DNA of 48,822 nucleotides from assembly GCF_000336385.2 (NCBI RefSeq), contig NZ_HG424587.1, positions 1-48,822 on the forward strand. Direction: 5' to 3'. Below, piece by piece: positions 1-48,822 of the stretch. The notes under the pieces were generated by a model. That model did not search any database and was not told where the DNA came from. It was given only the letters and a program-made list of their open reading frames with translations. Each line of letters begins with the position of its first letter. Position 1 is the first letter of the stretch. Source of the stretch: Lysobacter antibioticus HS124. Its GTDB lineage: Bacteria; Pseudomonadota; Gammaproteobacteria; Xanthomonadales; Xanthomonadaceae. A program made the position numbers and the translations under genes.

Positions 1-486
1 CGGCGGGCGCGGTTGCCGATCGGCCGACAGTGCGGCTCTCGCGGTGGCCGCGGGTGCGGCCGCGATGGCGGGGGCGCTGGGCCGGTCCGCGGCCGCCGCT
101 TCGGCCGTCGCGATGCGTCCGGCGTCGTGCGCCGTGCCGGCCGCAGGGGGCGTCGACTGCGTGGCCGCGGGCGTTCCCGCCGTGGGCGCTGCGGTCGCGG
201 CGACCGGCGCGACGATAGGCGCCGTCGGCGCGTGGCGTTCGCCTTGAATCCACCACAGCGCCGCCAAGGGCAACGCCGCGGCCACGGCGGCGGCCCAGGC
301 CCAGCGGCGGGCCGGGCCGGCGCGGCGTCGCAGCGCCGGCGCCGCAGCGATCGGTTCGGAGACGGCGGCGTGCGCCTGCAACTGTGCCGAGAGGCGCGCC
401 CAGCCGTCGGTCGGTGGGGCTTCCGGACCGAGCCGCGCGAAGGCGTCGGACCAGTCCTGCGGCGGAGAAAGGAAATGGTCAGGCAT
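1..486 (-). CDS. Putative anti-sigma factor, membrane anchored (partial, 3' end outside window)
   Basis: The reading frame opens at ATG 486-484 and stays open to base 1 (162 codons), so the C-terminus is outside the window. The start overlaps the 3' end of the upstream sigma factor by 8 bp, the usual coupling of an ECF sigma with its anti-sigma. The first 50 residues are soluble and contain a DGWARLSAQL stretch that resembles the DLWPGIAARL stretch in the other anti-sigma of this window (26826-27437). One membrane segment follows at about residues 61-80 (RWAWAAAVAAALPLAALWWI), then a long Ala/Pro/Thr-rich, probably periplasmic linker. I infer that it holds the sigma factor at the inner membrane. 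No zinc-binding HxxxCxxC anti-sigma motif is visible in the part shown, so the assignment rests on position and topology. Confidence 0.6.
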   Translation of the reverse strand, partial: MPDHFLSPPQDWSDAFARLGPEAPPTDGWARLSAQLQAHAAVSEPIAAAPALRRRAGPARRWAWAAAVAAALPLAALWWIQGERHAPTAPIVAPVAATAAPTAGTPAATQSTPPAAGTAHDAGRIATAEAAAADRPSAPAIAAAPAATARAALSADRQPRPP

Positions 487-1123
487 GGGCCTGCTCCAGG
501 GCGTTGCGTTGCATGTCCGGTTCCAGCAACTGGCGCAGGCGGCGTCCGCCGCGCGCCAGTTGCGATTTGGAGAAGCTCGGCGTGCGCTCCATCAGCGCCG
601 CGATCTCTTCGTGGGTATAGCCCTCGGCGTGGTACAGCCACAGCACGCTGCGGGTCGCCGGCGGCAGTTGCGCCAGCGCGCGGCCGAGGGCGGCGGCGTC
701 GGCCGCCGCGGGCGGCGGCGGACTGCGGTCGTCGGCGAGGTGTTCGTCCTCGGCTTCGACCGAGTGCTCGTGGCGGCGTTGGCTGCGCAGCCGCATCAGC
801 GCCTCGTTGACCGCGATCTGGCGCAGCCAGCCCCAGAACGGCGTGCCGCTGCCGTCGCGGTGGCCGCGGAAGTCGCCGATCCGCGTGAGCACTTTGAGCA
901 TCGTCTCCTGCAGCACTTCGGTGGCCTCCTCGCGGTCGCCGGCGATCCGCATCGCTAGGGTGAACACCGGCCGTTCGAACCAGCGGTAGATCTGCTCGAA
1001 GGCGGAGCCTTCGCCGGCGCGGGCACGGGCCAGCAACGTCTCCGGGACGTCGATCGCGAAGCTCGACAGCGGGCGCGTCGGCTCGGGCGGGGACAGCGGC
1101 GTGGGCTGGGATTCGGGCGGCAT
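479..1123 (-). CDS. ECF-family RNA polymerase sigma factor
   Basis: This 214-residue protein has the two-domain layout of extracytoplasmic-function sigma factors. Region 2 lies at about residues 40-118 (FEQIYRWFERPVFTLAMRI, then EVLQETMLKVL and WLRQIAVNEALMRLRSQRR). Region 4 lies at about 145-205, with LPPATRSVLWLYHAEGYTHE as the start of the helix-turn-helix. A Pro-rich N-terminal tail of about 25 residues precedes region 2. The 3' end overlaps the next gene, a one-pass membrane protein, by 8 bp, which fits a sigma/anti-sigma pair. It is divergent from the SPFH gene with an 89-bp shared upstream region. The recognition helix reads TPSFSKSQLARGGRRLRQLL, slightly unlike the common VGTVKSRLHRAR type. 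The signal it answers to cannot be read from the sequence. Confidence 0.88.
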   Translation of the reverse strand: MPPESQPTPLSPPEPTRPLSSFAIDVPETLLARARAGEGSAFEQIYRWFERPVFTLAMRIAGDREEATEVLQETMLKVLTRIGDFRGHRDGSGTPFWGWLRQIAVNEALMRLRSQRRHEHSVEAEDEHLADDRSPPPPAAADAAALGRALAQLPPATRSVLWLYHAEGYTHEEIAALMERTPSFSKSQLARGGRRLRQLLEPDMQRNALEQAHA

Positions 1124-1176
1124 TCCAGGACAAGGATGCGGCAGGGGCGTGAAGGGTCGCAGCCGGTCGTCGGGCC

Positions 1177-1206
1177 TATACTGAGCGCATCGGACTAGGG
1201 AGGAGG
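1177..1206 (+). promoter_or_regulatory. -10-like box and strong ribosome binding site of the SPFH gene
   Basis: TATACT at 1177-1182 matches a sigma-70 -10 box at 5 of 6 positions, and a purine-rich AGGGAGGAGGGG follows at about 1197-1208, just before ATG 1213. No convincing -35 is present 16-18 bp upstream. The region is shared with the divergent sigma-factor gene. Confidence 0.4.
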
Positions 1207-1212
1207 GGATCC

Positions 1213-2169
1213 ATGGGTACGACGCTGCTGGCCATGGTGCTGGTGTTCGCCGGGGTGGTGCTGCTGTTCAAGACCGTGCGCATGGTCCCGCAGGGCTACC
1301 AATGGACGGTCGAACGCTTCGGCCGCTACACCCACACCATGGACCCCGGGCTGCACTTCCTGGTCCCGGTGATCTACGGCGTCGGCCGCAAGATCAACAT
1401 GATGGAGCAGGTTCTGGAAGTGCCGAGCCAGGACGTGATCACCAAGGACAACGCGGTGGTCAAGGTCGACGGCATCGTGTTCTTCCAGGTCCAGGACGCG
1501 GCCAAGGCGGCCTACGAGGTCGCCCAGCTGGAGATCGCGATCCTCAACCTGGTGATGACCAACATCCGCACCGCGATCGGTTCGATGGACCTGGACGAGT
1601 CGCTGTCCAAGCGCGACGAGATCAACACCAAGGTGCTCAACGCGGTCGACGCGGCGACCCACCCCTGGGGGCTGAAGGTCAACCGCATCGAGCTCAAGGA
1701 CATCCAGCCGCCGCGCGACCTGGTCGATTCGATGGCGCGGCAGATGAAGGCCGAGCGCGAGAAGCGCGCCAACATCCTCGAAGCCGAAGGCCACCGCCAA
1801 TCCGAGATCCTGCGCGCCGAGGGCGACAAGCAGGCCGCGATCCTGGCCGCCGAGGGCAAGCGCGAGGCCGCCTACCGCGAGGCCGAGGCGCGCGAGCGCT
1901 TGGCCGAGGCCGAGGCCAAGGCGACCCAGCTGGTCTCGGACGCGATCTCGCGCGGCAACGTGCAGGCGATCAATTATTTCGTCGCGCAGAAATACATCGA
2001 GGCCTTCAAGTCGCTGGCCGAGGCGCCGAACCAGAAGTTCGTGATGATGCCGATGGAGTCGGCCGGGGTGATCGGCTCGCTGGCCGGCATCGCCGAATTG
2101 GCCAAGGACGCGCTGGACCGGCAGGCGCAGACGCGCGGCCCCGGCGTGCCGCCGCGTTCGGGAGGCTGA
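1213..2169 (+). CDS. qmcA: SPFH/stomatin-family membrane protein (QmcA-like paraslipin)
   Basis: This 318-residue protein has an N-terminal hydrophobic anchor (residues 2-20, TTLLAMVLVFAGVVLLFKT). A stomatin/prohibitin (SPFH) domain follows from about 21 to 190, with the family signatures VPQGYQWTVERFGRY and GLKVNRIELKDIQPP. The C-terminal part, about 190-265, is rich in Glu, Ala and Arg and predicted to be helical (ILEAEGHRQSEILRAEGDKQ), typical of oligomerising slipins. Such proteins form large inner-membrane assemblies linked to membrane quality control. The NfeD-type gene starts 1 bp after its stop, the conserved slipin/NfeD pair (E. coli ybbK/ybbJ). The start is set by the AGGAGG ribosome binding site. 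Length is normal for the family. Confidence 0.92.
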   Translation: MGTTLLAMVLVFAGVVLLFKTVRMVPQGYQWTVERFGRYTHTMDPGLHFLVPVIYGVGRKINMMEQVLEVPSQDVITKDNAVVKVDGIVFFQVQDAAKAAYEVAQLEIAILNLVMTNIRTAIGSMDLDESLSKRDEINTKVLNAVDAATHPWGLKVNRIELKDIQPPRDLVDSMARQMKAEREKRANILEAEGHRQSEILRAEGDKQAAILAAEGKREAAYREAEARERLAEAEAKATQLVSDAISRGNVQAINYFVAQKYIEAFKSLAEAPNQKFVMMPMESAGVIGSLAGIAELAKDALDRQAQTRGPGVPPRSGG

Positions 2170-2170
2170 G

Positions 2171-2617
2171 ATGGCCTGGAGTTGGCAGACCATCGCCTGG
2201 GCCGCGATCGCGCTGCTGCTGTTCGCGGCCGAAGCGCTGGCGCCCGGTGCGTTCATGCTCTGGCTCGGCCTCGCCGCGGCCGCGGTGTTCGGCCTGGTGC
2301 TGCTGTTTCCGGGATTGACCGTGCTGGCCCAGGTGGCCGCGTTCGTGGTGCTCAGTTTCGTCTCGATCCAGGTCTACCGGACCTGGTTCCGCGGCCGCGA
2401 GCGCGCCAGCGACCAGCCGCTGTTGAACCGCCGCGCCGAACAGTTGGTCGGGCGGGTGGTGCCGCTGGAGCGGGCGATCGTGCAGGGCGTGGGCCGGGTG
2501 CAGATCGCCGATGCATTCTGGGACGTCAGCGGCCCCGACCTCGCTGCCGGCACGCCGGTGCGGGTGATCGGCACCGACGGCATGACCCTGCAGGTCGAGG
2601 CGGCGGACCGCGAATGA
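2171..2617 (+). CDS. NfeD-family membrane protein
   Basis: The 148-residue protein has two or three membrane segments in its first 75 residues (AIALLLFAAEALAPGAFMLW, then LAQVAAFVVLSFVSIQVY). A C-terminal OB-fold domain of about 65 residues follows (QLVGRVVPLERAIVQGVGRV, GTPVRVIGTDGMTLQVEAA), the short NfeD1b form without a protease domain. These proteins pair with a stomatin/slipin, here the gene immediately upstream with a 1-bp gap, and are thought to aid assembly or stability of the slipin complex. Its stop overlaps the next start (ATGA, 2614-2617), so three genes are probably translated from one message. The family assignment is firm; the exact cellular role is not established. Confidence 0.88.
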   Translation: MAWSWQTIAWAAIALLLFAAEALAPGAFMLWLGLAAAAVFGLVLLFPGLTVLAQVAAFVVLSFVSIQVYRTWFRGRERASDQPLLNRRAEQLVGRVVPLERAIVQGVGRVQIADAFWDVSGPDLAAGTPVRVIGTDGMTLQVEAADRE

Positions 2618-3192
2618 ACGCAGTGCGCGCCATCGCGGTCGCCGCGCTGCTGAGTCTGGCGGCCGGCGCCGTCGGCGCCGCGCCGCACGACCCGCAAAAG
2701 CCGTCGCCGGCGCGCGGCGTCGAGCCGGTCCACCTGACCGGCTGGGCGGGCTGGATCGGCCGGGTGGTGCCGCCGTTCCCGGAGGGCTTCCGTTCCAACA
2801 CCGGCGGTTGCGTCGGCTCCGGCAGCAACGCCGAGCAGATCTGCGCGCGCAGCATCGGCACCATCGACGACGCCGACGACCGCTCGGTGCGCCTCTACGC
2901 CGCCGAACTGGCCGGCCACAACGGCAACGAGGCGCGCTGGAAGATCACCGACGTGGTGCCTTACCCGAAGCTGTTGCGCGGCGAGCGGGTGTCGATCTCG
3001 ACCTGCACCGTCGATGGCGCCGCCGACGCCGGCGTGATCGCCATCGTCGATACCGCCGTCGAGGACGCGCAGGCGCGCGAGACCTTCGCCGCGGTGCGTT
3101 GGGCGGTGCGCCTGGACCGCGTCAGCGGCCGTTTCGTCGATCTCGATCCGCGCCAGGTGCAGTGCTACAACGAGGGCCTCGACGGCGAGTGA
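2614..3192 (+). CDS. Exported hypothetical protein in the slipin operon
   Basis: The ATG overlaps the NfeD stop codon (ATGA), so translational coupling fixes this start; longer in-frame readings would run inside the NfeD gene. The 192-residue product begins with a signal peptide (MNAVRAIAVAALLSLAAGAV, cleavage near GAA-AP). The mature part is about 170 residues with four Cys, at GGCVGSG, QICARS, STCTVDG and VQCYNEG, compatible with two disulphides in the periplasm. The sequence RWKITDVVPYPKLLRGERVS suggests a beta-rich fold. I do not recognise the family. The operon position suggests a role in envelope maintenance, but that is inference only. Confidence 0.75.
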   Translation: MNAVRAIAVAALLSLAAGAVGAAPHDPQKPSPARGVEPVHLTGWAGWIGRVVPPFPEGFRSNTGGCVGSGSNAEQICARSIGTIDDADDRSVRLYAAELAGHNGNEARWKITDVVPYPKLLRGERVSISTCTVDGAADAGVIAIVDTAVEDAQARETFAAVRWAVRLDRVSGRFVDLDPRQVQCYNEGLDGE

Positions 3193-3281
3193 GCCGCGCG
3201 GCGCGACGGCCGGCGCCGCATCGCAGGTTCCATGCGCCTGCGTACTCAATCGCGGGGAACGCGCAAGACGCGCGCTTCTGG

Positions 3282-3287
3282 GATAAT
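3282..3287 (+). promoter_or_regulatory. Candidate -10 box upstream of gcvT
   Basis: GATAAT lies 39 bp before the gcvT start in the 133-bp gap after the exported protein. It matches the -10 consensus at 5 of 6 positions; no good -35 is evident. Confidence 0.35.
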
Positions 3288-3325
3288 CGGCGGCTCCATC
3301 CCCCCGACCCAGCAGGCCGCGCCCC

Positions 3326-4447
3326 ATGAGCCAGAAGACCATCCTCAACGACGCCCACCGCGCACTCGGCGCCAAGATGGTGGATTTCGGCGGCTGGGAC
3401 ATGCCGATCAACTACGGATCGCAGATCGAGGAACACCATCAGGTGCGCCGCGACGCCGGCATGTTCGACGTCAGCCACATGACCGTGGTCGACCTGCGCG
3501 GCGAGCGCGTGCGCGAGTTCCTGCGCCGGCTGGTGGCCAACTCGGTCGACAAACTGCAGAAGTCGGGCAAGGCCCTGTACACCTGCATGCTCAACCCGCA
3601 GGGCGGGGTGATCGACGACCTGATCGTGTACTTCCTCGACGAAAGCTATTTCCGCCTGGTGGTCAATGCGGCCACCCGCGAGAAAGATCTGGCGTGGATC
3701 GGCGAACAGGCCAAGGCCTTCGGCGTGGAAGCGAGCGAGCGGCCCGAGCTGGCGATGATCGCGGTGCAGGGGCCGAATGCGCGCGACAAGGTGATCGGCC
3801 TGCTGCGCGAGGAAGACCGCGCGCGGATCGGCAAGCTCGGCAAGTTCGTCGCCGGCAACGCCCGCACTGCCGACGGCATCGAGCTGTTCGTCGCCCGCAC
3901 CGGCTACACCGGCGAGGACGGCTTCGAAGTGGTGGTGCCGGAAGACCGCGCGGTGGCGCTGTGGGATGCGCTGCTCGCCGCCGGCGTGAAGCCGGCCGGC
4001 CTGGGCGCGCGCGATACCCTGCGCCTGGAGGCCGGCATGAATCTGTACGGTCAGGACATGGACGACACGGTGTCTCCGTACGAAGCCGCGCTGGCCTGGA
4101 CCGTGGTCCTGGACGAAGGCCGCGACTTCATCGGTCGCGCGCCGCTGGAGCAGCTCAAGGCCAGCGGCGCGGCGCGGCAGATGATCGGCCTGGTGATGGA
4201 CGAGAAGGGTGTGCTGCGTCACGGTCAGAAGGTGCTGACCCCGCACGGCGAGGGCGAGATCCTCTCCGGCACCTTCTCGCCGACCCTGAACAAGTCGATC
4301 GCCTTCGCCCGCGTGCCGGCCGGCGAGATCCCGCTCGGCGCAGCCGGCAACCTGCGGGTCGACATCCGCGGCAAGGAAGTGCCGGTGCGGGTGATCAAGT
4401 TCCCGTTCGTGCGCGACGGCCAGCCGCAGGACGGCGTGCTCGGCTGA
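3326..4447 (+). CDS. gcvT: Glycine cleavage system aminomethyltransferase (T protein)
   Basis: GcvT transfers the aminomethyl intermediate from lipoyl-H protein to tetrahydrofolate, releasing ammonia and giving 5,10-methylene-THF. The 373-residue product is full length (family about 360-375). The folate-binding domain carries the family signatures [20 protein letters not shown] and [12 protein letters not shown] near residues 20-50, [20 protein letters not shown] near 85-105, and [12 protein letters not shown] near 190. The C-terminal barrel has [15 protein letters not shown]. The H-protein gene follows 740 bp downstream with one gene between. The P-protein gene (gcvP) and lipoamide dehydrogenase gene are not in the window. 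Start chosen at ATG 3326, which begins the conserved [20 protein letters not shown]. Confidence 0.97.
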
Positions 4448-4463
4448 GCCGGAGGCGGCGGAC

Positions 4464-5099
4464 GTGATCGAGATCGACTACTACTTCAGCCTGCTCTCGC
4501 CTTACGCCTATCTCGGCCATGCCGCGGTGCAGGCGGTGGCGCGCGAGCATGGCGCGCGCCTGGTCTACCGGCCGGTGCGGATCTTCGAACTGTTCGCCGC
4601 CAACGGCGGCCTGCCCCTGGGGCAACGCGCGCCGGCGCGCCAGCGTTACCGCCTGTACGAGCTGCAGCGCGCGCGGGCCGAGCGCGGGCTGACGCTGAAT
4701 CTGGCGCCCAAACATTTTCCGGTCGACCCGTCGTTGGCCGATCGCTGCGCGATCGCCCTGTGCGAGGCCGGCGCCGATCCGGCCGGTTACATGGACGCCG
4801 CGTTCCGCGCGGTCTGGGCCGAGGACCGCGACCTCGCCGACCGCGACACCGTCGCCGCGCTGCTGCGCGCGCACGGACACGACGCGGCGGCGGTGCTCGC
4901 CGCCGCGGACGCCGAGGCGGCCGACGAACGGTACCGGCGCAATACCGAGGCGGCGATCGCCGCCGACCTGCCGGGTCTGCCCGGATATGTGCTACGCGGC
5001 GAACCGTTCTGGGGCCAGGATCGCGTCGAGGCCCTGGGCGAGGCGCTGCGCAGCGGTCGCGCGCCTTTCCGCTGCGACTTCGCCGGCGGGGCGCGCTGA
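4464..5099 (+). CDS. DsbA-family 2-hydroxychromene-2-carboxylate isomerase-like protein
   Basis: This 211-residue protein starts at GTG 4464, 16 bp after gcvT. It has the thioredoxin-fold start IDYYFSLLSPYAYLGHAAV, with the SPYAYL motif around Ser12 that in kappa-class GST/NahD-like isomerases binds glutathione. There is no CxxC, so it is not a disulphide oxidoreductase. A helical insertion follows, and the C-terminal LPGLPGYVLRGEPFWGQDRV matches the family's cis-Pro and FWGQDR signature. Homologues isomerise glutathione adducts in aromatic degradation or detoxification. No aromatic catabolic genes are nearby, so the real substrate is unknown. It sits in the same direction between gcvT and gcvH and is probably carried on the gcvT message. 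Confidence 0.85.
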   Translation: MIEIDYYFSLLSPYAYLGHAAVQAVAREHGARLVYRPVRIFELFAANGGLPLGQRAPARQRYRLYELQRARAERGLTLNLAPKHFPVDPSLADRCAIALCEAGADPAGYMDAAFRAVWAEDRDLADRDTVAALLRAHGHDAAAVLAAADAEAADERYRRNTEAAIAADLPGLPGYVLRGEPFWGQDRVEALGEALRSGRAPFRCDFAGGAR

Positions 5100-5189
5100 G
5101 GCGCCGGCGCCGCCCCTGTCGCATGTCGACTCCGCATCGTTAAACTACGCGCCATCAACCAGCCGCTCCCGTCACGTTCGAGGCCAGCC

Positions 5190-5585
5190 ATGAGTGAAAT
5201 TCCCGGCGATCTGAAGTTCATGAAGTCCCACGAGTGGGCCCGCGCCGAAGGCGACGGCAAAGTCACCATCGGCATCTCCGACCACGCCCAGCGCCTGCTC
5301 GGCGACCTGGTCTACGTCGAGCTGCCCAATGTCGGCGACCGCCTCGAAGCCGGCAACGCCTGCGCCGTGGTCGAGTCGGTCAAGGCGGCTTCGGACGTCT
5401 ACTCGCCGGTCACCGGCACCGTGACCGCGGTCAACTCGGCGCTGGCCGACAAGCCCGAGACCATCAACGAGGACGCTTACGGCGAAGGCTGGATCCTCAC
5501 CGTCGCGATCGAGGAGCCGGACCAGCTCAACGAACTGCTCGGCCCGGACGACTACGCCGAACTGCTCGAAGACGACGACCACTGA
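5190..5585 (+). CDS. gcvH: Glycine cleavage system H protein
   Basis: GcvH is the lipoyl carrier that shuttles the aminomethyl group between the P, T and L proteins. The 131-residue product has normal length. The lipoylation site is Lys65 in [17 protein letters not shown]; the N-terminal [20 protein letters not shown] and the C-terminal [19 protein letters not shown] are family hallmarks. It lies 90 bp after the isomerase-like gene; a possible -10 (TTAAACT, about 5140-5146) in the gap suggests its own promoter. A strong hairpin follows at 5621-5668, so it ends the transcription unit. Confidence 0.97.
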
Positions 5586-5620
5586 TCCGCCGCCGTCGCC
5601 CTCGGGCGACGCCAGGCATC

Positions 5621-5671
5621 ACGGGGAGCGCACTGCGGCCGCCCAGCGGCCGGCACGGCGCTCCCCGTTTC
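5621..5671 (+). terminator. Intrinsic terminator after gcvH
   Basis: ACGGGGAGCGC (5621-5631) pairs perfectly with GCGCTCCCCGT (5658-5668), and further GC pairing is possible inside the loop (GCGGCCG with CGGCC). A T-rich tail (TTTCGTTT) follows. It lies 35 bp after the gcvH stop. Confidence 0.8.
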
Positions 5672-6553
5672 GTTTGCGGTCGCCGCGTCCGCTCGGCGGA
5701 CCGCGCAGCGGCGGGTTCGCCGTCGCCGGCCGGTGCGGCGCGCATGCACCGCCGCGCATTCCGCATCCGTCCCATCCCGTTTGCGCCCGATGTCCGCGGC
5801 CGCGTGCGTCGTCGCGCCGGTGTGCGGCGCCGCGTGCGCCGTGCGTTCCGGCGCACCCGCTCGCCGCTCGCCCGATCGCCGCGCCGACGAACGGTCGTCG
5901 GCCGCGCCCGCGCGGCAGCACACGCGGCGTTCACGGGCTCCGCCTCGGCGCGTCTTCGCTTCGGCGCGGCGATCGCGCCGCGCGGCCCTCGTCGACGGCA
6001 CCGCACCGCATCCCGGTCGGGTTCGCGCGGTCCGCTCCTGCGCACGAAGAAAACACGTTTTTCCCGGGGATTTTTTCGTTACCGCCGGTGCGGCCGCGAT
6101 GCGTGGGAATGCGGCCGCCGCGCGCGGGGTCGGCGGCACGCGCGCCGGCGTCGACCGGCGCGCGCTCGCTCGCGCATGCGCGAGTCGCGCGGCCGATTCG
6201 CACGAGGGCGAACGAGCCGGTGCCGAGCGGCAGAAAAAAGGTTCGCGCAGTTTCGCGCAAATCGGCTTGTGCGACGCGAAATCGGACCGGGCGAGCGGAA
6301 GGAATTTTTTCTTCCTCCGACGACCGCCGAACGCGTCTTCGCAGTGCGCGACGGATGCGATGCGTGCTTGCGAAAATCTTCGGCGCGATTTCGTCGAGTG
6401 CGCTGAAACCCGCGCCAGGCTTGGCTTTCAGCGCGATCGAAAAAAAACTTCCACGCACGATCCGGATTCGCGCATGGATTTGTCGCGCGCGCCGACGACG
6501 CGTTCGGGACGGCGTCGAGGCGGGACCGCCGGAAGGAAAAATCGGCGGGGTTG
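5672..6553. other. Gene-free region with scattered A/T tracts
   Basis: No credible gene is present here. Every open frame on both strands gives Arg-rich low-complexity protein with no ribosome binding site or recognisable domain, as expected from noncoding GC-rich DNA. The notable content is a set of A or T runs in a GC-rich background: T5 at 6058-6062, T6 at 6071-6076, A6 at 6234-6239, T6 at 6305-6310, A8 at 6440-6447 and A5 at 6537-6541. There is also a perfect 16-bp palindrome CTCGCGCATGCGCGAG at 6169-6184. The function is unknown; intrinsic bending or binding of nucleoid proteins upstream of the histone-like gene is possible. Confidence 0.6.
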
Positions 6554-6582
6554 TTGACAGTGCGAAAAAGCGTGATTAGGTT
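6554..6582 (+). promoter_or_regulatory. Near-consensus sigma-70 promoter
   Basis: A perfect -35 TTGACA (6554-6559) is followed by a 17-bp spacer and TAGGTT (6577-6582) as -10. Transcription should begin near 6589. It lies about 450 bp upstream of the histone-like gene, far more than needed, and a terminator-like hairpin lies between them at 6776-6811. Confidence 0.7.
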
Positions 6583-6588
6583 TCGCCC

Positions 6589-6811
6589 AGCAGACGTTTC
6601 CTGCAGACGAGAGTGAGAAAACCCAGCGCGACAACACGCAGCACAAATCGAACCTCCGCCCGGACAATCAAAACGGTGGACGCAGGGTTCGCTTCCTCTG
6701 CAGAAATGTTGACCGCACTCTCTTCGCCGATGACATCCACATTCCCGATGACATCGCTGGCGTCCTGCTCCCTGCAACCCGGTTCGCTCTCGGCGGGCCG
6801 GGTTTTTGTTT
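6589..6811 (+). ncRNA. Candidate small RNA or attenuated leader upstream of the histone-like gene
   Basis: A consensus promoter at 6554-6582 and an intrinsic terminator at 6776-6811 bracket a segment of about 220 nt with no convincing gene; a short frame from GTG 6613 has no family features. Inside it the 11-mer CCGATGACATC occurs twice, at 6727-6737 and 6745-6755, spaced 18 bp start to start. This could be a free small RNA with a duplicated seed, or the leader of the histone-like gene at 7041 with an early terminator. Transcription is inferred from signals only, and the ends are approximate. Confidence 0.45.
6776..6811 (+). terminator. Terminator-like hairpin in the leader region
   Basis: AACCCGG (6776-6782) pairs with CCGGGTT (6798-6804), with extra internal CGC/GCG pairing, and a T-rich tail TTTTTGTTT follows. 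It could end the upstream small transcript or act as an attenuator for the gene at 7041. Confidence 0.6.
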
Positions 6812-7040
6812 GGCCGCCCCGTCTGGCGGCCGCTTTCGTCCGCCGTCCCGGCGCACGCGCCATCGCTCCCGCCGCACCCGCGGCCGGACGCGATCCCCGA
6901 TCCGTTCCGGCGCGCATCGCGCGTCGGCGGCTGCACGCGGGTCCGACTCCCGCGGCTCTGTCTTCACAGAGTCCCTTTCCACTGGGCCTAACGCACTACC
7001 ACTGATCAATCCCTGATCACCACTGACGAGGAGCCATCCC

Positions 7041-7433
7041 ATGGCCGTTAAGAAAGCCGCTAAGAAGTCCGCCGCCAAGAAAGCGACGAAGAAGGTCGCC
7101 AAGAAGGCTGGCGCGAAGAAGGTCGCCAAGAAGGCCACCAAGAAGACCGCCAAGAAGGCCGCCAAGAAGGCCGTGAAGAAGACCGTCCGCAAGGCCGCCG
7201 CCAAGAAGACCGCCAAGAAGGCCGCCAAGAAGACGGCCAAGAAGGCTGCCAAGAAGACCGCCAAGAAGGCGGCTAAGAAGGCGACCAAGAAGACCGCCAA
7301 GAAGACCGCCAAGAAGGCCGCCAAGAAGACGGCTAAGAAGGCCGCCAAGAAGGCCCCGAAGAAGGCCGCCAAGCGCGCCCGCAAGGCGAAGTCTTCGGCT
7401 GCTCTGCCGGCCACCCCGGCGCCGCTGATCTAA
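7041..7433 (+). CDS. Histone H1-like, lysine/alanine-repeat DNA-binding protein
   Basis: The 130-residue protein is almost entirely Lys, Ala and Thr in degenerate repeats (KKAAKK, KKTAKK, KKATKK) from residue 4 to about 115, with no acidic residue. It ends in a short neutral tail (SSAALPATPAPLI). This composition matches bacterial histone H1-like/AlgP-type C-terminal domains, which bind DNA without sequence specificity and may act in nucleoid structure or as a regulator. A strong ribosome binding site (GAGGAG, 7028-7033) sets the start, and a strong terminator follows, so it is a single-gene unit with an unusually long upstream region. The coding DNA is a near-tandem repeat of GCCAAGAAG units, so length variation between strains is expected. 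The precise cellular role is not known. Confidence 0.9.
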   Translation: MAVKKAAKKSAAKKATKKVAKKAGAKKVAKKATKKTAKKAAKKAVKKTVRKAAAKKTAKKAAKKTAKKAAKKTAKKAAKKATKKTAKKTAKKAAKKTAKKAAKKAPKKAAKRARKAKSSAALPATPAPLI

Positions 7434-7461
7434 TAAGAAACCCCGATACGCCGTAATCCAG

Positions 7462-7499
7462 CTCTCTCCCCGCAGCCCAGGCGGGGGGAGAGTTTTTTT
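7462..7499 (+). terminator. Strong intrinsic terminator of the histone-like gene
   Basis: CTCTCTCCCCGC (7462-7473) pairs with GCGGGGGGAGAG (7481-7492) through 12 bp including one G-U wobble, with a 7-nt loop, followed by seven T residues (7493-7499). It lies 28 bp after the stop codon. Confidence 0.93.
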
Positions 7500-7500
7500 A

Positions 7501-7913
7501 TGGGCGCCGCGAACGCGAACGTCCGCGCATCGCGCGTGAGGCTCGGTGAGCGTTCGCGTCGGACCGGGCGCGTTGCGGCTCCCGGCCGCGGACGCATGCC
7601 GGACGATGACCCGCGCACATGCCTCCTCGCCCAGGCCGACGGCGACCACGGCCGTGGCGCTCGCCGCATCGGTGGTGCCGCCCGGCGGTGCAGGGGCCGT
7701 TCGGCGGACCGGGGACGCGGCTACCGATCTCGGTGCCGGCGGCTGCGAAGGAAATGTGCTGCGTAGGGCGCGGCCTGTCGCCATCGACCTCTCGTCGGCC
7801 GAATCCGGACGACGACGACGGCTCGTCGCGGCAGCGGTTAGGATCGGTCGTCGAGAGGCCGTCGGGATCGCCGGTCGCGATCGGCCGAAGTCCAACCACA
7901 CGGGGGAGCCGCG
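7501..7913. other. Intergenic region without a recognisable gene
   Basis: No frame here has a plausible start, ribosome binding site or domain; translations are Arg-rich. A weak -10-like TAGGAT (7839-7844) and the ribosome binding site GGGGGAG (about 7902-7908) belong to the SRPBCC gene at 7914. Confidence 0.5.
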
Positions 7914-8447
7914 ATGAAGGCCTTGTTGAAGGGAGCGCTGTACCTGCTGCTGTTGCTCGGTCTGGCGTTCGTGGCCGGCGGCTTCCTGTTGCCCGCCAGC
8001 AGTCACGTCGAACGCTCGATCCTGATCGAGCGCCCGCCGGGCGAAGTCCACGCCATGCTCAATTCCTTCCAGCGCTTCAACGAGTGGTCGCCCTGGTACG
8101 AGTTGGAGCCGACCGCGAAGTACGCCTACAGCGGCCCGCAGGCCGGCGTCGGCGCGGCGATGTCGTGGCAGGGCGAGAAGGTCGGCAGCGGCAGCCAACG
8201 CATCGTCGAGTCGGTCCCGCCGAGCCGGATCGTCAACGCGCTGGACTTCGGCGGCACCGAGGCGACGGCGCGTTTCGACCTGCAAGAGGAGGGCGCCGGC
8301 ACTCGGGTGACCTGGTCGCTGGACAGCCAGCACGGCTACAACCTGGTCTCGCGCTGGTTCGGCCTGGCGATGGATTCGATGGTGGGCAAGGACTACGAGA
8401 AGGGCTTGCTCAAGCTCAAGCAGACCCTGGAAGACGGCCCGCACTGA
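7914..8447 (+). CDS. Membrane-anchored SRPBCC (START-like) family protein
   Basis: The 177-residue product begins with one hydrophobic segment (residues 8-27, LYLLLLLGLAFVAGGFLLPA), an anchor or uncleaved signal. A SRPBCC/polyketide-cyclase-like domain follows from about 30 to 172: it starts with the typical strand SSHVERSILIERPPGEVHAM, then FNEWSPWYELEP, GVGAAMSWQGEKVGSGSQRI, and ends in a long helix (WFGLAMDSMVGKDYEKGLLK). This fold forms a deep hydrophobic pocket for lipids or other small ligands; the ligand is unknown. The GGGGGAG ribosome binding site supports ATG 7914. It is a single gene bounded by a 27-bp hairpin downstream and convergent with the serine hydrolase. Confidence 0.85.
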   Translation: MKALLKGALYLLLLLGLAFVAGGFLLPASSHVERSILIERPPGEVHAMLNSFQRFNEWSPWYELEPTAKYAYSGPQAGVGAAMSWQGEKVGSGSQRIVESVPPSRIVNALDFGGTEATARFDLQEEGAGTRVTWSLDSQHGYNLVSRWFGLAMDSMVGKDYEKGLLKLKQTLEDGPH

Positions 8448-8471
8448 TCCGGGGCGGGCGGCGAAAACGCA

Positions 8472-8498
8472 ACGGGCCGCGGCATGGCCGCGGCCCGT
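8472..8498. terminator. Hairpin between convergent genes (possible bidirectional terminator)
   Basis: ACGGGCCGCGGC (8472-8483) pairs perfectly with GCCGCGGCCCGT (8487-8498) around a 3-nt loop. It sits between the stops of the SRPBCC gene and the convergent serine hydrolase. No T tract is present, so efficiency is uncertain. Confidence 0.6.
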
Positions 8499-8525
8499 GG
8501 GGCGACCGGACGGGGCGCCGGGACG

Positions 8526-9926
8526 TTACTGCGGCGCGGCGGTCGACTTCTGTGCGTTGCTGCCGCTGGGGTCCTTGGGCGCGCCTTCGGAGGCGTACAG
8601 CAGGGTTTCGTCGAAGCCGTCGACATCGAGCCAGCGCTGCGCCGGCATGCCGATGGCGCGGTCGAGCATGGTCGGCAGCAGGCCGGTGGGCAGCGCGCTT
8701 TCGCTGTTCCACAGCACCGCGAAGCCGAGATCGCGTTCGGGCAGCAGCGCGACCATGCCGCGATAGCCCTGCACCGCGCCGGCATGGAACACCACCCGGT
8801 GGCCGGCGTAGTCGAACACGCGCCAGCCCAGCGCGTAGCTGGCCGAGCCGATGCGCTGGCGGCGCCAGCTGGAGCCGCGGATCTCGCTCGGGGTGTCGAC
8901 CAGCGGCTGATGCAGGGTCGCCAGCAGCGGCAGCGGCAGCACGTCGGGGCGATGGCCGGTCTGGGCGATCAGCCACTGCGCCATGTCGCTGGCGCTGGCG
9001 TTGACGCCGGCGGCCGGCGGCAACTGGTAATAGGTCGGCTTCGGCGTCAGCGACGCCCAGCCGCCTCGGCCGCGCACGTGCGGCTTGGCCCACCGCGCGC
9101 TGGCGGTGATGCCTTCCAGGCCGAGGCTGGCGTCGTTCATGCCCAGCGGCTTGAACAGGCGGCGCTGCACTTCCTGGCTGTAGAAGTCGCCGGTGGCGGC
9201 GAAGACCACGTCGCCGATCAGGCTGAAAGCGATGTTCTGGTAGCCGTAGCAAGTGCCCGGCTGGCAGGTCATCGGCGCATAGGCCAGCTTCTGGGTCAGG
9301 CTGCGGTAGTCGGCGTAGTTCTCGAGGTCGCGGTCGTAGGTGTTGTGGCTCAGGCCGACGCGGTGGCTGAGCACGTCGGCGACGGTGACGGTGCGCGCGG
9401 CGTTGGGATCGACCAACTGGAAGCTGGGCATGTAGTCGACCAGCTTGCTGTCCCAGCGCAGGGTGCCGTCGTTGACCAGCAGGCCGGTCAGGGTGCCGGC
9501 GAAGCTCTTCGACAGCGAGGCCAAGCGGAACACGGTGTGGGCGTCGATCGGTTCGGCGTTGCGCACATCGGTGATGCCGTAGCCGCGCGCGCTGAGGATC
9601 TGGCCGTTGTGCACGATCGCCATCGCCATGCCGGGGATGCGTTGGTCGGCGACCAGCGCCTGGGCCATGGATTCGAACTGTTGCACGTCGAAGCCCGCGG
9701 CCAGCGGCAGAGCGCGGGCGCTGCCAACGCTGCGCGCGGCGGAGAACTGGCCCGGTTGAGTCGTGCCGTCGGCGCCTTGGCTGCGCACGACCGAGGTCGC
9801 CGGATCCTGGCCGTTGCCCCAGCGCAGCGAGGTCTGCGCACTGGACCCGAGGGTCAGAGTGAGCAGGGCGGCGAGGGTGCCGAGGCGCCAGGGGGTGAAT
9901 GAGCGTCGGGAGGAGTCGTGTTTCAT
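8526..9926 (-). CDS. Exported serine hydrolase of the beta-lactamase (class C/EstB) fold
   Basis: The 466-residue protein carries an N-terminal signal (TPWRLGTLAALLTLTLGSSA, cleavage near residue 30) and a variable linker to about residue 80. The catalytic domain has all three motifs of the family: S137-x-x-K140 (SLSK, nucleophile Ser137), Y229-x-N231 (YQN) and H381-A-G383 in the KTG position. This set is shared by class C beta-lactamases, penicillin-binding D-peptidases and esterases. The HxG in place of KTG is common in the esterase/EstB and D-aminopeptidase-like branch, so resistance to beta-lactams should not be assumed. The C-terminal 50 residues are low complexity. A -10-like TAGAAT lies just upstream on its strand. 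Confidence 0.88.
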   Translation of the reverse strand: MKHDSSRRSFTPWRLGTLAALLTLTLGSSAQTSLRWGNGQDPATSVVRSQGADGTTQPGQFSAARSVGSARALPLAAGFDVQQFESMAQALVADQRIPGMAMAIVHNGQILSARGYGITDVRNAEPIDAHTVFRLASLSKSFAGTLTGLLVNDGTLRWDSKLVDYMPSFQLVDPNAARTVTVADVLSHRVGLSHNTYDRDLENYADYRSLTQKLAYAPMTCQPGTCYGYQNIAFSLIGDVVFAATGDFYSQEVQRRLFKPLGMNDASLGLEGITASARWAKPHVRGRGGWASLTPKPTYYQLPPAAGVNASASDMAQWLIAQTGHRPDVLPLPLLATLHQPLVDTPSEIRGSSWRRQRIGSASYALGWRVFDYAGHRVVFHAGAVQGYRGMVALLPERDLGFAVLWNSESALPTGLLPTMLDRAIGMPAQRWLDVDGFDETLLYASEGAPKDPSGSNAQKSTAAPQ

Positions 9927-9956
9927 CGCTCGGCGCCTGCATGGATCGGATGGCCG

Positions 9957-9962
9957 ATTCTA
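9957..9962 (-). promoter_or_regulatory. Candidate -10 box of the serine hydrolase gene
   Basis: On the minus strand this reads TAGAAT (5 of 6 to consensus), 31 bp before the ATG, with TTCAAC 16 bp further upstream as a weak -35. The rest of the 298-bp gap up to 10224 holds no gene. Confidence 0.4.
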
Positions 9963-10171
9963 GCTCCGATCTAAGGGAGTTGAACAACAAGCGTGTTCAG
10001 GTTTCTGTTTTTTCAGGGATTAATGGCCGGGCTGGCGAACGGCGGCGCGCGCGCTTACCGACGTGCGAAAAACGCCGACGAAGGGTCGTTGCGGCGGCGC
10101 CGACGACGCGGACGGCGCCGGCATGCGGCGCTGCGTCAAAGCCGGTGCGCGAAAGCCGCCGGAACGGAGCC

Positions 10172-10196
10172 GGCGCGCCCGCCCGGGCGGGGCGCC
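10172..10196. terminator. GC-rich hairpin downstream of the GMC oxidoreductase
   Basis: GGCGC and CCCGCCC pair with GGGCGGG and GCGCC with a single-base bulge. It lies about 30-50 bp after the stop of the minus-strand oxidoreductase. Without a T tract it is only a candidate terminator. Confidence 0.35.
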
Positions 10197-10224
10197 GACA
10201 CGCAGACATCCTCGTCGCGGGGGC

Positions 10225-11817
10225 TTACAGGCGCCCGCGGATCAGGTCGGAGGCGCGCTCGGCGATCATCATCGTCGGCGCGTTGGTGTTGCCGCCGATC
10301 AGGCTGGGCATCACCGAAGCGTCGATCACCCGCAGGCCCTCCACGCCGCGCACGCGCAGCTGCGGATCGACCACGGCCGCGTCGTCGCGGCCCATGCGGC
10401 AGGTGCCGACCGGGTGATACACGGTTTCGGCCTTGGCGCGCACGAACTCGACCAACTCGGCGTCGCTGAGGTCGCTGCGCTTGGGAAAGATCGGCGCGCC
10501 GCGGTAGGGATCGAAGGCCTTCTGTGCGAACAGCTCGCGCGAGAGCTTGGCGCATTCGACCATCATCTTCAGGTCGAAGCCTTCCGGGTCGCTGAGGTAG
10601 TTGGCCTGGATGCGCGGTTTGTCGCCGGCGCTGGCGCTGGCCAGCGAGATCGCGCCGCGGCTGCGCGGACGCAGGAAGCAGGCGTGGGCGGTGTAGCCGT
10701 CGCCGGCGAGGCGGCGGCGGCCGTGGTCGTCGAGCATCGCCGGCACGAAATGGAATTGCACGTCGGCGCGCGCGTCCGGCGCCAGCGCCGAGCGCACGAA
10801 ACCGCCGGCCTCGGCGATGTTGCTGCTGCCCGGGCCGCGGTGGCCGCGCAGGTAGTAGTCGAAGGCGATGCGTACGTCGCTGACCCGGTCGTAGGTGATG
10901 CGCTGGGTCGAATGCTGCAGGGTGCAGACGTCGAGATGGTCCTGCAGGTTCTGTCCGACCTGCGGCGCGTCGTGCACGACCTCGATGCCGTGCCGGCGCA
11001 GCTCCGCCGCCGGGCCGATGCCGGACAGCATCAGCAACTGCGGCGAATTGATCGCGCCGCCGCTGAGCAGCACCTCGCGCGCGGCGCGCTGATGGTAGGC
11101 GCGGCCGCCGGCGCTGTAGACCACGCCGGTGGCGCGACCGCGTTCGAAGGTGATGCGGCTGACCAGGGCGCCGGTGACGATGTGCAGGTTGCGCCGCTCG
11201 CGCGCCGGGTCGAGGTAGGCGACCGCGCTGGAGCAGCGCGCGCCGTTCTTCTGGGTGACCTGGTAAAAGCCGAAGCCCTGCTGCTCGGGGCCGTTGAAGT
11301 CCTTGTTGCGCGCATAGCCGGCCTGGACGCCGGCTTCGATGAACACCGACGACAGGGGATTGGTGTAGCGCAGGTCGGAGACGTACAGCGGGCCGAGGCT
11401 GCCGTGCAGGGCATCGTCGCCGCGGCTGTTGCGTTCGCTGCGGCGGAAGAACGGCAGCACCGCGTTCCAGTCCCAGCCGTCGGCGCCGGCCGCGGCCCAG
11501 TCGTCGTAGTCGCCGGGCACGCCGCGGATGTAGCACATGGCGTTGATCGAGCTGGAGCCGCCGAGCACCTTGCCGCGCGGCCACCACAGGCTGCGGCCGT
11601 TCAACTGCGGCTCCGGCGCGGTGTCGTAGCTCCAGTTAACGCCTTTCTTGTCGACCAGTTTGGCCAGGCCAGCGGGCATATGCAGGAACGGATGGCGGTC
11701 GCGCGGGCCGGCCTCGATCAGCAGCACGCGTGTATCGGGGTCTTCGCTGAGCCGGTTGGCGAGCACGCAGCCGGCCGAGCCGGCGCCGATGACGATGTAG
11801 TCGAACTCTTGGGACAC
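10225..11817 (-). CDS. GMC-family FAD-dependent oxidoreductase (choline dehydrogenase-like)
   Basis: The protein (530 residues from GTG 11817) opens directly with the FAD-binding strand [19 protein letters not shown] (GxGxxG at residues 11-16). It carries [14 protein letters not shown], the GMC signature [19 protein letters not shown], and the C-terminal active-site block [10 protein letters not shown] and [20 protein letters not shown]. Length is normal for the family (about 530-560). It oxidises an alcohol at a carbon bearing OH. Although such proteins are often labelled BetA, no betB, betI or transporter lies near, so the substrate is left open. An ATG at 11895 would add 26 residues (MGAFALVLPLTVAARRRARR...) not typical of the family and would put a 12-bp palindrome inside the gene, so I prefer GTG 11817. 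Confidence 0.9.
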
Positions 11818-11879
11818 GGGATCTGAGGCCGTTGTGCGCCGTGCGCGGCGCCGTGCCGCGACCGTAAGCGGCAAAACTA

Positions 11880-11891
11880 GAGCAAATGCTC
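11880..11891. promoter_or_regulatory. 12-bp inverted repeat upstream of the GMC gene
   Basis: GAGCA-AA-TGCTC, found again base for base at 45450-45461 upstream of the hemolysin III family gene. It lies 63 bp before the preferred GTG start of the GMC gene and in the 284-bp region shared with the divergent nucleotide carrier gene. Likely a protein-binding site, but the regulator is unknown. Confidence 0.45.
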
Positions 11892-12101
11892 CCAATGCGC
11901 GTCGGGCGATGCGGCCAGGCTTGCCGCCAGCCGCGGAGGTGGCGGTCCTCGAGCCGTTCGGCTACCGTGCCGGCCAATGGAGGACCGGCGGCGACCGGCC
12001 CGCCGACGGCGATGCGGTCCGGCCCGGTTTGCGCCGCGCCGACCCACGCCGATCACCCCCGAAGCGCCGGCCGCGAGCCGGCGCCCTCACGGAGCGACGG
12101 A

Positions 12102-13484
12102 ATGTCGGCAGTCCAAGACGCCAGCCTGCGGCCGGGGCGCGTCCACACCGGAGAATGGACCGCGGTCGCGTTCTCGCTGGGGTATTTCTTCTGCGTGCTG
12201 ACCGCGTACTACGTGATCCGGCCGCTGCGCGACCAACTCAGCGCTGCGGTCGGCTCGACCCAGCTGCCGTGGTTCTACGCCGCGACTCTGATCGCCACCC
12301 TGGCGTTGACCCCGGTGTTCTCCGGCCTGGTCTCGCGCTATCCGCGCCGGATCGTGGTGCCGCTGGTGTACGGCTTCTTCATCGCTTGCCTGCTCGGCTT
12401 CGTGCCGCTGTTCGCCGAGCACGGACCGTTGAGCCCGCGCGCGCTGGGCACGCTGTTCTTCGTCTGGATCAGCGTGTTCAACCTGTTCGTGGTGTCGGTG
12501 TTCTGGAGCTTCATGACCGACATCTGGAACGAGGGCCAGGCGCGGCGGCTGTTCCCGCTGATCGCGGTGGCCGGCACGGTCGGTTCGCTGGCCGGTCCGG
12601 CACTGACCCGGGTGCTGGTCGAGCGCATCGGCGTGGCGCCGCTGCTGCTGGTCTCGGCGGGGCTTCTGGCTTCGTCCTTGCTGTTCGTCGGCCTGCTCGG
12701 GCGCTGGGCGCGGGTGCACGGCGCGCGCCGGCACGAGGCCGCGCACGACGCGGCGATCGGCGGCGGCATGTTCGACGGCCTCAAGCAGGTGTTCGCCAAC
12801 CCGTTCATGCGCTCGATGGCGATCCTGCTGTTGCTCGGCGACTGGATCGGCACGGTCAACTATGGTCTGGTCGTGGACTACTCCAAGGCGACCTTCGTCG
12901 ATGCGGTCGCGCGCACCCGTTTCGCCGCCGACCTGGACCTGATGACCAACCTGCTGGCGCTGGCGACCCAGTTGCTGATCACGCCGTGGCTGCTGGCGCG
13001 ACGCGGCGCGGCGACGGTGATCGGCGCCTGGTCGTTGGTCACGGTCGCGGCGCTGCTGACCGTGGCCCTGGCGGCCGATCCTCACGCGCCGCTGGCGCGG
13101 ACCTTCCCCGCGTTCGGCGCTGCCCTTTCGTGGCTGCCGGAGGCGCTGGCGACGATGCTCGGCTCGATGCCGGCGGTGGCGCTGGCCCTGATCGTCAGCC
13201 GCGGACTGGCCTACGGCATGGCCAACCCGGCGCGCGAAAGCCTGTTCGCCAGCGCCGCGCGCACCCTGCGCTACAAGGGCAAGAATGCGGTCGACACCGC
13301 GGCCTGGCGCTTCGGCGACGTGGCCGTGGCGACCGCGATGGTGGCCTTGCGCAGCGCCGGCGTCGGCGTCGCCGGATTGGCCGGCATCAGCGCCACGGTC
13401 GCCGCCGGCGCCGGCCTGATCGGCTGGAACCTGGCGCGCTGGGTCCAGCGCGGCGCCGCCGCCGAATCCGGGCCGCGCGCATGA
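12102..13484 (+). CDS. TLC/Npt-type nucleotide exchange carrier (MFS superfamily), copy 1
   Basis: This 460-residue polytopic membrane protein has about 12 predicted helices. The N-terminal signature FFCVLTAYYVIRPLRDQLSA (residues about 27-46) and the second-half ANPARESLFASAARTLRYKG resemble the ATP/ADP translocase (TLC, Npt1/Npt2) family, which exchanges nucleotides across membranes in plastids and intracellular bacteria; relatives occur in free-living bacteria with unknown substrates. A loop of about 25 residues with HGARRHEAAHDAAI separates the halves. Start at ATG 12102, because upstream sequence (from 11886) is Arg/Pro-rich and unlike a membrane carrier. Its stop overlaps the metallophosphoesterase start (ATGA). 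A paralogue lies at 14640-15992. The family call is by motif; nucleotide transport itself is inference. Confidence 0.78.
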   Translation: MSAVQDASLRPGRVHTGEWTAVAFSLGYFFCVLTAYYVIRPLRDQLSAAVGSTQLPWFYAATLIATLALTPVFSGLVSRYPRRIVVPLVYGFFIACLLGFVPLFAEHGPLSPRALGTLFFVWISVFNLFVVSVFWSFMTDIWNEGQARRLFPLIAVAGTVGSLAGPALTRVLVERIGVAPLLLVSAGLLASSLLFVGLLGRWARVHGARRHEAAHDAAIGGGMFDGLKQVFANPFMRSMAILLLLGDWIGTVNYGLVVDYSKATFVDAVARTRFAADLDLMTNLLALATQLLITPWLLARRGAATVIGAWSLVTVAALLTVALAADPHAPLARTFPAFGAALSWLPEALATMLGSMPAVALALIVSRGLAYGMANPARESLFASAARTLRYKGKNAVDTAAWRFGDVAVATAMVALRSAGVGVAGLAGISATVAAGAGLIGWNLARWVQRGAAAESGPRA

Positions 13485-14416
13485 ACCGCGGTTGGCGGCC
13501 CTGGCCGCGCCAGCCGTGGCTGCAACGGTTGTTCGTCGGCACGGTGTTGATCGCGGTCGGCTGCCTGAGCTGGGGCTTCTTCTGGGAGCCGCGGCAACTG
13601 GTCGAACGCGGCTACGAGTTGCGCCTGCCGCACTGGAGCCCGCAGTGCGACGGGCTGCGCGTCGACGTGGTCGCCGACATCCACACCGGCTCGCCGCACA
13701 ACGGCCTGGACCGGCTCGACCGGCTGGTGAACCGCCTCATCGCCAGCGACTCGCGCGCAGTGCTGATGGCCGGCGACTACGTGATCCTCAGCGTGCTCGG
13801 CGGCACCTATATCTCCGCCGAGCAGATGGCGCCGCACCTCAAGCCGTTGACCGCGCGCAAGCCGGTCTATGCGGTGCTCGGCAACCACGATTGGTGGAAG
13901 GACGGGCACAGGGTGCGCGCGGCGCTGGAGTCGGCCGGGGTGATCGTGCTGGAGGACCAGGCGCGCGCCACCGAACTCGGCGGCTGCCGCTTGTGGGTGG
14001 TCGGGATCGGCGACAAATGGGAGACCCGCCACGACGTGGTGCGCGCCTTCTCGGGCGTGAGCGACGACGCGCCGGCGCTGGCCCTGACCCACAATCCGGA
14101 CATCTTCCCCGACATTCCGCCGCGCGCCGCCTTGACCCTGGCCGGCCACACTCATGGCGGCCAGGTCAAGCTGCCCTGGATCGGCACGCCGGTGCTGCCG
14201 GCCGAGCAGCGCTATGCCGCCGGCCATCTGATCGAGCGCGGCAAGCATCTGTTCGTCAATACCGGCATCGGTACCAGCATTCTGCCGGTGCGCTTCGGTG
14301 TGCCGCCGGAGATTTCCCGACTGACCTTGCGCGCCGCGTTGCGGTCGCCGCATCCGATCAGCGCTTCCCGCCGCGCCGGGCCCGCGCCGGTCGGCGCCGT
14401 TCCCGGCGCGCGCTGA
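13481..14416 (+). CDS. Membrane-anchored calcineurin-like metallophosphoesterase
   Basis: The ATG overlaps the upstream carrier's stop by 4 bp, giving translational coupling. The 311-residue protein has an N-terminal membrane segment (about 15-35, LQRLFVGTVLIAVGCLSWGF), so the catalytic domain probably faces the periplasm. All blocks of the family are present: D66-I-H68, G98-D99, G134-N-H-D137, H204 and G222-H-T-H-G-G227, the ligands for a two-metal centre. This matches the YkuE/YaeI type, some of which act on lipid-linked or nucleotide phosphoesters. Being coupled to a nucleotide-type carrier, it may process the carrier's substrate; that is inference. The last 30 residues (SRRAGPAPVGAVPGAR) are low complexity. 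Confidence 0.9.
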   Translation: MNRGWRPWPRQPWLQRLFVGTVLIAVGCLSWGFFWEPRQLVERGYELRLPHWSPQCDGLRVDVVADIHTGSPHNGLDRLDRLVNRLIASDSRAVLMAGDYVILSVLGGTYISAEQMAPHLKPLTARKPVYAVLGNHDWWKDGHRVRAALESAGVIVLEDQARATELGGCRLWVVGIGDKWETRHDVVRAFSGVSDDAPALALTHNPDIFPDIPPRAALTLAGHTHGGQVKLPWIGTPVLPAEQRYAAGHLIERGKHLFVNTGIGTSILPVRFGVPPEISRLTLRAALRSPHPISASRRAGPAPVGAVPGAR

Positions 14417-14419
14417 CGC

Positions 14420-14447
14420 TCGGTCCGGCGGCGGCGGCGTTGCGCCG
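14420..14447 (+). other. GC-rich hairpin after the metallophosphoesterase
   Basis: GTCCGGCG (14420-14427) pairs with CGCCGGAC (14440-14447). It lies right after the stop codon in a 223-bp gap before the second carrier gene. No T tract; it may pause or stabilise the message rather than terminate it. Confidence 0.35.
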
Positions 14448-14639
14448 GACAAAGCGTGGCGGCGGTCGCGCCCCCGTGCCGAAGGTCGGGATGACCATCC
14501 GCAGATGGCCGTCCGCGATGCCGGCGCTAGCGTGAGCGAAGGGTAACGGGAGGACCGGAATGCGCGAGGCCGCGGCGCCGCGCGCGTGCGCGGCTGCGCA
14601 CGTCGCCGGCGGGAATTCGCCATCGCAGGATGCGTTCGC

Positions 14640-15992
14640 ATGAGCGTGTCCGCGCGACTGCGCGAGGCCTCCGCCTCGCCGTTGTGGTGGGCGCTGTTGT
14701 ACTTCTTCTGCCTGCTCTGCGGGTACTACGTGCTGCGGCCGGTGCGCGACGCGATGGGCGCGTCGGCGGACGCGACGGCGGTGTTTCCCGCGGCCTGGAT
14801 CGACTGGGCGCAGGCGCACGGGTGGGCGCTGAAGGACTTCGTGCTGCAGGTTTTGTTCACCTGCACCTTCGCCGTCATGCTGCTGTTGCAGCCGGTCTAC
14901 GGCGCCTTGGTGGCGCGTTTCCCGCGGCGGGTGTTCCTGCCGCTGGTGTATCTGTTCTTCATCGTCTGCCTGCTCGGTTTCCACTGGGCGTTCCAAACCC
15001 AGGCGTCCGGACGCGGCATGCTGTTCTTCGTCTGGATCGCGGTGTTCAACCTGTTCGCGGTGACCGTGTTCTGGAGCTACATGGCCGATGTGTTCGACGA
15101 GCATCAGGCGCGGCGGCTGTACGGCTATATCGGCGCCGGCGGCACCGCCGGCGCGGTGCTGGGACCGTTGCTGACCCAGGCCCTGGTCGGGGTCATCGGC
15201 GTGGCCCATCTGCTGTTGGTATCAGCGGCGCTGCTGTCGGTGTGCGTGTTGTGCATCGTGCGCCTGCGCGGCTGGGCGATCCGGCGCGAGCGCCGGCACG
15301 GCCTGGCCAGCGGCGAAGCGGCGATGGGCGGCTCGGTCTGGGCCGGCCTGCGCCTGGTCTGGCAGCGGCCGCTGTTGCGGGCGATGGCGATCACCCTGTT
15401 CTTCAGCGTCGGCGCGGCGACCCTGCTGTACAACCAGCAGGCCGCGATCGCGCGCGAGTTCTATCCCGATCCGGCTGCGGCGACCGCGTACTTCGCCCGC
15501 ATCGACAGCGCGGTCAACCTGCTGGCGATCCTGACCCAACTGCTGCTCACGCGCTGGCTGCTCGGTCGTTTCGGGCCGGCGCCGGCCTTGCTGATGCCGG
15601 CGCTGGTGTTGCTGCTCGGCTTCGGCCTGCTGCTGGCCTCGCCGTTGCCGGTAATGGTCGCCATCGTGCAGGTGGCGCAGCGGGCCGGCGAGTTCGCCCT
15701 GGCCAAGCCGGCGCGCGAGACCTTGTACACCCGGGTCGACCGGCCCTCCCGCTACCAGGGCAAGGCGGTGATCGACACCGCGGTGTTCCGCGGCACCGAC
15801 CTGGCTTTCGTCTGGATCCACAAGGCGGTGGCCGCGGCCGGCACCGCCACGGTGTTCGCCACCGGCGCGATCGCCGCGGCCGGCATGCTCGGCGGCGTCT
15901 GCGCGATCCTGCGCGCACGCCGCGGTCTCGGCGAGGCGGCCTCCGTCTCGGCCCTGCCTACTTCCGCCCAACCTTTGCGAGGTGAGACATGA
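14640..15992 (+). CDS. TLC/Npt-type nucleotide exchange carrier (MFS superfamily), copy 2
   Basis: This 450-residue protein is a paralogue of the carrier at 12102-13484: it shares YYVLRPVRDAMGAS near the N-terminus, FFVWIAVFNLFAVTVFWSYM in the middle and KPARETLYTRVDRPSRYQGK in the second half. About 12 helices are predicted. Start at ATG 14640 gives MSVSARLREASASPLWWALL, preceded by AGGA; a GTG at 14586 would add 18 Arg-rich residues and is less likely. The stop overlaps the next ATG (ATGA, 15989-15992). Having two divergent carriers separated by a phosphoesterase suggests that each copy handles a different substrate or direction, which is inference. An alternative label is simply MFS transporter. 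Confidence 0.78.
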   Translation: MSVSARLREASASPLWWALLYFFCLLCGYYVLRPVRDAMGASADATAVFPAAWIDWAQAHGWALKDFVLQVLFTCTFAVMLLLQPVYGALVARFPRRVFLPLVYLFFIVCLLGFHWAFQTQASGRGMLFFVWIAVFNLFAVTVFWSYMADVFDEHQARRLYGYIGAGGTAGAVLGPLLTQALVGVIGVAHLLLVSAALLSVCVLCIVRLRGWAIRRERRHGLASGEAAMGGSVWAGLRLVWQRPLLRAMAITLFFSVGAATLLYNQQAAIAREFYPDPAAATAYFARIDSAVNLLAILTQLLLTRWLLGRFGPAPALLMPALVLLLGFGLLLASPLPVMVAIVQVAQRAGEFALAKPARETLYTRVDRPSRYQGKAVIDTAVFRGTDLAFVWIHKAVAAAGTATVFATGAIAAAGMLGGVCAILRARRGLGEAASVSALPTSAQPLRGET

Positions 15993-17113
15993 CTACCCGC
16001 CGCCGCGATTTTCTCGCCGCTGGCGCGGCCGCCGCCGGCCTGCTGGCGTTGCCGGCTTATGCGCGCGCCGCGATCAAGGCCAAGACCCAACCGCTGAGCT
16101 TGCTGGTGCTCGGCGGCACCGGTTTCCTCGGCCCGCATTTCGTCGAGGCGGCGCGCCGTCGCGGCCACAAGCTGACCTTGTTCAATCGCGGCAAGACCGC
16201 GCCGGAGAAATTCGCCGGCGAAGAGTTCAGCGACATCGAACAACTGCACGGCGACCGCAAGACCGACATGAAGGCGCTGGAGGGCGAGCGCCGCTGGGAT
16301 GCGGTGTTGGACACATCGGCCTACCTGCCGGCCGACGTGACCCGCTCGGCCGGCCTGCTGGCGCCGCGCATCGGCCAGTATCTGCTGGTGTCGACGATCT
16401 CGGTCTACGCGCGCAACGACCTGCCGGCGGACGAGAACTCGCCCTTGGCCCAGCTCGCCGATCCGAACGTGAGCGAGGTGACCGGCGAGACCTACGGCGG
16501 GCTCAAGGCGCTGTGCGAAGCGGCGGCCGAACGCGAGGCGCCGGGGCGCACCACCATCGTCCGTCCTGGCCTGATCGTCGGCCCGGGCGACCGCACCGAT
16601 CGGTTTACTTACTGGCCGGCGCGCGCCGACCGCGGTGGCGAGATCCTCGCGCCCGGCAGCGCCGAGGACCCGACCCAGTTCATCGATGTGCGCGACCTGG
16701 CCGAGTTCCTGTTGACCATGATCGAGCGCCGTCGCTTCGGCATCTACAACGCCGACGCCGCACCGGGCGCGTTGACCATGGGCGCGGTGTTGGACGAGTC
16801 GCGGCGCGCGGCCGGGGCCAAGTCGAGCCTGACCTGGGTGCCGGCGGATTTCCTCGAAGCGCAGAAGGTCTCGCCGTGGCAGGACATGCCGGCGTGGATT
16901 CCGGCGCGCGGCGAATACGCCGGCTTCGGCCGCACCTCGGTGGCCAAGGCCCAGGCCGCCGGCTTGCGTCATCGACCTTTGCGCGACACCGTCCGCGATA
17001 CGTTGGCCTACTGGCGGCAATTGCCGGCCGAGCGCCGCGCCCAGCCCAAGGCGGGCATCGCGCCCGAGCGCGAGGCCGAGGTGCTCAAGGCCTGGCATGC
17101 CCGGACGACGTAG
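15989..17113 (+). CDS. Tat-exported NAD(P)-fold epimerase/dehydratase-like protein
   Basis: The ATG overlaps the stop of the second carrier by 4 bp. The 374-residue product starts with a twin-arginine signal (TTRRRDFLAAGAAAAGLLAL, cleavage near AYARA). The Rossmann start LSLLVLGGTGFLGPHFVEAA with GxxGxxG follows at about residues 40-46. Further blocks are LDTSAYLPADVTRSAGLLA, VRPGLIVGPGDRTDRFTYWP and FIDVRDLAEFLLTMIE, as in extended SDRs of the epimerase type. The usual YxxxK is modified: the position reads TYGGLKALCE, so Tyr and Lys are kept as Y-x3-K. A Tat signal implies that it folds with its cofactor in the cytoplasm and works in the periplasm, which is rare for this fold. The substrate is unknown. 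Confidence 0.87.
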   Translation: MTTRRRDFLAAGAAAAGLLALPAYARAAIKAKTQPLSLLVLGGTGFLGPHFVEAARRRGHKLTLFNRGKTAPEKFAGEEFSDIEQLHGDRKTDMKALEGERRWDAVLDTSAYLPADVTRSAGLLAPRIGQYLLVSTISVYARNDLPADENSPLAQLADPNVSEVTGETYGGLKALCEAAAEREAPGRTTIVRPGLIVGPGDRTDRFTYWPARADRGGEILAPGSAEDPTQFIDVRDLAEFLLTMIERRRFGIYNADAAPGALTMGAVLDESRRAAGAKSSLTWVPADFLEAQKVSPWQDMPAWIPARGEYAGFGRTSVAKAQAAGLRHRPLRDTVRDTLAYWRQLPAERRAQPKAGIAPEREAEVLKAWHARTT

Positions 17114-17222
17114 GCGATGGCGAAAGCGGCCCGGTGGGCGGCCGCTGCGCCGCTTCCGGTCCGCTATCGGCCTTCTTCTCTTCTGCCCTATGCTGGCGTG
17201 GATTCCCGCCTAGGACCGCGCC

Positions 17223-17573
17223 ATGCCCTGGATCGCCATCGCCCTGATCGCCCTGGTCGCGCTGCTGCACCTGTACTTCCTGGTGCTGGAAATGTTTCTG
17301 TGGACCAAGCCGCTGGGCATGAAGGTGTTCCGCAACACGCCGGAAAAGGCCGAGCTGACCCGGGTGCTGGCGGCGAACCAGGGGCTGTACAACGGCTTCC
17401 TGGTGGCGGGCCTGGTCTGGGGCCTGGCCTGCGCGCGGACCGATGTGGCGACCTTCTTCCTGGCCTGCGTGGTGGTCGCCGGCGTTTACGGCGCGGCGAC
17501 GGTCAGCCGGCGCATCTTCTACGTGCAGGCGGTGCCAGCGCTGGCCGCGCTGGCGGCGTTGTGGCTGCTGTAG
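17223..17573 (+). CDS. DUF1304-family small membrane protein
   Basis: The 116-residue protein has four predicted membrane helices: IAIALIALVALLHLYFLVLE, LVAGLVWGLACA, FLACVVVAGVYGAATV and ALAALAALWLL. The conserved features are the LEMFLWTKPLGMKVF stretch after helix 1 and the NQGLYNGFLVAG turn before helix 2, which match the DUF1304 family of inner-membrane proteins of unknown function. It lies 109 bp after the Tat-exported protein in the same direction. AGGA just upstream supports ATG 17223. Confidence 0.85.
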   Translation: MPWIAIALIALVALLHLYFLVLEMFLWTKPLGMKVFRNTPEKAELTRVLAANQGLYNGFLVAGLVWGLACARTDVATFFLACVVVAGVYGAATVSRRIFYVQAVPALAALAALWLL

Positions 17574-18011
17574 CCGGCATCGAGGGGCGTCGTGCGGCGC
17601 GACTGCGCTGATCGCCCCGGCCACGGACCTTTCCCGCTGTCCGCACCGGGCTTCGCTGCGCGCTGCGTCGATGCGGTGCCTGGGCGCGATCCACGACCGC
17701 GCAGGCGTCGGCCAGACTGACCGAATCGAGCCGGAGGCACCAGCCCGCATCGCGGGATAAACAGTCCCGAATCGTCGCAAACGCGCTAAGTGCGCAGTTC
17801 GCAAGGCCGGCGGCCGCCGTTCGCGCTGCGGAACGATGAGGCTGCATGCGACGCGGTTTATCGGCCTGCCGCCGCCCGCTAGATTGACCCGCATGCACCG
17901 GCTCGCGGTGCGGTGTCTGTCTCCTCCTTCCCGATCTTGCGTCCGCGTAGCGGCCCTGCGCCGCTGTCGCGCGTGCTTTCGTCTTCCGGTATTCGTCTCG
18001 CGGAGTCTGTC
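17574..18011. other. Intergenic region, no gene seen
   Basis: This 438-bp gap between the DUF1304 gene and the MFS exporter has no frame with a plausible start and domain; a reading into it from GTG 17913 only adds 33 unconserved residues to the exporter. No terminator-like hairpin with a T tract or clear promoter was found. Confidence 0.5.
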
Positions 18012-19187
18012 GTGCTTCTTCCCCTGCTACTGCTTTCGGCCGCCGGGTTCACGGTGCTGACCACCGAATTCATCCTGGTCGGCCTGCTGCCGCCGCTGGC
18101 GCGCGATCTCGGTGTCAGCGTGTCGCAAGCCGGTTTGCTGGTGACCTTGTTCGCGTTCGCGGTCGCCGCCAGCGGTCCGTTCCTGACCGCGTATTTTTCG
18201 CGCTTCGAACGCAAGCGTTTGTTCATCGTGGTGCTGTTGCTGTTCGCCGCGTCCAATGCGATCGCGGCGATGGCGCCCAACCTGGGCGTGATGGCCTTGG
18301 CGCGGCTGATCCCCGCGCTCGGCGTGCCGGTGTTCTGGGCCCTGGCCAGCGAGACCGCGGTCGACCTGGCCGGGCAGGAGCGCGCCGGCCGCGCGATCTC
18401 GGTGATCTCGTTCGGGGTCATATGCGCGACCGTGATCGGCGTGCCGACCGGCACCCTGATCGCCGACGCCTTCGGCTGGCGCGCCGCCTTCGTCGCCCTG
18501 GCGATCGCCTCGCTGGTCAAGGCGGCGATGTTGTTCGCCTTCCTGCCCGACCACCGCAACGACCAGCCGCAACCGCGCCTGCTCGAGCAGTTCCGGGTGC
18601 TGCGCGACCCGCGCGTCGGCGGCCACGTGCTGCTGTCGGTGATCCTGTTCACCGGCATGTTCACCGCCTATACCTACCTGGCCGACCTGTTCGAGCGCCT
18701 GGCCGGCTTCGACGGGCAAGTGGTGGGCTGGGCGCTGATGGCCTTCGGTGCGGTCGGCCTAATCGGCAACAGCCTCGGCGGCCGCTACGTCGACCGCCAC
18801 CCGCTGGCGGTGTCGTTGATCTTCAGCGTGCCGATGGCGCTTGGCCTGGTCCTGGTGGTGCCCTCGATCCAGTCGTTGCCGTTGTTCGCAGCGACCCTGG
18901 CCCTGTGGGGCGTGACCCAGGCCGCGCTGTTTCCGGTCAGCCACGTGCGGGTGATGAAGTCGGCGCCGCAAGCCCCGGCCTTCGCCGCCTCGCTCAATAT
19001 CTCCGGCGCCAACCTCGGCATCGGCGTCGGCGCCATCGTCGGCGGCCGGGTCATCGACGCGATCGGCGTCGGCGCGCTGGGCTATGCCGCGGCGGCGATC
19101 GTGGCGGTGTCGGTATTGCTGGGCCTGCTGTTGTTGGCGGCAGGGGGCGGCCGGCCGCCGCAGGCGGGCGAGGGCGCAGTCGCCTGA
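18012..19187 (+). CDS. MFS efflux transporter (DHA1/AraJ-like)
   Basis: The 391-residue product has about 12 membrane helices and the DHA1 drug/sugar exporter hallmarks. The first helix reads VLTTEFILVGLLPPLARDLG, followed by VSVSQAGLLVTLFAFAVAAS and the loop 2-3 region SRFERKRLFIV. Motif C-like GVICATVIGVPTGTLIADAF is present, as is FGWRAAFVALAIA. Start at GTG 18012 is favoured by GGAG at 18002-18005 with 6-bp spacing and gives the normal length; a GTG at 17913 would add a 33-residue Ser/Arg tail. Homologues export sugars, nucleosides or drugs; the substrate is not deducible. Its 3' end is 31 bp from a convergent membrane-protein gene. Confidence 0.88.
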   Translation: MLLPLLLLSAAGFTVLTTEFILVGLLPPLARDLGVSVSQAGLLVTLFAFAVAASGPFLTAYFSRFERKRLFIVVLLLFAASNAIAAMAPNLGVMALARLIPALGVPVFWALASETAVDLAGQERAGRAISVISFGVICATVIGVPTGTLIADAFGWRAAFVALAIASLVKAAMLFAFLPDHRNDQPQPRLLEQFRVLRDPRVGGHVLLSVILFTGMFTAYTYLADLFERLAGFDGQVVGWALMAFGAVGLIGNSLGGRYVDRHPLAVSLIFSVPMALGLVLVVPSIQSLPLFAATLALWGVTQAALFPVSHVRVMKSAPQAPAFAASLNISGANLGIGVGAIVGGRVIDAIGVGALGYAAAAIVAVSVLLGLLLLAAGGGRPPQAGEGAVA

Positions 19188-19218
19188 ATCGTCGCCGCCG
19201 GGCTGCCGGGCGTGCCGA

Positions 19219-19596
19219 TCAATAGAACAACGGCGCAGCGAAAACCGCCGCGCCGAGCACGAACAGCGCGGTCAGCGCATGAATCATCGGCCGGTTGATG
19301 CGCAGGAACACGAACTGCTCGATCGTCCGCCCGACCCAGAACAAGGCCATGCCGGCCAGCACCGCGCGGCCCAGCGCGGTGCTGCGCAGCTCGTCGGTGT
19401 AGAAGAAGCACAGCGCGGCGATGCCGAGCAGGACGTAGATCAGGCGCAGGTTGAGGATCTGCAGGATCGCGCGGTCGGCGACGGTGGCGGCCTGCAGGTT
19501 GCGGCGCCAGCCGAACAGTTTCCAGAAGGCCATGTGGAAGGCGGCGAAGGCCAGACTGTGCAGGCCGCCGAGCCAGATCCAGGCGCTTGCGCTCAT
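19219..19596 (-). CDS. Four-helix integral membrane protein, unknown function
   Basis: The 125-residue protein, from ATG 19596 with GGAGA upstream, contains four hydrophobic segments: WIWLGGLHSLAFAAFHMAFW, LILNLRLIYVLLGIAALCFFY-like, AVLAGMALFWVGRTIEQFVF and ALTALFVLGAAVFAAPLFY. Conserved-looking polar residues in the helices (His in SLAFAAFHMAF, Arg and Glu in VGRTIEQF) suggest more than a passive anchor. I do not recognise the family. It is convergent with the MFS gene and 80 bp downstream of the thioesterase gene on the same strand, so both may share a message. Confidence 0.72.
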   Translation of the reverse strand: MSASAWIWLGGLHSLAFAAFHMAFWKLFGWRRNLQAATVADRAILQILNLRLIYVLLGIAALCFFYTDELRSTALGRAVLAGMALFWVGRTIEQFVFLRINRPMIHALTALFVLGAAVFAAPLFY

Positions 19597-19676
19597 GGCA
19601 GGTCTCCCGATGCCGAGTGCCTTAGGGCCGGATGCTACGCCGGCCTGCGGCCGCAGGTTGTGCCCGGAGCGCGGGA

Positions 19677-20153
19677 TCAGCCGCGTTTGGGCTTGGGCGA
19701 GACGCGCATCGCGATGCGGGCGCGGAACACCGCGTCGCCGGCGGGATCGGTGACGACGACGTCGACCGGCAGGTCGTAGGCGCTGTCGGATTCGACGATG
19801 GGTGCGGCCGGGGTGGCGACGGCGCGGACCGTGCCGACCGCTTTCTTGAGATATTCCACGCTCATGCCGACCGGGATCCAGCGCATCGACCGGGGGATGC
19901 TGACGTCGGTCATCACCCCGCCGGTGAGTTCGGCCAGGTTGCACATGGCGATGGCGTGGACGGTGCCGAGGTGGTTGGTGATGGCGCGGCGGTGGCGCAT
20001 GGTCGCGCTGCAACGGCCCGGTTCGAGGGACTCGAAACGCGGCGAGATGCTGGCGAAGTAGGGCGCCTTGAAGCAGACGGCGCGGCTGAACAGCCAGTGG
20101 CCGGCGGGGTAGCGGGTGAGCTTGCGGTAGAGGGCGAGGACGTTGGCGCTCAT
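19677..20153 (-). CDS. Hotdog-fold thioesterase-like protein (DUF4442 type)
   Basis: The 158-residue product matches single-hotdog DUF4442/PaaI-like proteins: the central helix NHLGTVHAIAMCNLAELTGG is the family hallmark, with preceding strands SLEPGRCSATMRHRRAITNH and later VEYLKKAVGTVRAVATPAAP and YDLPVDVVVTDPAGDAVFRA. These enzymes probably hydrolyse acyl-CoA thioesters; location on the same strand as fadE downstream is consistent with fatty-acid metabolism but does not prove it. A pentanucleotide repeat lies 21-45 bp before its ATG, so expression could vary with repeat number. Confidence 0.83.
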   Translation of the reverse strand: MSANVLALYRKLTRYPAGHWLFSRAVCFKAPYFASISPRFESLEPGRCSATMRHRRAITNHLGTVHAIAMCNLAELTGGVMTDVSIPRSMRWIPVGMSVEYLKKAVGTVRAVATPAAPIVESDSAYDLPVDVVVTDPAGDAVFRARIAMRVSPKPKRG

Positions 20154-20173
20154 GGCGGTGGCAGGGCTGGGCT

Positions 20174-20198
20174 GAATTGAATTGAATTGAATTGAATT
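20174..20198. repeat. Pentanucleotide tandem repeat (GAATT)x5
   Basis: Five perfect GAATT units (AATTC on the gene strand), followed by GAATG. It lies immediately upstream of the minus-strand thioesterase start (20153), in the region expected to hold its leader or promoter. Confidence 0.95.
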
Positions 20199-20366
20199 GA
20201 ATGATGAAAGGGGCGGATGGCTTCCGGACGTCGATCCCGCTAGGGCATGAATCCAGCGGCTCTATCGCGAGATGGCTTTGAAGGCTCGGGGTCCTCCCTT
20301 CGCGAGGATGACGGTAGACGGGATGTGCGCGCGGCTGGATCTGGACTCCGCCGAGGCATGATCGTT

Positions 20367-20527
20367 CCGGATGCCGGATGCCGGATGCCGGATGCCGGAT
20401 GCCGGATGCCGGATGCCCAAATCCCAAATCCCAAATCCCAAATCCCAAATCCCAAATCCCAAATCCCTAATCCCTAATCCCTAATCCCTAATCCCTAGTC
20501 CCTAATCCCTAATCCCTAATCCCATAT
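20367..20527. repeat. 23-unit heptanucleotide array with three subtypes in one register
   Basis: The array is 161 bp in strict 7-bp register: CCGGATG x7 (20367-20415), CCCAAAT x7 (20416-20464), then CCCTAAT x4, CCCTAGT, CCCTAAT x3 and CCCATAT (20465-20527). It lies between the fadE terminator and the thioesterase upstream region. Related CCCGAAT/CCCAAAT heptads occur at 23228-23350 and 29878-29905. Apparent peptides such as GFGIWDL repeats read across it are artefacts of the heptads. Confidence 0.97.
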
Positions 20528-20558
20528 CGAAAACGGCGGCCCCAGGCCGCCGTTTTCG
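20528..20558 (-). terminator. Intrinsic terminator of fadE
   Basis: CGAAAACGGCGGC (20528-20540) pairs perfectly with GCCGCCGTTTTCG (20546-20558), plus a C-G pair closing a 3-nt loop. On the minus strand the 3' arm ends GTTTTCG. It lies 12 bp beyond the fadE stop and abuts the heptad array. Confidence 0.8.
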
Positions 20559-20570
20559 GTTCCGCAAGGC

Positions 20571-23057
20571 TTACGCCGCCGCGCGGGTATCGCCGTGATG
20601 GCCGCCGTCGTCGGCGTAGGGCTTGTAGCCCGCCGAGCGCAGTTCCGCGGCGTCGAAGTCGTCGACGCTGATGGTGTCGATGGTCATCTCGCGCAGTTCT
20701 TCCAGCTGTTTGCGCTCCTCGGCGGTGATCCAGCCTTCGCGCACGCCTTCGTCGAGCTGGCTGGCGAAGTCCAGCGCCTGGATGTCGCTGTTCTTCAGCG
20801 CCTTGAGGAACTTGCGCTCGACCGGCTCGGCCAGGATCACCTTCTGCAGGTAGCTGTTGATGCGGCCGGCCGGGTTGTTCGCGCAGGGGGTGGTGAACAC
20901 GCCCTCGGCGAGGCGGTCGCGGGCGTCGTTGGGCGACATCAGCAGCGACGCGGCGCGGTGGCCGAGGCGGTCGCTCGGCGCCTGGGCGCGGCGGCCCCAG
21001 GGGAAGATCAGCGCCCACAGCAGCCAGCCGACCGGACGGATCGGGAAGTTGCGCAGCGCGCCGGACAGGGCCAGTTCGATCTTGTGCACGGCATCGTGGA
21101 AGGCCCAGGCCAACAGCGGCTGGTCGCCGGCCGGACGGCCCTGGTCCTCGTAGCGCTTGAGCATGCTGCTGGCGATGTACAACTGGCTCAGCACGTCGCC
21201 CAGGCGGCCCGACAGCGACTCCTTGAACTTCAGCTTGCCGCCGAGCAGCAGCATCGAGGTATCGGCCATCAGCGCCAGAGTCGCCGAGTAGCGGTTGAGC
21301 TTGCGGTAGTAGCGGCGGGTGTAGGTGTCGCCCGGGGCGGCACCGAGCTTGGCGCCGGTGATGCCGAACCACCAGCTGCGCACCGCGTTGGAGATCGCGA
21401 AGCCGATGTGGCCGAACAGGTTCTGGTCGAACTCGCGCAGCGCCTGCGCCTTGTCCGGCAGCATCGCCGCCTTCATTTCCTTGAGCACCCACGGGTGGCA
21501 CAGGATCGCGCCCTGGCCGAAGATCATCAGCGAGCGGGTCATGATGTTGGCGCCTTCGACCGTGATCATGATCGGCAGCGCCTGCCAGTTGCGGCCGGCG
21601 TAGTTCTTCGGACCGAGGATGATGCCCTTGCCGCCGTGGATGTCCATCACGTCGGTGGCGACTTCGCGCGCCATCTCGGTGCAGTGGTACTTGGCGATGG
21701 TCGAGGGCACGGCCGGGTTTTCGCCGCGTGCGACCGCGGCCGCGGTGGCCTGCGACAGCGCGCTGATCGCATAGGCCTTACCGGCGATGCGGGCCAGCGC
21801 TTCCTCGACGCCTTCGAAGCGGCCGACCGACAGGCCGAACTGCTTGCGGATGCGGGCGTAGGCGCCGGTCACGACCGCGCCCATCTTGGCGCCGCCGCTG
21901 CCGGAGGAGGGCAGGGTGATCGAGCGGCCGATCGACAGGCATTCGACCAGCATCTGCCAGCCCTTGCCGGCATAGGCTTCGCCGCCGATCAGCTGGCTCA
22001 GCGGGATGAACACTTCCTTGCCGTGAATCGGACCGTTCTGGAAGGTGCAGTTGAGCGGGAAGTGGCGACGGCCGACTTCGACCCCGGCGGTGTCGCGCGG
22101 CAGCAGGGCCAGGGTGATGCCGATGTCGCGCTTGTCGCCGATCAGGCCGTCCGGGTCGTACATGCGGAAGGCCAGGCCGATCAGGGTCGCGACCGGGGCC
22201 AGGGTGATGTAGCGCTTATCGAAGGTGAGCTTGACGCCGACCACGCGGGCGCCGTTCCAGTCGCCCATGGTGACGATGCCGTAGTCTGGAATCGAGGTCG
22301 CGTCGGAACCGGCCCAGGGGCCGGTCAGGCCGAAGCAGGGCACTTCGCGGCCGTCGGCCAGGCGCGGCAGGTAATGCTCCTTCTGCTCCTTGGTGCCGTA
22401 GTGCATCAGCAGCTCGGCCGGGCCCAGCGAGTTGGGCACGCCGACGGTGGAGCTGACCACGCTCGACACCGAAGCCAGCTTCTGGATCACCTTGTGGTTG
22501 GCCAGCGCCGAGAAGCCCAGGCCGCCGTATTCCTTCGGGATGTTGAGGCCGAAGAACTTGTTCTTCTTGACGAAGTCCCACAGCGCCGGCGACAGGTCCG
22601 CATCGATGTGCGTGATCTGCCAGTCGTTGGTCATCTTGCACAGCTCTTCGGTCGGGCCGTCGAGGAAGGCCTGCTCCTCGGCGGTCAGCTCCGGCTTGGG
22701 CTGCGACAGCAACTGCTGCCAGTCCGGCTTGCCCGAGAACAGCTCGCCTTCGAAGCCGACCGTGCCGGCCTCCAGCGCGGTGCGCTCGGTTTCCGACAGC
22801 GGCGGCAGGATCTTGGTGTAGAAGCCGAGCAGCGGCTTGGTGATCAGCGGCAGGCGGATCTGCGGGATCAGCAGCGGCACCGCGATCAGCGCGACCAGCA
22901 CCGCGGCGACGACGGTCGCGGTCGGATTGGCGCCGAGCAGGTAACAGCCGACCAGCACGGTGGCGGTCAACGCGGCCCAGACCGGCAGACGGAGGCGGTG
23001 GTAGGCGGCGATGGCGCCGACGAGAAGGAAGGCAAGGAAGGGGATCGCGATACTCAT
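20571..23057 (-). CDS. fadE: Acyl-CoA dehydrogenase, FadE type
   Basis: FadE catalyses the first step of beta-oxidation, FAD-dependent 2,3-dehydrogenation of acyl-CoA. The product is 828 residues, matching the long FadE class (E. coli about 814). The N-terminal 70 residues hold two or three membrane segments (IAIPFLAFLLVGAIAAYHRL, VWAALTATVLVGCYLL, VVAAVLVALIAVPLLI). The dehydrogenase core has CFGLTGPWAGSDATSIPD, LPSSGSGGAKMGAVVTGAYA, and the catalytic-base block MITVEGANIMTRSLMIFGQG, as in FadE. A C-terminal domain of about 280 residues follows. Start at ATG 23057, preceded by GGAGCG; upstream in-frame sequence to 23159 is Arg-rich. The gene is divergent from a TetR regulator, the likely controller. 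Confidence 0.95.
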   Translation of the reverse strand: MSIAIPFLAFLLVGAIAAYHRLRLPVWAALTATVLVGCYLLGANPTATVVAAVLVALIAVPLLIPQIRLPLITKPLLGFYTKILPPLSETERTALEAGTVGFEGELFSGKPDWQQLLSQPKPELTAEEQAFLDGPTEELCKMTNDWQITHIDADLSPALWDFVKKNKFFGLNIPKEYGGLGFSALANHKVIQKLASVSSVVSSTVGVPNSLGPAELLMHYGTKEQKEHYLPRLADGREVPCFGLTGPWAGSDATSIPDYGIVTMGDWNGARVVGVKLTFDKRYITLAPVATLIGLAFRMYDPDGLIGDKRDIGITLALLPRDTAGVEVGRRHFPLNCTFQNGPIHGKEVFIPLSQLIGGEAYAGKGWQMLVECLSIGRSITLPSSGSGGAKMGAVVTGAYARIRKQFGLSVGRFEGVEEALARIAGKAYAISALSQATAAAVARGENPAVPSTIAKYHCTEMAREVATDVMDIHGGKGIILGPKNYAGRNWQALPIMITVEGANIMTRSLMIFGQGAILCHPWVLKEMKAAMLPDKAQALREFDQNLFGHIGFAISNAVRSWWFGITGAKLGAAPGDTYTRRYYRKLNRYSATLALMADTSMLLLGGKLKFKESLSGRLGDVLSQLYIASSMLKRYEDQGRPAGDQPLLAWAFHDAVHKIELALSGALRNFPIRPVGWLLWALIFPWGRRAQAPSDRLGHRAASLLMSPNDARDRLAEGVFTTPCANNPAGRINSYLQKVILAEPVERKFLKALKNSDIQALDFASQLDEGVREGWITAEERKQLEELREMTIDTISVDDFDAAELRSAGYKPYADDGGHHGDTRAAA

Positions 23058-23180
23058 GGCGGCGCTCCGGAGGATGCGGCTAAGACTCAAGCTAGTCGGA
23101 TGCGCGTGACGCCGGCGGCGATGGCGGGACCGGCCTCCGTGCGGCGCCCCGGCATTCAAACGCTGGCATCAAACGCGTAA

Positions 23181-23196
23181 CATACGGCCGAGTATG
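23181..23196. promoter_or_regulatory. Inverted repeat in the fadE upstream region (candidate operator)
   Basis: CATAC-GGCCGA-GTATG, 124 bp upstream of the fadE start. It shares the GTATGG core with the second inverted repeat before the TetR gene (23382-23396). Confidence 0.4.
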
Positions 23197-23227
23197 GAAT
23201 CGCGTTTCTGAGCTGTCAACCGGGCGC

Positions 23228-23350
23228 GGGATTGGGGAGTGGGGATTGGGGGATTCGTGCGCGGCGGCCGGAAGGGCGTGGGGTTTCTGAATGGGACTCG
23301 GGCTTTTGCTTGAACGAATCCCGAATCCCGAATCCCAAATCCCTACTCCC
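23228..23350. repeat. Two opposed heptad clusters between fadE and the TetR gene
   Basis: Units GGGATTG, GGGAGTG and GGGATTG occur at about 23229-23249, and the complementary series CGAATCC x3, CAAATCC, CTACTCC occurs at 23316-23350. The two clusters are inverted relative to each other and could pair into a long imperfect hairpin with a loop of about 60 nt. Confidence 0.85.
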
Positions 23351-23381
23351 GTCGCTTTTGCTGCACTGCGTACTGTTCCCG

Positions 23382-23396
23382 ACCATGGCGTATGGT
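23382..23396. promoter_or_regulatory. Inverted repeat just upstream of the TetR gene (candidate operator)
   Basis: ACCAT-GGCGT-ATGGT ends 14 bp before the TetR ATG, a typical place for an autoregulatory operator. Confidence 0.45.
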
Positions 23397-23410
23397 TAAA
23401 CTTGTCATCC

Positions 23411-24055
23411 ATGAGCCAGACCGCCCCGACCAAGCCCGAGCCGAAGCTCGACACGACCGCCGCGACCGAGTCCAAGGCCGAGGCGAAACCCGAGCGCAGC
23501 GGACGATTGAGCGCCGACGATTGGGCGCAGGCCGCGCTCGATCTGATCGCCGAACAAGGCGTCGCGGCGGTGGCGGTGGAGCCGCTGGCGCGCCGGCTCG
23601 GCGTCACCAAGGGCAGCTTCTACTGGCATTTCCCCTCGCGCGATGCGCTGCTGGTGGCCGCGCTCGAGCGTTGGGAAAAAGTCGAGCAGGAAACCGTGTT
23701 CGGCCAGCTCGAACCGATTCCGGACCCGCGCCAGCGCCTGCGCTCGCTGTTCCACCTCGTCGCGCACGAGGTCAAGTCGCACATCATCTATTCCGAGTTG
23801 CTCAAGGCGCTGGATCATCCCGCCGTGCAGCCGGTGATCGGCCGCGTTTCCGAACGCCGCCTGGATTACCTCACCGCTTCCTTCCGCCAGGCCGGCCTCA
23901 GCCGCACCGATGCGCAGCATCGCGCCCGCCTGCTCTACGCCGCCTACGTCGGCTTCCTGCAGCTGAACCTGCAGCTGCACCAGACCCGCATGCAACACGA
24001 CGAATTCGAGGCCTATGTCGAGCACATGATGGCCACGCTCATTCCGTCGTCGTAA
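23411..24055 (+). CDS. TetR/AcrR-family transcriptional regulator
   Basis: The 214-residue product has a Lys/Glu/Ala-rich N-terminal extension of about 35 residues and then a TetR DNA-binding domain: WAQAALDLIAEQGVAAVAVE, PLARRLGVTKGSFYWHFPSR, DALLVAALERWEKVE. The C-terminal ligand domain of about 120 residues is helical (HIIYSELLKALDHPAVQPVI, ARLLYAAYVGFLQLNLQLHQ). It is divergent from fadE (353 bp between starts) and 40 bp upstream of pckG, so it may repress fadE and itself, and may lie on the pckG message. Two inverted repeats in the shared region are candidate operators. Start at ATG 23411 is preferred; an upstream start would read through heptad repeats. Confidence 0.9.
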   Translation: MSQTAPTKPEPKLDTTAATESKAEAKPERSGRLSADDWAQAALDLIAEQGVAAVAVEPLARRLGVTKGSFYWHFPSRDALLVAALERWEKVEQETVFGQLEPIPDPRQRLRSLFHLVAHEVKSHIIYSELLKALDHPAVQPVIGRVSERRLDYLTASFRQAGLSRTDAQHRARLLYAAYVGFLQLNLQLHQTRMQHDEFEAYVEHMMATLIPSS

Positions 24056-24095
24056 ACAAGTTTCCCTATCGTTTCCCCGGCTGGAGAGCAATGCC

Positions 24096-25901
24096 GTGAA
24101 TGCCAATTTGAAAGATCCCGCCCCCGCGACTGCCGTGCCGGGGAGCGCGGGCAGTTCGTTGCCGGCCCTCAATCACTGGGTGGCGCAGGTCGCCGCGCTG
24201 ACTCGTCCGGACAAGATCCACTGGTGCGACGGCAGCGATGCCGAGAACGAAGCGCTGATCGCGCAGATGCTCGCCGACGGCACTCTGGAAAAGCTCAATC
24301 AGGACACTCATCCGGGCAGCTATCTGCACCGCTCGCATCCCGACGACGTCGCCCGCGTCGAACACCTGACCTTCGTCTGCACCCGCGAACGCGACGACGC
24401 CGGCCCGAACAATCACTGGATGGCGCCGGCCGAAGCGCACGCCAAGATGGACGAGCTGTTCGACGGCTGCATGCAGGGCCGCACCCTGTACGTGATCCCG
24501 TACTGCATGGGCCCGATCGACTCACCGCTGGCGCGTTGCGGCGTGGAGATCACCGATTCGCCGTACGTGGTCGCCAACATGCGGGTGATGACCCGCATGG
24601 GCGCCGCGGCGCTCGCGCGCATCGAGCGCGGCGATTCGTTCGTGCGCGGCCTGCATTCCATCGGCGAGCTCGACCCGGAGCGCCGCTTCATCATGCATTT
24701 CCCCGACGAACTGACGATCAAGTCGTTCGGCTCGGGCTACGGCGGCAACGCCCTGCTCGGCAAGAAGTGCCACGCCCTGCGCATCGCCTCGCACCAGGCG
24801 CGCCAGGAGGGCTGGCTGGCCGAGCACATGCTGATCGTCGGCATCGAGAACCCGCAGGGCGAGACCCATTACGTCGCCGCGGCGTTCCCGTCGGCCTGCG
24901 GCAAGACCAATCTGGCCATGCTGATTCCGCCGGAAGGCTACCGCCAGGCCGGCTGGAAGGTGTGGACGGTCGGCGACGACATCTGCTGGATGCGTCCGGG
25001 CGCCGACGGCCGCCTGTACGCGATCAACCCGGAAGCCGGCTACTTCGGCGTCGCGCCGGGCACTTCGGCCAAGTCCAACCCGAACGCGCTCCAGTCGATC
25101 CAGAACAACACCATCTTCACCAACGTCGGCGTCACCGCCGACGGACAGCCGTGGTGGGAAGGCCTGGACAACGGCCAGACCCCGGTCACCGACTGGCGCG
25201 GCAACGCCTATGACGCCGCCAAGGGCCCGGCCGCGCATCCCAACGCGCGCTTCACCGTCTCGGCCAAGCAGTGCCCGAGCTACTCGCCGGAAGCCGAGAA
25301 CCCGGCCGGCGTGCCGATCTCGGCGATCGTGTTCGGCGGCCGCCGCGCCTCGCTGGTGCCGCTGGTGTTCGAGGCCCGCGACTGGACCCACGGCGTGCTG
25401 GTCGGCGCCGCGATGGGCTCGGAAACCACCGCCGCCGCGACCGGCGCGGTCGGCGTGATGCGCCGCGACCCGATGGCGATGAAGCCGTTCTGCGGCTACA
25501 ACTTCGCCGACTACTTCGGTCACTGGCTGTCGTTCAACCAGGCCGGCGCCCAGCTGCCCAAGGTCTTCCACGTCAACTGGTTCCACAAGGGCGACGACGG
25601 CAAGTTCCTGTGGCCGGGCTTCGGCGACAACCTGCGCGTGATCGAGTGGATGATCGGCCGGGTCAAGGGCGAGGCCGGCGCCAGCGAAACGCCGATCGGC
25701 CACTTGCCGAAGGCCGGCGACCTCAATCTCGACGGCGTCAGCCTGAGCGAGGAGGCCCAGGCCAAGCTGTTCGGCTTCGACCACGCCGGTTGGAGCGCCG
25801 AATTCGACAGCATCGGCGAGTACCTGCGCGAGTACGGCCCGCGCATGCCGCAGGCCCTGCACGACGAGCAGCAGCGCATCGCGGCCGCGCTGAAGGGCTG
25901 A
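24096..25901 (+). CDS. pckG: Phosphoenolpyruvate carboxykinase (GTP)
   Basis: PckG converts oxaloacetate and GTP to phosphoenolpyruvate, GDP and CO2, the entry step of gluconeogenesis. The 601-residue product is full length for the GTP-dependent class and shows PYVVANMRVMTRMG, the kinase-1a P-loop F264-PSACGKT (Cys268 and Lys270), and the guanine-site block PKVFHVNWFHKGDDGKFLWP followed by GFGDNLRVIEWM. It starts at GTG 24096 with GGAGAG (24083-24088) 7 bp upstream; an ATG at 24091 opens only a 2-codon frame (ATG CCG TGA) whose stop overlaps the true start. It sits 40 bp after the TetR gene. Next to fadE, it suggests coordinated growth on fatty acids, which is inference. Confidence 0.97.
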   Translation: MNANLKDPAPATAVPGSAGSSLPALNHWVAQVAALTRPDKIHWCDGSDAENEALIAQMLADGTLEKLNQDTHPGSYLHRSHPDDVARVEHLTFVCTRERDDAGPNNHWMAPAEAHAKMDELFDGCMQGRTLYVIPYCMGPIDSPLARCGVEITDSPYVVANMRVMTRMGAAALARIERGDSFVRGLHSIGELDPERRFIMHFPDELTIKSFGSGYGGNALLGKKCHALRIASHQARQEGWLAEHMLIVGIENPQGETHYVAAAFPSACGKTNLAMLIPPEGYRQAGWKVWTVGDDICWMRPGADGRLYAINPEAGYFGVAPGTSAKSNPNALQSIQNNTIFTNVGVTADGQPWWEGLDNGQTPVTDWRGNAYDAAKGPAAHPNARFTVSAKQCPSYSPEAENPAGVPISAIVFGGRRASLVPLVFEARDWTHGVLVGAAMGSETTAAATGAVGVMRRDPMAMKPFCGYNFADYFGHWLSFNQAGAQLPKVFHVNWFHKGDDGKFLWPGFGDNLRVIEWMIGRVKGEAGASETPIGHLPKAGDLNLDGVSLSEEAQAKLFGFDHAGWSAEFDSIGEYLREYGPRMPQALHDEQQRIAAALKG

Positions 25902-25953
25902 GCGAGCGATGGCCGAAACCTGCCTCTCTCGCGTGCGGCGGGGGTGAGCGCTC

Positions 25954-26147
25954 CCTTCTCCCGCGAGCGGGAGAAGGTGGCCCGAGGGGCCGGGTGAGGG
26001 CGAGCGGGCGGCTGTGGTCGAGATGCCGCTGCGCGGGTTTGCCCTCACCCCAACCCTCTCCCACAAGCGGGAGAGGCGCTTAAGCCGAGCCGCAGTTGCC
26101 TTCTCCCGTTTGCGGGAGACGATGGCCCGAAGGGCCGGATGAGGGGA
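25954..26147. repeat. REP-like palindromic element cluster (three copies)
   Basis: Three related units: A, 25954-26000, with CTTCTCCCGC/GCGGGAGAAG hairpin then GGCCCGAGGGGCC and GGGTGAGGG; B, 26041-26076, in inverted orientation (CCCTCACCCCAACCCTCTCC, AAGCGGGAGAGG); C, 26099-26147, CCTTCTCCCG then CGGGAGA, GGCCCGAAGGGCC and GGATGAGGGG. This is the usual layout of bacterial REP/BIME-type elements. It lies directly after pckG and may act as a transcription or mRNA stability element; no other terminator is seen there. Confidence 0.85.
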
Positions 26148-26212
26148 GGGCGCGCGGGTTGCGGCGGCCGAGCCGGCGGGCTGCGTTGTTCCGCTGCGAA
26201 TGCGCTTAAACC

Positions 26213-26240
26213 CTGAGTCCCGGCCCCGCATCGGACTCAG
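26213..26240 (+). promoter_or_regulatory. Perfect inverted repeat directly before the second ECF sigma start
   Basis: CTGAGTCC (26213-26220) and GGACTCAG (26233-26240) are separated by 12 bp, and the ATG begins 1 bp later at 26242. As RNA it could form a hairpin that blocks ribosome access; as DNA it could be an operator. No ordinary ribosome binding site is visible. Confidence 0.45.
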
Positions 26241-26241
26241 T

Positions 26242-26829
26242 ATGCTGACCGCCGTGACCGACTCCCTACCCGATTTCGCCGCCCCAGCCGAGGCCGACGA
26301 CGACCGCGCACTGGTGGCGGCGGCCGCGTCCGGCGGTGTGGCCGCCTTCGAGACGCTGTACCGACGCCACGCCGGCCGGGTCCATGGCGTGATCGCGCGC
26401 CTGGTCGGCCACGCCGGCGCCCGCGCCGAGGATCTGACCCAAGAAGCCTTCGTGCGCGCCTGGCAAGCGCTGCCGACCTTCCGCTTCGAGTCGGCCTTCG
26501 GCACCTGGCTGCACCGGCTGGCGGTCAACACCGCCCTGATGGAACTGCGCGGGCGCCGCAGCCGGCCACTGGAAGACAACGACGAAGACGCCTTCGACGG
26601 GATCGGCAGCGCCGACTCCGCCGGTCACGTCACCGCGCTGTCGATGGACCTGGAGCGGGCGGTCGCGACCCTGCCGCCGCGGGCCCGCGCGGTGCTGGTC
26701 CTATACGACGTGGAAGGCTGGAAACACGAGGAGATCGCCGCCGAACTGGGCATGGCGGTCGGCAGTTCCAAGGCGCAATTGCATCGCGCGCGCGGCCTGC
26801 TGCGCGCGCGGCTCGGAGAACAGGCATGA
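26242..26829 (+). CDS. ECF-family RNA polymerase sigma factor (second)
   Basis: The 195-residue product has region 2 at about residues 35-105 (AAFETLYRRHAGRVHGVIAR, AEDLTQEAFVRAWQALPTFR, FGTWLHRLAVNTALMELRGR) and region 4 at about 135-190 (LPPRARAVLVLYDVEGWKHE, EIAAELGMAVGSSKAQLHRA). These are clear ECF features. Its stop overlaps the next start by 4 bp (ATGA), and that gene encodes a one-pass membrane protein, the probable anti-sigma. The start is uncertain: ATG 26242 follows a perfect inverted repeat and lacks a good ribosome binding site, while an ATG at 26200 would add 14 residues unlike the family. Confidence 0.9.
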   Translation: MLTAVTDSLPDFAAPAEADDDRALVAAAASGGVAAFETLYRRHAGRVHGVIARLVGHAGARAEDLTQEAFVRAWQALPTFRFESAFGTWLHRLAVNTALMELRGRRSRPLEDNDEDAFDGIGSADSAGHVTALSMDLERAVATLPPRARAVLVLYDVEGWKHEEIAAELGMAVGSSKAQLHRARGLLRARLGEQA

Positions 26830-27437
26830 ACGAGCAGCTTCCCCCGTCCAACCCGTCGGCGCGCGATGTCGACCTGTCCGACGCGCTGCGCTGGCAACTG
26901 CGCGCGATGCGCCGCGACCAGCCGCCGGCCGCCGACCTGTGGCCCGGCATCGCGGCCCGGCTCGGTCCGCAGCAGGCGATGGGCGTGGAACCCGCCGCGG
27001 CGCCCGCACCGGCGGCGCAGGCCGACACGGTCGTGGTGCTGCCGCGTCGCGAACGCGACGGGCGCTCGCGCTGGATGGCGCCGGTCGCGCTGGCGGCAGG
27101 CGTCGCCGCGTTGGCGATCGGTATCGCCGCGCACTTCCGCGCTCCGGACGCGGGTCCGGGCGAAGCCGGTCTGGCCGCGCAGAGCGGCGCGCCGGCCAGC
27201 CTGGTCCAGCGCGAAGCCGACGGCATGACCCGCCAGTACCAGGCGGCGCTGCAGGAAATCGCCCCGGCGACGCGTCAGTCCGGCGAACTGCAGCCGGCGT
27301 TCGACGAGCTCGACCGCAACGCGGCGCTGATTCTCGACGCGCTCGCCCACGACCCCGATTCGCGGCTGCTGCTGGAGCAACTGCGCCGTACCTACGCACG
27401 ACGCCTCGCGCTGGCCCAGCGCGTGGCCTACACCTGA
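26826..27437 (+). CDS. Putative membrane anti-sigma factor
   Basis: The start overlaps the sigma-factor stop (ATGA). The 203-residue product has a soluble N-terminal part of about 80 residues with the DLWPGIAARLGPQQ stretch, one membrane helix at about 83-103 (WMAPVALAAGVAALAIGIAA), and a periplasmic helical part of about 95 residues (READGMTRQYQAALQEIAPA, LLLEQLRRTYARRLALAQRV). The arrangement is the same as in the protein at 1-486. I infer that it binds the sigma factor and releases it on an envelope signal. It lacks the zinc-binding Cys/His anti-sigma motif, so the assignment is by context. Confidence 0.7.
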   Translation: MNEQLPPSNPSARDVDLSDALRWQLRAMRRDQPPAADLWPGIAARLGPQQAMGVEPAAAPAPAAQADTVVVLPRRERDGRSRWMAPVALAAGVAALAIGIAAHFRAPDAGPGEAGLAAQSGAPASLVQREADGMTRQYQAALQEIAPATRQSGELQPAFDELDRNAALILDALAHDPDSRLLLEQLRRTYARRLALAQRVAYT

Positions 27438-27453
27438 TCCCAGGAGGACGCTC

Positions 27454-28407
27454 ATGTCTCATGTCCCTACTTCGTTCCGCCGCGTTCTCCGCGCCCGCAC
27501 CGCGTTCGGCTTGCTGAGCCTGGCTTTGGCCGCGGCGATGCCGGCGCTGGCGGCGACGCCGATCAACCAGAGCCGGCCGCTGGACCCGCTGGGCAGCGTC
27601 GAAATCGACAACGTCAAAGGCCTGATCCAGGTGCGGGTCTGGGACCGGCCGGAGGTCAAGATCGAAGGCAGCCTGGGCGAAGGCGTGGAAAAGCTCGAGA
27701 TCGAAGGCGACCGCCAGCAGCTGTCGATCAAGGTGCGCTACCCCAACCGCGGCAGCGGCATGGGCTTCCTGGTCGGCGGCGGCGACAGCGGCGAGCCGAC
27801 CGAATTGCGGGTGACCGTGCCGCTGCAGGCCAAGCTGGAGATCGACGCGGTCTCGGCCACGGTCGACGTCAACGGCGTGGCCTCGCGCGAGCTCAGCATC
27901 GACAGCGTCAGCGGCGACGTCACCGTCGCCGGCGCGCCGCGCGAGGCCGAGATCGACAGCGTCAGCGGCGACCTGCGGCTGACCCTCAACAGCCGCAAAG
28001 TGTCGGCGCAGACGGTCAGCGGCGATCTCAGCCTGCGCGGCCGGCTCGGCGGCGAGGTCGACGTGGAAACCGTGTCGGGCAAGATCGACCTGGCCACGCA
28101 CCAGTCGCAGCTGAGCAAGCTGTCGGGCAATTCGGTGTCCGGCGATCTGCGCGCCAATGTCGCGCTGGCGCAGGGCGGCGAAATCTCGCTGGAAACGGTC
28201 AGCGGCGACGTGCGCCTGACTCTGCCGCGCAGCCTCTCGGCGACCGTGCGCGGACAGAGCTTCAGCGGCGACCTGGAAGCGCCGGACGCGCAGATCCAGC
28301 GGCCCAAGCACGGCCCGGGCTCGAGCTTCGAGCACCGTTACGGCAGCGGCAGCGGCAAGGTCCGCATCGAGACCTTCTCCGGCGACGCGAGGCTGGACTT
28401 GAACTGA
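27454..28407 (+). CDS. Exported DUF4097-family beta-strand repeat protein
   Basis: The 317-residue protein has a signal peptide (TAFGLLSLALAAAMPALAAT, cleavage near residue 34) and then a repetitive beta-strand region. Eight repeats of the form (I/V)xxVSGD(V/L)xL are visible, for example SIDSVSGDVTV, EIDSVSGDLRL, AQTVSGDLSL, VETVSGKIDL, LETVSGDVRL and IETFSGDARL, spaced about 20-25 residues. This is the DUF4097 (putative adhesin-like) fold, a beta-helix. It is third in the sigma/anti-sigma operon (16 bp after the anti-sigma stop, with AGGAGG before the ATG) and is probably a target or sensor of that pathway. A strong terminator follows. Confidence 0.87.
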   Translation: MSHVPTSFRRVLRARTAFGLLSLALAAAMPALAATPINQSRPLDPLGSVEIDNVKGLIQVRVWDRPEVKIEGSLGEGVEKLEIEGDRQQLSIKVRYPNRGSGMGFLVGGGDSGEPTELRVTVPLQAKLEIDAVSATVDVNGVASRELSIDSVSGDVTVAGAPREAEIDSVSGDLRLTLNSRKVSAQTVSGDLSLRGRLGGEVDVETVSGKIDLATHQSQLSKLSGNSVSGDLRANVALAQGGEISLETVSGDVRLTLPRSLSATVRGQSFSGDLEAPDAQIQRPKHGPGSSFEHRYGSGSGKVRIETFSGDARLDLN

Positions 28408-28465
28408 GCCGCACCGGTCGCGTCCACGGCCGGCGGGCGGCAAGCGATCCTCGGGCATGAACGGC

Positions 28466-28502
28466 GGGCAGGCGCGGCGACGCGCCTGCCCACCGCTTTT
28501 TT
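28466..28502 (+). terminator. Intrinsic terminator of the second sigma-factor operon
   Basis: GGGCAGGCGCG (28466-28476) pairs perfectly with CGCGCCTGCCC (28481-28491) around the tetraloop GCGA, and six T residues follow at 28497-28502. Confidence 0.92.
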
Positions 28503-28572
28503 GCGCGGACCGCGCCACGCGGCGCGTCGGTCGCGGTATGTTGCGCCGATATCCACCGGGGCGGGGCCGCAC

Positions 28573-29835
28573 TTGAGCCAACAGATCGATCAACTGGTCC
28601 AGGCCGCCGGCCTGGCCTCGCGCGCGGGACGCTGGCAGGAGGCCGAGCGGCTGTGGCAGCAGGTCCGCGCACTGGCGCCGCAGCATCCGCAGGCGCTGTA
28701 CAGCCTGGGCATCCATGCGCTGCAGCGCGGCGATGCCGGCGCCGCGGTCGAGCTGCTGCAGGCCGCGCACCGCGCCGCGCCGAACGACCCGATGATCCTG
28801 CTGTCGCTGGGCATGGTGCAGCGCGAGCGCGGCGACGCGCAGGCCGAATGGGAGGCGATCGGCGCCGCGCTGACGCTGGACCCGTATTTCCTCGCCGGGC
28901 TGCTAGCCAAGGCCGCTTATCTGGAGCGCCATGGGCGCGCGCGCGAAGCCGCGCAGGCTTACAAGAACGCGCTCACCGTGGCGCCGCCGGAGCCGCACTG
29001 GCCGGACATGCTGCGCCAGCAGCTCTCGCACGCCAAGGCGCGGGTCGGGCAGTTTCAGGACGAGTTCGCCGAGTTCCTCGCCCATCGCGTCGGCGGCCCG
29101 CGCGCGGCGCTGGAGGCCGGGGCGCTGGGGCGCTGGGACGAAGCCGCGTCGATCATGGTCGGACGCAGCAAGCCCTACCATTCCGACAGCAATCAACTGT
29201 ACGTACCGCGGCTGCCGGCGATCCCGTTCTACGACCGTGCCCGGTTCCCCTGGGTGCCCGAGCTGGAGGCGCGCACCTACGACATCGTGCGCGAGATGCG
29301 CGAAGTGCTGCGCAACGAGCAGGCCGAGTTCACGCCCTACATCGAGTACCAGCCCGGCGATCCGGTCAATCAGTGGCGCGAGCTCAACCACTCGCGCCGC
29401 TGGAGCACCTACAAGCTGTGGAGCTACGCCCAGCCGGTGCACGAGCACCTGCAGCGTTGCCCGCAGACCCGCGCCGCGCTGGAAGCGGTGGAGATGGCGC
29501 AGATCGCCGACGTCTGCCCGAACGCGATGTTCTCGGCGCTGGCGCCGCATACCCATATCCCGCCGCATCACGGCGAGACCAACGCCCGCCTGGTGGTGCA
29601 TCTGCCGCTGATCGTGCCGGAAGGCTGCAGCTACCGGGTCGGCTACGAGCGCCGGCATTGGACGGTCGGCGAGACCTTGATCTTCGACGACTCGATCGAG
29701 CACGAAGCGCGCAACGACAGCGACGAACTGCGCGTGGTGCTGATCTTCGACGTGTGGAACCCGCTGCTGTCGCTGGCCGAGCGCGACATGGTCGACGCGA
29801 TGATGCGCGCGCACCGGGAATTCCTGACCGGCTGA
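28573..29835 (+). CDS. TPR-containing aspartyl/asparaginyl beta-hydroxylase family protein
   Basis: The 420-residue protein has an N-terminal region of about 150 residues with tetratricopeptide-like helices (AERLWQQVRALAPQHPQALY, SLGIHALQRGDAGAAVELLQ, AAYLERHGRAREAAQAYKNA). The C-terminal Asp/Asn hydroxylase domain runs from about 230 to 405. The iron-site histidines lie in HIPPHHGETN (His332/333) and DDSIEHEARND (His377), 44-45 residues apart, as in the 2-His family that lacks the usual Asp ligand; RLVVHLPLIVPEG and YRVGYERRHW help bind 2-oxoglutarate. The TTG at 28573 is chosen because an upstream start at 28501 would lie in the preceding terminator. A family member would hydroxylate Asp/Asn in a protein or lipid; the target is unknown. 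Confidence 0.88.
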   Translation: MSQQIDQLVQAAGLASRAGRWQEAERLWQQVRALAPQHPQALYSLGIHALQRGDAGAAVELLQAAHRAAPNDPMILLSLGMVQRERGDAQAEWEAIGAALTLDPYFLAGLLAKAAYLERHGRAREAAQAYKNALTVAPPEPHWPDMLRQQLSHAKARVGQFQDEFAEFLAHRVGGPRAALEAGALGRWDEAASIMVGRSKPYHSDSNQLYVPRLPAIPFYDRARFPWVPELEARTYDIVREMREVLRNEQAEFTPYIEYQPGDPVNQWRELNHSRRWSTYKLWSYAQPVHEHLQRCPQTRAALEAVEMAQIADVCPNAMFSALAPHTHIPPHHGETNARLVVHLPLIVPEGCSYRVGYERRHWTVGETLIFDDSIEHEARNDSDELRVVLIFDVWNPLLSLAERDMVDAMMRAHREFLTG

Positions 29836-29877
29836 AGTTCAGGGGGGAGCCGGAGACGGGAAGAGCCGGCCGACCTG

Positions 29878-29905
29878 CCAATCCCGAATCCCGAATCTCC
29901 AATCC
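29878..29905. repeat. Short heptad array (CCAATCC/CGAATCC units)
   Basis: Four heptads in register: CCAATCC, CGAATCC, CGAATCT, CCAATCC. It belongs to the same family as the arrays at 20367-20527 and 23228-23350. Confidence 0.85.
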
Positions 29906-29916
29906 CGGCAACAAAG

Positions 29917-29943
29917 AAAAAAAGGCGGGCCGAAGCCCGCCTT
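29917..29943 (-). terminator. Intrinsic terminator of TonB receptor 1 (possibly bidirectional)
   Basis: AAGGCGGGC (29922-29930) pairs with GCCCGCCTT (29935-29943) around CGAA. On the minus strand the hairpin is followed by a T7 run (complement of 29917-29923). It lies 27-53 bp beyond the receptor stop. Confidence 0.9.
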
Positions 29944-29969
29944 CAAATCGACTCGGATCGTCGTTCTTA

Positions 29970-32870
29970 TCAGAAGCGCATGGTCAGGCCGAGGGTGTAG
30001 TAACGGCCCAGGGTGTCGTAGTACTGCGGGAAGGTGTTGCCGCTGTTGAAGCCGGTGCTGCCGATGTTGCTGCCCACGACCGGCGGCTTCTTGTCGGCGA
30101 TGTTGTTCACGGTGAGGTTGATGCGCGCGTTCCACGGCAGTTCGTAGGCCATGGTCAGATCGAAGTAGTCGTACGCATCGATCGAGGTGTAGGCCGGGAA
30201 CCATTCGATCGGGCCCGGCTCGACGTCCACCGAGCTCAGGTGACGCCAATTCATGCCCAGCTCGAAGTCCTTGATCGACCACACCGCGCGGAAGTTCGAC
30301 TTGTAGTCGTACACGATGCCGGCGATGACGTTGCACGAGACGCCGTAGACGCCGAGGCAGTCGTGCTTGGCCACGGCCGGGTCGCCCTGGTAGTCGTACT
30401 TGTCGGTCTTGGTCAGATCCAGCGAGAAGTCCAGGCGGCCCCACTCGTTGGCCAGCGGGAGGCCGTAGCGCACGCCCAGATCCCAGCCGCTGGTGGTGAT
30501 GCGGCCCTTGTTCGAGCGGTCCAGGAACGGACCGCGCGCTTCGCCGTTGAGCGAGCCGTCCTGCGATTCGCGTGCGCCGATCATCAGCTGGCACATCGGG
30601 TGGCTGACGCTGAGGGTCGGATTGAACTCCTGGCTGTAGCAGCCGAACAGCGCGTCGCCGAGCACCGGACGGGTGATCGCGTCCTTGATGTCGATCTTCC
30701 AGTAGTCCAGGGTGATCGACAGGTCCTGCACCGGCTGCCACACCAAGCCCAGGGTCTGGGTGTCGGCCTTTTCCGGGCCCAGGATCGGGTTGCCGCCGAC
30801 GAAGGCGTTGGCCTGGCCGGCGCTCGGCTCTTCCACGCCGCCCTGCGAGTTGAGGATCGCCTGCGGCACGCCGGTGGCCACGCAGAGCTGGCCGACGGGG
30901 CCGTTGATGCCGCCGTGCTTGGCCAGCTCGGACGCTTGGCAGGGGTCGACCGCGGTGTTGTCCAGGCCGGTCACGACCGGCTGGAACAGCTCGTTGACGT
31001 TCGGGGCGCGGGTCGCGCGCTGGAACATGCCGCGGAAGCGCAGCTGTTCGATCGGCGCCCACTCCAGGCCGTACTTGTAGCTGCCGTAGTCGGTGTCGGT
31101 CTGGCCGGACTTGAACTGGCTATGACGATAGCCGGCTTCGAAGTTCAGCGACTGCGCGCCGGTCTTGCCGCTGATGATCGGGATGATGGTTTCGACGTAG
31201 GCTTCGCGCAGGGTGAAGCTGCCGTCGACGTCCGGGTTGGCGCCGCCGGAACCCTGCACTTCGTTCTGGTCGCGCGAGGCCGCGTCGGCCTTGTTCATGG
31301 CCTCGACCTTACGGCCTTCCAAGCCGAACGCGACGCCGATCGGGTAATCGGCCCACGGGCTCTTGAAGCTGTCGCCGAGGTCGCCGTTGACCGAGCCGGA
31401 CCACACTTCCTGCTCGACGCGCTGGGTGGCGAAGGTCAGCACTTCGAGGAACTTCTTCGAGTCCTTGCTGATCGTGCCTTCCAGACCCCACAGGTTCAGC
31501 GGCACGCAGCCGCCGCTCGGATCGACGCAGTTGATGCCGTCGGTCGACAGCAGCGCCTGCTGGGTGCGGGCCTTGGACAGGAAGCCGGCCGACACGGTCA
31601 GCTGATCGGCTTCGCCGTGCGACCAGTAGGCGTCGTAGCGCCAGTTGTCGTTGATGTCGCCGCGCAGACCGATGGTGGCTTGGAAGACCTTGTTCTGGAA
31701 GTCGGTCGAACGGGTGCCCAGCTCGGTGGTGCGGCGGTTGAGCGTGGTGCTGACCACGCCGGCGCTGCCGACCGAGCACGGACCGCCGGTCACGCCGAAG
31801 GTCGAGCACAGCTGCTGACGGGCCGGTTCCGGGATCAGCGGGTTGCCGATGCCGACATTGAAGCGGCCGCCGAACAGGCCGCCCGGGGCGATCTGCGAGA
31901 ACACGTTGGAGCGGGTGTAGAGCAGCTGGGTGTAGGCCTCGGCGTGCTCGTTGATCTCGTAGCGGCCGAGCGCGGTGGCCTGCCAGCGGTCCAGCGCGGT
32001 CTGGTTGAAGTTGTACGGGTTGTAGTTGAACGGCACCGTCTGGCCGGTGAAGCGGCCGGTGGCGGGATCGATCTGGCCGAGGACGCCGGCACGGGTCGGA
32101 ATGCCGGTGCCGGAACCGCCCTCCGAGCCGTCGGTGGAGTCGAGGTTGAACTCGGAGAAGCCGCGCGAACCCTGCAGCAACGGGTCGTTGTCGGTCTTGC
32201 CCAGGCTCAGCACGAAGTTGCCGCGGCCGTCGTCGAGGTTCATGCCCATCGTGACGGTGGTGTTGCGGCGGTCGGCGTCCTGCTTGCTCGACTGGCCGTA
32301 GCTCGAGTTGACCTCGATGCCTTCGAAGTTGCGCTTGAGCACGAAGTTGACCACGCCGGCGACCGCGTCGGCGCCGTACACGGCCGAGGCGCCGCCGGTG
32401 ACCAGGTCGACGCTTTCGATCAGCGCGACCGGGATGACGTTGGTGTCGACCACGCCGAACAGGTTGAACGGCACCACGCGGCGGCCGTCCATCAGCACCA
32501 CGGTGCGGTTGTCGCCGAGGCCGCGCAGGTTGATGGTCGCGCCGCCGTTGGAGCCGTTATTGGTGCCCGGGCCGATCGAGGGCACGGCGCCCGGCACGAC
32601 GCGCAGGAAGTCTTCCGCGGCCACCGGCTGGTTACGGGCGATTTCCTCGCGATCGACGGTCATCACCGGGCTGTTGGTGGTCAGACCCGGAATCGAAATG
32701 CGGCTGCCGGTGACCTGGATGCGGTCGAGGGTGGTGGCTTCTTCGGACGCGGCCGGCGCGGGCGCCGGGGTGTCCTGGGCGGTGGCCAGGCCGGTACCGG
32801 CGAGGCTGGTGGCGCCCACGCACAACGCGAACACGATCGCGTCGCGCAGCTTGGTGGTCTTCAGGGTCAT
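29970..32870 (-). CDS. TonB-dependent outer-membrane receptor 1
   Basis: The 966-residue protein starts at ATG 32870 after GGAGAGAGAG. It has a signal peptide (KLRDAIVFALCVGATSLAGT, cleavage near ATAQ), then an Ala/Pro linker and the TonB-box-like segment TTLDRIQVTGSR. The plug domain has ATINLRGLGDNRTVVLMDGR and ESVDLVTGGASAVYGADAVA followed by GVVNFVLKRNFEGIEV. A long beta-barrel follows, ending in a C-terminal Phe (YTLGLTMRF), the usual assembly signal. It imports a substrate with TonB energy; the substrate is unknown. Its neighbour at 33105-36101 is a paralogue with the same promoter block. An ATG at 33083 would add 71 residues over the promoter and is rejected. Confidence 0.95.
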   Translation of the reverse strand: MTLKTTKLRDAIVFALCVGATSLAGTGLATAQDTPAPAPAASEEATTLDRIQVTGSRISIPGLTTNSPVMTVDREEIARNQPVAAEDFLRVVPGAVPSIGPGTNNGSNGGATINLRGLGDNRTVVLMDGRRVVPFNLFGVVDTNVIPVALIESVDLVTGGASAVYGADAVAGVVNFVLKRNFEGIEVNSSYGQSSKQDADRRNTTVTMGMNLDDGRGNFVLSLGKTDNDPLLQGSRGFSEFNLDSTDGSEGGSGTGIPTRAGVLGQIDPATGRFTGQTVPFNYNPYNFNQTALDRWQATALGRYEINEHAEAYTQLLYTRSNVFSQIAPGGLFGGRFNVGIGNPLIPEPARQQLCSTFGVTGGPCSVGSAGVVSTTLNRRTTELGTRSTDFQNKVFQATIGLRGDINDNWRYDAYWSHGEADQLTVSAGFLSKARTQQALLSTDGINCVDPSGGCVPLNLWGLEGTISKDSKKFLEVLTFATQRVEQEVWSGSVNGDLGDSFKSPWADYPIGVAFGLEGRKVEAMNKADAASRDQNEVQGSGGANPDVDGSFTLREAYVETIIPIISGKTGAQSLNFEAGYRHSQFKSGQTDTDYGSYKYGLEWAPIEQLRFRGMFQRATRAPNVNELFQPVVTGLDNTAVDPCQASELAKHGGINGPVGQLCVATGVPQAILNSQGGVEEPSAGQANAFVGGNPILGPEKADTQTLGLVWQPVQDLSITLDYWKIDIKDAITRPVLGDALFGCYSQEFNPTLSVSHPMCQLMIGARESQDGSLNGEARGPFLDRSNKGRITTSGWDLGVRYGLPLANEWGRLDFSLDLTKTDKYDYQGDPAVAKHDCLGVYGVSCNVIAGIVYDYKSNFRAVWSIKDFELGMNWRHLSSVDVEPGPIEWFPAYTSIDAYDYFDLTMAYELPWNARINLTVNNIADKKPPVVGSNIGSTGFNSGNTFPQYYDTLGRYYTLGLTMRF

Positions 32871-32962
32871 CTCTCTCTCCAAGTGTCCTGAACGAACGAA
32901 TCCCGTATGGGGGCCGGCCAAGGGGCGTGAAAAAACAGGCCTAAATTGGCAAAGCCGCGTCG

Positions 32963-33002
32963 ATAGTAGACGTCTTGGCGAGGTAATTAAAGTGTTGTTA
33001 AG
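32963..33002 (-). promoter_or_regulatory. Promoter of TonB receptor 1 with conserved 18-bp block
   Basis: On the minus strand CTTAACAACACTTTAATT (33002-32985) is followed by exactly 16 bp and TACTAT (32968-32963), a good -10. The same 18-bp block at the same distance from TACGAT occurs upstream of the second receptor (36187-36226). The block ends in TTAATT at the -35 position. Confidence 0.7.
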
Positions 33003-33049
33003 AGCGAATTCGAGTCGCTTGCGGTTTTGAGACCAAGTTCCGAAGGCAC

Positions 33050-33080
33050 AAAAAAACACGGCCCCCGAGGGGGCCGTGTT
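33050..33080 (-). terminator. Intrinsic terminator of TonB receptor 2
   Basis: AACACGGCCCCC (33055-33066) and GGGGGCCGTGTT (33069-33080) form a 12-bp stem; on the minus strand it runs into a T7 tract (33056-33050). It lies 25 bp beyond the receptor stop. Confidence 0.95.
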
Positions 33081-33104
33081 CATGTTGCGATGCAGCCGTG
33101 TTGC

Positions 33105-36101
33105 TTAGAAGCGCTGCTGGTACTTGAAGTACACGAAACGGCCGATGTCGAAACCGCCGTAGTACGCATAGCCCGAGTTCGGGTTGTCGTAGTTCGGAGC
33201 GGCGTAGTGCTCGAACACGTTGTTGGCGCCGACCGCGATGGTGGCGTTCCACGGCGCGTTGAAGCGGACCTGCATGTCGTGGAAGGTGTTGGAGCCCAGC
33301 TCGTTCTTCGGCGAGATGTTGCCGTTGAACTCCGGAGCGGTGTAATCCGGCAGCGAGCAACGGTCGTCGAAGCTGCAGTCTTCCTTCACGCCGGAGTAGT
33401 AGCGCATGCCCCAGGTGAAGCCCCACGGACCCTTGTCCCAGCTCAGGTTCAGGTTCGAACGCAGGCGGAAGAAGCCGCCGAAGCCGTTCTGCTGCGACGG
33501 CTCGGCCTGGCCCAGCACGTCGGTCTGCAGCTCGTTCTTGACCGTGTAGCTGTTCAACCAGGCGACGCCGAAGCGGCCCCACTGCGTGTCGAGACGGTAG
33601 TTGACGTCGAAGTCGAAGCCTTCGACCTCGTTGTAACCCACGTTGATCGGCGCGAACACGAAGTTGGTGATGCGGCCGGTGATCGGATCACGGGTGAAGC
33701 GCGAGCGCGACGGATCCTGTTCGGCGTTGCAGCGGAAGGTGATGCCGCGGGTATAGCAGTCGTCCAGCACCTGGGTCGGGCTGTCGGCGGTGATCGCGTT
33801 CTCGATCTTGATGTTCCACCAGTCCAGCGACAGGTTCAGGTTCTCGACGAAGTCCGGGCTCCACACCACGCCCAGGGTCTTGGAGGTCGAGGTTTCCGGA
33901 ACCAGGCGATCGTTCGAACCGGACAGGAACGGGGTGTCCGTCTGGAAGTTCGGACGCGGAGCGAAACCGCTCGGCTGGGCCGCCGACTGGCGGAAGCCGG
34001 CCGGAACGCGCAGACGCGGATCCGGGTTGGCAACGCAGACCGCGGTGCCACGCGCGTCGCCGAACAGCGAGTCGCAAGCGTCGGTGTAGAACGAGAAGCT
34101 CTGGCTCTGGCCACCGTACAGGTCGGCGATGGTCGGGGCGCGGAAGCCTTCCGACCAGGTGCCGCGGACCAGCAGCGAGTCGATCGGCTTCCACTTGAAG
34201 CCGAACTTGCTGTTGGTGGTATTGCCGAAGGTGTCGTAGTCGGAGTAGCGGGTCGCGACGTTGAAGGTCAGTTCCTTCGCGCCGGTGACGTCGGCCAGCA
34301 CCGGGATCTGCAACTCGGCGTAGAACTCGTCGAGGCTGTAGCCGCCGCCGGTCGGGCCGCTGGCCAGATCGGTGGAGCCGCCGCTCTGCGACAGGCCGTC
34401 CGGCGAGAAGAAGCCGCTTTCCTTACGGTGCTCGTAACCCACGGCCAGGCTCAGATCGCCGGCCGGCAGGGTGGCGATCGCGCCGCTCAGGTTGACGAAG
34501 TAGTTCTTGGTTTCGGTCTCCGACACGGCCTGGCCCGGCTGATACAGGTAAGCCTGCACGTTCGGGTCGTTCAGGCCGTTCTGGCCGGCATAGCCGAACG
34601 GCAGCAGCGGGTTCCACGGGGTGCACTGGCCGGCCTTGTTGCCGAGCGGAATCGGCGCGCCCGGCGTGCCGCACTGGACCTGGCCCTGGGCGTTGAGGAA
34701 CGACGGACCGACCGCAGCGCGCACGTTGGCGACGTTGAGGTTGCCGGTGCTGATCTGCACGCCCTTGTTCTGGTTGTACAGGTAGCCGGCGTCCCAATCC
34801 CAGATCCGCTCGCCGACTTCGAACGAGCCGCTGAAGGTGCCGGTGAAGCGGTAGGTGGTCAGGCTGTTGCGGACTTCACGCGGCACTTCCCAGCCGCGGC
34901 GCACGAAGTGCACGAAGGTCGGGGTCTGACCGGCCGGCATGGTGCCGGCGGCGACGGCCTGGTTGCCGACCGGGTTGAAGTAGCTGTCCACCGACATCGG
35001 GGTGTTGAAGCCCGGCGGCAGCACGGCCGACTGGTACGGATAGCCGGCGTTCTGAGCGAACGATTCGCGATCCGTGTACAGCATGTCGGTTTCGAAGCGC
35101 AGCCAATCGGTGATGTCGTAGCTGGCGTTGACGAAGAGCGACTTGCGCTCGATGCCGCTATAGACGGTCGACTGCGAGGACGGCAGCGAGACGTCCGAGC
35201 TGTTGCGGGCGCGGAAGTTGGCGGCGTTGCGCGGATCCAGGCCCGGAATTTCGCGGCGCAGGAAGCGCGGCGCGCCCAGCACCGGGGTGCCGTTGGGATT
35301 CAGGGCGCCGGTCGGGATCAGCAGCGCGCCCCACTGGGTGGTGCTGGAGAAGAAGAAATCGCGCGGCTCGCTCTTCGGGCCGGTCGGGGCGCCCGCCTGC
35401 GAGAACCAGCGGTCGCGCGCCCACACCGGATCTTCCTTCGAGTACTCGGCGCCGACGGTGATCGAACCGCGGTCGCCGGTGAAGCCGATCAGGAAGTCGT
35501 AGTTCTGGCGGGTGCCGTCGCCTTCGCCGTACTGGCCCATGTAGGCGTTGGCTTCGGCGCCTTCGAAGTTCTTGCGGGTGATGATGTTGATCACGCCCGC
35601 GATCGCGTCCGAACCATAGATGGTCGACGCGCCGTCCTTCAGGATTTCGATGCGCTCGACCAGGGCCGAGGGGATCGAGGCCACGTCCTGCAGACCGTCG
35701 TTGGTCGCGCCGAGGCGCTTGCCGTTGACCAGCACCAGGGTGCGGTTGGCGCCGAGGTTGCGCAGGTCGATGTAGTAGCCGCCGACGGCTTCGCCCGAGC
35801 TCAGCGGGGCGGTGCGGCTGATCGCCGGCGAGCCGGCCGCGGTGATGTTCTGCAGGATGTCGGCGACCGACTTGAAGCCCTGCTTCTCGATTTCGGCGCG
35901 GCTGATCTGCAGGACCGGCGCGGCGGTTTCGATGTCGACCTGGCGGATGCGCGAACCGGTCACTTCGACGCGATCGAGCGTGGTCGCTTCCTTGCTTTCG
36001 GTTTCCTGGGCGAAAGCGACGCCGGTGCCGACCAGGGCGGTGCTACCCACCGCGAGCGCGAATGCAATCGCGTCGCGGAGCTGGGTGGTCTTGAAGGTCA
36101 T
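33105..36101 (-). CDS. TonB-dependent outer-membrane receptor 2
   Basis: The 998-residue protein starts at ATG 36101, preceded by GGAGAGAG. It has a signal peptide (QLRDAIAFALAVGSTALVGT, cleavage near VAFAQ), a short linker, and TTLDRVEVTGSR as the TonB-box-like start. The plug has YYIDLRNLGANRTLVLVNGK and ERIEILKDGASTIYGSDAIA followed by GVINIITRKNFEGAEANAYM. The barrel contains RYSDYDTFGNTTNSKFGFKW and LLVRGTWSEGFRAPTIADLY, and it ends with a C-terminal Phe (FVYFKYQQRF). It resembles receptor 1 through the signal peptide and plug but differs in barrel loops, so the two probably take different ligands. No outer-membrane polysaccharide-degrading enzyme lies beside it, so the substrate cannot be guessed. 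Confidence 0.95.
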   Translation of the reverse strand: MTFKTTQLRDAIAFALAVGSTALVGTGVAFAQETESKEATTLDRVEVTGSRIRQVDIETAAPVLQISRAEIEKQGFKSVADILQNITAAGSPAISRTAPLSSGEAVGGYYIDLRNLGANRTLVLVNGKRLGATNDGLQDVASIPSALVERIEILKDGASTIYGSDAIAGVINIITRKNFEGAEANAYMGQYGEGDGTRQNYDFLIGFTGDRGSITVGAEYSKEDPVWARDRWFSQAGAPTGPKSEPRDFFFSSTTQWGALLIPTGALNPNGTPVLGAPRFLRREIPGLDPRNAANFRARNSSDVSLPSSQSTVYSGIERKSLFVNASYDITDWLRFETDMLYTDRESFAQNAGYPYQSAVLPPGFNTPMSVDSYFNPVGNQAVAAGTMPAGQTPTFVHFVRRGWEVPREVRNSLTTYRFTGTFSGSFEVGERIWDWDAGYLYNQNKGVQISTGNLNVANVRAAVGPSFLNAQGQVQCGTPGAPIPLGNKAGQCTPWNPLLPFGYAGQNGLNDPNVQAYLYQPGQAVSETETKNYFVNLSGAIATLPAGDLSLAVGYEHRKESGFFSPDGLSQSGGSTDLASGPTGGGYSLDEFYAELQIPVLADVTGAKELTFNVATRYSDYDTFGNTTNSKFGFKWKPIDSLLVRGTWSEGFRAPTIADLYGGQSQSFSFYTDACDSLFGDARGTAVCVANPDPRLRVPAGFRQSAAQPSGFAPRPNFQTDTPFLSGSNDRLVPETSTSKTLGVVWSPDFVENLNLSLDWWNIKIENAITADSPTQVLDDCYTRGITFRCNAEQDPSRSRFTRDPITGRITNFVFAPINVGYNEVEGFDFDVNYRLDTQWGRFGVAWLNSYTVKNELQTDVLGQAEPSQQNGFGGFFRLRSNLNLSWDKGPWGFTWGMRYYSGVKEDCSFDDRCSLPDYTAPEFNGNISPKNELGSNTFHDMQVRFNAPWNATIAVGANNVFEHYAAPNYDNPNSGYAYYGGFDIGRFVYFKYQQRF

Positions 36102-36186
36102 TTCTCTCTCTCCGAGTCTGTTTTGTATTACCCGTGGACTCGCTGGGTGGGGCAAATAGGCACACCAAATCCAGCAAGCTCGCCGG

Positions 36187-36226
36187 ATCGTAACTGCACA
36201 CTTCGGAAAATTAAAGTGTTGTTAAG
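36187..36226 (-). promoter_or_regulatory. Promoter of TonB receptor 2 with conserved 18-bp block
   Basis: On the minus strand CTTAACAACACTTTAATT (36226-36209) is followed by 16 bp and TACGAT (36192-36187), the -10. It matches the promoter of receptor 1 in block, spacing and -10 type. Confidence 0.7.
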
Positions 36227-36819
36227 CGTCGCAGATTGTCGATTTGCGGCATTCGTGTGAGCGATTCGTGCAAAGTGAATCGGCAAACAGGTCGCTAGAT
36301 AAAAGATGAATAGGGAGTTAGGGTGGTGAAAATTGCGTTCAGACCCAGAAATGGCGCCTGAATGCAATCCATTCTCGTCGGGCGAGGGGCTTTGCTGAAT
36401 CGGGCGATCCGTTGGCCGGGCCGGCGCTGTCGCGGAGGCGGCGGTCCCGAGTGCCGGCTGGGCGCGGGTCCGGGCGAGGCGATCTATAGCGGGGTGCCCG
36501 ATGCGCGCTATGGGCCGGTCGGTGCCTGCGGGCGCGCTGAGAATTCGGCCGTGGAAGGGGGCGGATGCGGTCGGGTCGTGCCGTCGTCCCCGGCGCGATC
36601 CCCACGGCGGCTGGGCTCATTCGCCGCCGCAACGGCGTGGTCGGCAGGAGGCGGGGCGCGGCTTCGAGTCGAGCGGGTTGGCCGTGGCGCCGCTGCGCAT
36701 GCGTCGTCGGGCGCCACCAGGGCGCTGGCGCCCGGAATGTCCGCCAGATCGGCACGGCAGTGCTGCCGTCCACTTATATAAGGATGCTGACCGAAGATGC
36801 GCCGCGAGCGGCGTCGGAC
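36227..36819. other. Intergenic region, no gene seen
   Basis: The first 120 bp are relatively AT-rich (about 36230-36345) and may be the upstream part of the TonB receptor 2 regulatory region. The remaining 470 bp gives only Gly/Arg-rich frames without ribosome binding site or domain. Confidence 0.5.
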
Positions 36820-37668
36820 TTACAGGTCTTGTTCGTAACGGACGTAGGGCACAGTGCCCTCGTCCTTGTCGCCGTTGCCCGGCGCGAACGGGTTCTTGCC
36901 GCGGGTCACGACGTTTTCGGCGCCGACGGTGAGCTGGCCGCTCCATGGGGTGCGCCAGGTCAGGCCGACGCCCAGGCCTTCCCACTGGCCGGGCTGCGGG
37001 GTGTCGACTACGCGGCCGATGATGTTGGCGGTGAAGTTGCCGATGCCGGCGCCGATGCTGAGGCTCTTGCTGCTCCAGCGGTCGGCCACGCTGGGTACTT
37101 CGCCGGCGGGGATCAGTCGTGCGTGCGCCAAGGTGCCGCCGATCGAGACCATGGCCTCGCGGCCGATGTTCTTCTGGGCGTAGACGGTGAGGGTGTTCTG
37201 GTCGACCCGGCTGGTGCGGCTGTTGGGGCTGAGCCAGGCCGGCAGGGTATCGCGGCCGCTGCCGATGCTCACGCCGACCCGGCCGCCGGGGCGGTTGAGG
37301 CTGGCGCCGGCGGAAAGCTGGCGGTTGTCGTCGCCGTCGTCGTCGACGGCCGCGAGCAGGCAGTGATTGGCGAGGTTGCCGATCGCGCCGGCCAGGCCGG
37401 TCTTGCGGTCGCAGACCAGGCCGAGGCCGTCGCCGGCATCGAGGCCGAGGGCGGCGTCGAAGGAATTGTTGCCCAGCTTCCAGCGTCCTCCGGCCTGCTT
37501 GGCCGGTTCCAGCTGCAACAGATACTCCAGCTTGCCGTTGTTCTGATTCCAGACCGGCAGATAGGTGGTCTCCGCGCGCTTGCCCGGCAACGCCTGTGCG
37601 TGCGCACCCGACACCGCGCCGAAGGCGAGCGTCAGGGCAAGCGACAATGGGCGCAGGAGCTTGAGCAT
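36820..37668 (-). CDS. Exported protein, probable outer-membrane beta-barrel, unknown function
   Basis: The 282-residue product has a clear signal peptide (LLRPLSLALTLAFGAVSGAH, cleavage near AHAQ). The mature part has alternating strand patterns typical of a small porin-like barrel: GRWKLGNNSFDAALGLDAGD, GGRVGVSIGSGRDTLPAWLS, QNTLTVYAQKNIGREAMVSI and EGLGVGLTWRTPWSGQLTVG. Two Cys (VCDRKTG and NHCLLAAV) may form a disulphide. It ends in YEQDL without the terminal Phe, so membrane insertion is unproven. A good sigma-70 promoter lies 73-101 bp upstream of the ATG. I do not recognise the family beyond this. Confidence 0.75.
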   Translation of the reverse strand: MLKLLRPLSLALTLAFGAVSGAHAQALPGKRAETTYLPVWNQNNGKLEYLLQLEPAKQAGGRWKLGNNSFDAALGLDAGDGLGLVCDRKTGLAGAIGNLANHCLLAAVDDDGDDNRQLSAGASLNRPGGRVGVSIGSGRDTLPAWLSPNSRTSRVDQNTLTVYAQKNIGREAMVSIGGTLAHARLIPAGEVPSVADRWSSKSLSIGAGIGNFTANIIGRVVDTPQPGQWEGLGVGLTWRTPWSGQLTVGAENVVTRGKNPFAPGNGDKDEGTVPYVRYEQDL

Positions 37669-37740
37669 GGATCTCGCAGTGCGTGGACCGACCGTTATGA
37701 CCGGATGAAGCCGGCCGAAGTTCCCCGTTAGGCGACTCCG

Positions 37741-37769
37741 ACTATAGTCGGTTTATGTTTATTTAACAA
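37741..37769 (-). promoter_or_regulatory. Sigma-70 promoter of the exported protein gene
   Basis: On the minus strand TTGTTA (37769-37764), a 17-bp spacer and TATAGT (37746-37741). Start of transcription is expected about 8 bp further, near 37733, giving a leader of about 65 nt. Confidence 0.7.
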
Positions 37770-37814
37770 TCCGATAGGGGTCCCAAATCTCGGATCCGCC
37801 AGACCGTTCGTCGC

Positions 37815-38732
37815 TCACTGCAGGCGGTGCGGCGCCTCGACCTCGGCCGCGGCGGCGGCGAACAGGCCGGCGATCTGGTCCTGGTCGAAGCGGTAGCTTT
37901 GGCCGCAGAACTCGCAGCGGACCCGGGCTTCGCCCTCGGCTGCGGCGGCGTCGGCCTCTTCGCGGCCGAGCGAGACCAGCATGGCCTCGACCCGCTCGCG
38001 CGAGCAGGAGCAGGCGAAGCCCAGCGGCTTGCCGCCGAGCACCTGGACCCCGTCTTCGTGGAACAGCCGGGTCAGCAGGGTGGCGGTCGGCAACGCCAGC
38101 AGTTCGCCGGCGCGCAGGGTGTCGAACAGCGCTCCGACCCGAGCCCAGCCGTCGTCGTCGCCCTGGTCGCCGGGCAGCTTCTGCAGCATCAGGCCGGCGG
38201 CCTGGTGTTCGTCGGCGGCCAGCAGCAGCCGGGTCGGGAGCTGTTCGGACTGGCGGAAATAGCCTTCGAAGGCGCCGGCGAGGGAGTCGGATTCGAGCGC
38301 GACCAGGCCCTGGTAGCGGACCGGCTCGCGGCCGTGCAGGCCGGGATTTTCGATGGTGATCGCCAGCATCGCCTCGGAGCCGAGTTCGCGCAGGTCGCGC
38401 GAGACCGCGCCGCCGTCCTCGGCCAGTTGGACGATGCCGCGCAGGGTGCCGGCGGAGGTGCACTCGGCGAACAGGGTGCGCAGGGCGCCGTCGCCGCGCA
38501 ACTGCACGGACAGGCGGCCGTCGACTTTGGCGTGGCCGGTGAACAGGGCGGCCGCCGCGGCGGCTTCGCCCAGCAGTTCGGCCGCCGCGGCCGGGTACTC
38601 GGCGCGTTCGCGGATCTGCCGCCAAGTGTCGTGCAGGTGGACGCGCACGCCGCGGACCCCGGCGCCCTCGATCATGAAGCGGGTCAGGCGGTCGCGGTCG
38701 TCGGCGGGGGCGGCGGTCTGGGAATCGGTCAT
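37815..38732 (-). CDS. hslO: Redox-regulated chaperone Hsp33
   Basis: Hsp33 is a cytoplasmic holdase that is activated by oxidation and unfolding. The 305-residue product carries the C-terminal zinc-binding redox switch: C241-x-C243 (CSCSRERV) and C273-x-x-C276 (CEFCG). The N-terminal domain has RFMIEGAGVRGVRVHLHDTW and LLGEAAAAAALFTGHAKVDG. Start at ATG 38732 (MTDSQTAAPADDRDRLTRFM); longer readings run over a divergent gene's leader. It is divergent from mtgA with 177 bp between. Length is normal for the family. Confidence 0.96.
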   Translation of the reverse strand: MTDSQTAAPADDRDRLTRFMIEGAGVRGVRVHLHDTWRQIRERAEYPAAAAELLGEAAAAAALFTGHAKVDGRLSVQLRGDGALRTLFAECTSAGTLRGIVQLAEDGGAVSRDLRELGSEAMLAITIENPGLHGREPVRYQGLVALESDSLAGAFEGYFRQSEQLPTRLLLAADEHQAAGLMLQKLPGDQGDDDGWARVGALFDTLRAGELLALPTATLLTRLFHEDGVQVLGGKPLGFACSCSRERVEAMLVSLGREEADAAAAEGEARVRCEFCGQSYRFDQDQIAGLFAAAAAEVEAPHRLQ

Positions 38733-38909
38733 CGTCGTGGTCTCGAGCGCGCGAAGCGGCCCCGGCTGCGAATGCGGGCGCGGCTTCGCGGATAATGCGC
38801 GCGTTCTGGTGGGCGTTTTGAGTGAAAGGGGGGCAAGCATGCCGACGCGATCGGTACCGAAGGCAACGAGGCGGGCGGGCCGTGTCGCCACCACAGTGGG
38901 GGCGGAGGC

Positions 38910-39677
38910 GTGCCGGTGCAAGACTTGACCTCCCCGGTGCCGGACCCCGGGACTGCCGTCGTCCCGCCGCGGCCGCGCCGGTTGCGGCGTTGGCTGCGCT
39001 GGTTGATGGCGCTGCCGTTCTTGTTCGCGCTGGCCTCGATCCTGCAGGTCGCGACCCTGCGCTTCGTCGACCCGCCGCTGTCGGCGTTCATGCTGATCCG
39101 CCAGTTCGAAGCCTGGGGCGAGGGCGATCTCGGTTTCCGCATCGCCTACGACTGGCGCGACCTGGACGAAATCTCGCCGAACCTGCCGGTGGCCCTGGTC
39201 GCGGCGGAGGACCAGAACTTCGCCGAGCATTTCGGCTTCGACCTCAAGGCGATCGAGAAAGCGCGCAAGAACAACGCCCGCGGCCGCAAGGTCCGCGGCG
39301 GCAGCACGATCAGCCAGCAGACCGCCAAGAACCTGTTCCTGTGGAGCGGCCGCAGCTGGGTGCGCAAGGGCATCGAGGCCTGGTACACCCTGCTGATCGA
39401 GACCCTGTGGCCCAAGCGCCGGATCATCGAGGTCTACGCCAACATCGCCGAGTTCGGCGACGGCGTATACGGCGCCCAGGCGGCGGCGCGCACCTATTAC
39501 CGCAAGGACGCGGCGCGGCTGGCGCCGGCCGAGGCCGCGCGCATGGCCGCGGTGCTGCCCAACCCCAAGCGCTACAGCATCTCCCGGCCGGGGCCCTATG
39601 TGCAGCGGCGGGCCGGCGCGATCCAGCGCCAGATGCGCTACATCGGCGGCGACGGCTACCTCAAGCGGATCGAATGA
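38910..39677 (+). CDS. mtgA: Monofunctional biosynthetic peptidoglycan transglycosylase
   Basis: MtgA polymerises lipid II into glycan strands. The 255-residue product has one N-terminal membrane helix (about 30-50, [20 protein letters not shown]) and a GT51 domain. The catalytic motif [14 protein letters not shown] with Glu100 and the second motif [16 protein letters not shown] (130-145) are intact, as is [20 protein letters not shown]. No transpeptidase domain follows, so it is the monofunctional type. It starts at GTG 38910. The next gene, a glycosyltransferase, starts 55 bp after its stop. Confidence 0.96.
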
Positions 39678-39732
39678 GGGCAGCCGTGCCGATCACGTTC
39701 CGCAACGCGACCGCGCGGCTACTATGCGCGGC

Positions 39733-40767
39733 ATGAATCGCGAACGCGTCACCGTCGTCCTGGCCGCCTTCGAGGAGGAGCAGAGCCTGCCGCTGCTGCA
39801 GCCGCGCATCGCCGCGGCGCTGGACGTCCTGGCCGCCGACGGCATCGACGGGCGCGTGCTCTACGTCGACGACGGCAGCCGCGACCGCACGTGGGCGCTC
39901 CTGCAGGAGTTCGCCGCACGCGATCCGCGCATCGCCCTGCTGCGCCTGTCGCGCAACTTCGGCAAGGAGGCGGCGCTGACCGCCGGCCTGGACCGGATCG
40001 ACGAGGGCGCGGCGCTGATCCTCGACGCCGACGGCCAGGACCCGCCGGAGCTCATCCCGCAGTTCGTGGCGCTGTGGCGTCGGGGCTACGACGACGTTTA
40101 CGGCACCCGCATGGAGCGCGAAGGCGAGGGCTGGCTCAAGCGCAGCACCGCGCATGCCTTCTACCGGGTGATCGGCCGGCTTTCGCGCACTCCGATTCCG
40201 GCCGATACCGGCGACTTCCGCCTGCTTTCGCCGCGCGCGCTGGATGCGCTGCGCCAGCTGCGCGAGCGGCACCGCTTCATGAAAGGCCTGTTCGGCTGGG
40301 TCGGCTACAACCGCATCGCCCTGCCTTACCACCGCGAGGCGCGGATGGCCGGAGCCAGCAAGTTCAATCTGTGGCGGCTGTGGAACCTGGCGCTGGAAGG
40401 CATCACCAGTTTCTCCACCGCGCCGCTGCGCCTGGCCACCTATCTCGGCCTGGCCACGGCCCTGGTCGCGTTCGCGTTCGGCGCCAAGGTGGTGCTGAAG
40501 GCGCTGTTGTTCGGCGACCCGGTGCAGGGCTGGCCGACGATGATGGCGGTGATCCTGTTCCTGGGCGGGGTGCAGCTGATCGCGCTCGGCCTGATCGGCG
40601 AGTACCTGGGCCGGCTGTACGAGGAATCCAAACAGCGGCCGCTGTACCTGATCGACACCTGGCAGCCCGCGCGAGGAGTATGCTCGGAACCGAAGCGGTT
40701 TCCCCAGCGTGCGGAAGGAGACGGCCATGCGCACGGTACGACAGTTGTTGGAGGCGAAAGCCCCTGA
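39733..40767 (+). CDS. GtrB/DPM1-like family 2 glycosyltransferase
   Basis: The 344-residue protein has a GT2 domain: VVLAAFEEEQSLPLLQPRIA, YVDDGSRDRTW (Asp46-Asp47), LSRNFGKEAALTAGL, and the D98-A-D100 metal site in ILDADGQDPPEL. Two C-terminal membrane helices follow (LATYLGLATALVAFAFGAKV and MMAVILFLGGVQLIALGLIG) before EYLGRLYEESKQRPLYLIDT. This is the polyprenyl-phosphate sugar transferase type that builds undecaprenyl-linked sugars for glycan or lipid A changes; the sugar is unknown. The last 25 residues extend past the family's usual end, and the gene overlaps the next by 41 bp. The start is ATG 39733 or possibly 39724. Confidence 0.9.
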   Translation: MNRERVTVVLAAFEEEQSLPLLQPRIAAALDVLAADGIDGRVLYVDDGSRDRTWALLQEFAARDPRIALLRLSRNFGKEAALTAGLDRIDEGAALILDADGQDPPELIPQFVALWRRGYDDVYGTRMEREGEGWLKRSTAHAFYRVIGRLSRTPIPADTGDFRLLSPRALDALRQLRERHRFMKGLFGWVGYNRIALPYHREARMAGASKFNLWRLWNLALEGITSFSTAPLRLATYLGLATALVAFAFGAKVVLKALLFGDPVQGWPTMMAVILFLGGVQLIALGLIGEYLGRLYEESKQRPLYLIDTWQPARGVCSEPKRFPQRAEGDGHAHGTTVVGGESP

Positions 40768-41155
40768 GATCCACGCCATCGGGCCCGACGCGCCGGTGAT
40801 CGACGCGATCCGGCTGATGGCCGAGAAACGCATCGGCGCGGTGCTGGTGATGGAGGGGCCGCGGCTGGCCGGCATCCTGTCCGAGCGCGACTACGCGCGC
40901 AAGATCGTGCTGCAGGGGCGCTCGTCGGCGGACACGCCGGTGCGCGCGATCATGACCGCCGAGGTGGTGGTGGTCGGGCTCGGCGACAGCGCCGACCACT
41001 GCATGCAGGTGGTGACCGAACGGCGCATCCGCCATCTGCCGGTGATCGATGCGGGCCGGGTGGTCGGGGTGGTGTCGATCGGCGACCTGGTCAAGGCGGT
41101 GATCGAAGACCAGCAGCTCGAACTCGACCAACTGCAGCGCTACATCGTCAGCTGA
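40727..41155 (+). CDS. CBS-domain protein
   Basis: The 142-residue protein consists of two CBS domains (about 8-65 and 75-135), with ILSERDYARKIVLQGRSSAD and HLPVIDAGRVVGVVSIGDLV as their ends. It is the stand-alone CBS-pair type often annotated as histidine kinase-linked or IMP-dehydrogenase-like; such pairs bind AMP, ATP or similar ligands. Start at ATG 40727 is set by GGAAGGAG (40712-40719) with 7-bp spacing. The gene begins 41 bp before the glycosyltransferase stop in another frame, so the two are translationally linked. Which process it senses is unknown. Confidence 0.92.
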   Translation: MRTVRQLLEAKAPEIHAIGPDAPVIDAIRLMAEKRIGAVLVMEGPRLAGILSERDYARKIVLQGRSSADTPVRAIMTAEVVVVGLGDSADHCMQVVTERRIRHLPVIDAGRVVGVVSIGDLVKAVIEDQQLELDQLQRYIVS

Positions 41156-41251
41156 GCGCGGCCGCGGCGGCGCCCCTTGCCGCAGAGCGCGCGCATTCGA
41201 CTATGCTGCGCGGCGGCGACGTTTCGTCGCATGCCCGAGTGAAGGATCACC

Positions 41252-41845
41252 ATGCGTTCCAGTCGTTTCGTTGTGCTGCGGTCGTCGTTGGCCGCCCTGG
41301 CCGTTACCCTGGCCGCGTGTTCGCCGTCGGCCTCGGAACCGGCCGCGGCCGCGGTCAAGCCTGCCGCGGCGCAGCCGGCTCCCGCCCCGCCGCCGGCGCG
41401 TCCGGCACAGGCCAGCGTCGCCGCCGACGGCCAGCGCGTCGACGTGGTCACGGCGATCCGCGCGTTCCCGATCGCGATCGCCGAGGTGTTCGACGGCCGC
41501 GCGCGCAAGATCGACCGGGTGACGATCCTGGGCCAGGAGGACAAGGGCGAACGCTTCGATCTGCTGCTGCGCATCGAGGGCGCCAGCGATCCCAAGGCCG
41601 AGGGCGGGCGTTGCCGCGACGGCCGCGAGGTGGTGTTGCGCACTCTGGCGTTCGACGCCAACGACAACCAGGTCAGCGGCAGTCACGACTTGGAGTCCTG
41701 CCTCAAGCGCACTCGCTTGGTCGCCGAGCGCCGCGAGGGCGACCGGGTCGAATACGACCTCGAACATACCTACGCCGAAGGCGATACCTGGCCGGTCTAT
41801 CTGGTCTACGACCTGCGCCATCCGGGCGCGGACATCACGATGTAA
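41252..41845 (+). CDS. Lipoprotein, paralogue A of a tandem pair
   Basis: The 197-residue product has a lipoprotein signal ending in LAAC (Cys23), followed by an Ala/Pro linker of about 35 residues and a conserved domain from about 62. Shared blocks with the next gene are RVTILGQEDKGERFDLLLRI, GGRCRDGREVVLRTLAFDA and VYLVYDLRHPGAD; the two Cys of GGRCRD and LESCLKR are conserved and may pair. It is not a family I recognise. GAAGGATCACC precedes the ATG and gives a usable ribosome binding site. Confidence 0.82.
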   Translation: MRSSRFVVLRSSLAALAVTLAACSPSASEPAAAAVKPAAAQPAPAPPPARPAQASVAADGQRVDVVTAIRAFPIAIAEVFDGRARKIDRVTILGQEDKGERFDLLLRIEGASDPKAEGGRCRDGREVVLRTLAFDANDNQVSGSHDLESCLKRTRLVAERREGDRVEYDLEHTYAEGDTWPVYLVYDLRHPGADITM

Positions 41846-41967
41846 CGCGGGCCCGGCTTGCGCGGCAGCGGCTCCGCCGGCGTCCGGCGCGGTCGCAGGG
41901 TGTCCGGTTTCGCGCGCCGGGCCGTGAGGCGACGGGGCTGCGGCCCAGGCTTTAGTGAAGGACCGCC

Positions 41968-42621
41968 ATGAATCGATGCTCTTTCCTTGCCGTGCGCATG
42001 CCGGTCGCGGCCTGCCTCGTCGCCGCCATGCTGGGATGCCAGCCGGCGGACGCACCACCGGAGACGAGCGGCCGCGCGCCCGCAGCGACGCCGCCGTCGC
42101 CGTCGCATCCGCGGCCGATGGCGCCACAGGACGCCGGCCCCAAGTCGCTGCCGGCGCGACGTGCGCAACAACGCCCGGCGCAGGTCGGCATCGCCGCCGA
42201 TGGTGGGAGTCTGCAGATCGCGACCGCGGTGCGCACGTTTGCGCTGCCGATCGATCAGATCTTCGCCGATCCGGTGCGGCGGATCGAACGCGTCGCGATC
42301 CTGGGCCAGGAAGACCGCGGCGAGCGTTTCGACCTGTTGCTGCGCGTCGAAGCCTCTAGCGATCCGGACGCCGAGCGCGGGCGCTGCCGCAAGGGCCGCG
42401 AGGTGACGCTGCAGAACCTGGCGTTCGACGCCCAAGGCGGCACGGTCGGCAACTCGGCGGTGATCGTGTCCTGCCTGAATCGGATTCGCCTGGCGGGCGA
42501 ACGGCGCCTGCGCGATGGGCGTACCGAGTACGCGCTCAGCCAGCGGTTGCCCGATGGCAGCCACATGGAAGCGAACTTGGTCTACGACCTGTCCCATCCG
42601 GGTGGAGACACCGAACTGTAG
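41968..42621 (+). CDS. Lipoprotein, paralogue B of a tandem pair
   Basis: The 217-residue product has a lipoprotein signal with MLGC (Cys24), a longer Pro-rich linker, and the same domain as paralogue A: RVAILGQEDRGERFDLLLRV, RGRCRKGREVTLQNLAFDA and ANLVYDLSHPGGD. The domain is roughly half identical by eye, so the duplication is old rather than recent. It is 122 bp after A in the same direction, ending 18 bp from the convergent AsmA-like gene. Function unknown; the conserved pair of Cys suggests the same fold. Confidence 0.82.
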   Translation: MNRCSFLAVRMPVAACLVAAMLGCQPADAPPETSGRAPAATPPSPSHPRPMAPQDAGPKSLPARRAQQRPAQVGIAADGGSLQIATAVRTFALPIDQIFADPVRRIERVAILGQEDRGERFDLLLRVEASSDPDAERGRCRKGREVTLQNLAFDAQGGTVGNSAVIVSCLNRIRLAGERRLRDGRTEYALSQRLPDGSHMEANLVYDLSHPGGDTEL

Positions 42622-42639
42622 CCGGCGCCGCGCACGCGT

Positions 42640-44610
42640 TCAGTTCGCCGCGTGTCCGGCGCAGCTTGCGTCCTTGCCCGGTCCCAGCTCCAGCGTCGCC
42701 AGCAATGCGGCCGGCGGTGCGATGCTGCCCAGGGCCAACGCCGCCGCGCCGCGCAGGCCCAGGCGCTTGTAATCGGGACGCGCGCGGGGATGCTTGAACG
42801 TACCGTCGATGTACAACGGCGTGCGCAGCGCCAGCAGGCTGCGGTCCTTGGGCCGGGCGCGAATGGTGAGATCGAGTTTTTCCTGGGCGAGGTCGATCGT
42901 GCCCTTGCCGACCAGCAAGGTATCGCTGGTGTCGAAGGCCAGCGCGCGCGCGCTCATCACCCCGTCGGCGACGGCGAAGTCGCCGAACGCGCAGCGGATC
43001 GGGATCTTGCGGTCGTGGGTGAGCTTGAACTTGAGGATCTCGGCCAGGTCGATGCCGGTGAATTCCATCAGCAGGTTGCTGATCCGGCCCGGGCCCATGC
43101 CGACCGCGACCTCGCCGTCGCTGCTGCCGAGCATGCGCGCGACTGAGTCGCCTCGGCCGCTGAGGGCCATGCGGCCGCCGACCTTGCCGACCGCGTCGCT
43201 GGCCAATCTGACGTTGGGCAGCAGCTTGGCCAGGGTCAGGCCGCGCGCGTCGATGTCGGCACGGGTGCGGATCGGCGCCTGGCGCGCGTCCATGACCACG
43301 GTCGAGCGGATCTCGCCGTCGGCGACGCCGAAGTTCAGCGGCGACAGCTTCAGCAGGCCGTTTTCGAGCAGCAAACGGGCCTGCATGTCGTCCAACGGCC
43401 AGCCCGGCGCATTGATGCGCCCGGCGCGCAGGCGTACGTCGGCGTCCATCGCGCGCAGTTTGTCGAGCCGGTAGGGCGTGTCCGGCAGCAGCTTGGCGCT
43501 GGCCTGCAGGCGTGCGTTCTCGGCCGCGAGCTCGGGATTGGTGCTTTCGCCGCGTCCGGCTTGCGGCGGCGCGCCGACGAAGCCGGCCAGATCGTCGAAG
43601 TCCAGCCGCTTGGAGACCAGGTCGGCGCGCAGGTACGGACGCGGCCCGCCGGTGGCGACGCTGGCGTCGCCGGACAGGTCGCTGTCGCCGACCCGGCCGC
43701 TGAAACGACGATAGCGCCAGGTCGTGCCTTCGCGGCTGAGGCGGCCGTCGAGCGCATAGGGCGGGGTGTCGGGAATCGCTAGCCCCAGCAGCGGATACAG
43801 ATCGGCCAGGTTCGTGCCGGCCAGGGCCAGTTGCAGCTCGAAGTCGCGCAGGTGGAACGGGTCGATCAGTTCGCCGCGCGCGTGAGCGCGGGTGGCGCCG
43901 GCGCTGGCGCGAACGTCGATGCGGTACGGGCGCTGCGCATGCCGCAGCTCCAGCGGCGATTCGGCGCGGCCGAGCAGCTTGAACGGATTGCCTTTCCAGC
44001 GTCCGCTGCCTTCGACCTGCACCGGCGGCGCGGCGTCGGCGCGTTGCGCGGCGCGGCTGGCGACATGCAGGTTCAGATCGGTCTTGCCGGCCGGGTCGAG
44101 GAATTCCATCCGCCCGTCGTCGATCCAGATCCGCCGGAACACCGGCAACTCGCCGTCGCCGTCGCGTTCGAACTTCCAATTGCCGCCATGCTCGGCGTCG
44201 CTCTGCAGGTTCAGCCGCGGCTGGCGCAGGCGGATTTCGGGAATGCGGACCTCGCCCTTGAACAAGGGCCACAGTTCGATCGCCAGTTCCAGGCGTTGCG
44301 CGCTGGCCATCAGCGGCCGCCGCGCCCACGGCGCATTGGCGAAGCTCAGTCCGTCGGCGCGGATCACCGGTACCCGGCCGAGATCGACGTCGAGAGGGCC
44401 GGCGATGTCGAGCCGGCGCCCGGTACGCGCTTCGACCTCGCGCTCGATCGGGCCTTTGAACCAGTTCCAGTCCCACAGCAGGATCAACGCCAGCACGGCC
44501 AGCGCGAGCAGGCCGACACCGACGCGGAGCGGGTGACGGCGCAAACGCGCGCGCCAGGACGGCGTCGCGGTGGCGGTGGAGGGCGGTATCGGCGGTTTGT
44601 CGTGGCTCAT
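42640..44610 (-). CDS. AsmA-family inner-membrane/periplasmic protein
   Basis: The 656-residue product has an N-terminal membrane helix (about 29-48, VGVGLLALAVLALILLWDWN) and then a long periplasmic region. AsmA family hallmarks are REVEARTGRRLDIAGPLDVD and LSFANAPWARRPLMASAQRL near the N-terminus, and the C-terminal block MALSGRGDSVARMLGSSDGE, LLMEFTGIDLAEILKF and TIRARPKDRSLLALRTPLYI. Such proteins are thought to move or organise phospholipids between membranes. Length is close to E. coli AsmA (617). Start ATG 44610 gives MSHDKPPIPPSTATATPSWR. The name asmA is not applied because several AsmA-like paralogues usually coexist. Confidence 0.92.
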   Translation of the reverse strand: MSHDKPPIPPSTATATPSWRARLRRHPLRVGVGLLALAVLALILLWDWNWFKGPIEREVEARTGRRLDIAGPLDVDLGRVPVIRADGLSFANAPWARRPLMASAQRLELAIELWPLFKGEVRIPEIRLRQPRLNLQSDAEHGGNWKFERDGDGELPVFRRIWIDDGRMEFLDPAGKTDLNLHVASRAAQRADAAPPVQVEGSGRWKGNPFKLLGRAESPLELRHAQRPYRIDVRASAGATRAHARGELIDPFHLRDFELQLALAGTNLADLYPLLGLAIPDTPPYALDGRLSREGTTWRYRRFSGRVGDSDLSGDASVATGGPRPYLRADLVSKRLDFDDLAGFVGAPPQAGRGESTNPELAAENARLQASAKLLPDTPYRLDKLRAMDADVRLRAGRINAPGWPLDDMQARLLLENGLLKLSPLNFGVADGEIRSTVVMDARQAPIRTRADIDARGLTLAKLLPNVRLASDAVGKVGGRMALSGRGDSVARMLGSSDGEVAVGMGPGRISNLLMEFTGIDLAEILKFKLTHDRKIPIRCAFGDFAVADGVMSARALAFDTSDTLLVGKGTIDLAQEKLDLTIRARPKDRSLLALRTPLYIDGTFKHPRARPDYKRLGLRGAAALALGSIAPPAALLATLELGPGKDASCAGHAAN

Positions 44611-44758
44611 CGCGGGCGGGCGCCGGCCGATCGTGGCGGAGGCGCGCGTCGGCGCGCTCCGTTCGGCCCGCGCGTGGGGACCAGTTCGACGATGGCCTCA
44701 CCATCGCCAGGCACCGGTAAAGCCGGGGTGAACGCGTCGTGGACGCGCTGTGCGGCGT

Positions 44759-45424
44759 TCAGGCCGGCGACGGCACCACTTGCGACAGCACCGCGATGTA
44801 GTGGCAGACGCTGCCGGCGATGACGAACAGATGCCAGATCGCATGCGAGTAGCGCAGCGACGGCCGGTGATAGAACACGGTGCCGAGGGTGTAGCACAGG
44901 CCGCCGGCGAGCAGCCAGCCCAGGGTCCACGGTTCCAGCGCCTGGATCAGCGGCTTGATCGCCACCAGCACCAGCCAGCCCATGGCGATGTAGATCAGGG
45001 TCGACAGCAGCTTGAAGCGGCCGGTGTAGAACAGCTTGAACACGATCCCGGCCAGGGCCAGGCCCCAGATCGCCGCGAACAGCCCCCAGCCCCAGGGACC
45101 GCGCAGGCCGATCAGGGTGAACGGCGTGTAGGTGCCGGCGATCAGCAGATAGATCGCGCAGTGGTCGAACACCTTGAGCCGGCCCTTGACGATCGGGTGC
45201 TGGATCGCGTGGTACAGGGTCGAGGCCAGATACAGCAGCAGCAAGCTGATCCCGAACACGATCGAGCTGCCGAGCTGCCAGGCATCGCCGTACAGCGCGG
45301 CCAGGGTGATCATCACCGAACCGCCGGCCAACGCGGCGGTGGCGCCGAGGCCGTGGGTCAGGGCGTTGGCGATTTCCTCGCGGATCGAGTGGTCGCCGTG
45401 TGCGGGGGCGTGGGCGGCGGTCAT
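44759..45424 (-). CDS. Hemolysin III family (PAQR-type) membrane protein
   Basis: The 221-residue protein has seven predicted membrane helices and the HlyIII/PAQR metal-site residues: SIREEIANALTHGLGATAAL near the start, TLYHAIQHPIVKGRLKVFDH in the middle, and SHAIWHLFVIAGSVCHYIAV at the end, with conserved His and Asp. In E. coli the homologue (TrhA) influences membrane properties; haemolysis has been reported only for some relatives. Start ATG 45424. A 12-bp palindrome and a TAGGAT -10 lie directly upstream. Confidence 0.93.
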   Translation of the reverse strand: MTAAHAPAHGDHSIREEIANALTHGLGATAALAGGSVMITLAALYGDAWQLGSSIVFGISLLLLYLASTLYHAIQHPIVKGRLKVFDHCAIYLLIAGTYTPFTLIGLRGPWGWGLFAAIWGLALAGIVFKLFYTGRFKLLSTLIYIAMGWLVLVAIKPLIQALEPWTLGWLLAGGLCYTLGTVFYHRPSLRYSHAIWHLFVIAGSVCHYIAVLSQVVPSPA

Positions 45425-45433
45425 GGTCCCAGC

Positions 45434-45461
45434 ATCCTAGCGCGGTCTGGAGCAAATGCTC
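45434..45461 (-). promoter_or_regulatory. Candidate promoter and 12-bp palindrome of the hemolysin III gene
   Basis: The palindrome GAGCAAATGCTC (45450-45461) is identical to the one at 11880-11891. On the minus strand it sits where a -35 would be, 10 bp before TAGGAT (45439-45434), a 5-of-6 -10 box. Binding there could block or recruit polymerase. Confidence 0.45.
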
Positions 45462-45592
45462 GGCCCCGGCGCGAACCGACCGACGGGGTAAGGCGACGCC
45501 GGTCCGGTTTCGCGATCCGGATCACGCCGGCGTTGCGGCACCCGTCGTCCGCGGAGTCCCGGGCGGGGCTCCGCGGACGGAAGCGTCGGCGT

Positions 45593-45832
45593 TCAGCCGG
45601 CCGGCACGGCGCCGTACTGCGACATCGACGGCATGCCGACGAACAGCAGGATGATGCCGACCACGTAAATGACCAAGGGAATCTTGTTGGCGGCGAAATT
45701 CATGATCGCGAACACCAGCGCCACGAACGGTATCAACAGCGAACCCAGTCCCCACCAGATGCTTTTGCGGAACGCGTTGACGACGATCCACAGACCGCCG
45801 ATCAGGCACAGCGCGATGCCCAGGTAATACAT
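45593..45832 (-). CDS. Small multi-helix membrane protein
   Basis: The 79-residue product has three hydrophobic segments: MYYLGIALCLIGGLWIVVNA, WWGLGSLLIPFVALVFAIMN and IPLVIYVVGIILLFVGM, then a short polar tail. The GGGAGGGGGTC before ATG 45832 is a strong ribosome binding site, which makes this a real gene despite its size. I do not recognise the family. It lies between the prfC group and the hemolysin III gene on the same strand, 117 bp from the former. Confidence 0.75.
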   Translation of the reverse strand: MYYLGIALCLIGGLWIVVNAFRKSIWWGLGSLLIPFVALVFAIMNFAANKIPLVIYVVGIILLFVGMPSMSQYGAVPAG

Positions 45833-45949
45833 GACCCCCTCCCGTATGGACGCCGGCCGGCTCGGCCGACCGGGTCGATGCTAGTCGATGCTGCCGCGCA
45901 GCATCGGGAGGGCGGGGGCAGCGAGCCTGTGGCGCGCAGACGCCGAGGC

Positions 45950-46438
45950 TCACTCGAGTTCGTTGAGGCGGCGGATCCTGCGCAGCCGGCGTTGGATCTT
46001 CTGCGGCTTGGGGAAACGGTATTCCTCCACTTCCACCAGCAAGCCGCAGCCCTCGCCGAAGGCTTCGCGCATCGCATAGAGGCGGCCGTTGCCTTCGAAG
46101 GCGAGCCAGCGCGCGCCGTCGCGAACCACCTTGATCTGCGAGACCGAGGGAATGATCTCGCTCAGCGCGGCCAGATCGAGCCGGCCGAGGGCCAGCAATT
46201 CCTCGCGCCGCGCGGCCAGCGCCTGGGCCCGCGCACGGGTGGCCTGCTGCGCCGACTCGCGGTCGATGCGGTGGATCGGCTGCAGTTCGCGCAGCGGCAC
46301 CAGCGCCTGCGCCTTGTCGCCGCGCAGGCGGTGGATGTCCATGATCACCTTGGCCATGTAGGCGTCCTTGTAGTCGAGCGCGGCGACTTCGCTGCGCTTG
46401 CTCAACAAGTACAACCACCATTGGCGCAGGCGCGACAT
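45950..46438 (-). CDS. Conserved hypothetical protein coupled to prfC
   Basis: ATG 46438-46436 overlaps the prfC stop by one base (TGATG), so translation is coupled and this start is secure. The 162-residue protein begins [20 protein letters not shown], possibly membrane associated, has a central helix rich in Ala/Arg (about 65-95, ESAQQATRARAQALAARREE), and ends with very basic IQRRLRRIRRLNELE. It contains RWLAFEGNGRLYAMREAFGE. I do not recognise a family. A role with the ribosome or translation is suggested only by the coupling. Confidence 0.72.
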   Translation of the reverse strand: MSRLRQWWLYLLSKRSEVAALDYKDAYMAKVIMDIHRLRGDKAQALVPLRELQPIHRIDRESAQQATRARAQALAARREELLALGRLDLAALSEIIPSVSQIKVVRDGARWLAFEGNGRLYAMREAFGEGCGLLVEVEEYRFPKPQKIQRRLRRIRRLNELE

Positions 46439-48042
46439 CAGTCGACGGCCACCGCGTGGGCGTGCTCGCGGGTGGCCAGGAACTCGACGCCGGGGGCGCG
46501 CTCCTGGGCCAGCTGCAGGTTGACCCGGGTCGGCGCCAGGTAGACCAGTTGGCCGGCGGCATCCAGGGCCAGATTCAGTGCGTTCTTGTCGCGGAACTCT
46601 TCCAGCTTCTTGGCGTCGTTGCAGCGGATCCAGCGCGCGGTCGCGACCGAGACCTGCTCGAAGCTGGCATCGACGCCGTACTCGTCCTTGAGCCGGTAAG
46701 CGACCACGTCGAACTGCAGCACGCCGACCGCGCCGAGGATCAGGTCGTTGCTCATCAGCGGGCGGAAGAACTGGGTGGCGCCTTCTTCCGACAACTGCGC
46801 CAGGCCCTTCTGCAACTGCTTGAGCTTGAGCGGATCGCGCAGGCGGGCGCGGCGGAACAGTTCCGGGGCGAAATTGGGGATGCCGGTGAAGGACAGGTTC
46901 TCGCCTTCGCTGAAGCTGTCGCCGATCGAGATCGTGCCGTGGTTGTGGATGCCGATCACGTCGCCGGGCCAGGCGCTCTCGGCGATCTCGCGGTCGCTGG
47001 CCATGAAGGTCAGCGCGTTGGCCAGCTTCACTTCCTTGCCGGTGCGCGGATGGAAGGCCTTCATGCCGGCGCTGAACTTGCCCGAGCAGATGCGCATGAA
47101 CGCGACCCGGTCGCGGTGCTGCGGGTCCATGTTGGCCTGGATCTTGAACACGAAGCCGGACAGCTTGTCTTCGCCCGGCTGCACGTCGCGGCTGGTGGTC
47201 TCGCGCGGCTTCGGCGCCGGCGCGTGCTCGACGAAGAAGTCCAGCAGCAGCTGCACGCCGAAGTTGTTGACCGCCGAGCCGAAGAACACGGGGGTCTGCT
47301 CGCCGGCGAGGTACTTGGCCTTGTCGAACGGGTGCGAGGCGCCTTCGACCAGTTCCAGCTCCTCGCGCAGTTCGGCCAGCATGCCGGCGCCGATCCGCGC
47401 TTCCAGCGCCGGGTCGTCGATCGAGGCGAAGATGGTCGAGTCCTGGCGGGTGAAGTTGCGGCCCTGTTCGTACAGATGCACTTCGCCGCTGATCAGATGG
47501 ACCACGCCCTTCAGGCGCTGGCCCATGCCGATCGGCCAGGTGATCGGCGCGCACTGGATGCCGAGCACCGACTCGACCTCGTCCAGCAGTTCGATCGGGT
47601 TCTTGCCTTCGCGGTCGAGCTTGTTGATGAAGCTCATGATCGGCGTGTCGCGCAGGCGGCACACCTCCATCAGCTTGATCGTGCGTTCCTCGACGCCCTT
47701 GGCCACGTCGATGACCATCAGCGCCGAGTCGACCGCGGTGAGCACGCGGTAGGTGTCCTCGCCGAAGTCGGCGTGGCCGGGGGTGTCGAGCAGGTTGACG
47801 ATGCGGCCCTCGTAGGGGAACTGCATCACCGAGGAGGTCACCGAGATGCCGCGCTCCTTTTCCAGCGCCATCCAGTCCGAGGTGGCGTGGCGCGCGGCCT
47901 TGCGGCCCTTGACCGAGCCGGCCATCTGGATCGCGCCGCCGAACAGCAGCAGCTTTTCGGTCAGGGTGGTCTTGCCGGCGTCGGGGTGCGAAATGATCGC
48001 GAAGGTGCGGCGGCGGAGGGCTTGCTGGGTGACTTCGGACAT
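46438..48042 (-). CDS. prfC: Peptide chain release factor 3
   Basis: RF3 is a GTPase that recycles class I release factors from the ribosome. The 534-residue product has normal length and intact GTPase motifs: G1 HPDAGKTT (19-26), G2-like region [10 protein letters not shown]3 DTPGHADF (86-93) and G4 NKLD. Domain signatures such as [20 protein letters not shown] and the C-terminal [20 protein letters not shown] match RF3. Start ATG 48042 gives [20 protein letters not shown]. It probably heads a two-gene unit with the hypothetical protein. Confidence 0.97.
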
Positions 48043-48178
48043 GAGGACGGCGCGCCCGGGGCGCGTCGGGAGTCGAGAGGAAGGCGGCGATTATACCCGG
48101 GGGCGGCACCCGCGCCGGCGGCAGGGCGGCGGACCGCCGGAGGCGGGCGGGACCCGGGGCGGGGGAGGCGGCGCCGGG

Positions 48179-48822
48179 TCAGCGCGCCCCGCCGCTCAGG
48201 TGCAGGGGGCCTTGCGGGCCGGTCATGCGGAACGGGATGGATTCCAGGCGCATGCCGCGGTTGACCTGGACCGCGAAGTGCAGGTGCGGGCCGGTGCTGA
48301 AGCCGGTATTGCCCGATAAGCCGATCTGCTGCCCGGCGCGCACCCGCTGGCCGAGCCGCACCATCACTCCGCCGTCGTCCTTGAGGTGGGCGTACAGGGC
48401 CATGCTGCCGTCCTCGTGGAGGATGCGGACGAAATTGGCGCGGTCGCCGTACTTCTCCAGGTTCAGTCCGGCCTTGTCGAAGTCGGACTCGACCTGCATC
48501 ACCGTGCCGTCGCGCGCGGCCAGCACCGGGGTGCCGATGTCGGCGGCGAAGTCGACCGCGTAGCGGTGTTCGGGCTCGTTGTGGCTGAAATGGCCGCCGT
48601 AGCCCTGGTCGATGCGGAACTGCTGCTGCTGCAGCGGCAGCAGGTAGTCGACGTTGCGCGCGCGCGCGTCCGGGTCGCCGGGGGTGCTGCGCATATTGAG
48701 TTCGAAGTCGCCGCCGCGGGTCGGGTCCTGCGCGCTGAGCACCGCCACCACCGCGCTGCTGCGCGCGTCGACGATGGCCCGCGCCGGCAGGTGCGGCGAG
48801 CCGACGATGTTGTTGCTGTGGG
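48179..48822 (-). CDS. M23-family (LytM) metallopeptidase, 5' end outside window
   Basis: The reading frame runs out of the window at 48822, so the N-terminus is missing; 214 complete codons are visible including the stop. The sequence shows the LytM zinc motifs HRYAVDF (HxxxD) and GPHLHF (HxH), with GTPVLAARDGTVMQVESDFD, MALYAHLKDDGGV and RVRAGQQIGLSGNTGFSTG between them. These enzymes cut peptidoglycan cross-links or oligoglycine and some act as regulators. The visible upstream part, about 75 residues, looks like a beta domain (PARAIVDARSSAVVAVLSAQ). No export signal is seen because the start is cut off. Confidence 0.92.
   Translation of the reverse strand, partial: HSNNIVGSPHLPARAIVDARSSAVVAVLSAQDPTRGGDFELNMRSTPGDPDARARNVDYLLPLQQQQFRIDQGYGGHFSHNEPEHRYAVDFAADIGTPVLAARDGTVMQVESDFDKAGLNLEKYGDRANFVRILHEDGSMALYAHLKDDGGVMVRLGQRVRAGQQIGLSGNTGFSTGPHLHFAVQVNRGMRLESIPFRMTGPQGPLHLSGGAR

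Follow-up and report, generated by a model that had tools for sequence, protein, structure and literature searches.

Two divergent TLC/NTT-like carriers beside a Tat-signal SDR in Lysobacter antibioticus: candidates for cofactor supply to exported enzymes

Two carriers encoded in the window (the whole stretch of DNA analysed, 48,822 nucleotides of Lysobacter antibioticus HS124) are homologous to the TLC/NTT nucleotide carriers, which include the ATP/ADP exchangers found in plastids and chlamydiae. Their relatives repeatedly adjoin exported enzymes of various kinds that depend on NAD(P)H or ATP, suggesting that the carriers make these cofactors available beyond the inner membrane. On the reading we prefer, to which we give about an even chance, the likeliest cargo of the two carriers is a nucleotide cofactor, probably NAD(P)(H), carried through the inner membrane to serve exported NAD(P)-dependent enzymes, and an anchored phosphoesterase (PDE) probably hydrolyses a nucleotide or phosphodiester outside.

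Layout and conservation of the locus

The genes of the set share one strand among the open reading frames of the window. They are listed here with the signal peptide of the SDR and two markers of the syntenic slot.

10225..11817, minus strand: divergent neighbour that we take to be a GMC-type oxidoreductase, marking the syntenic slot (gene cluster 2)
12102..13484, plus strand: carrier 1 (C1), TLC/NTT-like MFS carrier, 460 aa, from profile and fold matches (AF2 pLDDT 88.7)
13481..14416, plus strand: metallophosphoesterase (PDE), 311 aa, with an N-terminal hydrophobic segment, YaeI/LpxG-like below the cut-offs of both
14640..15992, plus strand: carrier 2 (C2), TLC/NTT-like MFS carrier, 450 aa, from sequence and profile comparison
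15989..17113, plus strand: Tat-signal extended SDR with an NAD(P)-binding epimerase/reductase fold, 374 aa, from Pfam and motifs
15989..16072, plus strand: predicted twin-arginine signal peptide of the SDR (RRRDFL, h-region, A-x-A), from sequence and the TatC of the genome
20571..23057, minus strand: 828-aa protein, presumably FadE-like, second syntenic marker (gene cluster 1)

The preliminary description had read four same-direction genes with two ATGA overlaps and a 223-bp gap, and these stand at the positions first given: the overlaps form the C1/PDE and C2/SDR junctions and the gap separates the PDE from C2. This gap showed no promoter or terminator pattern. A single four-gene operon was rejected because the gene calls of five Lysobacter relatives place one or two further genes between the PDE and C2; the set is therefore better read as two pairs.

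The phosphoesterase and SDR-fold calls made at that stage, and the Tat signal of the SDR, also held. The SDR scored 55.5 bits against PF01370 (cut-off 20.9) and carries MTTRRRDFLAA, GGTGFLG and YxxxK, with N-R-G after strand 2; its cofactor and catalytic motifs are intact. With a twin-arginine signal in the protein and TatC encoded in the genome, the SDR is a predicted Tat substrate. The PDE scored 42.1 bits against PF00149 (cut-off 21.5), and all five of the metallophosphoesterase motifs sought were present. It looks membrane-anchored, with its domain probably outside. Matches of the PDE to YaeI (NF008460; 116.3 bits, equivalog cut-off 188) and LpxG (NF033458; 97.5 bits, equivalog cut-off 350) fell below the cut-offs. 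These matches, together with the epimerase-like character of the SDR, would suit a role in the envelope, in which the PDE is a lipid or UDP-sugar hydrolase of the LpxG/YaeI kind, the SDR an envelope-sugar enzyme and the carriers transporters of an envelope building block. We regard this as very unlikely, as it leaves unexplained why members of this carrier family are also partnered with aldo/keto reductases, F420-type, CotH and PPDK proteins.

The gene order is not unique to the strain, being kept in all five Lysobacter loci (L031-L035), while most of the family has one carrier, of either type, in the same slot. One carrier type was found in 92 of the 99 family genomes and both types in only 2. 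Gene cluster 1 was present at 33/40 C1 loci and 23/23 C2 loci, and gene cluster 2 at 29/40 and 16/23, respectively; neither was present at any of the 20 third-clade loci. Orthologs of the window's SDR (at least 67% identity) occurred in 13 of the 99 family genomes, and by coordinates all 13 were carrier-adjacent; these represent only 13 of the 92 carrier-bearing genomes. The PDE had orthologs (E below 1e-70) in 17/99, of which 16 lay within a carrier set by coordinates. Since synteny of the window locus extends across its family, gene order there is, taken alone, weak evidence.

Placement of the carriers in the TLC/NTT branch

C1 and C2 are 39% identical over 407 aligned columns. C1 scored 18.9 bits against PF03219 (cut-off 21) and 26.9 bits against TIGR00769 (cut-off 387.2), and C2 matched neither at E<=1. 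Against PF07690 (MFS_1), C2 scored 50.8 bits, above the cut-off of 33.4, and C1 gave none at E<=1. Searching the genome itself with PF03219 yielded nothing at E<=0.001. Single-sequence searches by themselves left the carriers unplaced.

Profile and fold comparisons placed them. The best solved match of the A1 carrier-family profile in the PDB was Chlamydia pneumoniae NTT1 (E 1.4e-24); the NTT1 chains matched at 1.4e-24 and 6.8e-21, and the next group at 5e-4. Five NTT entries occupied ranks 1-5 of 475 in Foldseek, with 16-18% identity between carriers and NTTs in the structural alignments, and the AF2 model of C1 has 12 long helices. In hhalign the carrier profile gave 99.1% against canonical NTTs (E 4e-19, 406 columns) and 15.6% against a control MFS set, the control being one narrow set. 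An MFS control search, with 6 matches in 5/185 genomes, was too narrow to serve as a control. At E<=1e-3, 17 of the 18 members of the A1 profile matched MFS_1 and 9 matched TLC, which counts against the reading we prefer. The closest match by profile and fold is NTT and not another MFS group, and the earlier TLC call is upheld at that level, although it fails at the curated single-sequence cut-offs, where C1 falls short of PF03219 and C2 is recognised only by PF07690. Their position below the Pfam and NCBIfam cut-offs suggests that the carriers form a divergent sister clade of TLC/NTT.

The nearest solved relatives by profile and fold are the TLC/NTT carriers (PF03219, TIGR00769), represented by NTT1 of C. 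pneumoniae and Arabidopsis (PDB 9j3n, 9j3j). The window carriers share with these an R where AtNTT1 has K155 and a K at the K527 position or two residues beyond it, and differ in their low scores and identity, in the loss of acidic positions and in the pairing of their relatives with exported enzymes.

K155, E245, E385 and K527 are the charged positions critical in AtNTT1. In an alignment of only about 17% identity, rows outside the CotH/PPDK group had R at the K155 position in 96/96 and K at the K527 position in 91/96 (C2 of the window has Q), and an acidic residue at E385 in 1/96 and at E245 in 0 of the 95 rows shown. The oxidoreductase-paired clades have kept the NTT cationic positions, which we count for the reading we prefer, and lost the acidic ones. 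That two of the four charged positions are not conserved counts against it.

Neighbours of related carriers

Partners of related carriers were labelled as exported by a simple rule of our own. In the class sample, 18 of 23 carriers, these 18 from 18 different families, had an exported NAD(P)-oxidoreductase as their adjacent co-directional gene, as had 16 of 18 in the phylum sample (7 families). Among the other clades of the window's own family, 14 of 21 carriers adjoin such an enzyme and 7 do not; the SDR adjoining the L100 carrier has no export signal. Partners were aldo/keto reductases (AKR), extended SDRs, classical SDRs and F420/NADP-reductase-like proteins, and the AKR consensus contains D, Y, K and H. 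In a related carrier group, exported CotH or PPDK_N proteins lie beside 8 of 21 carriers; the called frame of the CotH gene at L250 lacks a signal, its export label coming from an in-frame upstream extension.

The enrichment lies at distance one. Counting either strand, exported NAD(P)-oxidoreductases made up 55/131 genes at a distance of one, 6/127 at two, 1/121 at three and 2/197 at four or more. An independent Pfam tally of 59 adjacent co-directional genes gave 23 AKR, 5 adh_short and 5 F420_oxidored, against at most one of each among 89 genes three away. A carrier and an exported AKR occur together in 20 of 185 genomes, where 4.4 (24 x 34 / 185) would be expected. Chance or an inherited old gene order, devoid of functional meaning, would agree with the synteny of the window locus, but this distance-one enrichment across many families, the several unrelated partner families and the excess of joint occurrence make it extremely unlikely.

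The preliminary description had proposed a periplasm-facing pathway that takes up or processes phosphorylated compounds. Its periplasm-facing part is supported; the relatives' neighbourhoods, however, point away from such uptake and to nucleotide cofactor supply for exported enzymes. Scavenging, in which the carriers import nucleotides or phosphorylated compounds from prey or host and the PDE and SDR process them outside, is consistent with the TLC/NTT homology, the conserved PDE partner (16/17 orthologs) and the occurrence of related carriers in Chlamydiales, where two loci (L074 and L077, open frames only) had no clear partner. We consider it improbable, because no nucleotidase-type family was among those found in at least 2 of the 59 adjacent genes and the partners are mostly reductase-type enzymes.

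A stronger competitor, which we still judge unlikely, is that the carrier moves an organic substrate or product, such as a carbonyl compound or sugar, and that the cofactor, inserted before Tat export, stays tightly bound to the exported enzyme. Most labelled oxidoreductase partners carry a Tat label, Tat exports cofactor-loaded proteins, and epimerase-like SDRs can recycle their own cofactor. Also in its favour, at L265 an exported AKR that lacks the carrier adjoins a sugar-type MFS protein (labelled from sequence only). Against the reading we prefer, 21 of the 40 exported AKRs in the partner family lack an adjoining carrier of this kind, so that this AKR can do without one. At the 20 of these 21 loci that were read, among them L254 with its AKR miscalled, there were no A1 matches (0/20) and no single alternative transporter was prominent. 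Against an organic substrate, the partners comprise several unrelated oxidoreductase families together with ATP-using proteins, and what they have in common is a cofactor, not a substrate. Partners also change within single carrier subclades, a pattern easier to reconcile with a common cofactor than with a common organic substrate. Some bear Sec-like signals: the N-termini of four classical SDR partners are Sec-like and lack RR, and these proteins should meet their cofactor outside.

Proposed supply of cofactor outside the inner membrane

In the mechanism we favour, C1 and C2, which belong to a divergent clade in the TLC/NTT branch of the MFS, would bring a nucleotide cofactor through the inner membrane; for their clade this would probably be NAD(P)(H). 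NAD(P)-dependent enzymes exported by Tat or Sec, in the window the Tat-signal SDR, could thereby work in the periplasm, and the anchored PDE would probably cleave a nucleotide or phosphodiester at the outer face. The genes, the homology to NTT, the SDR motifs and the recurrent neighbourhoods are observed; export, substrate, direction and coupling are our predictions.

Elements of this mechanism have precedents. Within the superfamily, which has uncharacterised bacterial relatives, NAD transport has a precedent in the PamNTT4-like carriers of Protochlamydia (PMC5381601). CerR of Caulobacter (PMC11087976) reduces ceramide in the periplasm and has a conserved NADH site, and the source of its reducing power is stated there as open. 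The SDR would resemble it as an NAD-type reductase in the periplasm, but unlike the SDR, CerR has a known substrate. The glucose-fructose oxidoreductase of Zymomonas is NADP-dependent and Tat-exported, with NADP bound (title of a reference in PMC6708511); no carrier is implied there. Such export by Tat of an enzyme already loaded with its cofactor speaks against a need for cofactor supply. The low share of carrier-bearing family genomes with the SDR ortholog, and the 7 of 21 carriers without an adjacent exported oxidoreductase in the family's other clades, also count against the mechanism.

More tentatively, and with somewhat less than even confidence, the TLC-like superfamily may be a general periplasmic supplier, one clade serving exported oxidoreductases from four or more families with NAD(P)(H), and another serving exported CotH-type kinases and PPDK-like enzymes with ATP. 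In the open-licence literature we found no publication linking these TLC-like carriers to exported oxidoreductases. NTT-homologous carriers beside exported cofactor-dependent enzymes are named candidates for a transport assay. If the proposal is true, many bacteria of the phylum would run a cofactor-dependent redox and phosphoryl metabolism beyond the inner membrane.

Two divergent relatives of the NTT carriers

The window lies on contig 148 of a 5.14-Mb genome. Four genes were described in it as a set, and their coordinates, overlaps and gap were all borne out by the window sequence:

12102-13484, plus strand, first TLC/NTT-like MFS carrier (C1)
13481-14416, plus strand, phosphoesterase
14640-15992, plus strand, second TLC/NTT-like MFS carrier (C2)
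15989-17113, plus strand, extended SDR with a Tat signal

C1 and C2 are 39% identical. An ORF called on the minus strand (6668-7414) contains many AFLAAFLAVF repeats.

The preliminary description assigned both carriers to the TLC family. The assignment held as homology, by profile, fold and hhalign, but not as membership judged by curated cut-offs, which single carrier sequences missed, falling just below or far below. Among 18 members of A1, the family alignment of the carriers, 17 matched MFS_1 and nine matched TLC (E≤1e-3). The best solved relatives of the A1 profile were NTT1 of C. pneumoniae (E 1.4e-24) and of Arabidopsis (E 6.8e-21), and the next solved match was OxlT (E 5e-4). With the AlphaFold2 model of C1 (pLDDT 88.7), Foldseek placed five NTT entries at ranks 1 to 5 of 475 (E 1.3e-10 to 2.2e-7), and the first non-NTT match had an E of 2.4e-6. 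When the carriers were compared by hhalign with three canonical NTTs from one Chlamydiales genome, the result was 99.1% over 406 columns, versus 15.6% in a control with three close MFS sequences. C1 and C2 are a divergent clade homologous to the TLC/NTT carriers.

Two Chlamydiales MAG contigs encode carriers 48% (L077, 10001-11275) and 53% (L074, 227-1465) identical to C1 over the best segment; the L077 genome (1.2-Mb contig) also encodes three canonical NTTs. Transfer between phyla is possible.

Predicted exported oxidoreductases beside the carriers

In other carrier clades of the same bacterial family a Tat-type AKR or Tat SDR was often adjacent. Export being labelled by our own hydrophobicity and RR rule rather than SignalP, 14 of 21 such carriers had an adjacent exported oxidoreductase; L114 and L115 had none, and the SDR adjoining L100, which has no export signal, was scored as a miss.

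The A1 profile was also searched against class (185 genomes) and phylum (299 genomes) samples, and 60 neighbourhoods were read. The class set comprised all 23 matches of at least 350 bits outside this bacterial family plus part of the weaker ones; the phylum set comprised 18 of the 20 matches at that score (the class set already included one, and a partial match in G290 was omitted) plus two weaker. Of the 23 class-sample carriers, 18 had an exported NAD(P)-oxidoreductase as their adjacent co-directional gene (misses L141, L181, L183, L185 and L188; at L141 an AKR-type gene lies 406 bp away), as did 16 of the 18 phylum-sample carriers (misses L247 and L248), which span only seven families, with six from one and five from another.

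The association fell off with distance. On either strand, exported labelled oxidoreductases made up 55/131 genes at one gene from the carrier, 6/127 at two, 1/121 at three and 2/197 at four or more, in a set including four C2 loci chosen for carrying the SDR (L128, L129, L131, L132), three of which contribute to the 55. Because the label profiles had been seeded with such carrier neighbours, a Pfam check was run. The 59 adjacent co-directional genes yielded 23 Aldo_ket_red, 5 adh_short and 5 F420_oxidored, together with 3 CotH, 3 Beta-lactamase2 and 1 PPDK_N. Among 89 genes three away from a carrier, PPDK_N occurred in four and none of these oxidoreductase families in two or more, single-member families being incompletely listed.

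Viewed from the enzyme, the exported AKR family gave 40 matches in 34 of the 185 class-sample genomes, 19 of them adjoining a carrier by coordinates. Carriers of at least 350 bits (24 genomes) and AKRs (34 genomes) occurred together in 20 genomes, versus 4.4 expected by our arithmetic. The other 21 AKRs were without this carrier, with no carrier match in the 20 of those loci that were read; the AKR is therefore not dependent on the carrier everywhere. At L264, L269 and L270 a carrier-less exported AKR lies beside a small hydrophobic protein whose N-terminus is similar in all three.

One slot with changing occupants and partners

By our own sorting of matches, a C1-type gene was present in 28 of 99 family genomes and a C2-type gene in 66; seven had neither, and only two had both, namely this genome plus another from its genus. 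C1 and C2 loci have surroundings in common, including gene cluster 1, labelled FadE-like, found at 33/40 C1 loci, 23/23 C2 loci and 0/20 loci of other clades. A single slot is therefore occupied by one carrier of either type, and both are retained in Lysobacter.

Orthologs of the Tat SDR (at least 67% identity, not counting matches of at most 52% or the 65-residue remnant present in G050) were found in 13 of 99 genomes and by coordinates adjoined a carrier in all 13. The carrier belonged to the C1 type in three cases and to the C2 type in ten; in G063 the ortholog is in two pieces about 0.3 kb from the carrier. The remnant (G050:C47:6261-6455, locus L130) contains two stops, and its genome has neither a C1 nor a C2 match. 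Phosphoesterase orthologs (E below 1e-70, with six weaker matches from five other genomes set aside) occurred in 17 of 99 genomes, 16 of them within a carrier set; in G002 the ortholog is present but no carrier matched, and the G034 match contains five stops.

In a tree of 120 sequences, thinned by us from 162 and including three canonical NTTs, AKR and classical-SDR partners alternate inside one subclade, and extended SDR partners are found at two or more unconnected positions. Five genomes of a single genus have an F420-type reductase in addition to the AKR. CotH or PPDK-like partners belong to a different part of the tree (8 of 21 weaker carriers fetched). These CotH kinase-type or PPDK_N/PEP-utilizer neighbours, at L189, L190, L250, L194, L195, L202, L203 and L249, mostly have export signals, and some loci of the group also have beta-lactamase-fold proteins. 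Such neighbourhoods raise the possibility of ATP use in the periplasm. In the tandem carriers at L193 (565-4050) and L204 (4473-7923), one per pair exceeds 700 aa and is perhaps a fusion of the NTT-HEAT type.

Cofactor exchange as a proposed role

Positions of AtNTT1 (K155, E245, E385 and K527) were compared in a distant alignment. Outside the CotH/PPDK group, R stands at the K155 position in 96/96 rows and K at the K527 position in 91/96 (Q in the window's C2); the E385 position is acidic in 1/96 and the E245 position in 0/95 rows shown. Within that group E or D occupies the E385 position in 20/21. As the alignment is distant, the pattern does no more than hint that charges binding phosphate are kept and that substrate choice differs. 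The window SDR retains GGTGxxG, YxxxK and, after the second strand, N-R-G, as in NADP-preferring enzymes. The AKR consensus retains D, Y, K and H; L184 is degenerate.

What the carrier partners have in common is that they depend on NAD(P)H or ATP and, by our rule, bear an export signal. The best reading of these gene arrangements is that the carriers would exchange a nucleotide cofactor across the inner membrane, and that this would permit turnover of the exported enzymes. Its strongest rival is that the carrier moves the organic substrate of the exported enzyme, the cofactor being taken out by Tat. Sec-like N-termini lacking RR were found on four classical SDRs and on four of five PPDK-like proteins, which leads us to expect that these partners should fold and bind their cofactor outside. 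The NTT relative PamNTT4 is a precedent for NAD transport (PMC5381601).

The NADH source of the periplasmic reductase CerR is given as not known (PMC11087976), and how ATP reaches the periplasm is likewise described as unknown (PMC7432876). Cofactor exchange by the carriers, if true, would address this stated puzzle of periplasmic NADH and ATP supply.
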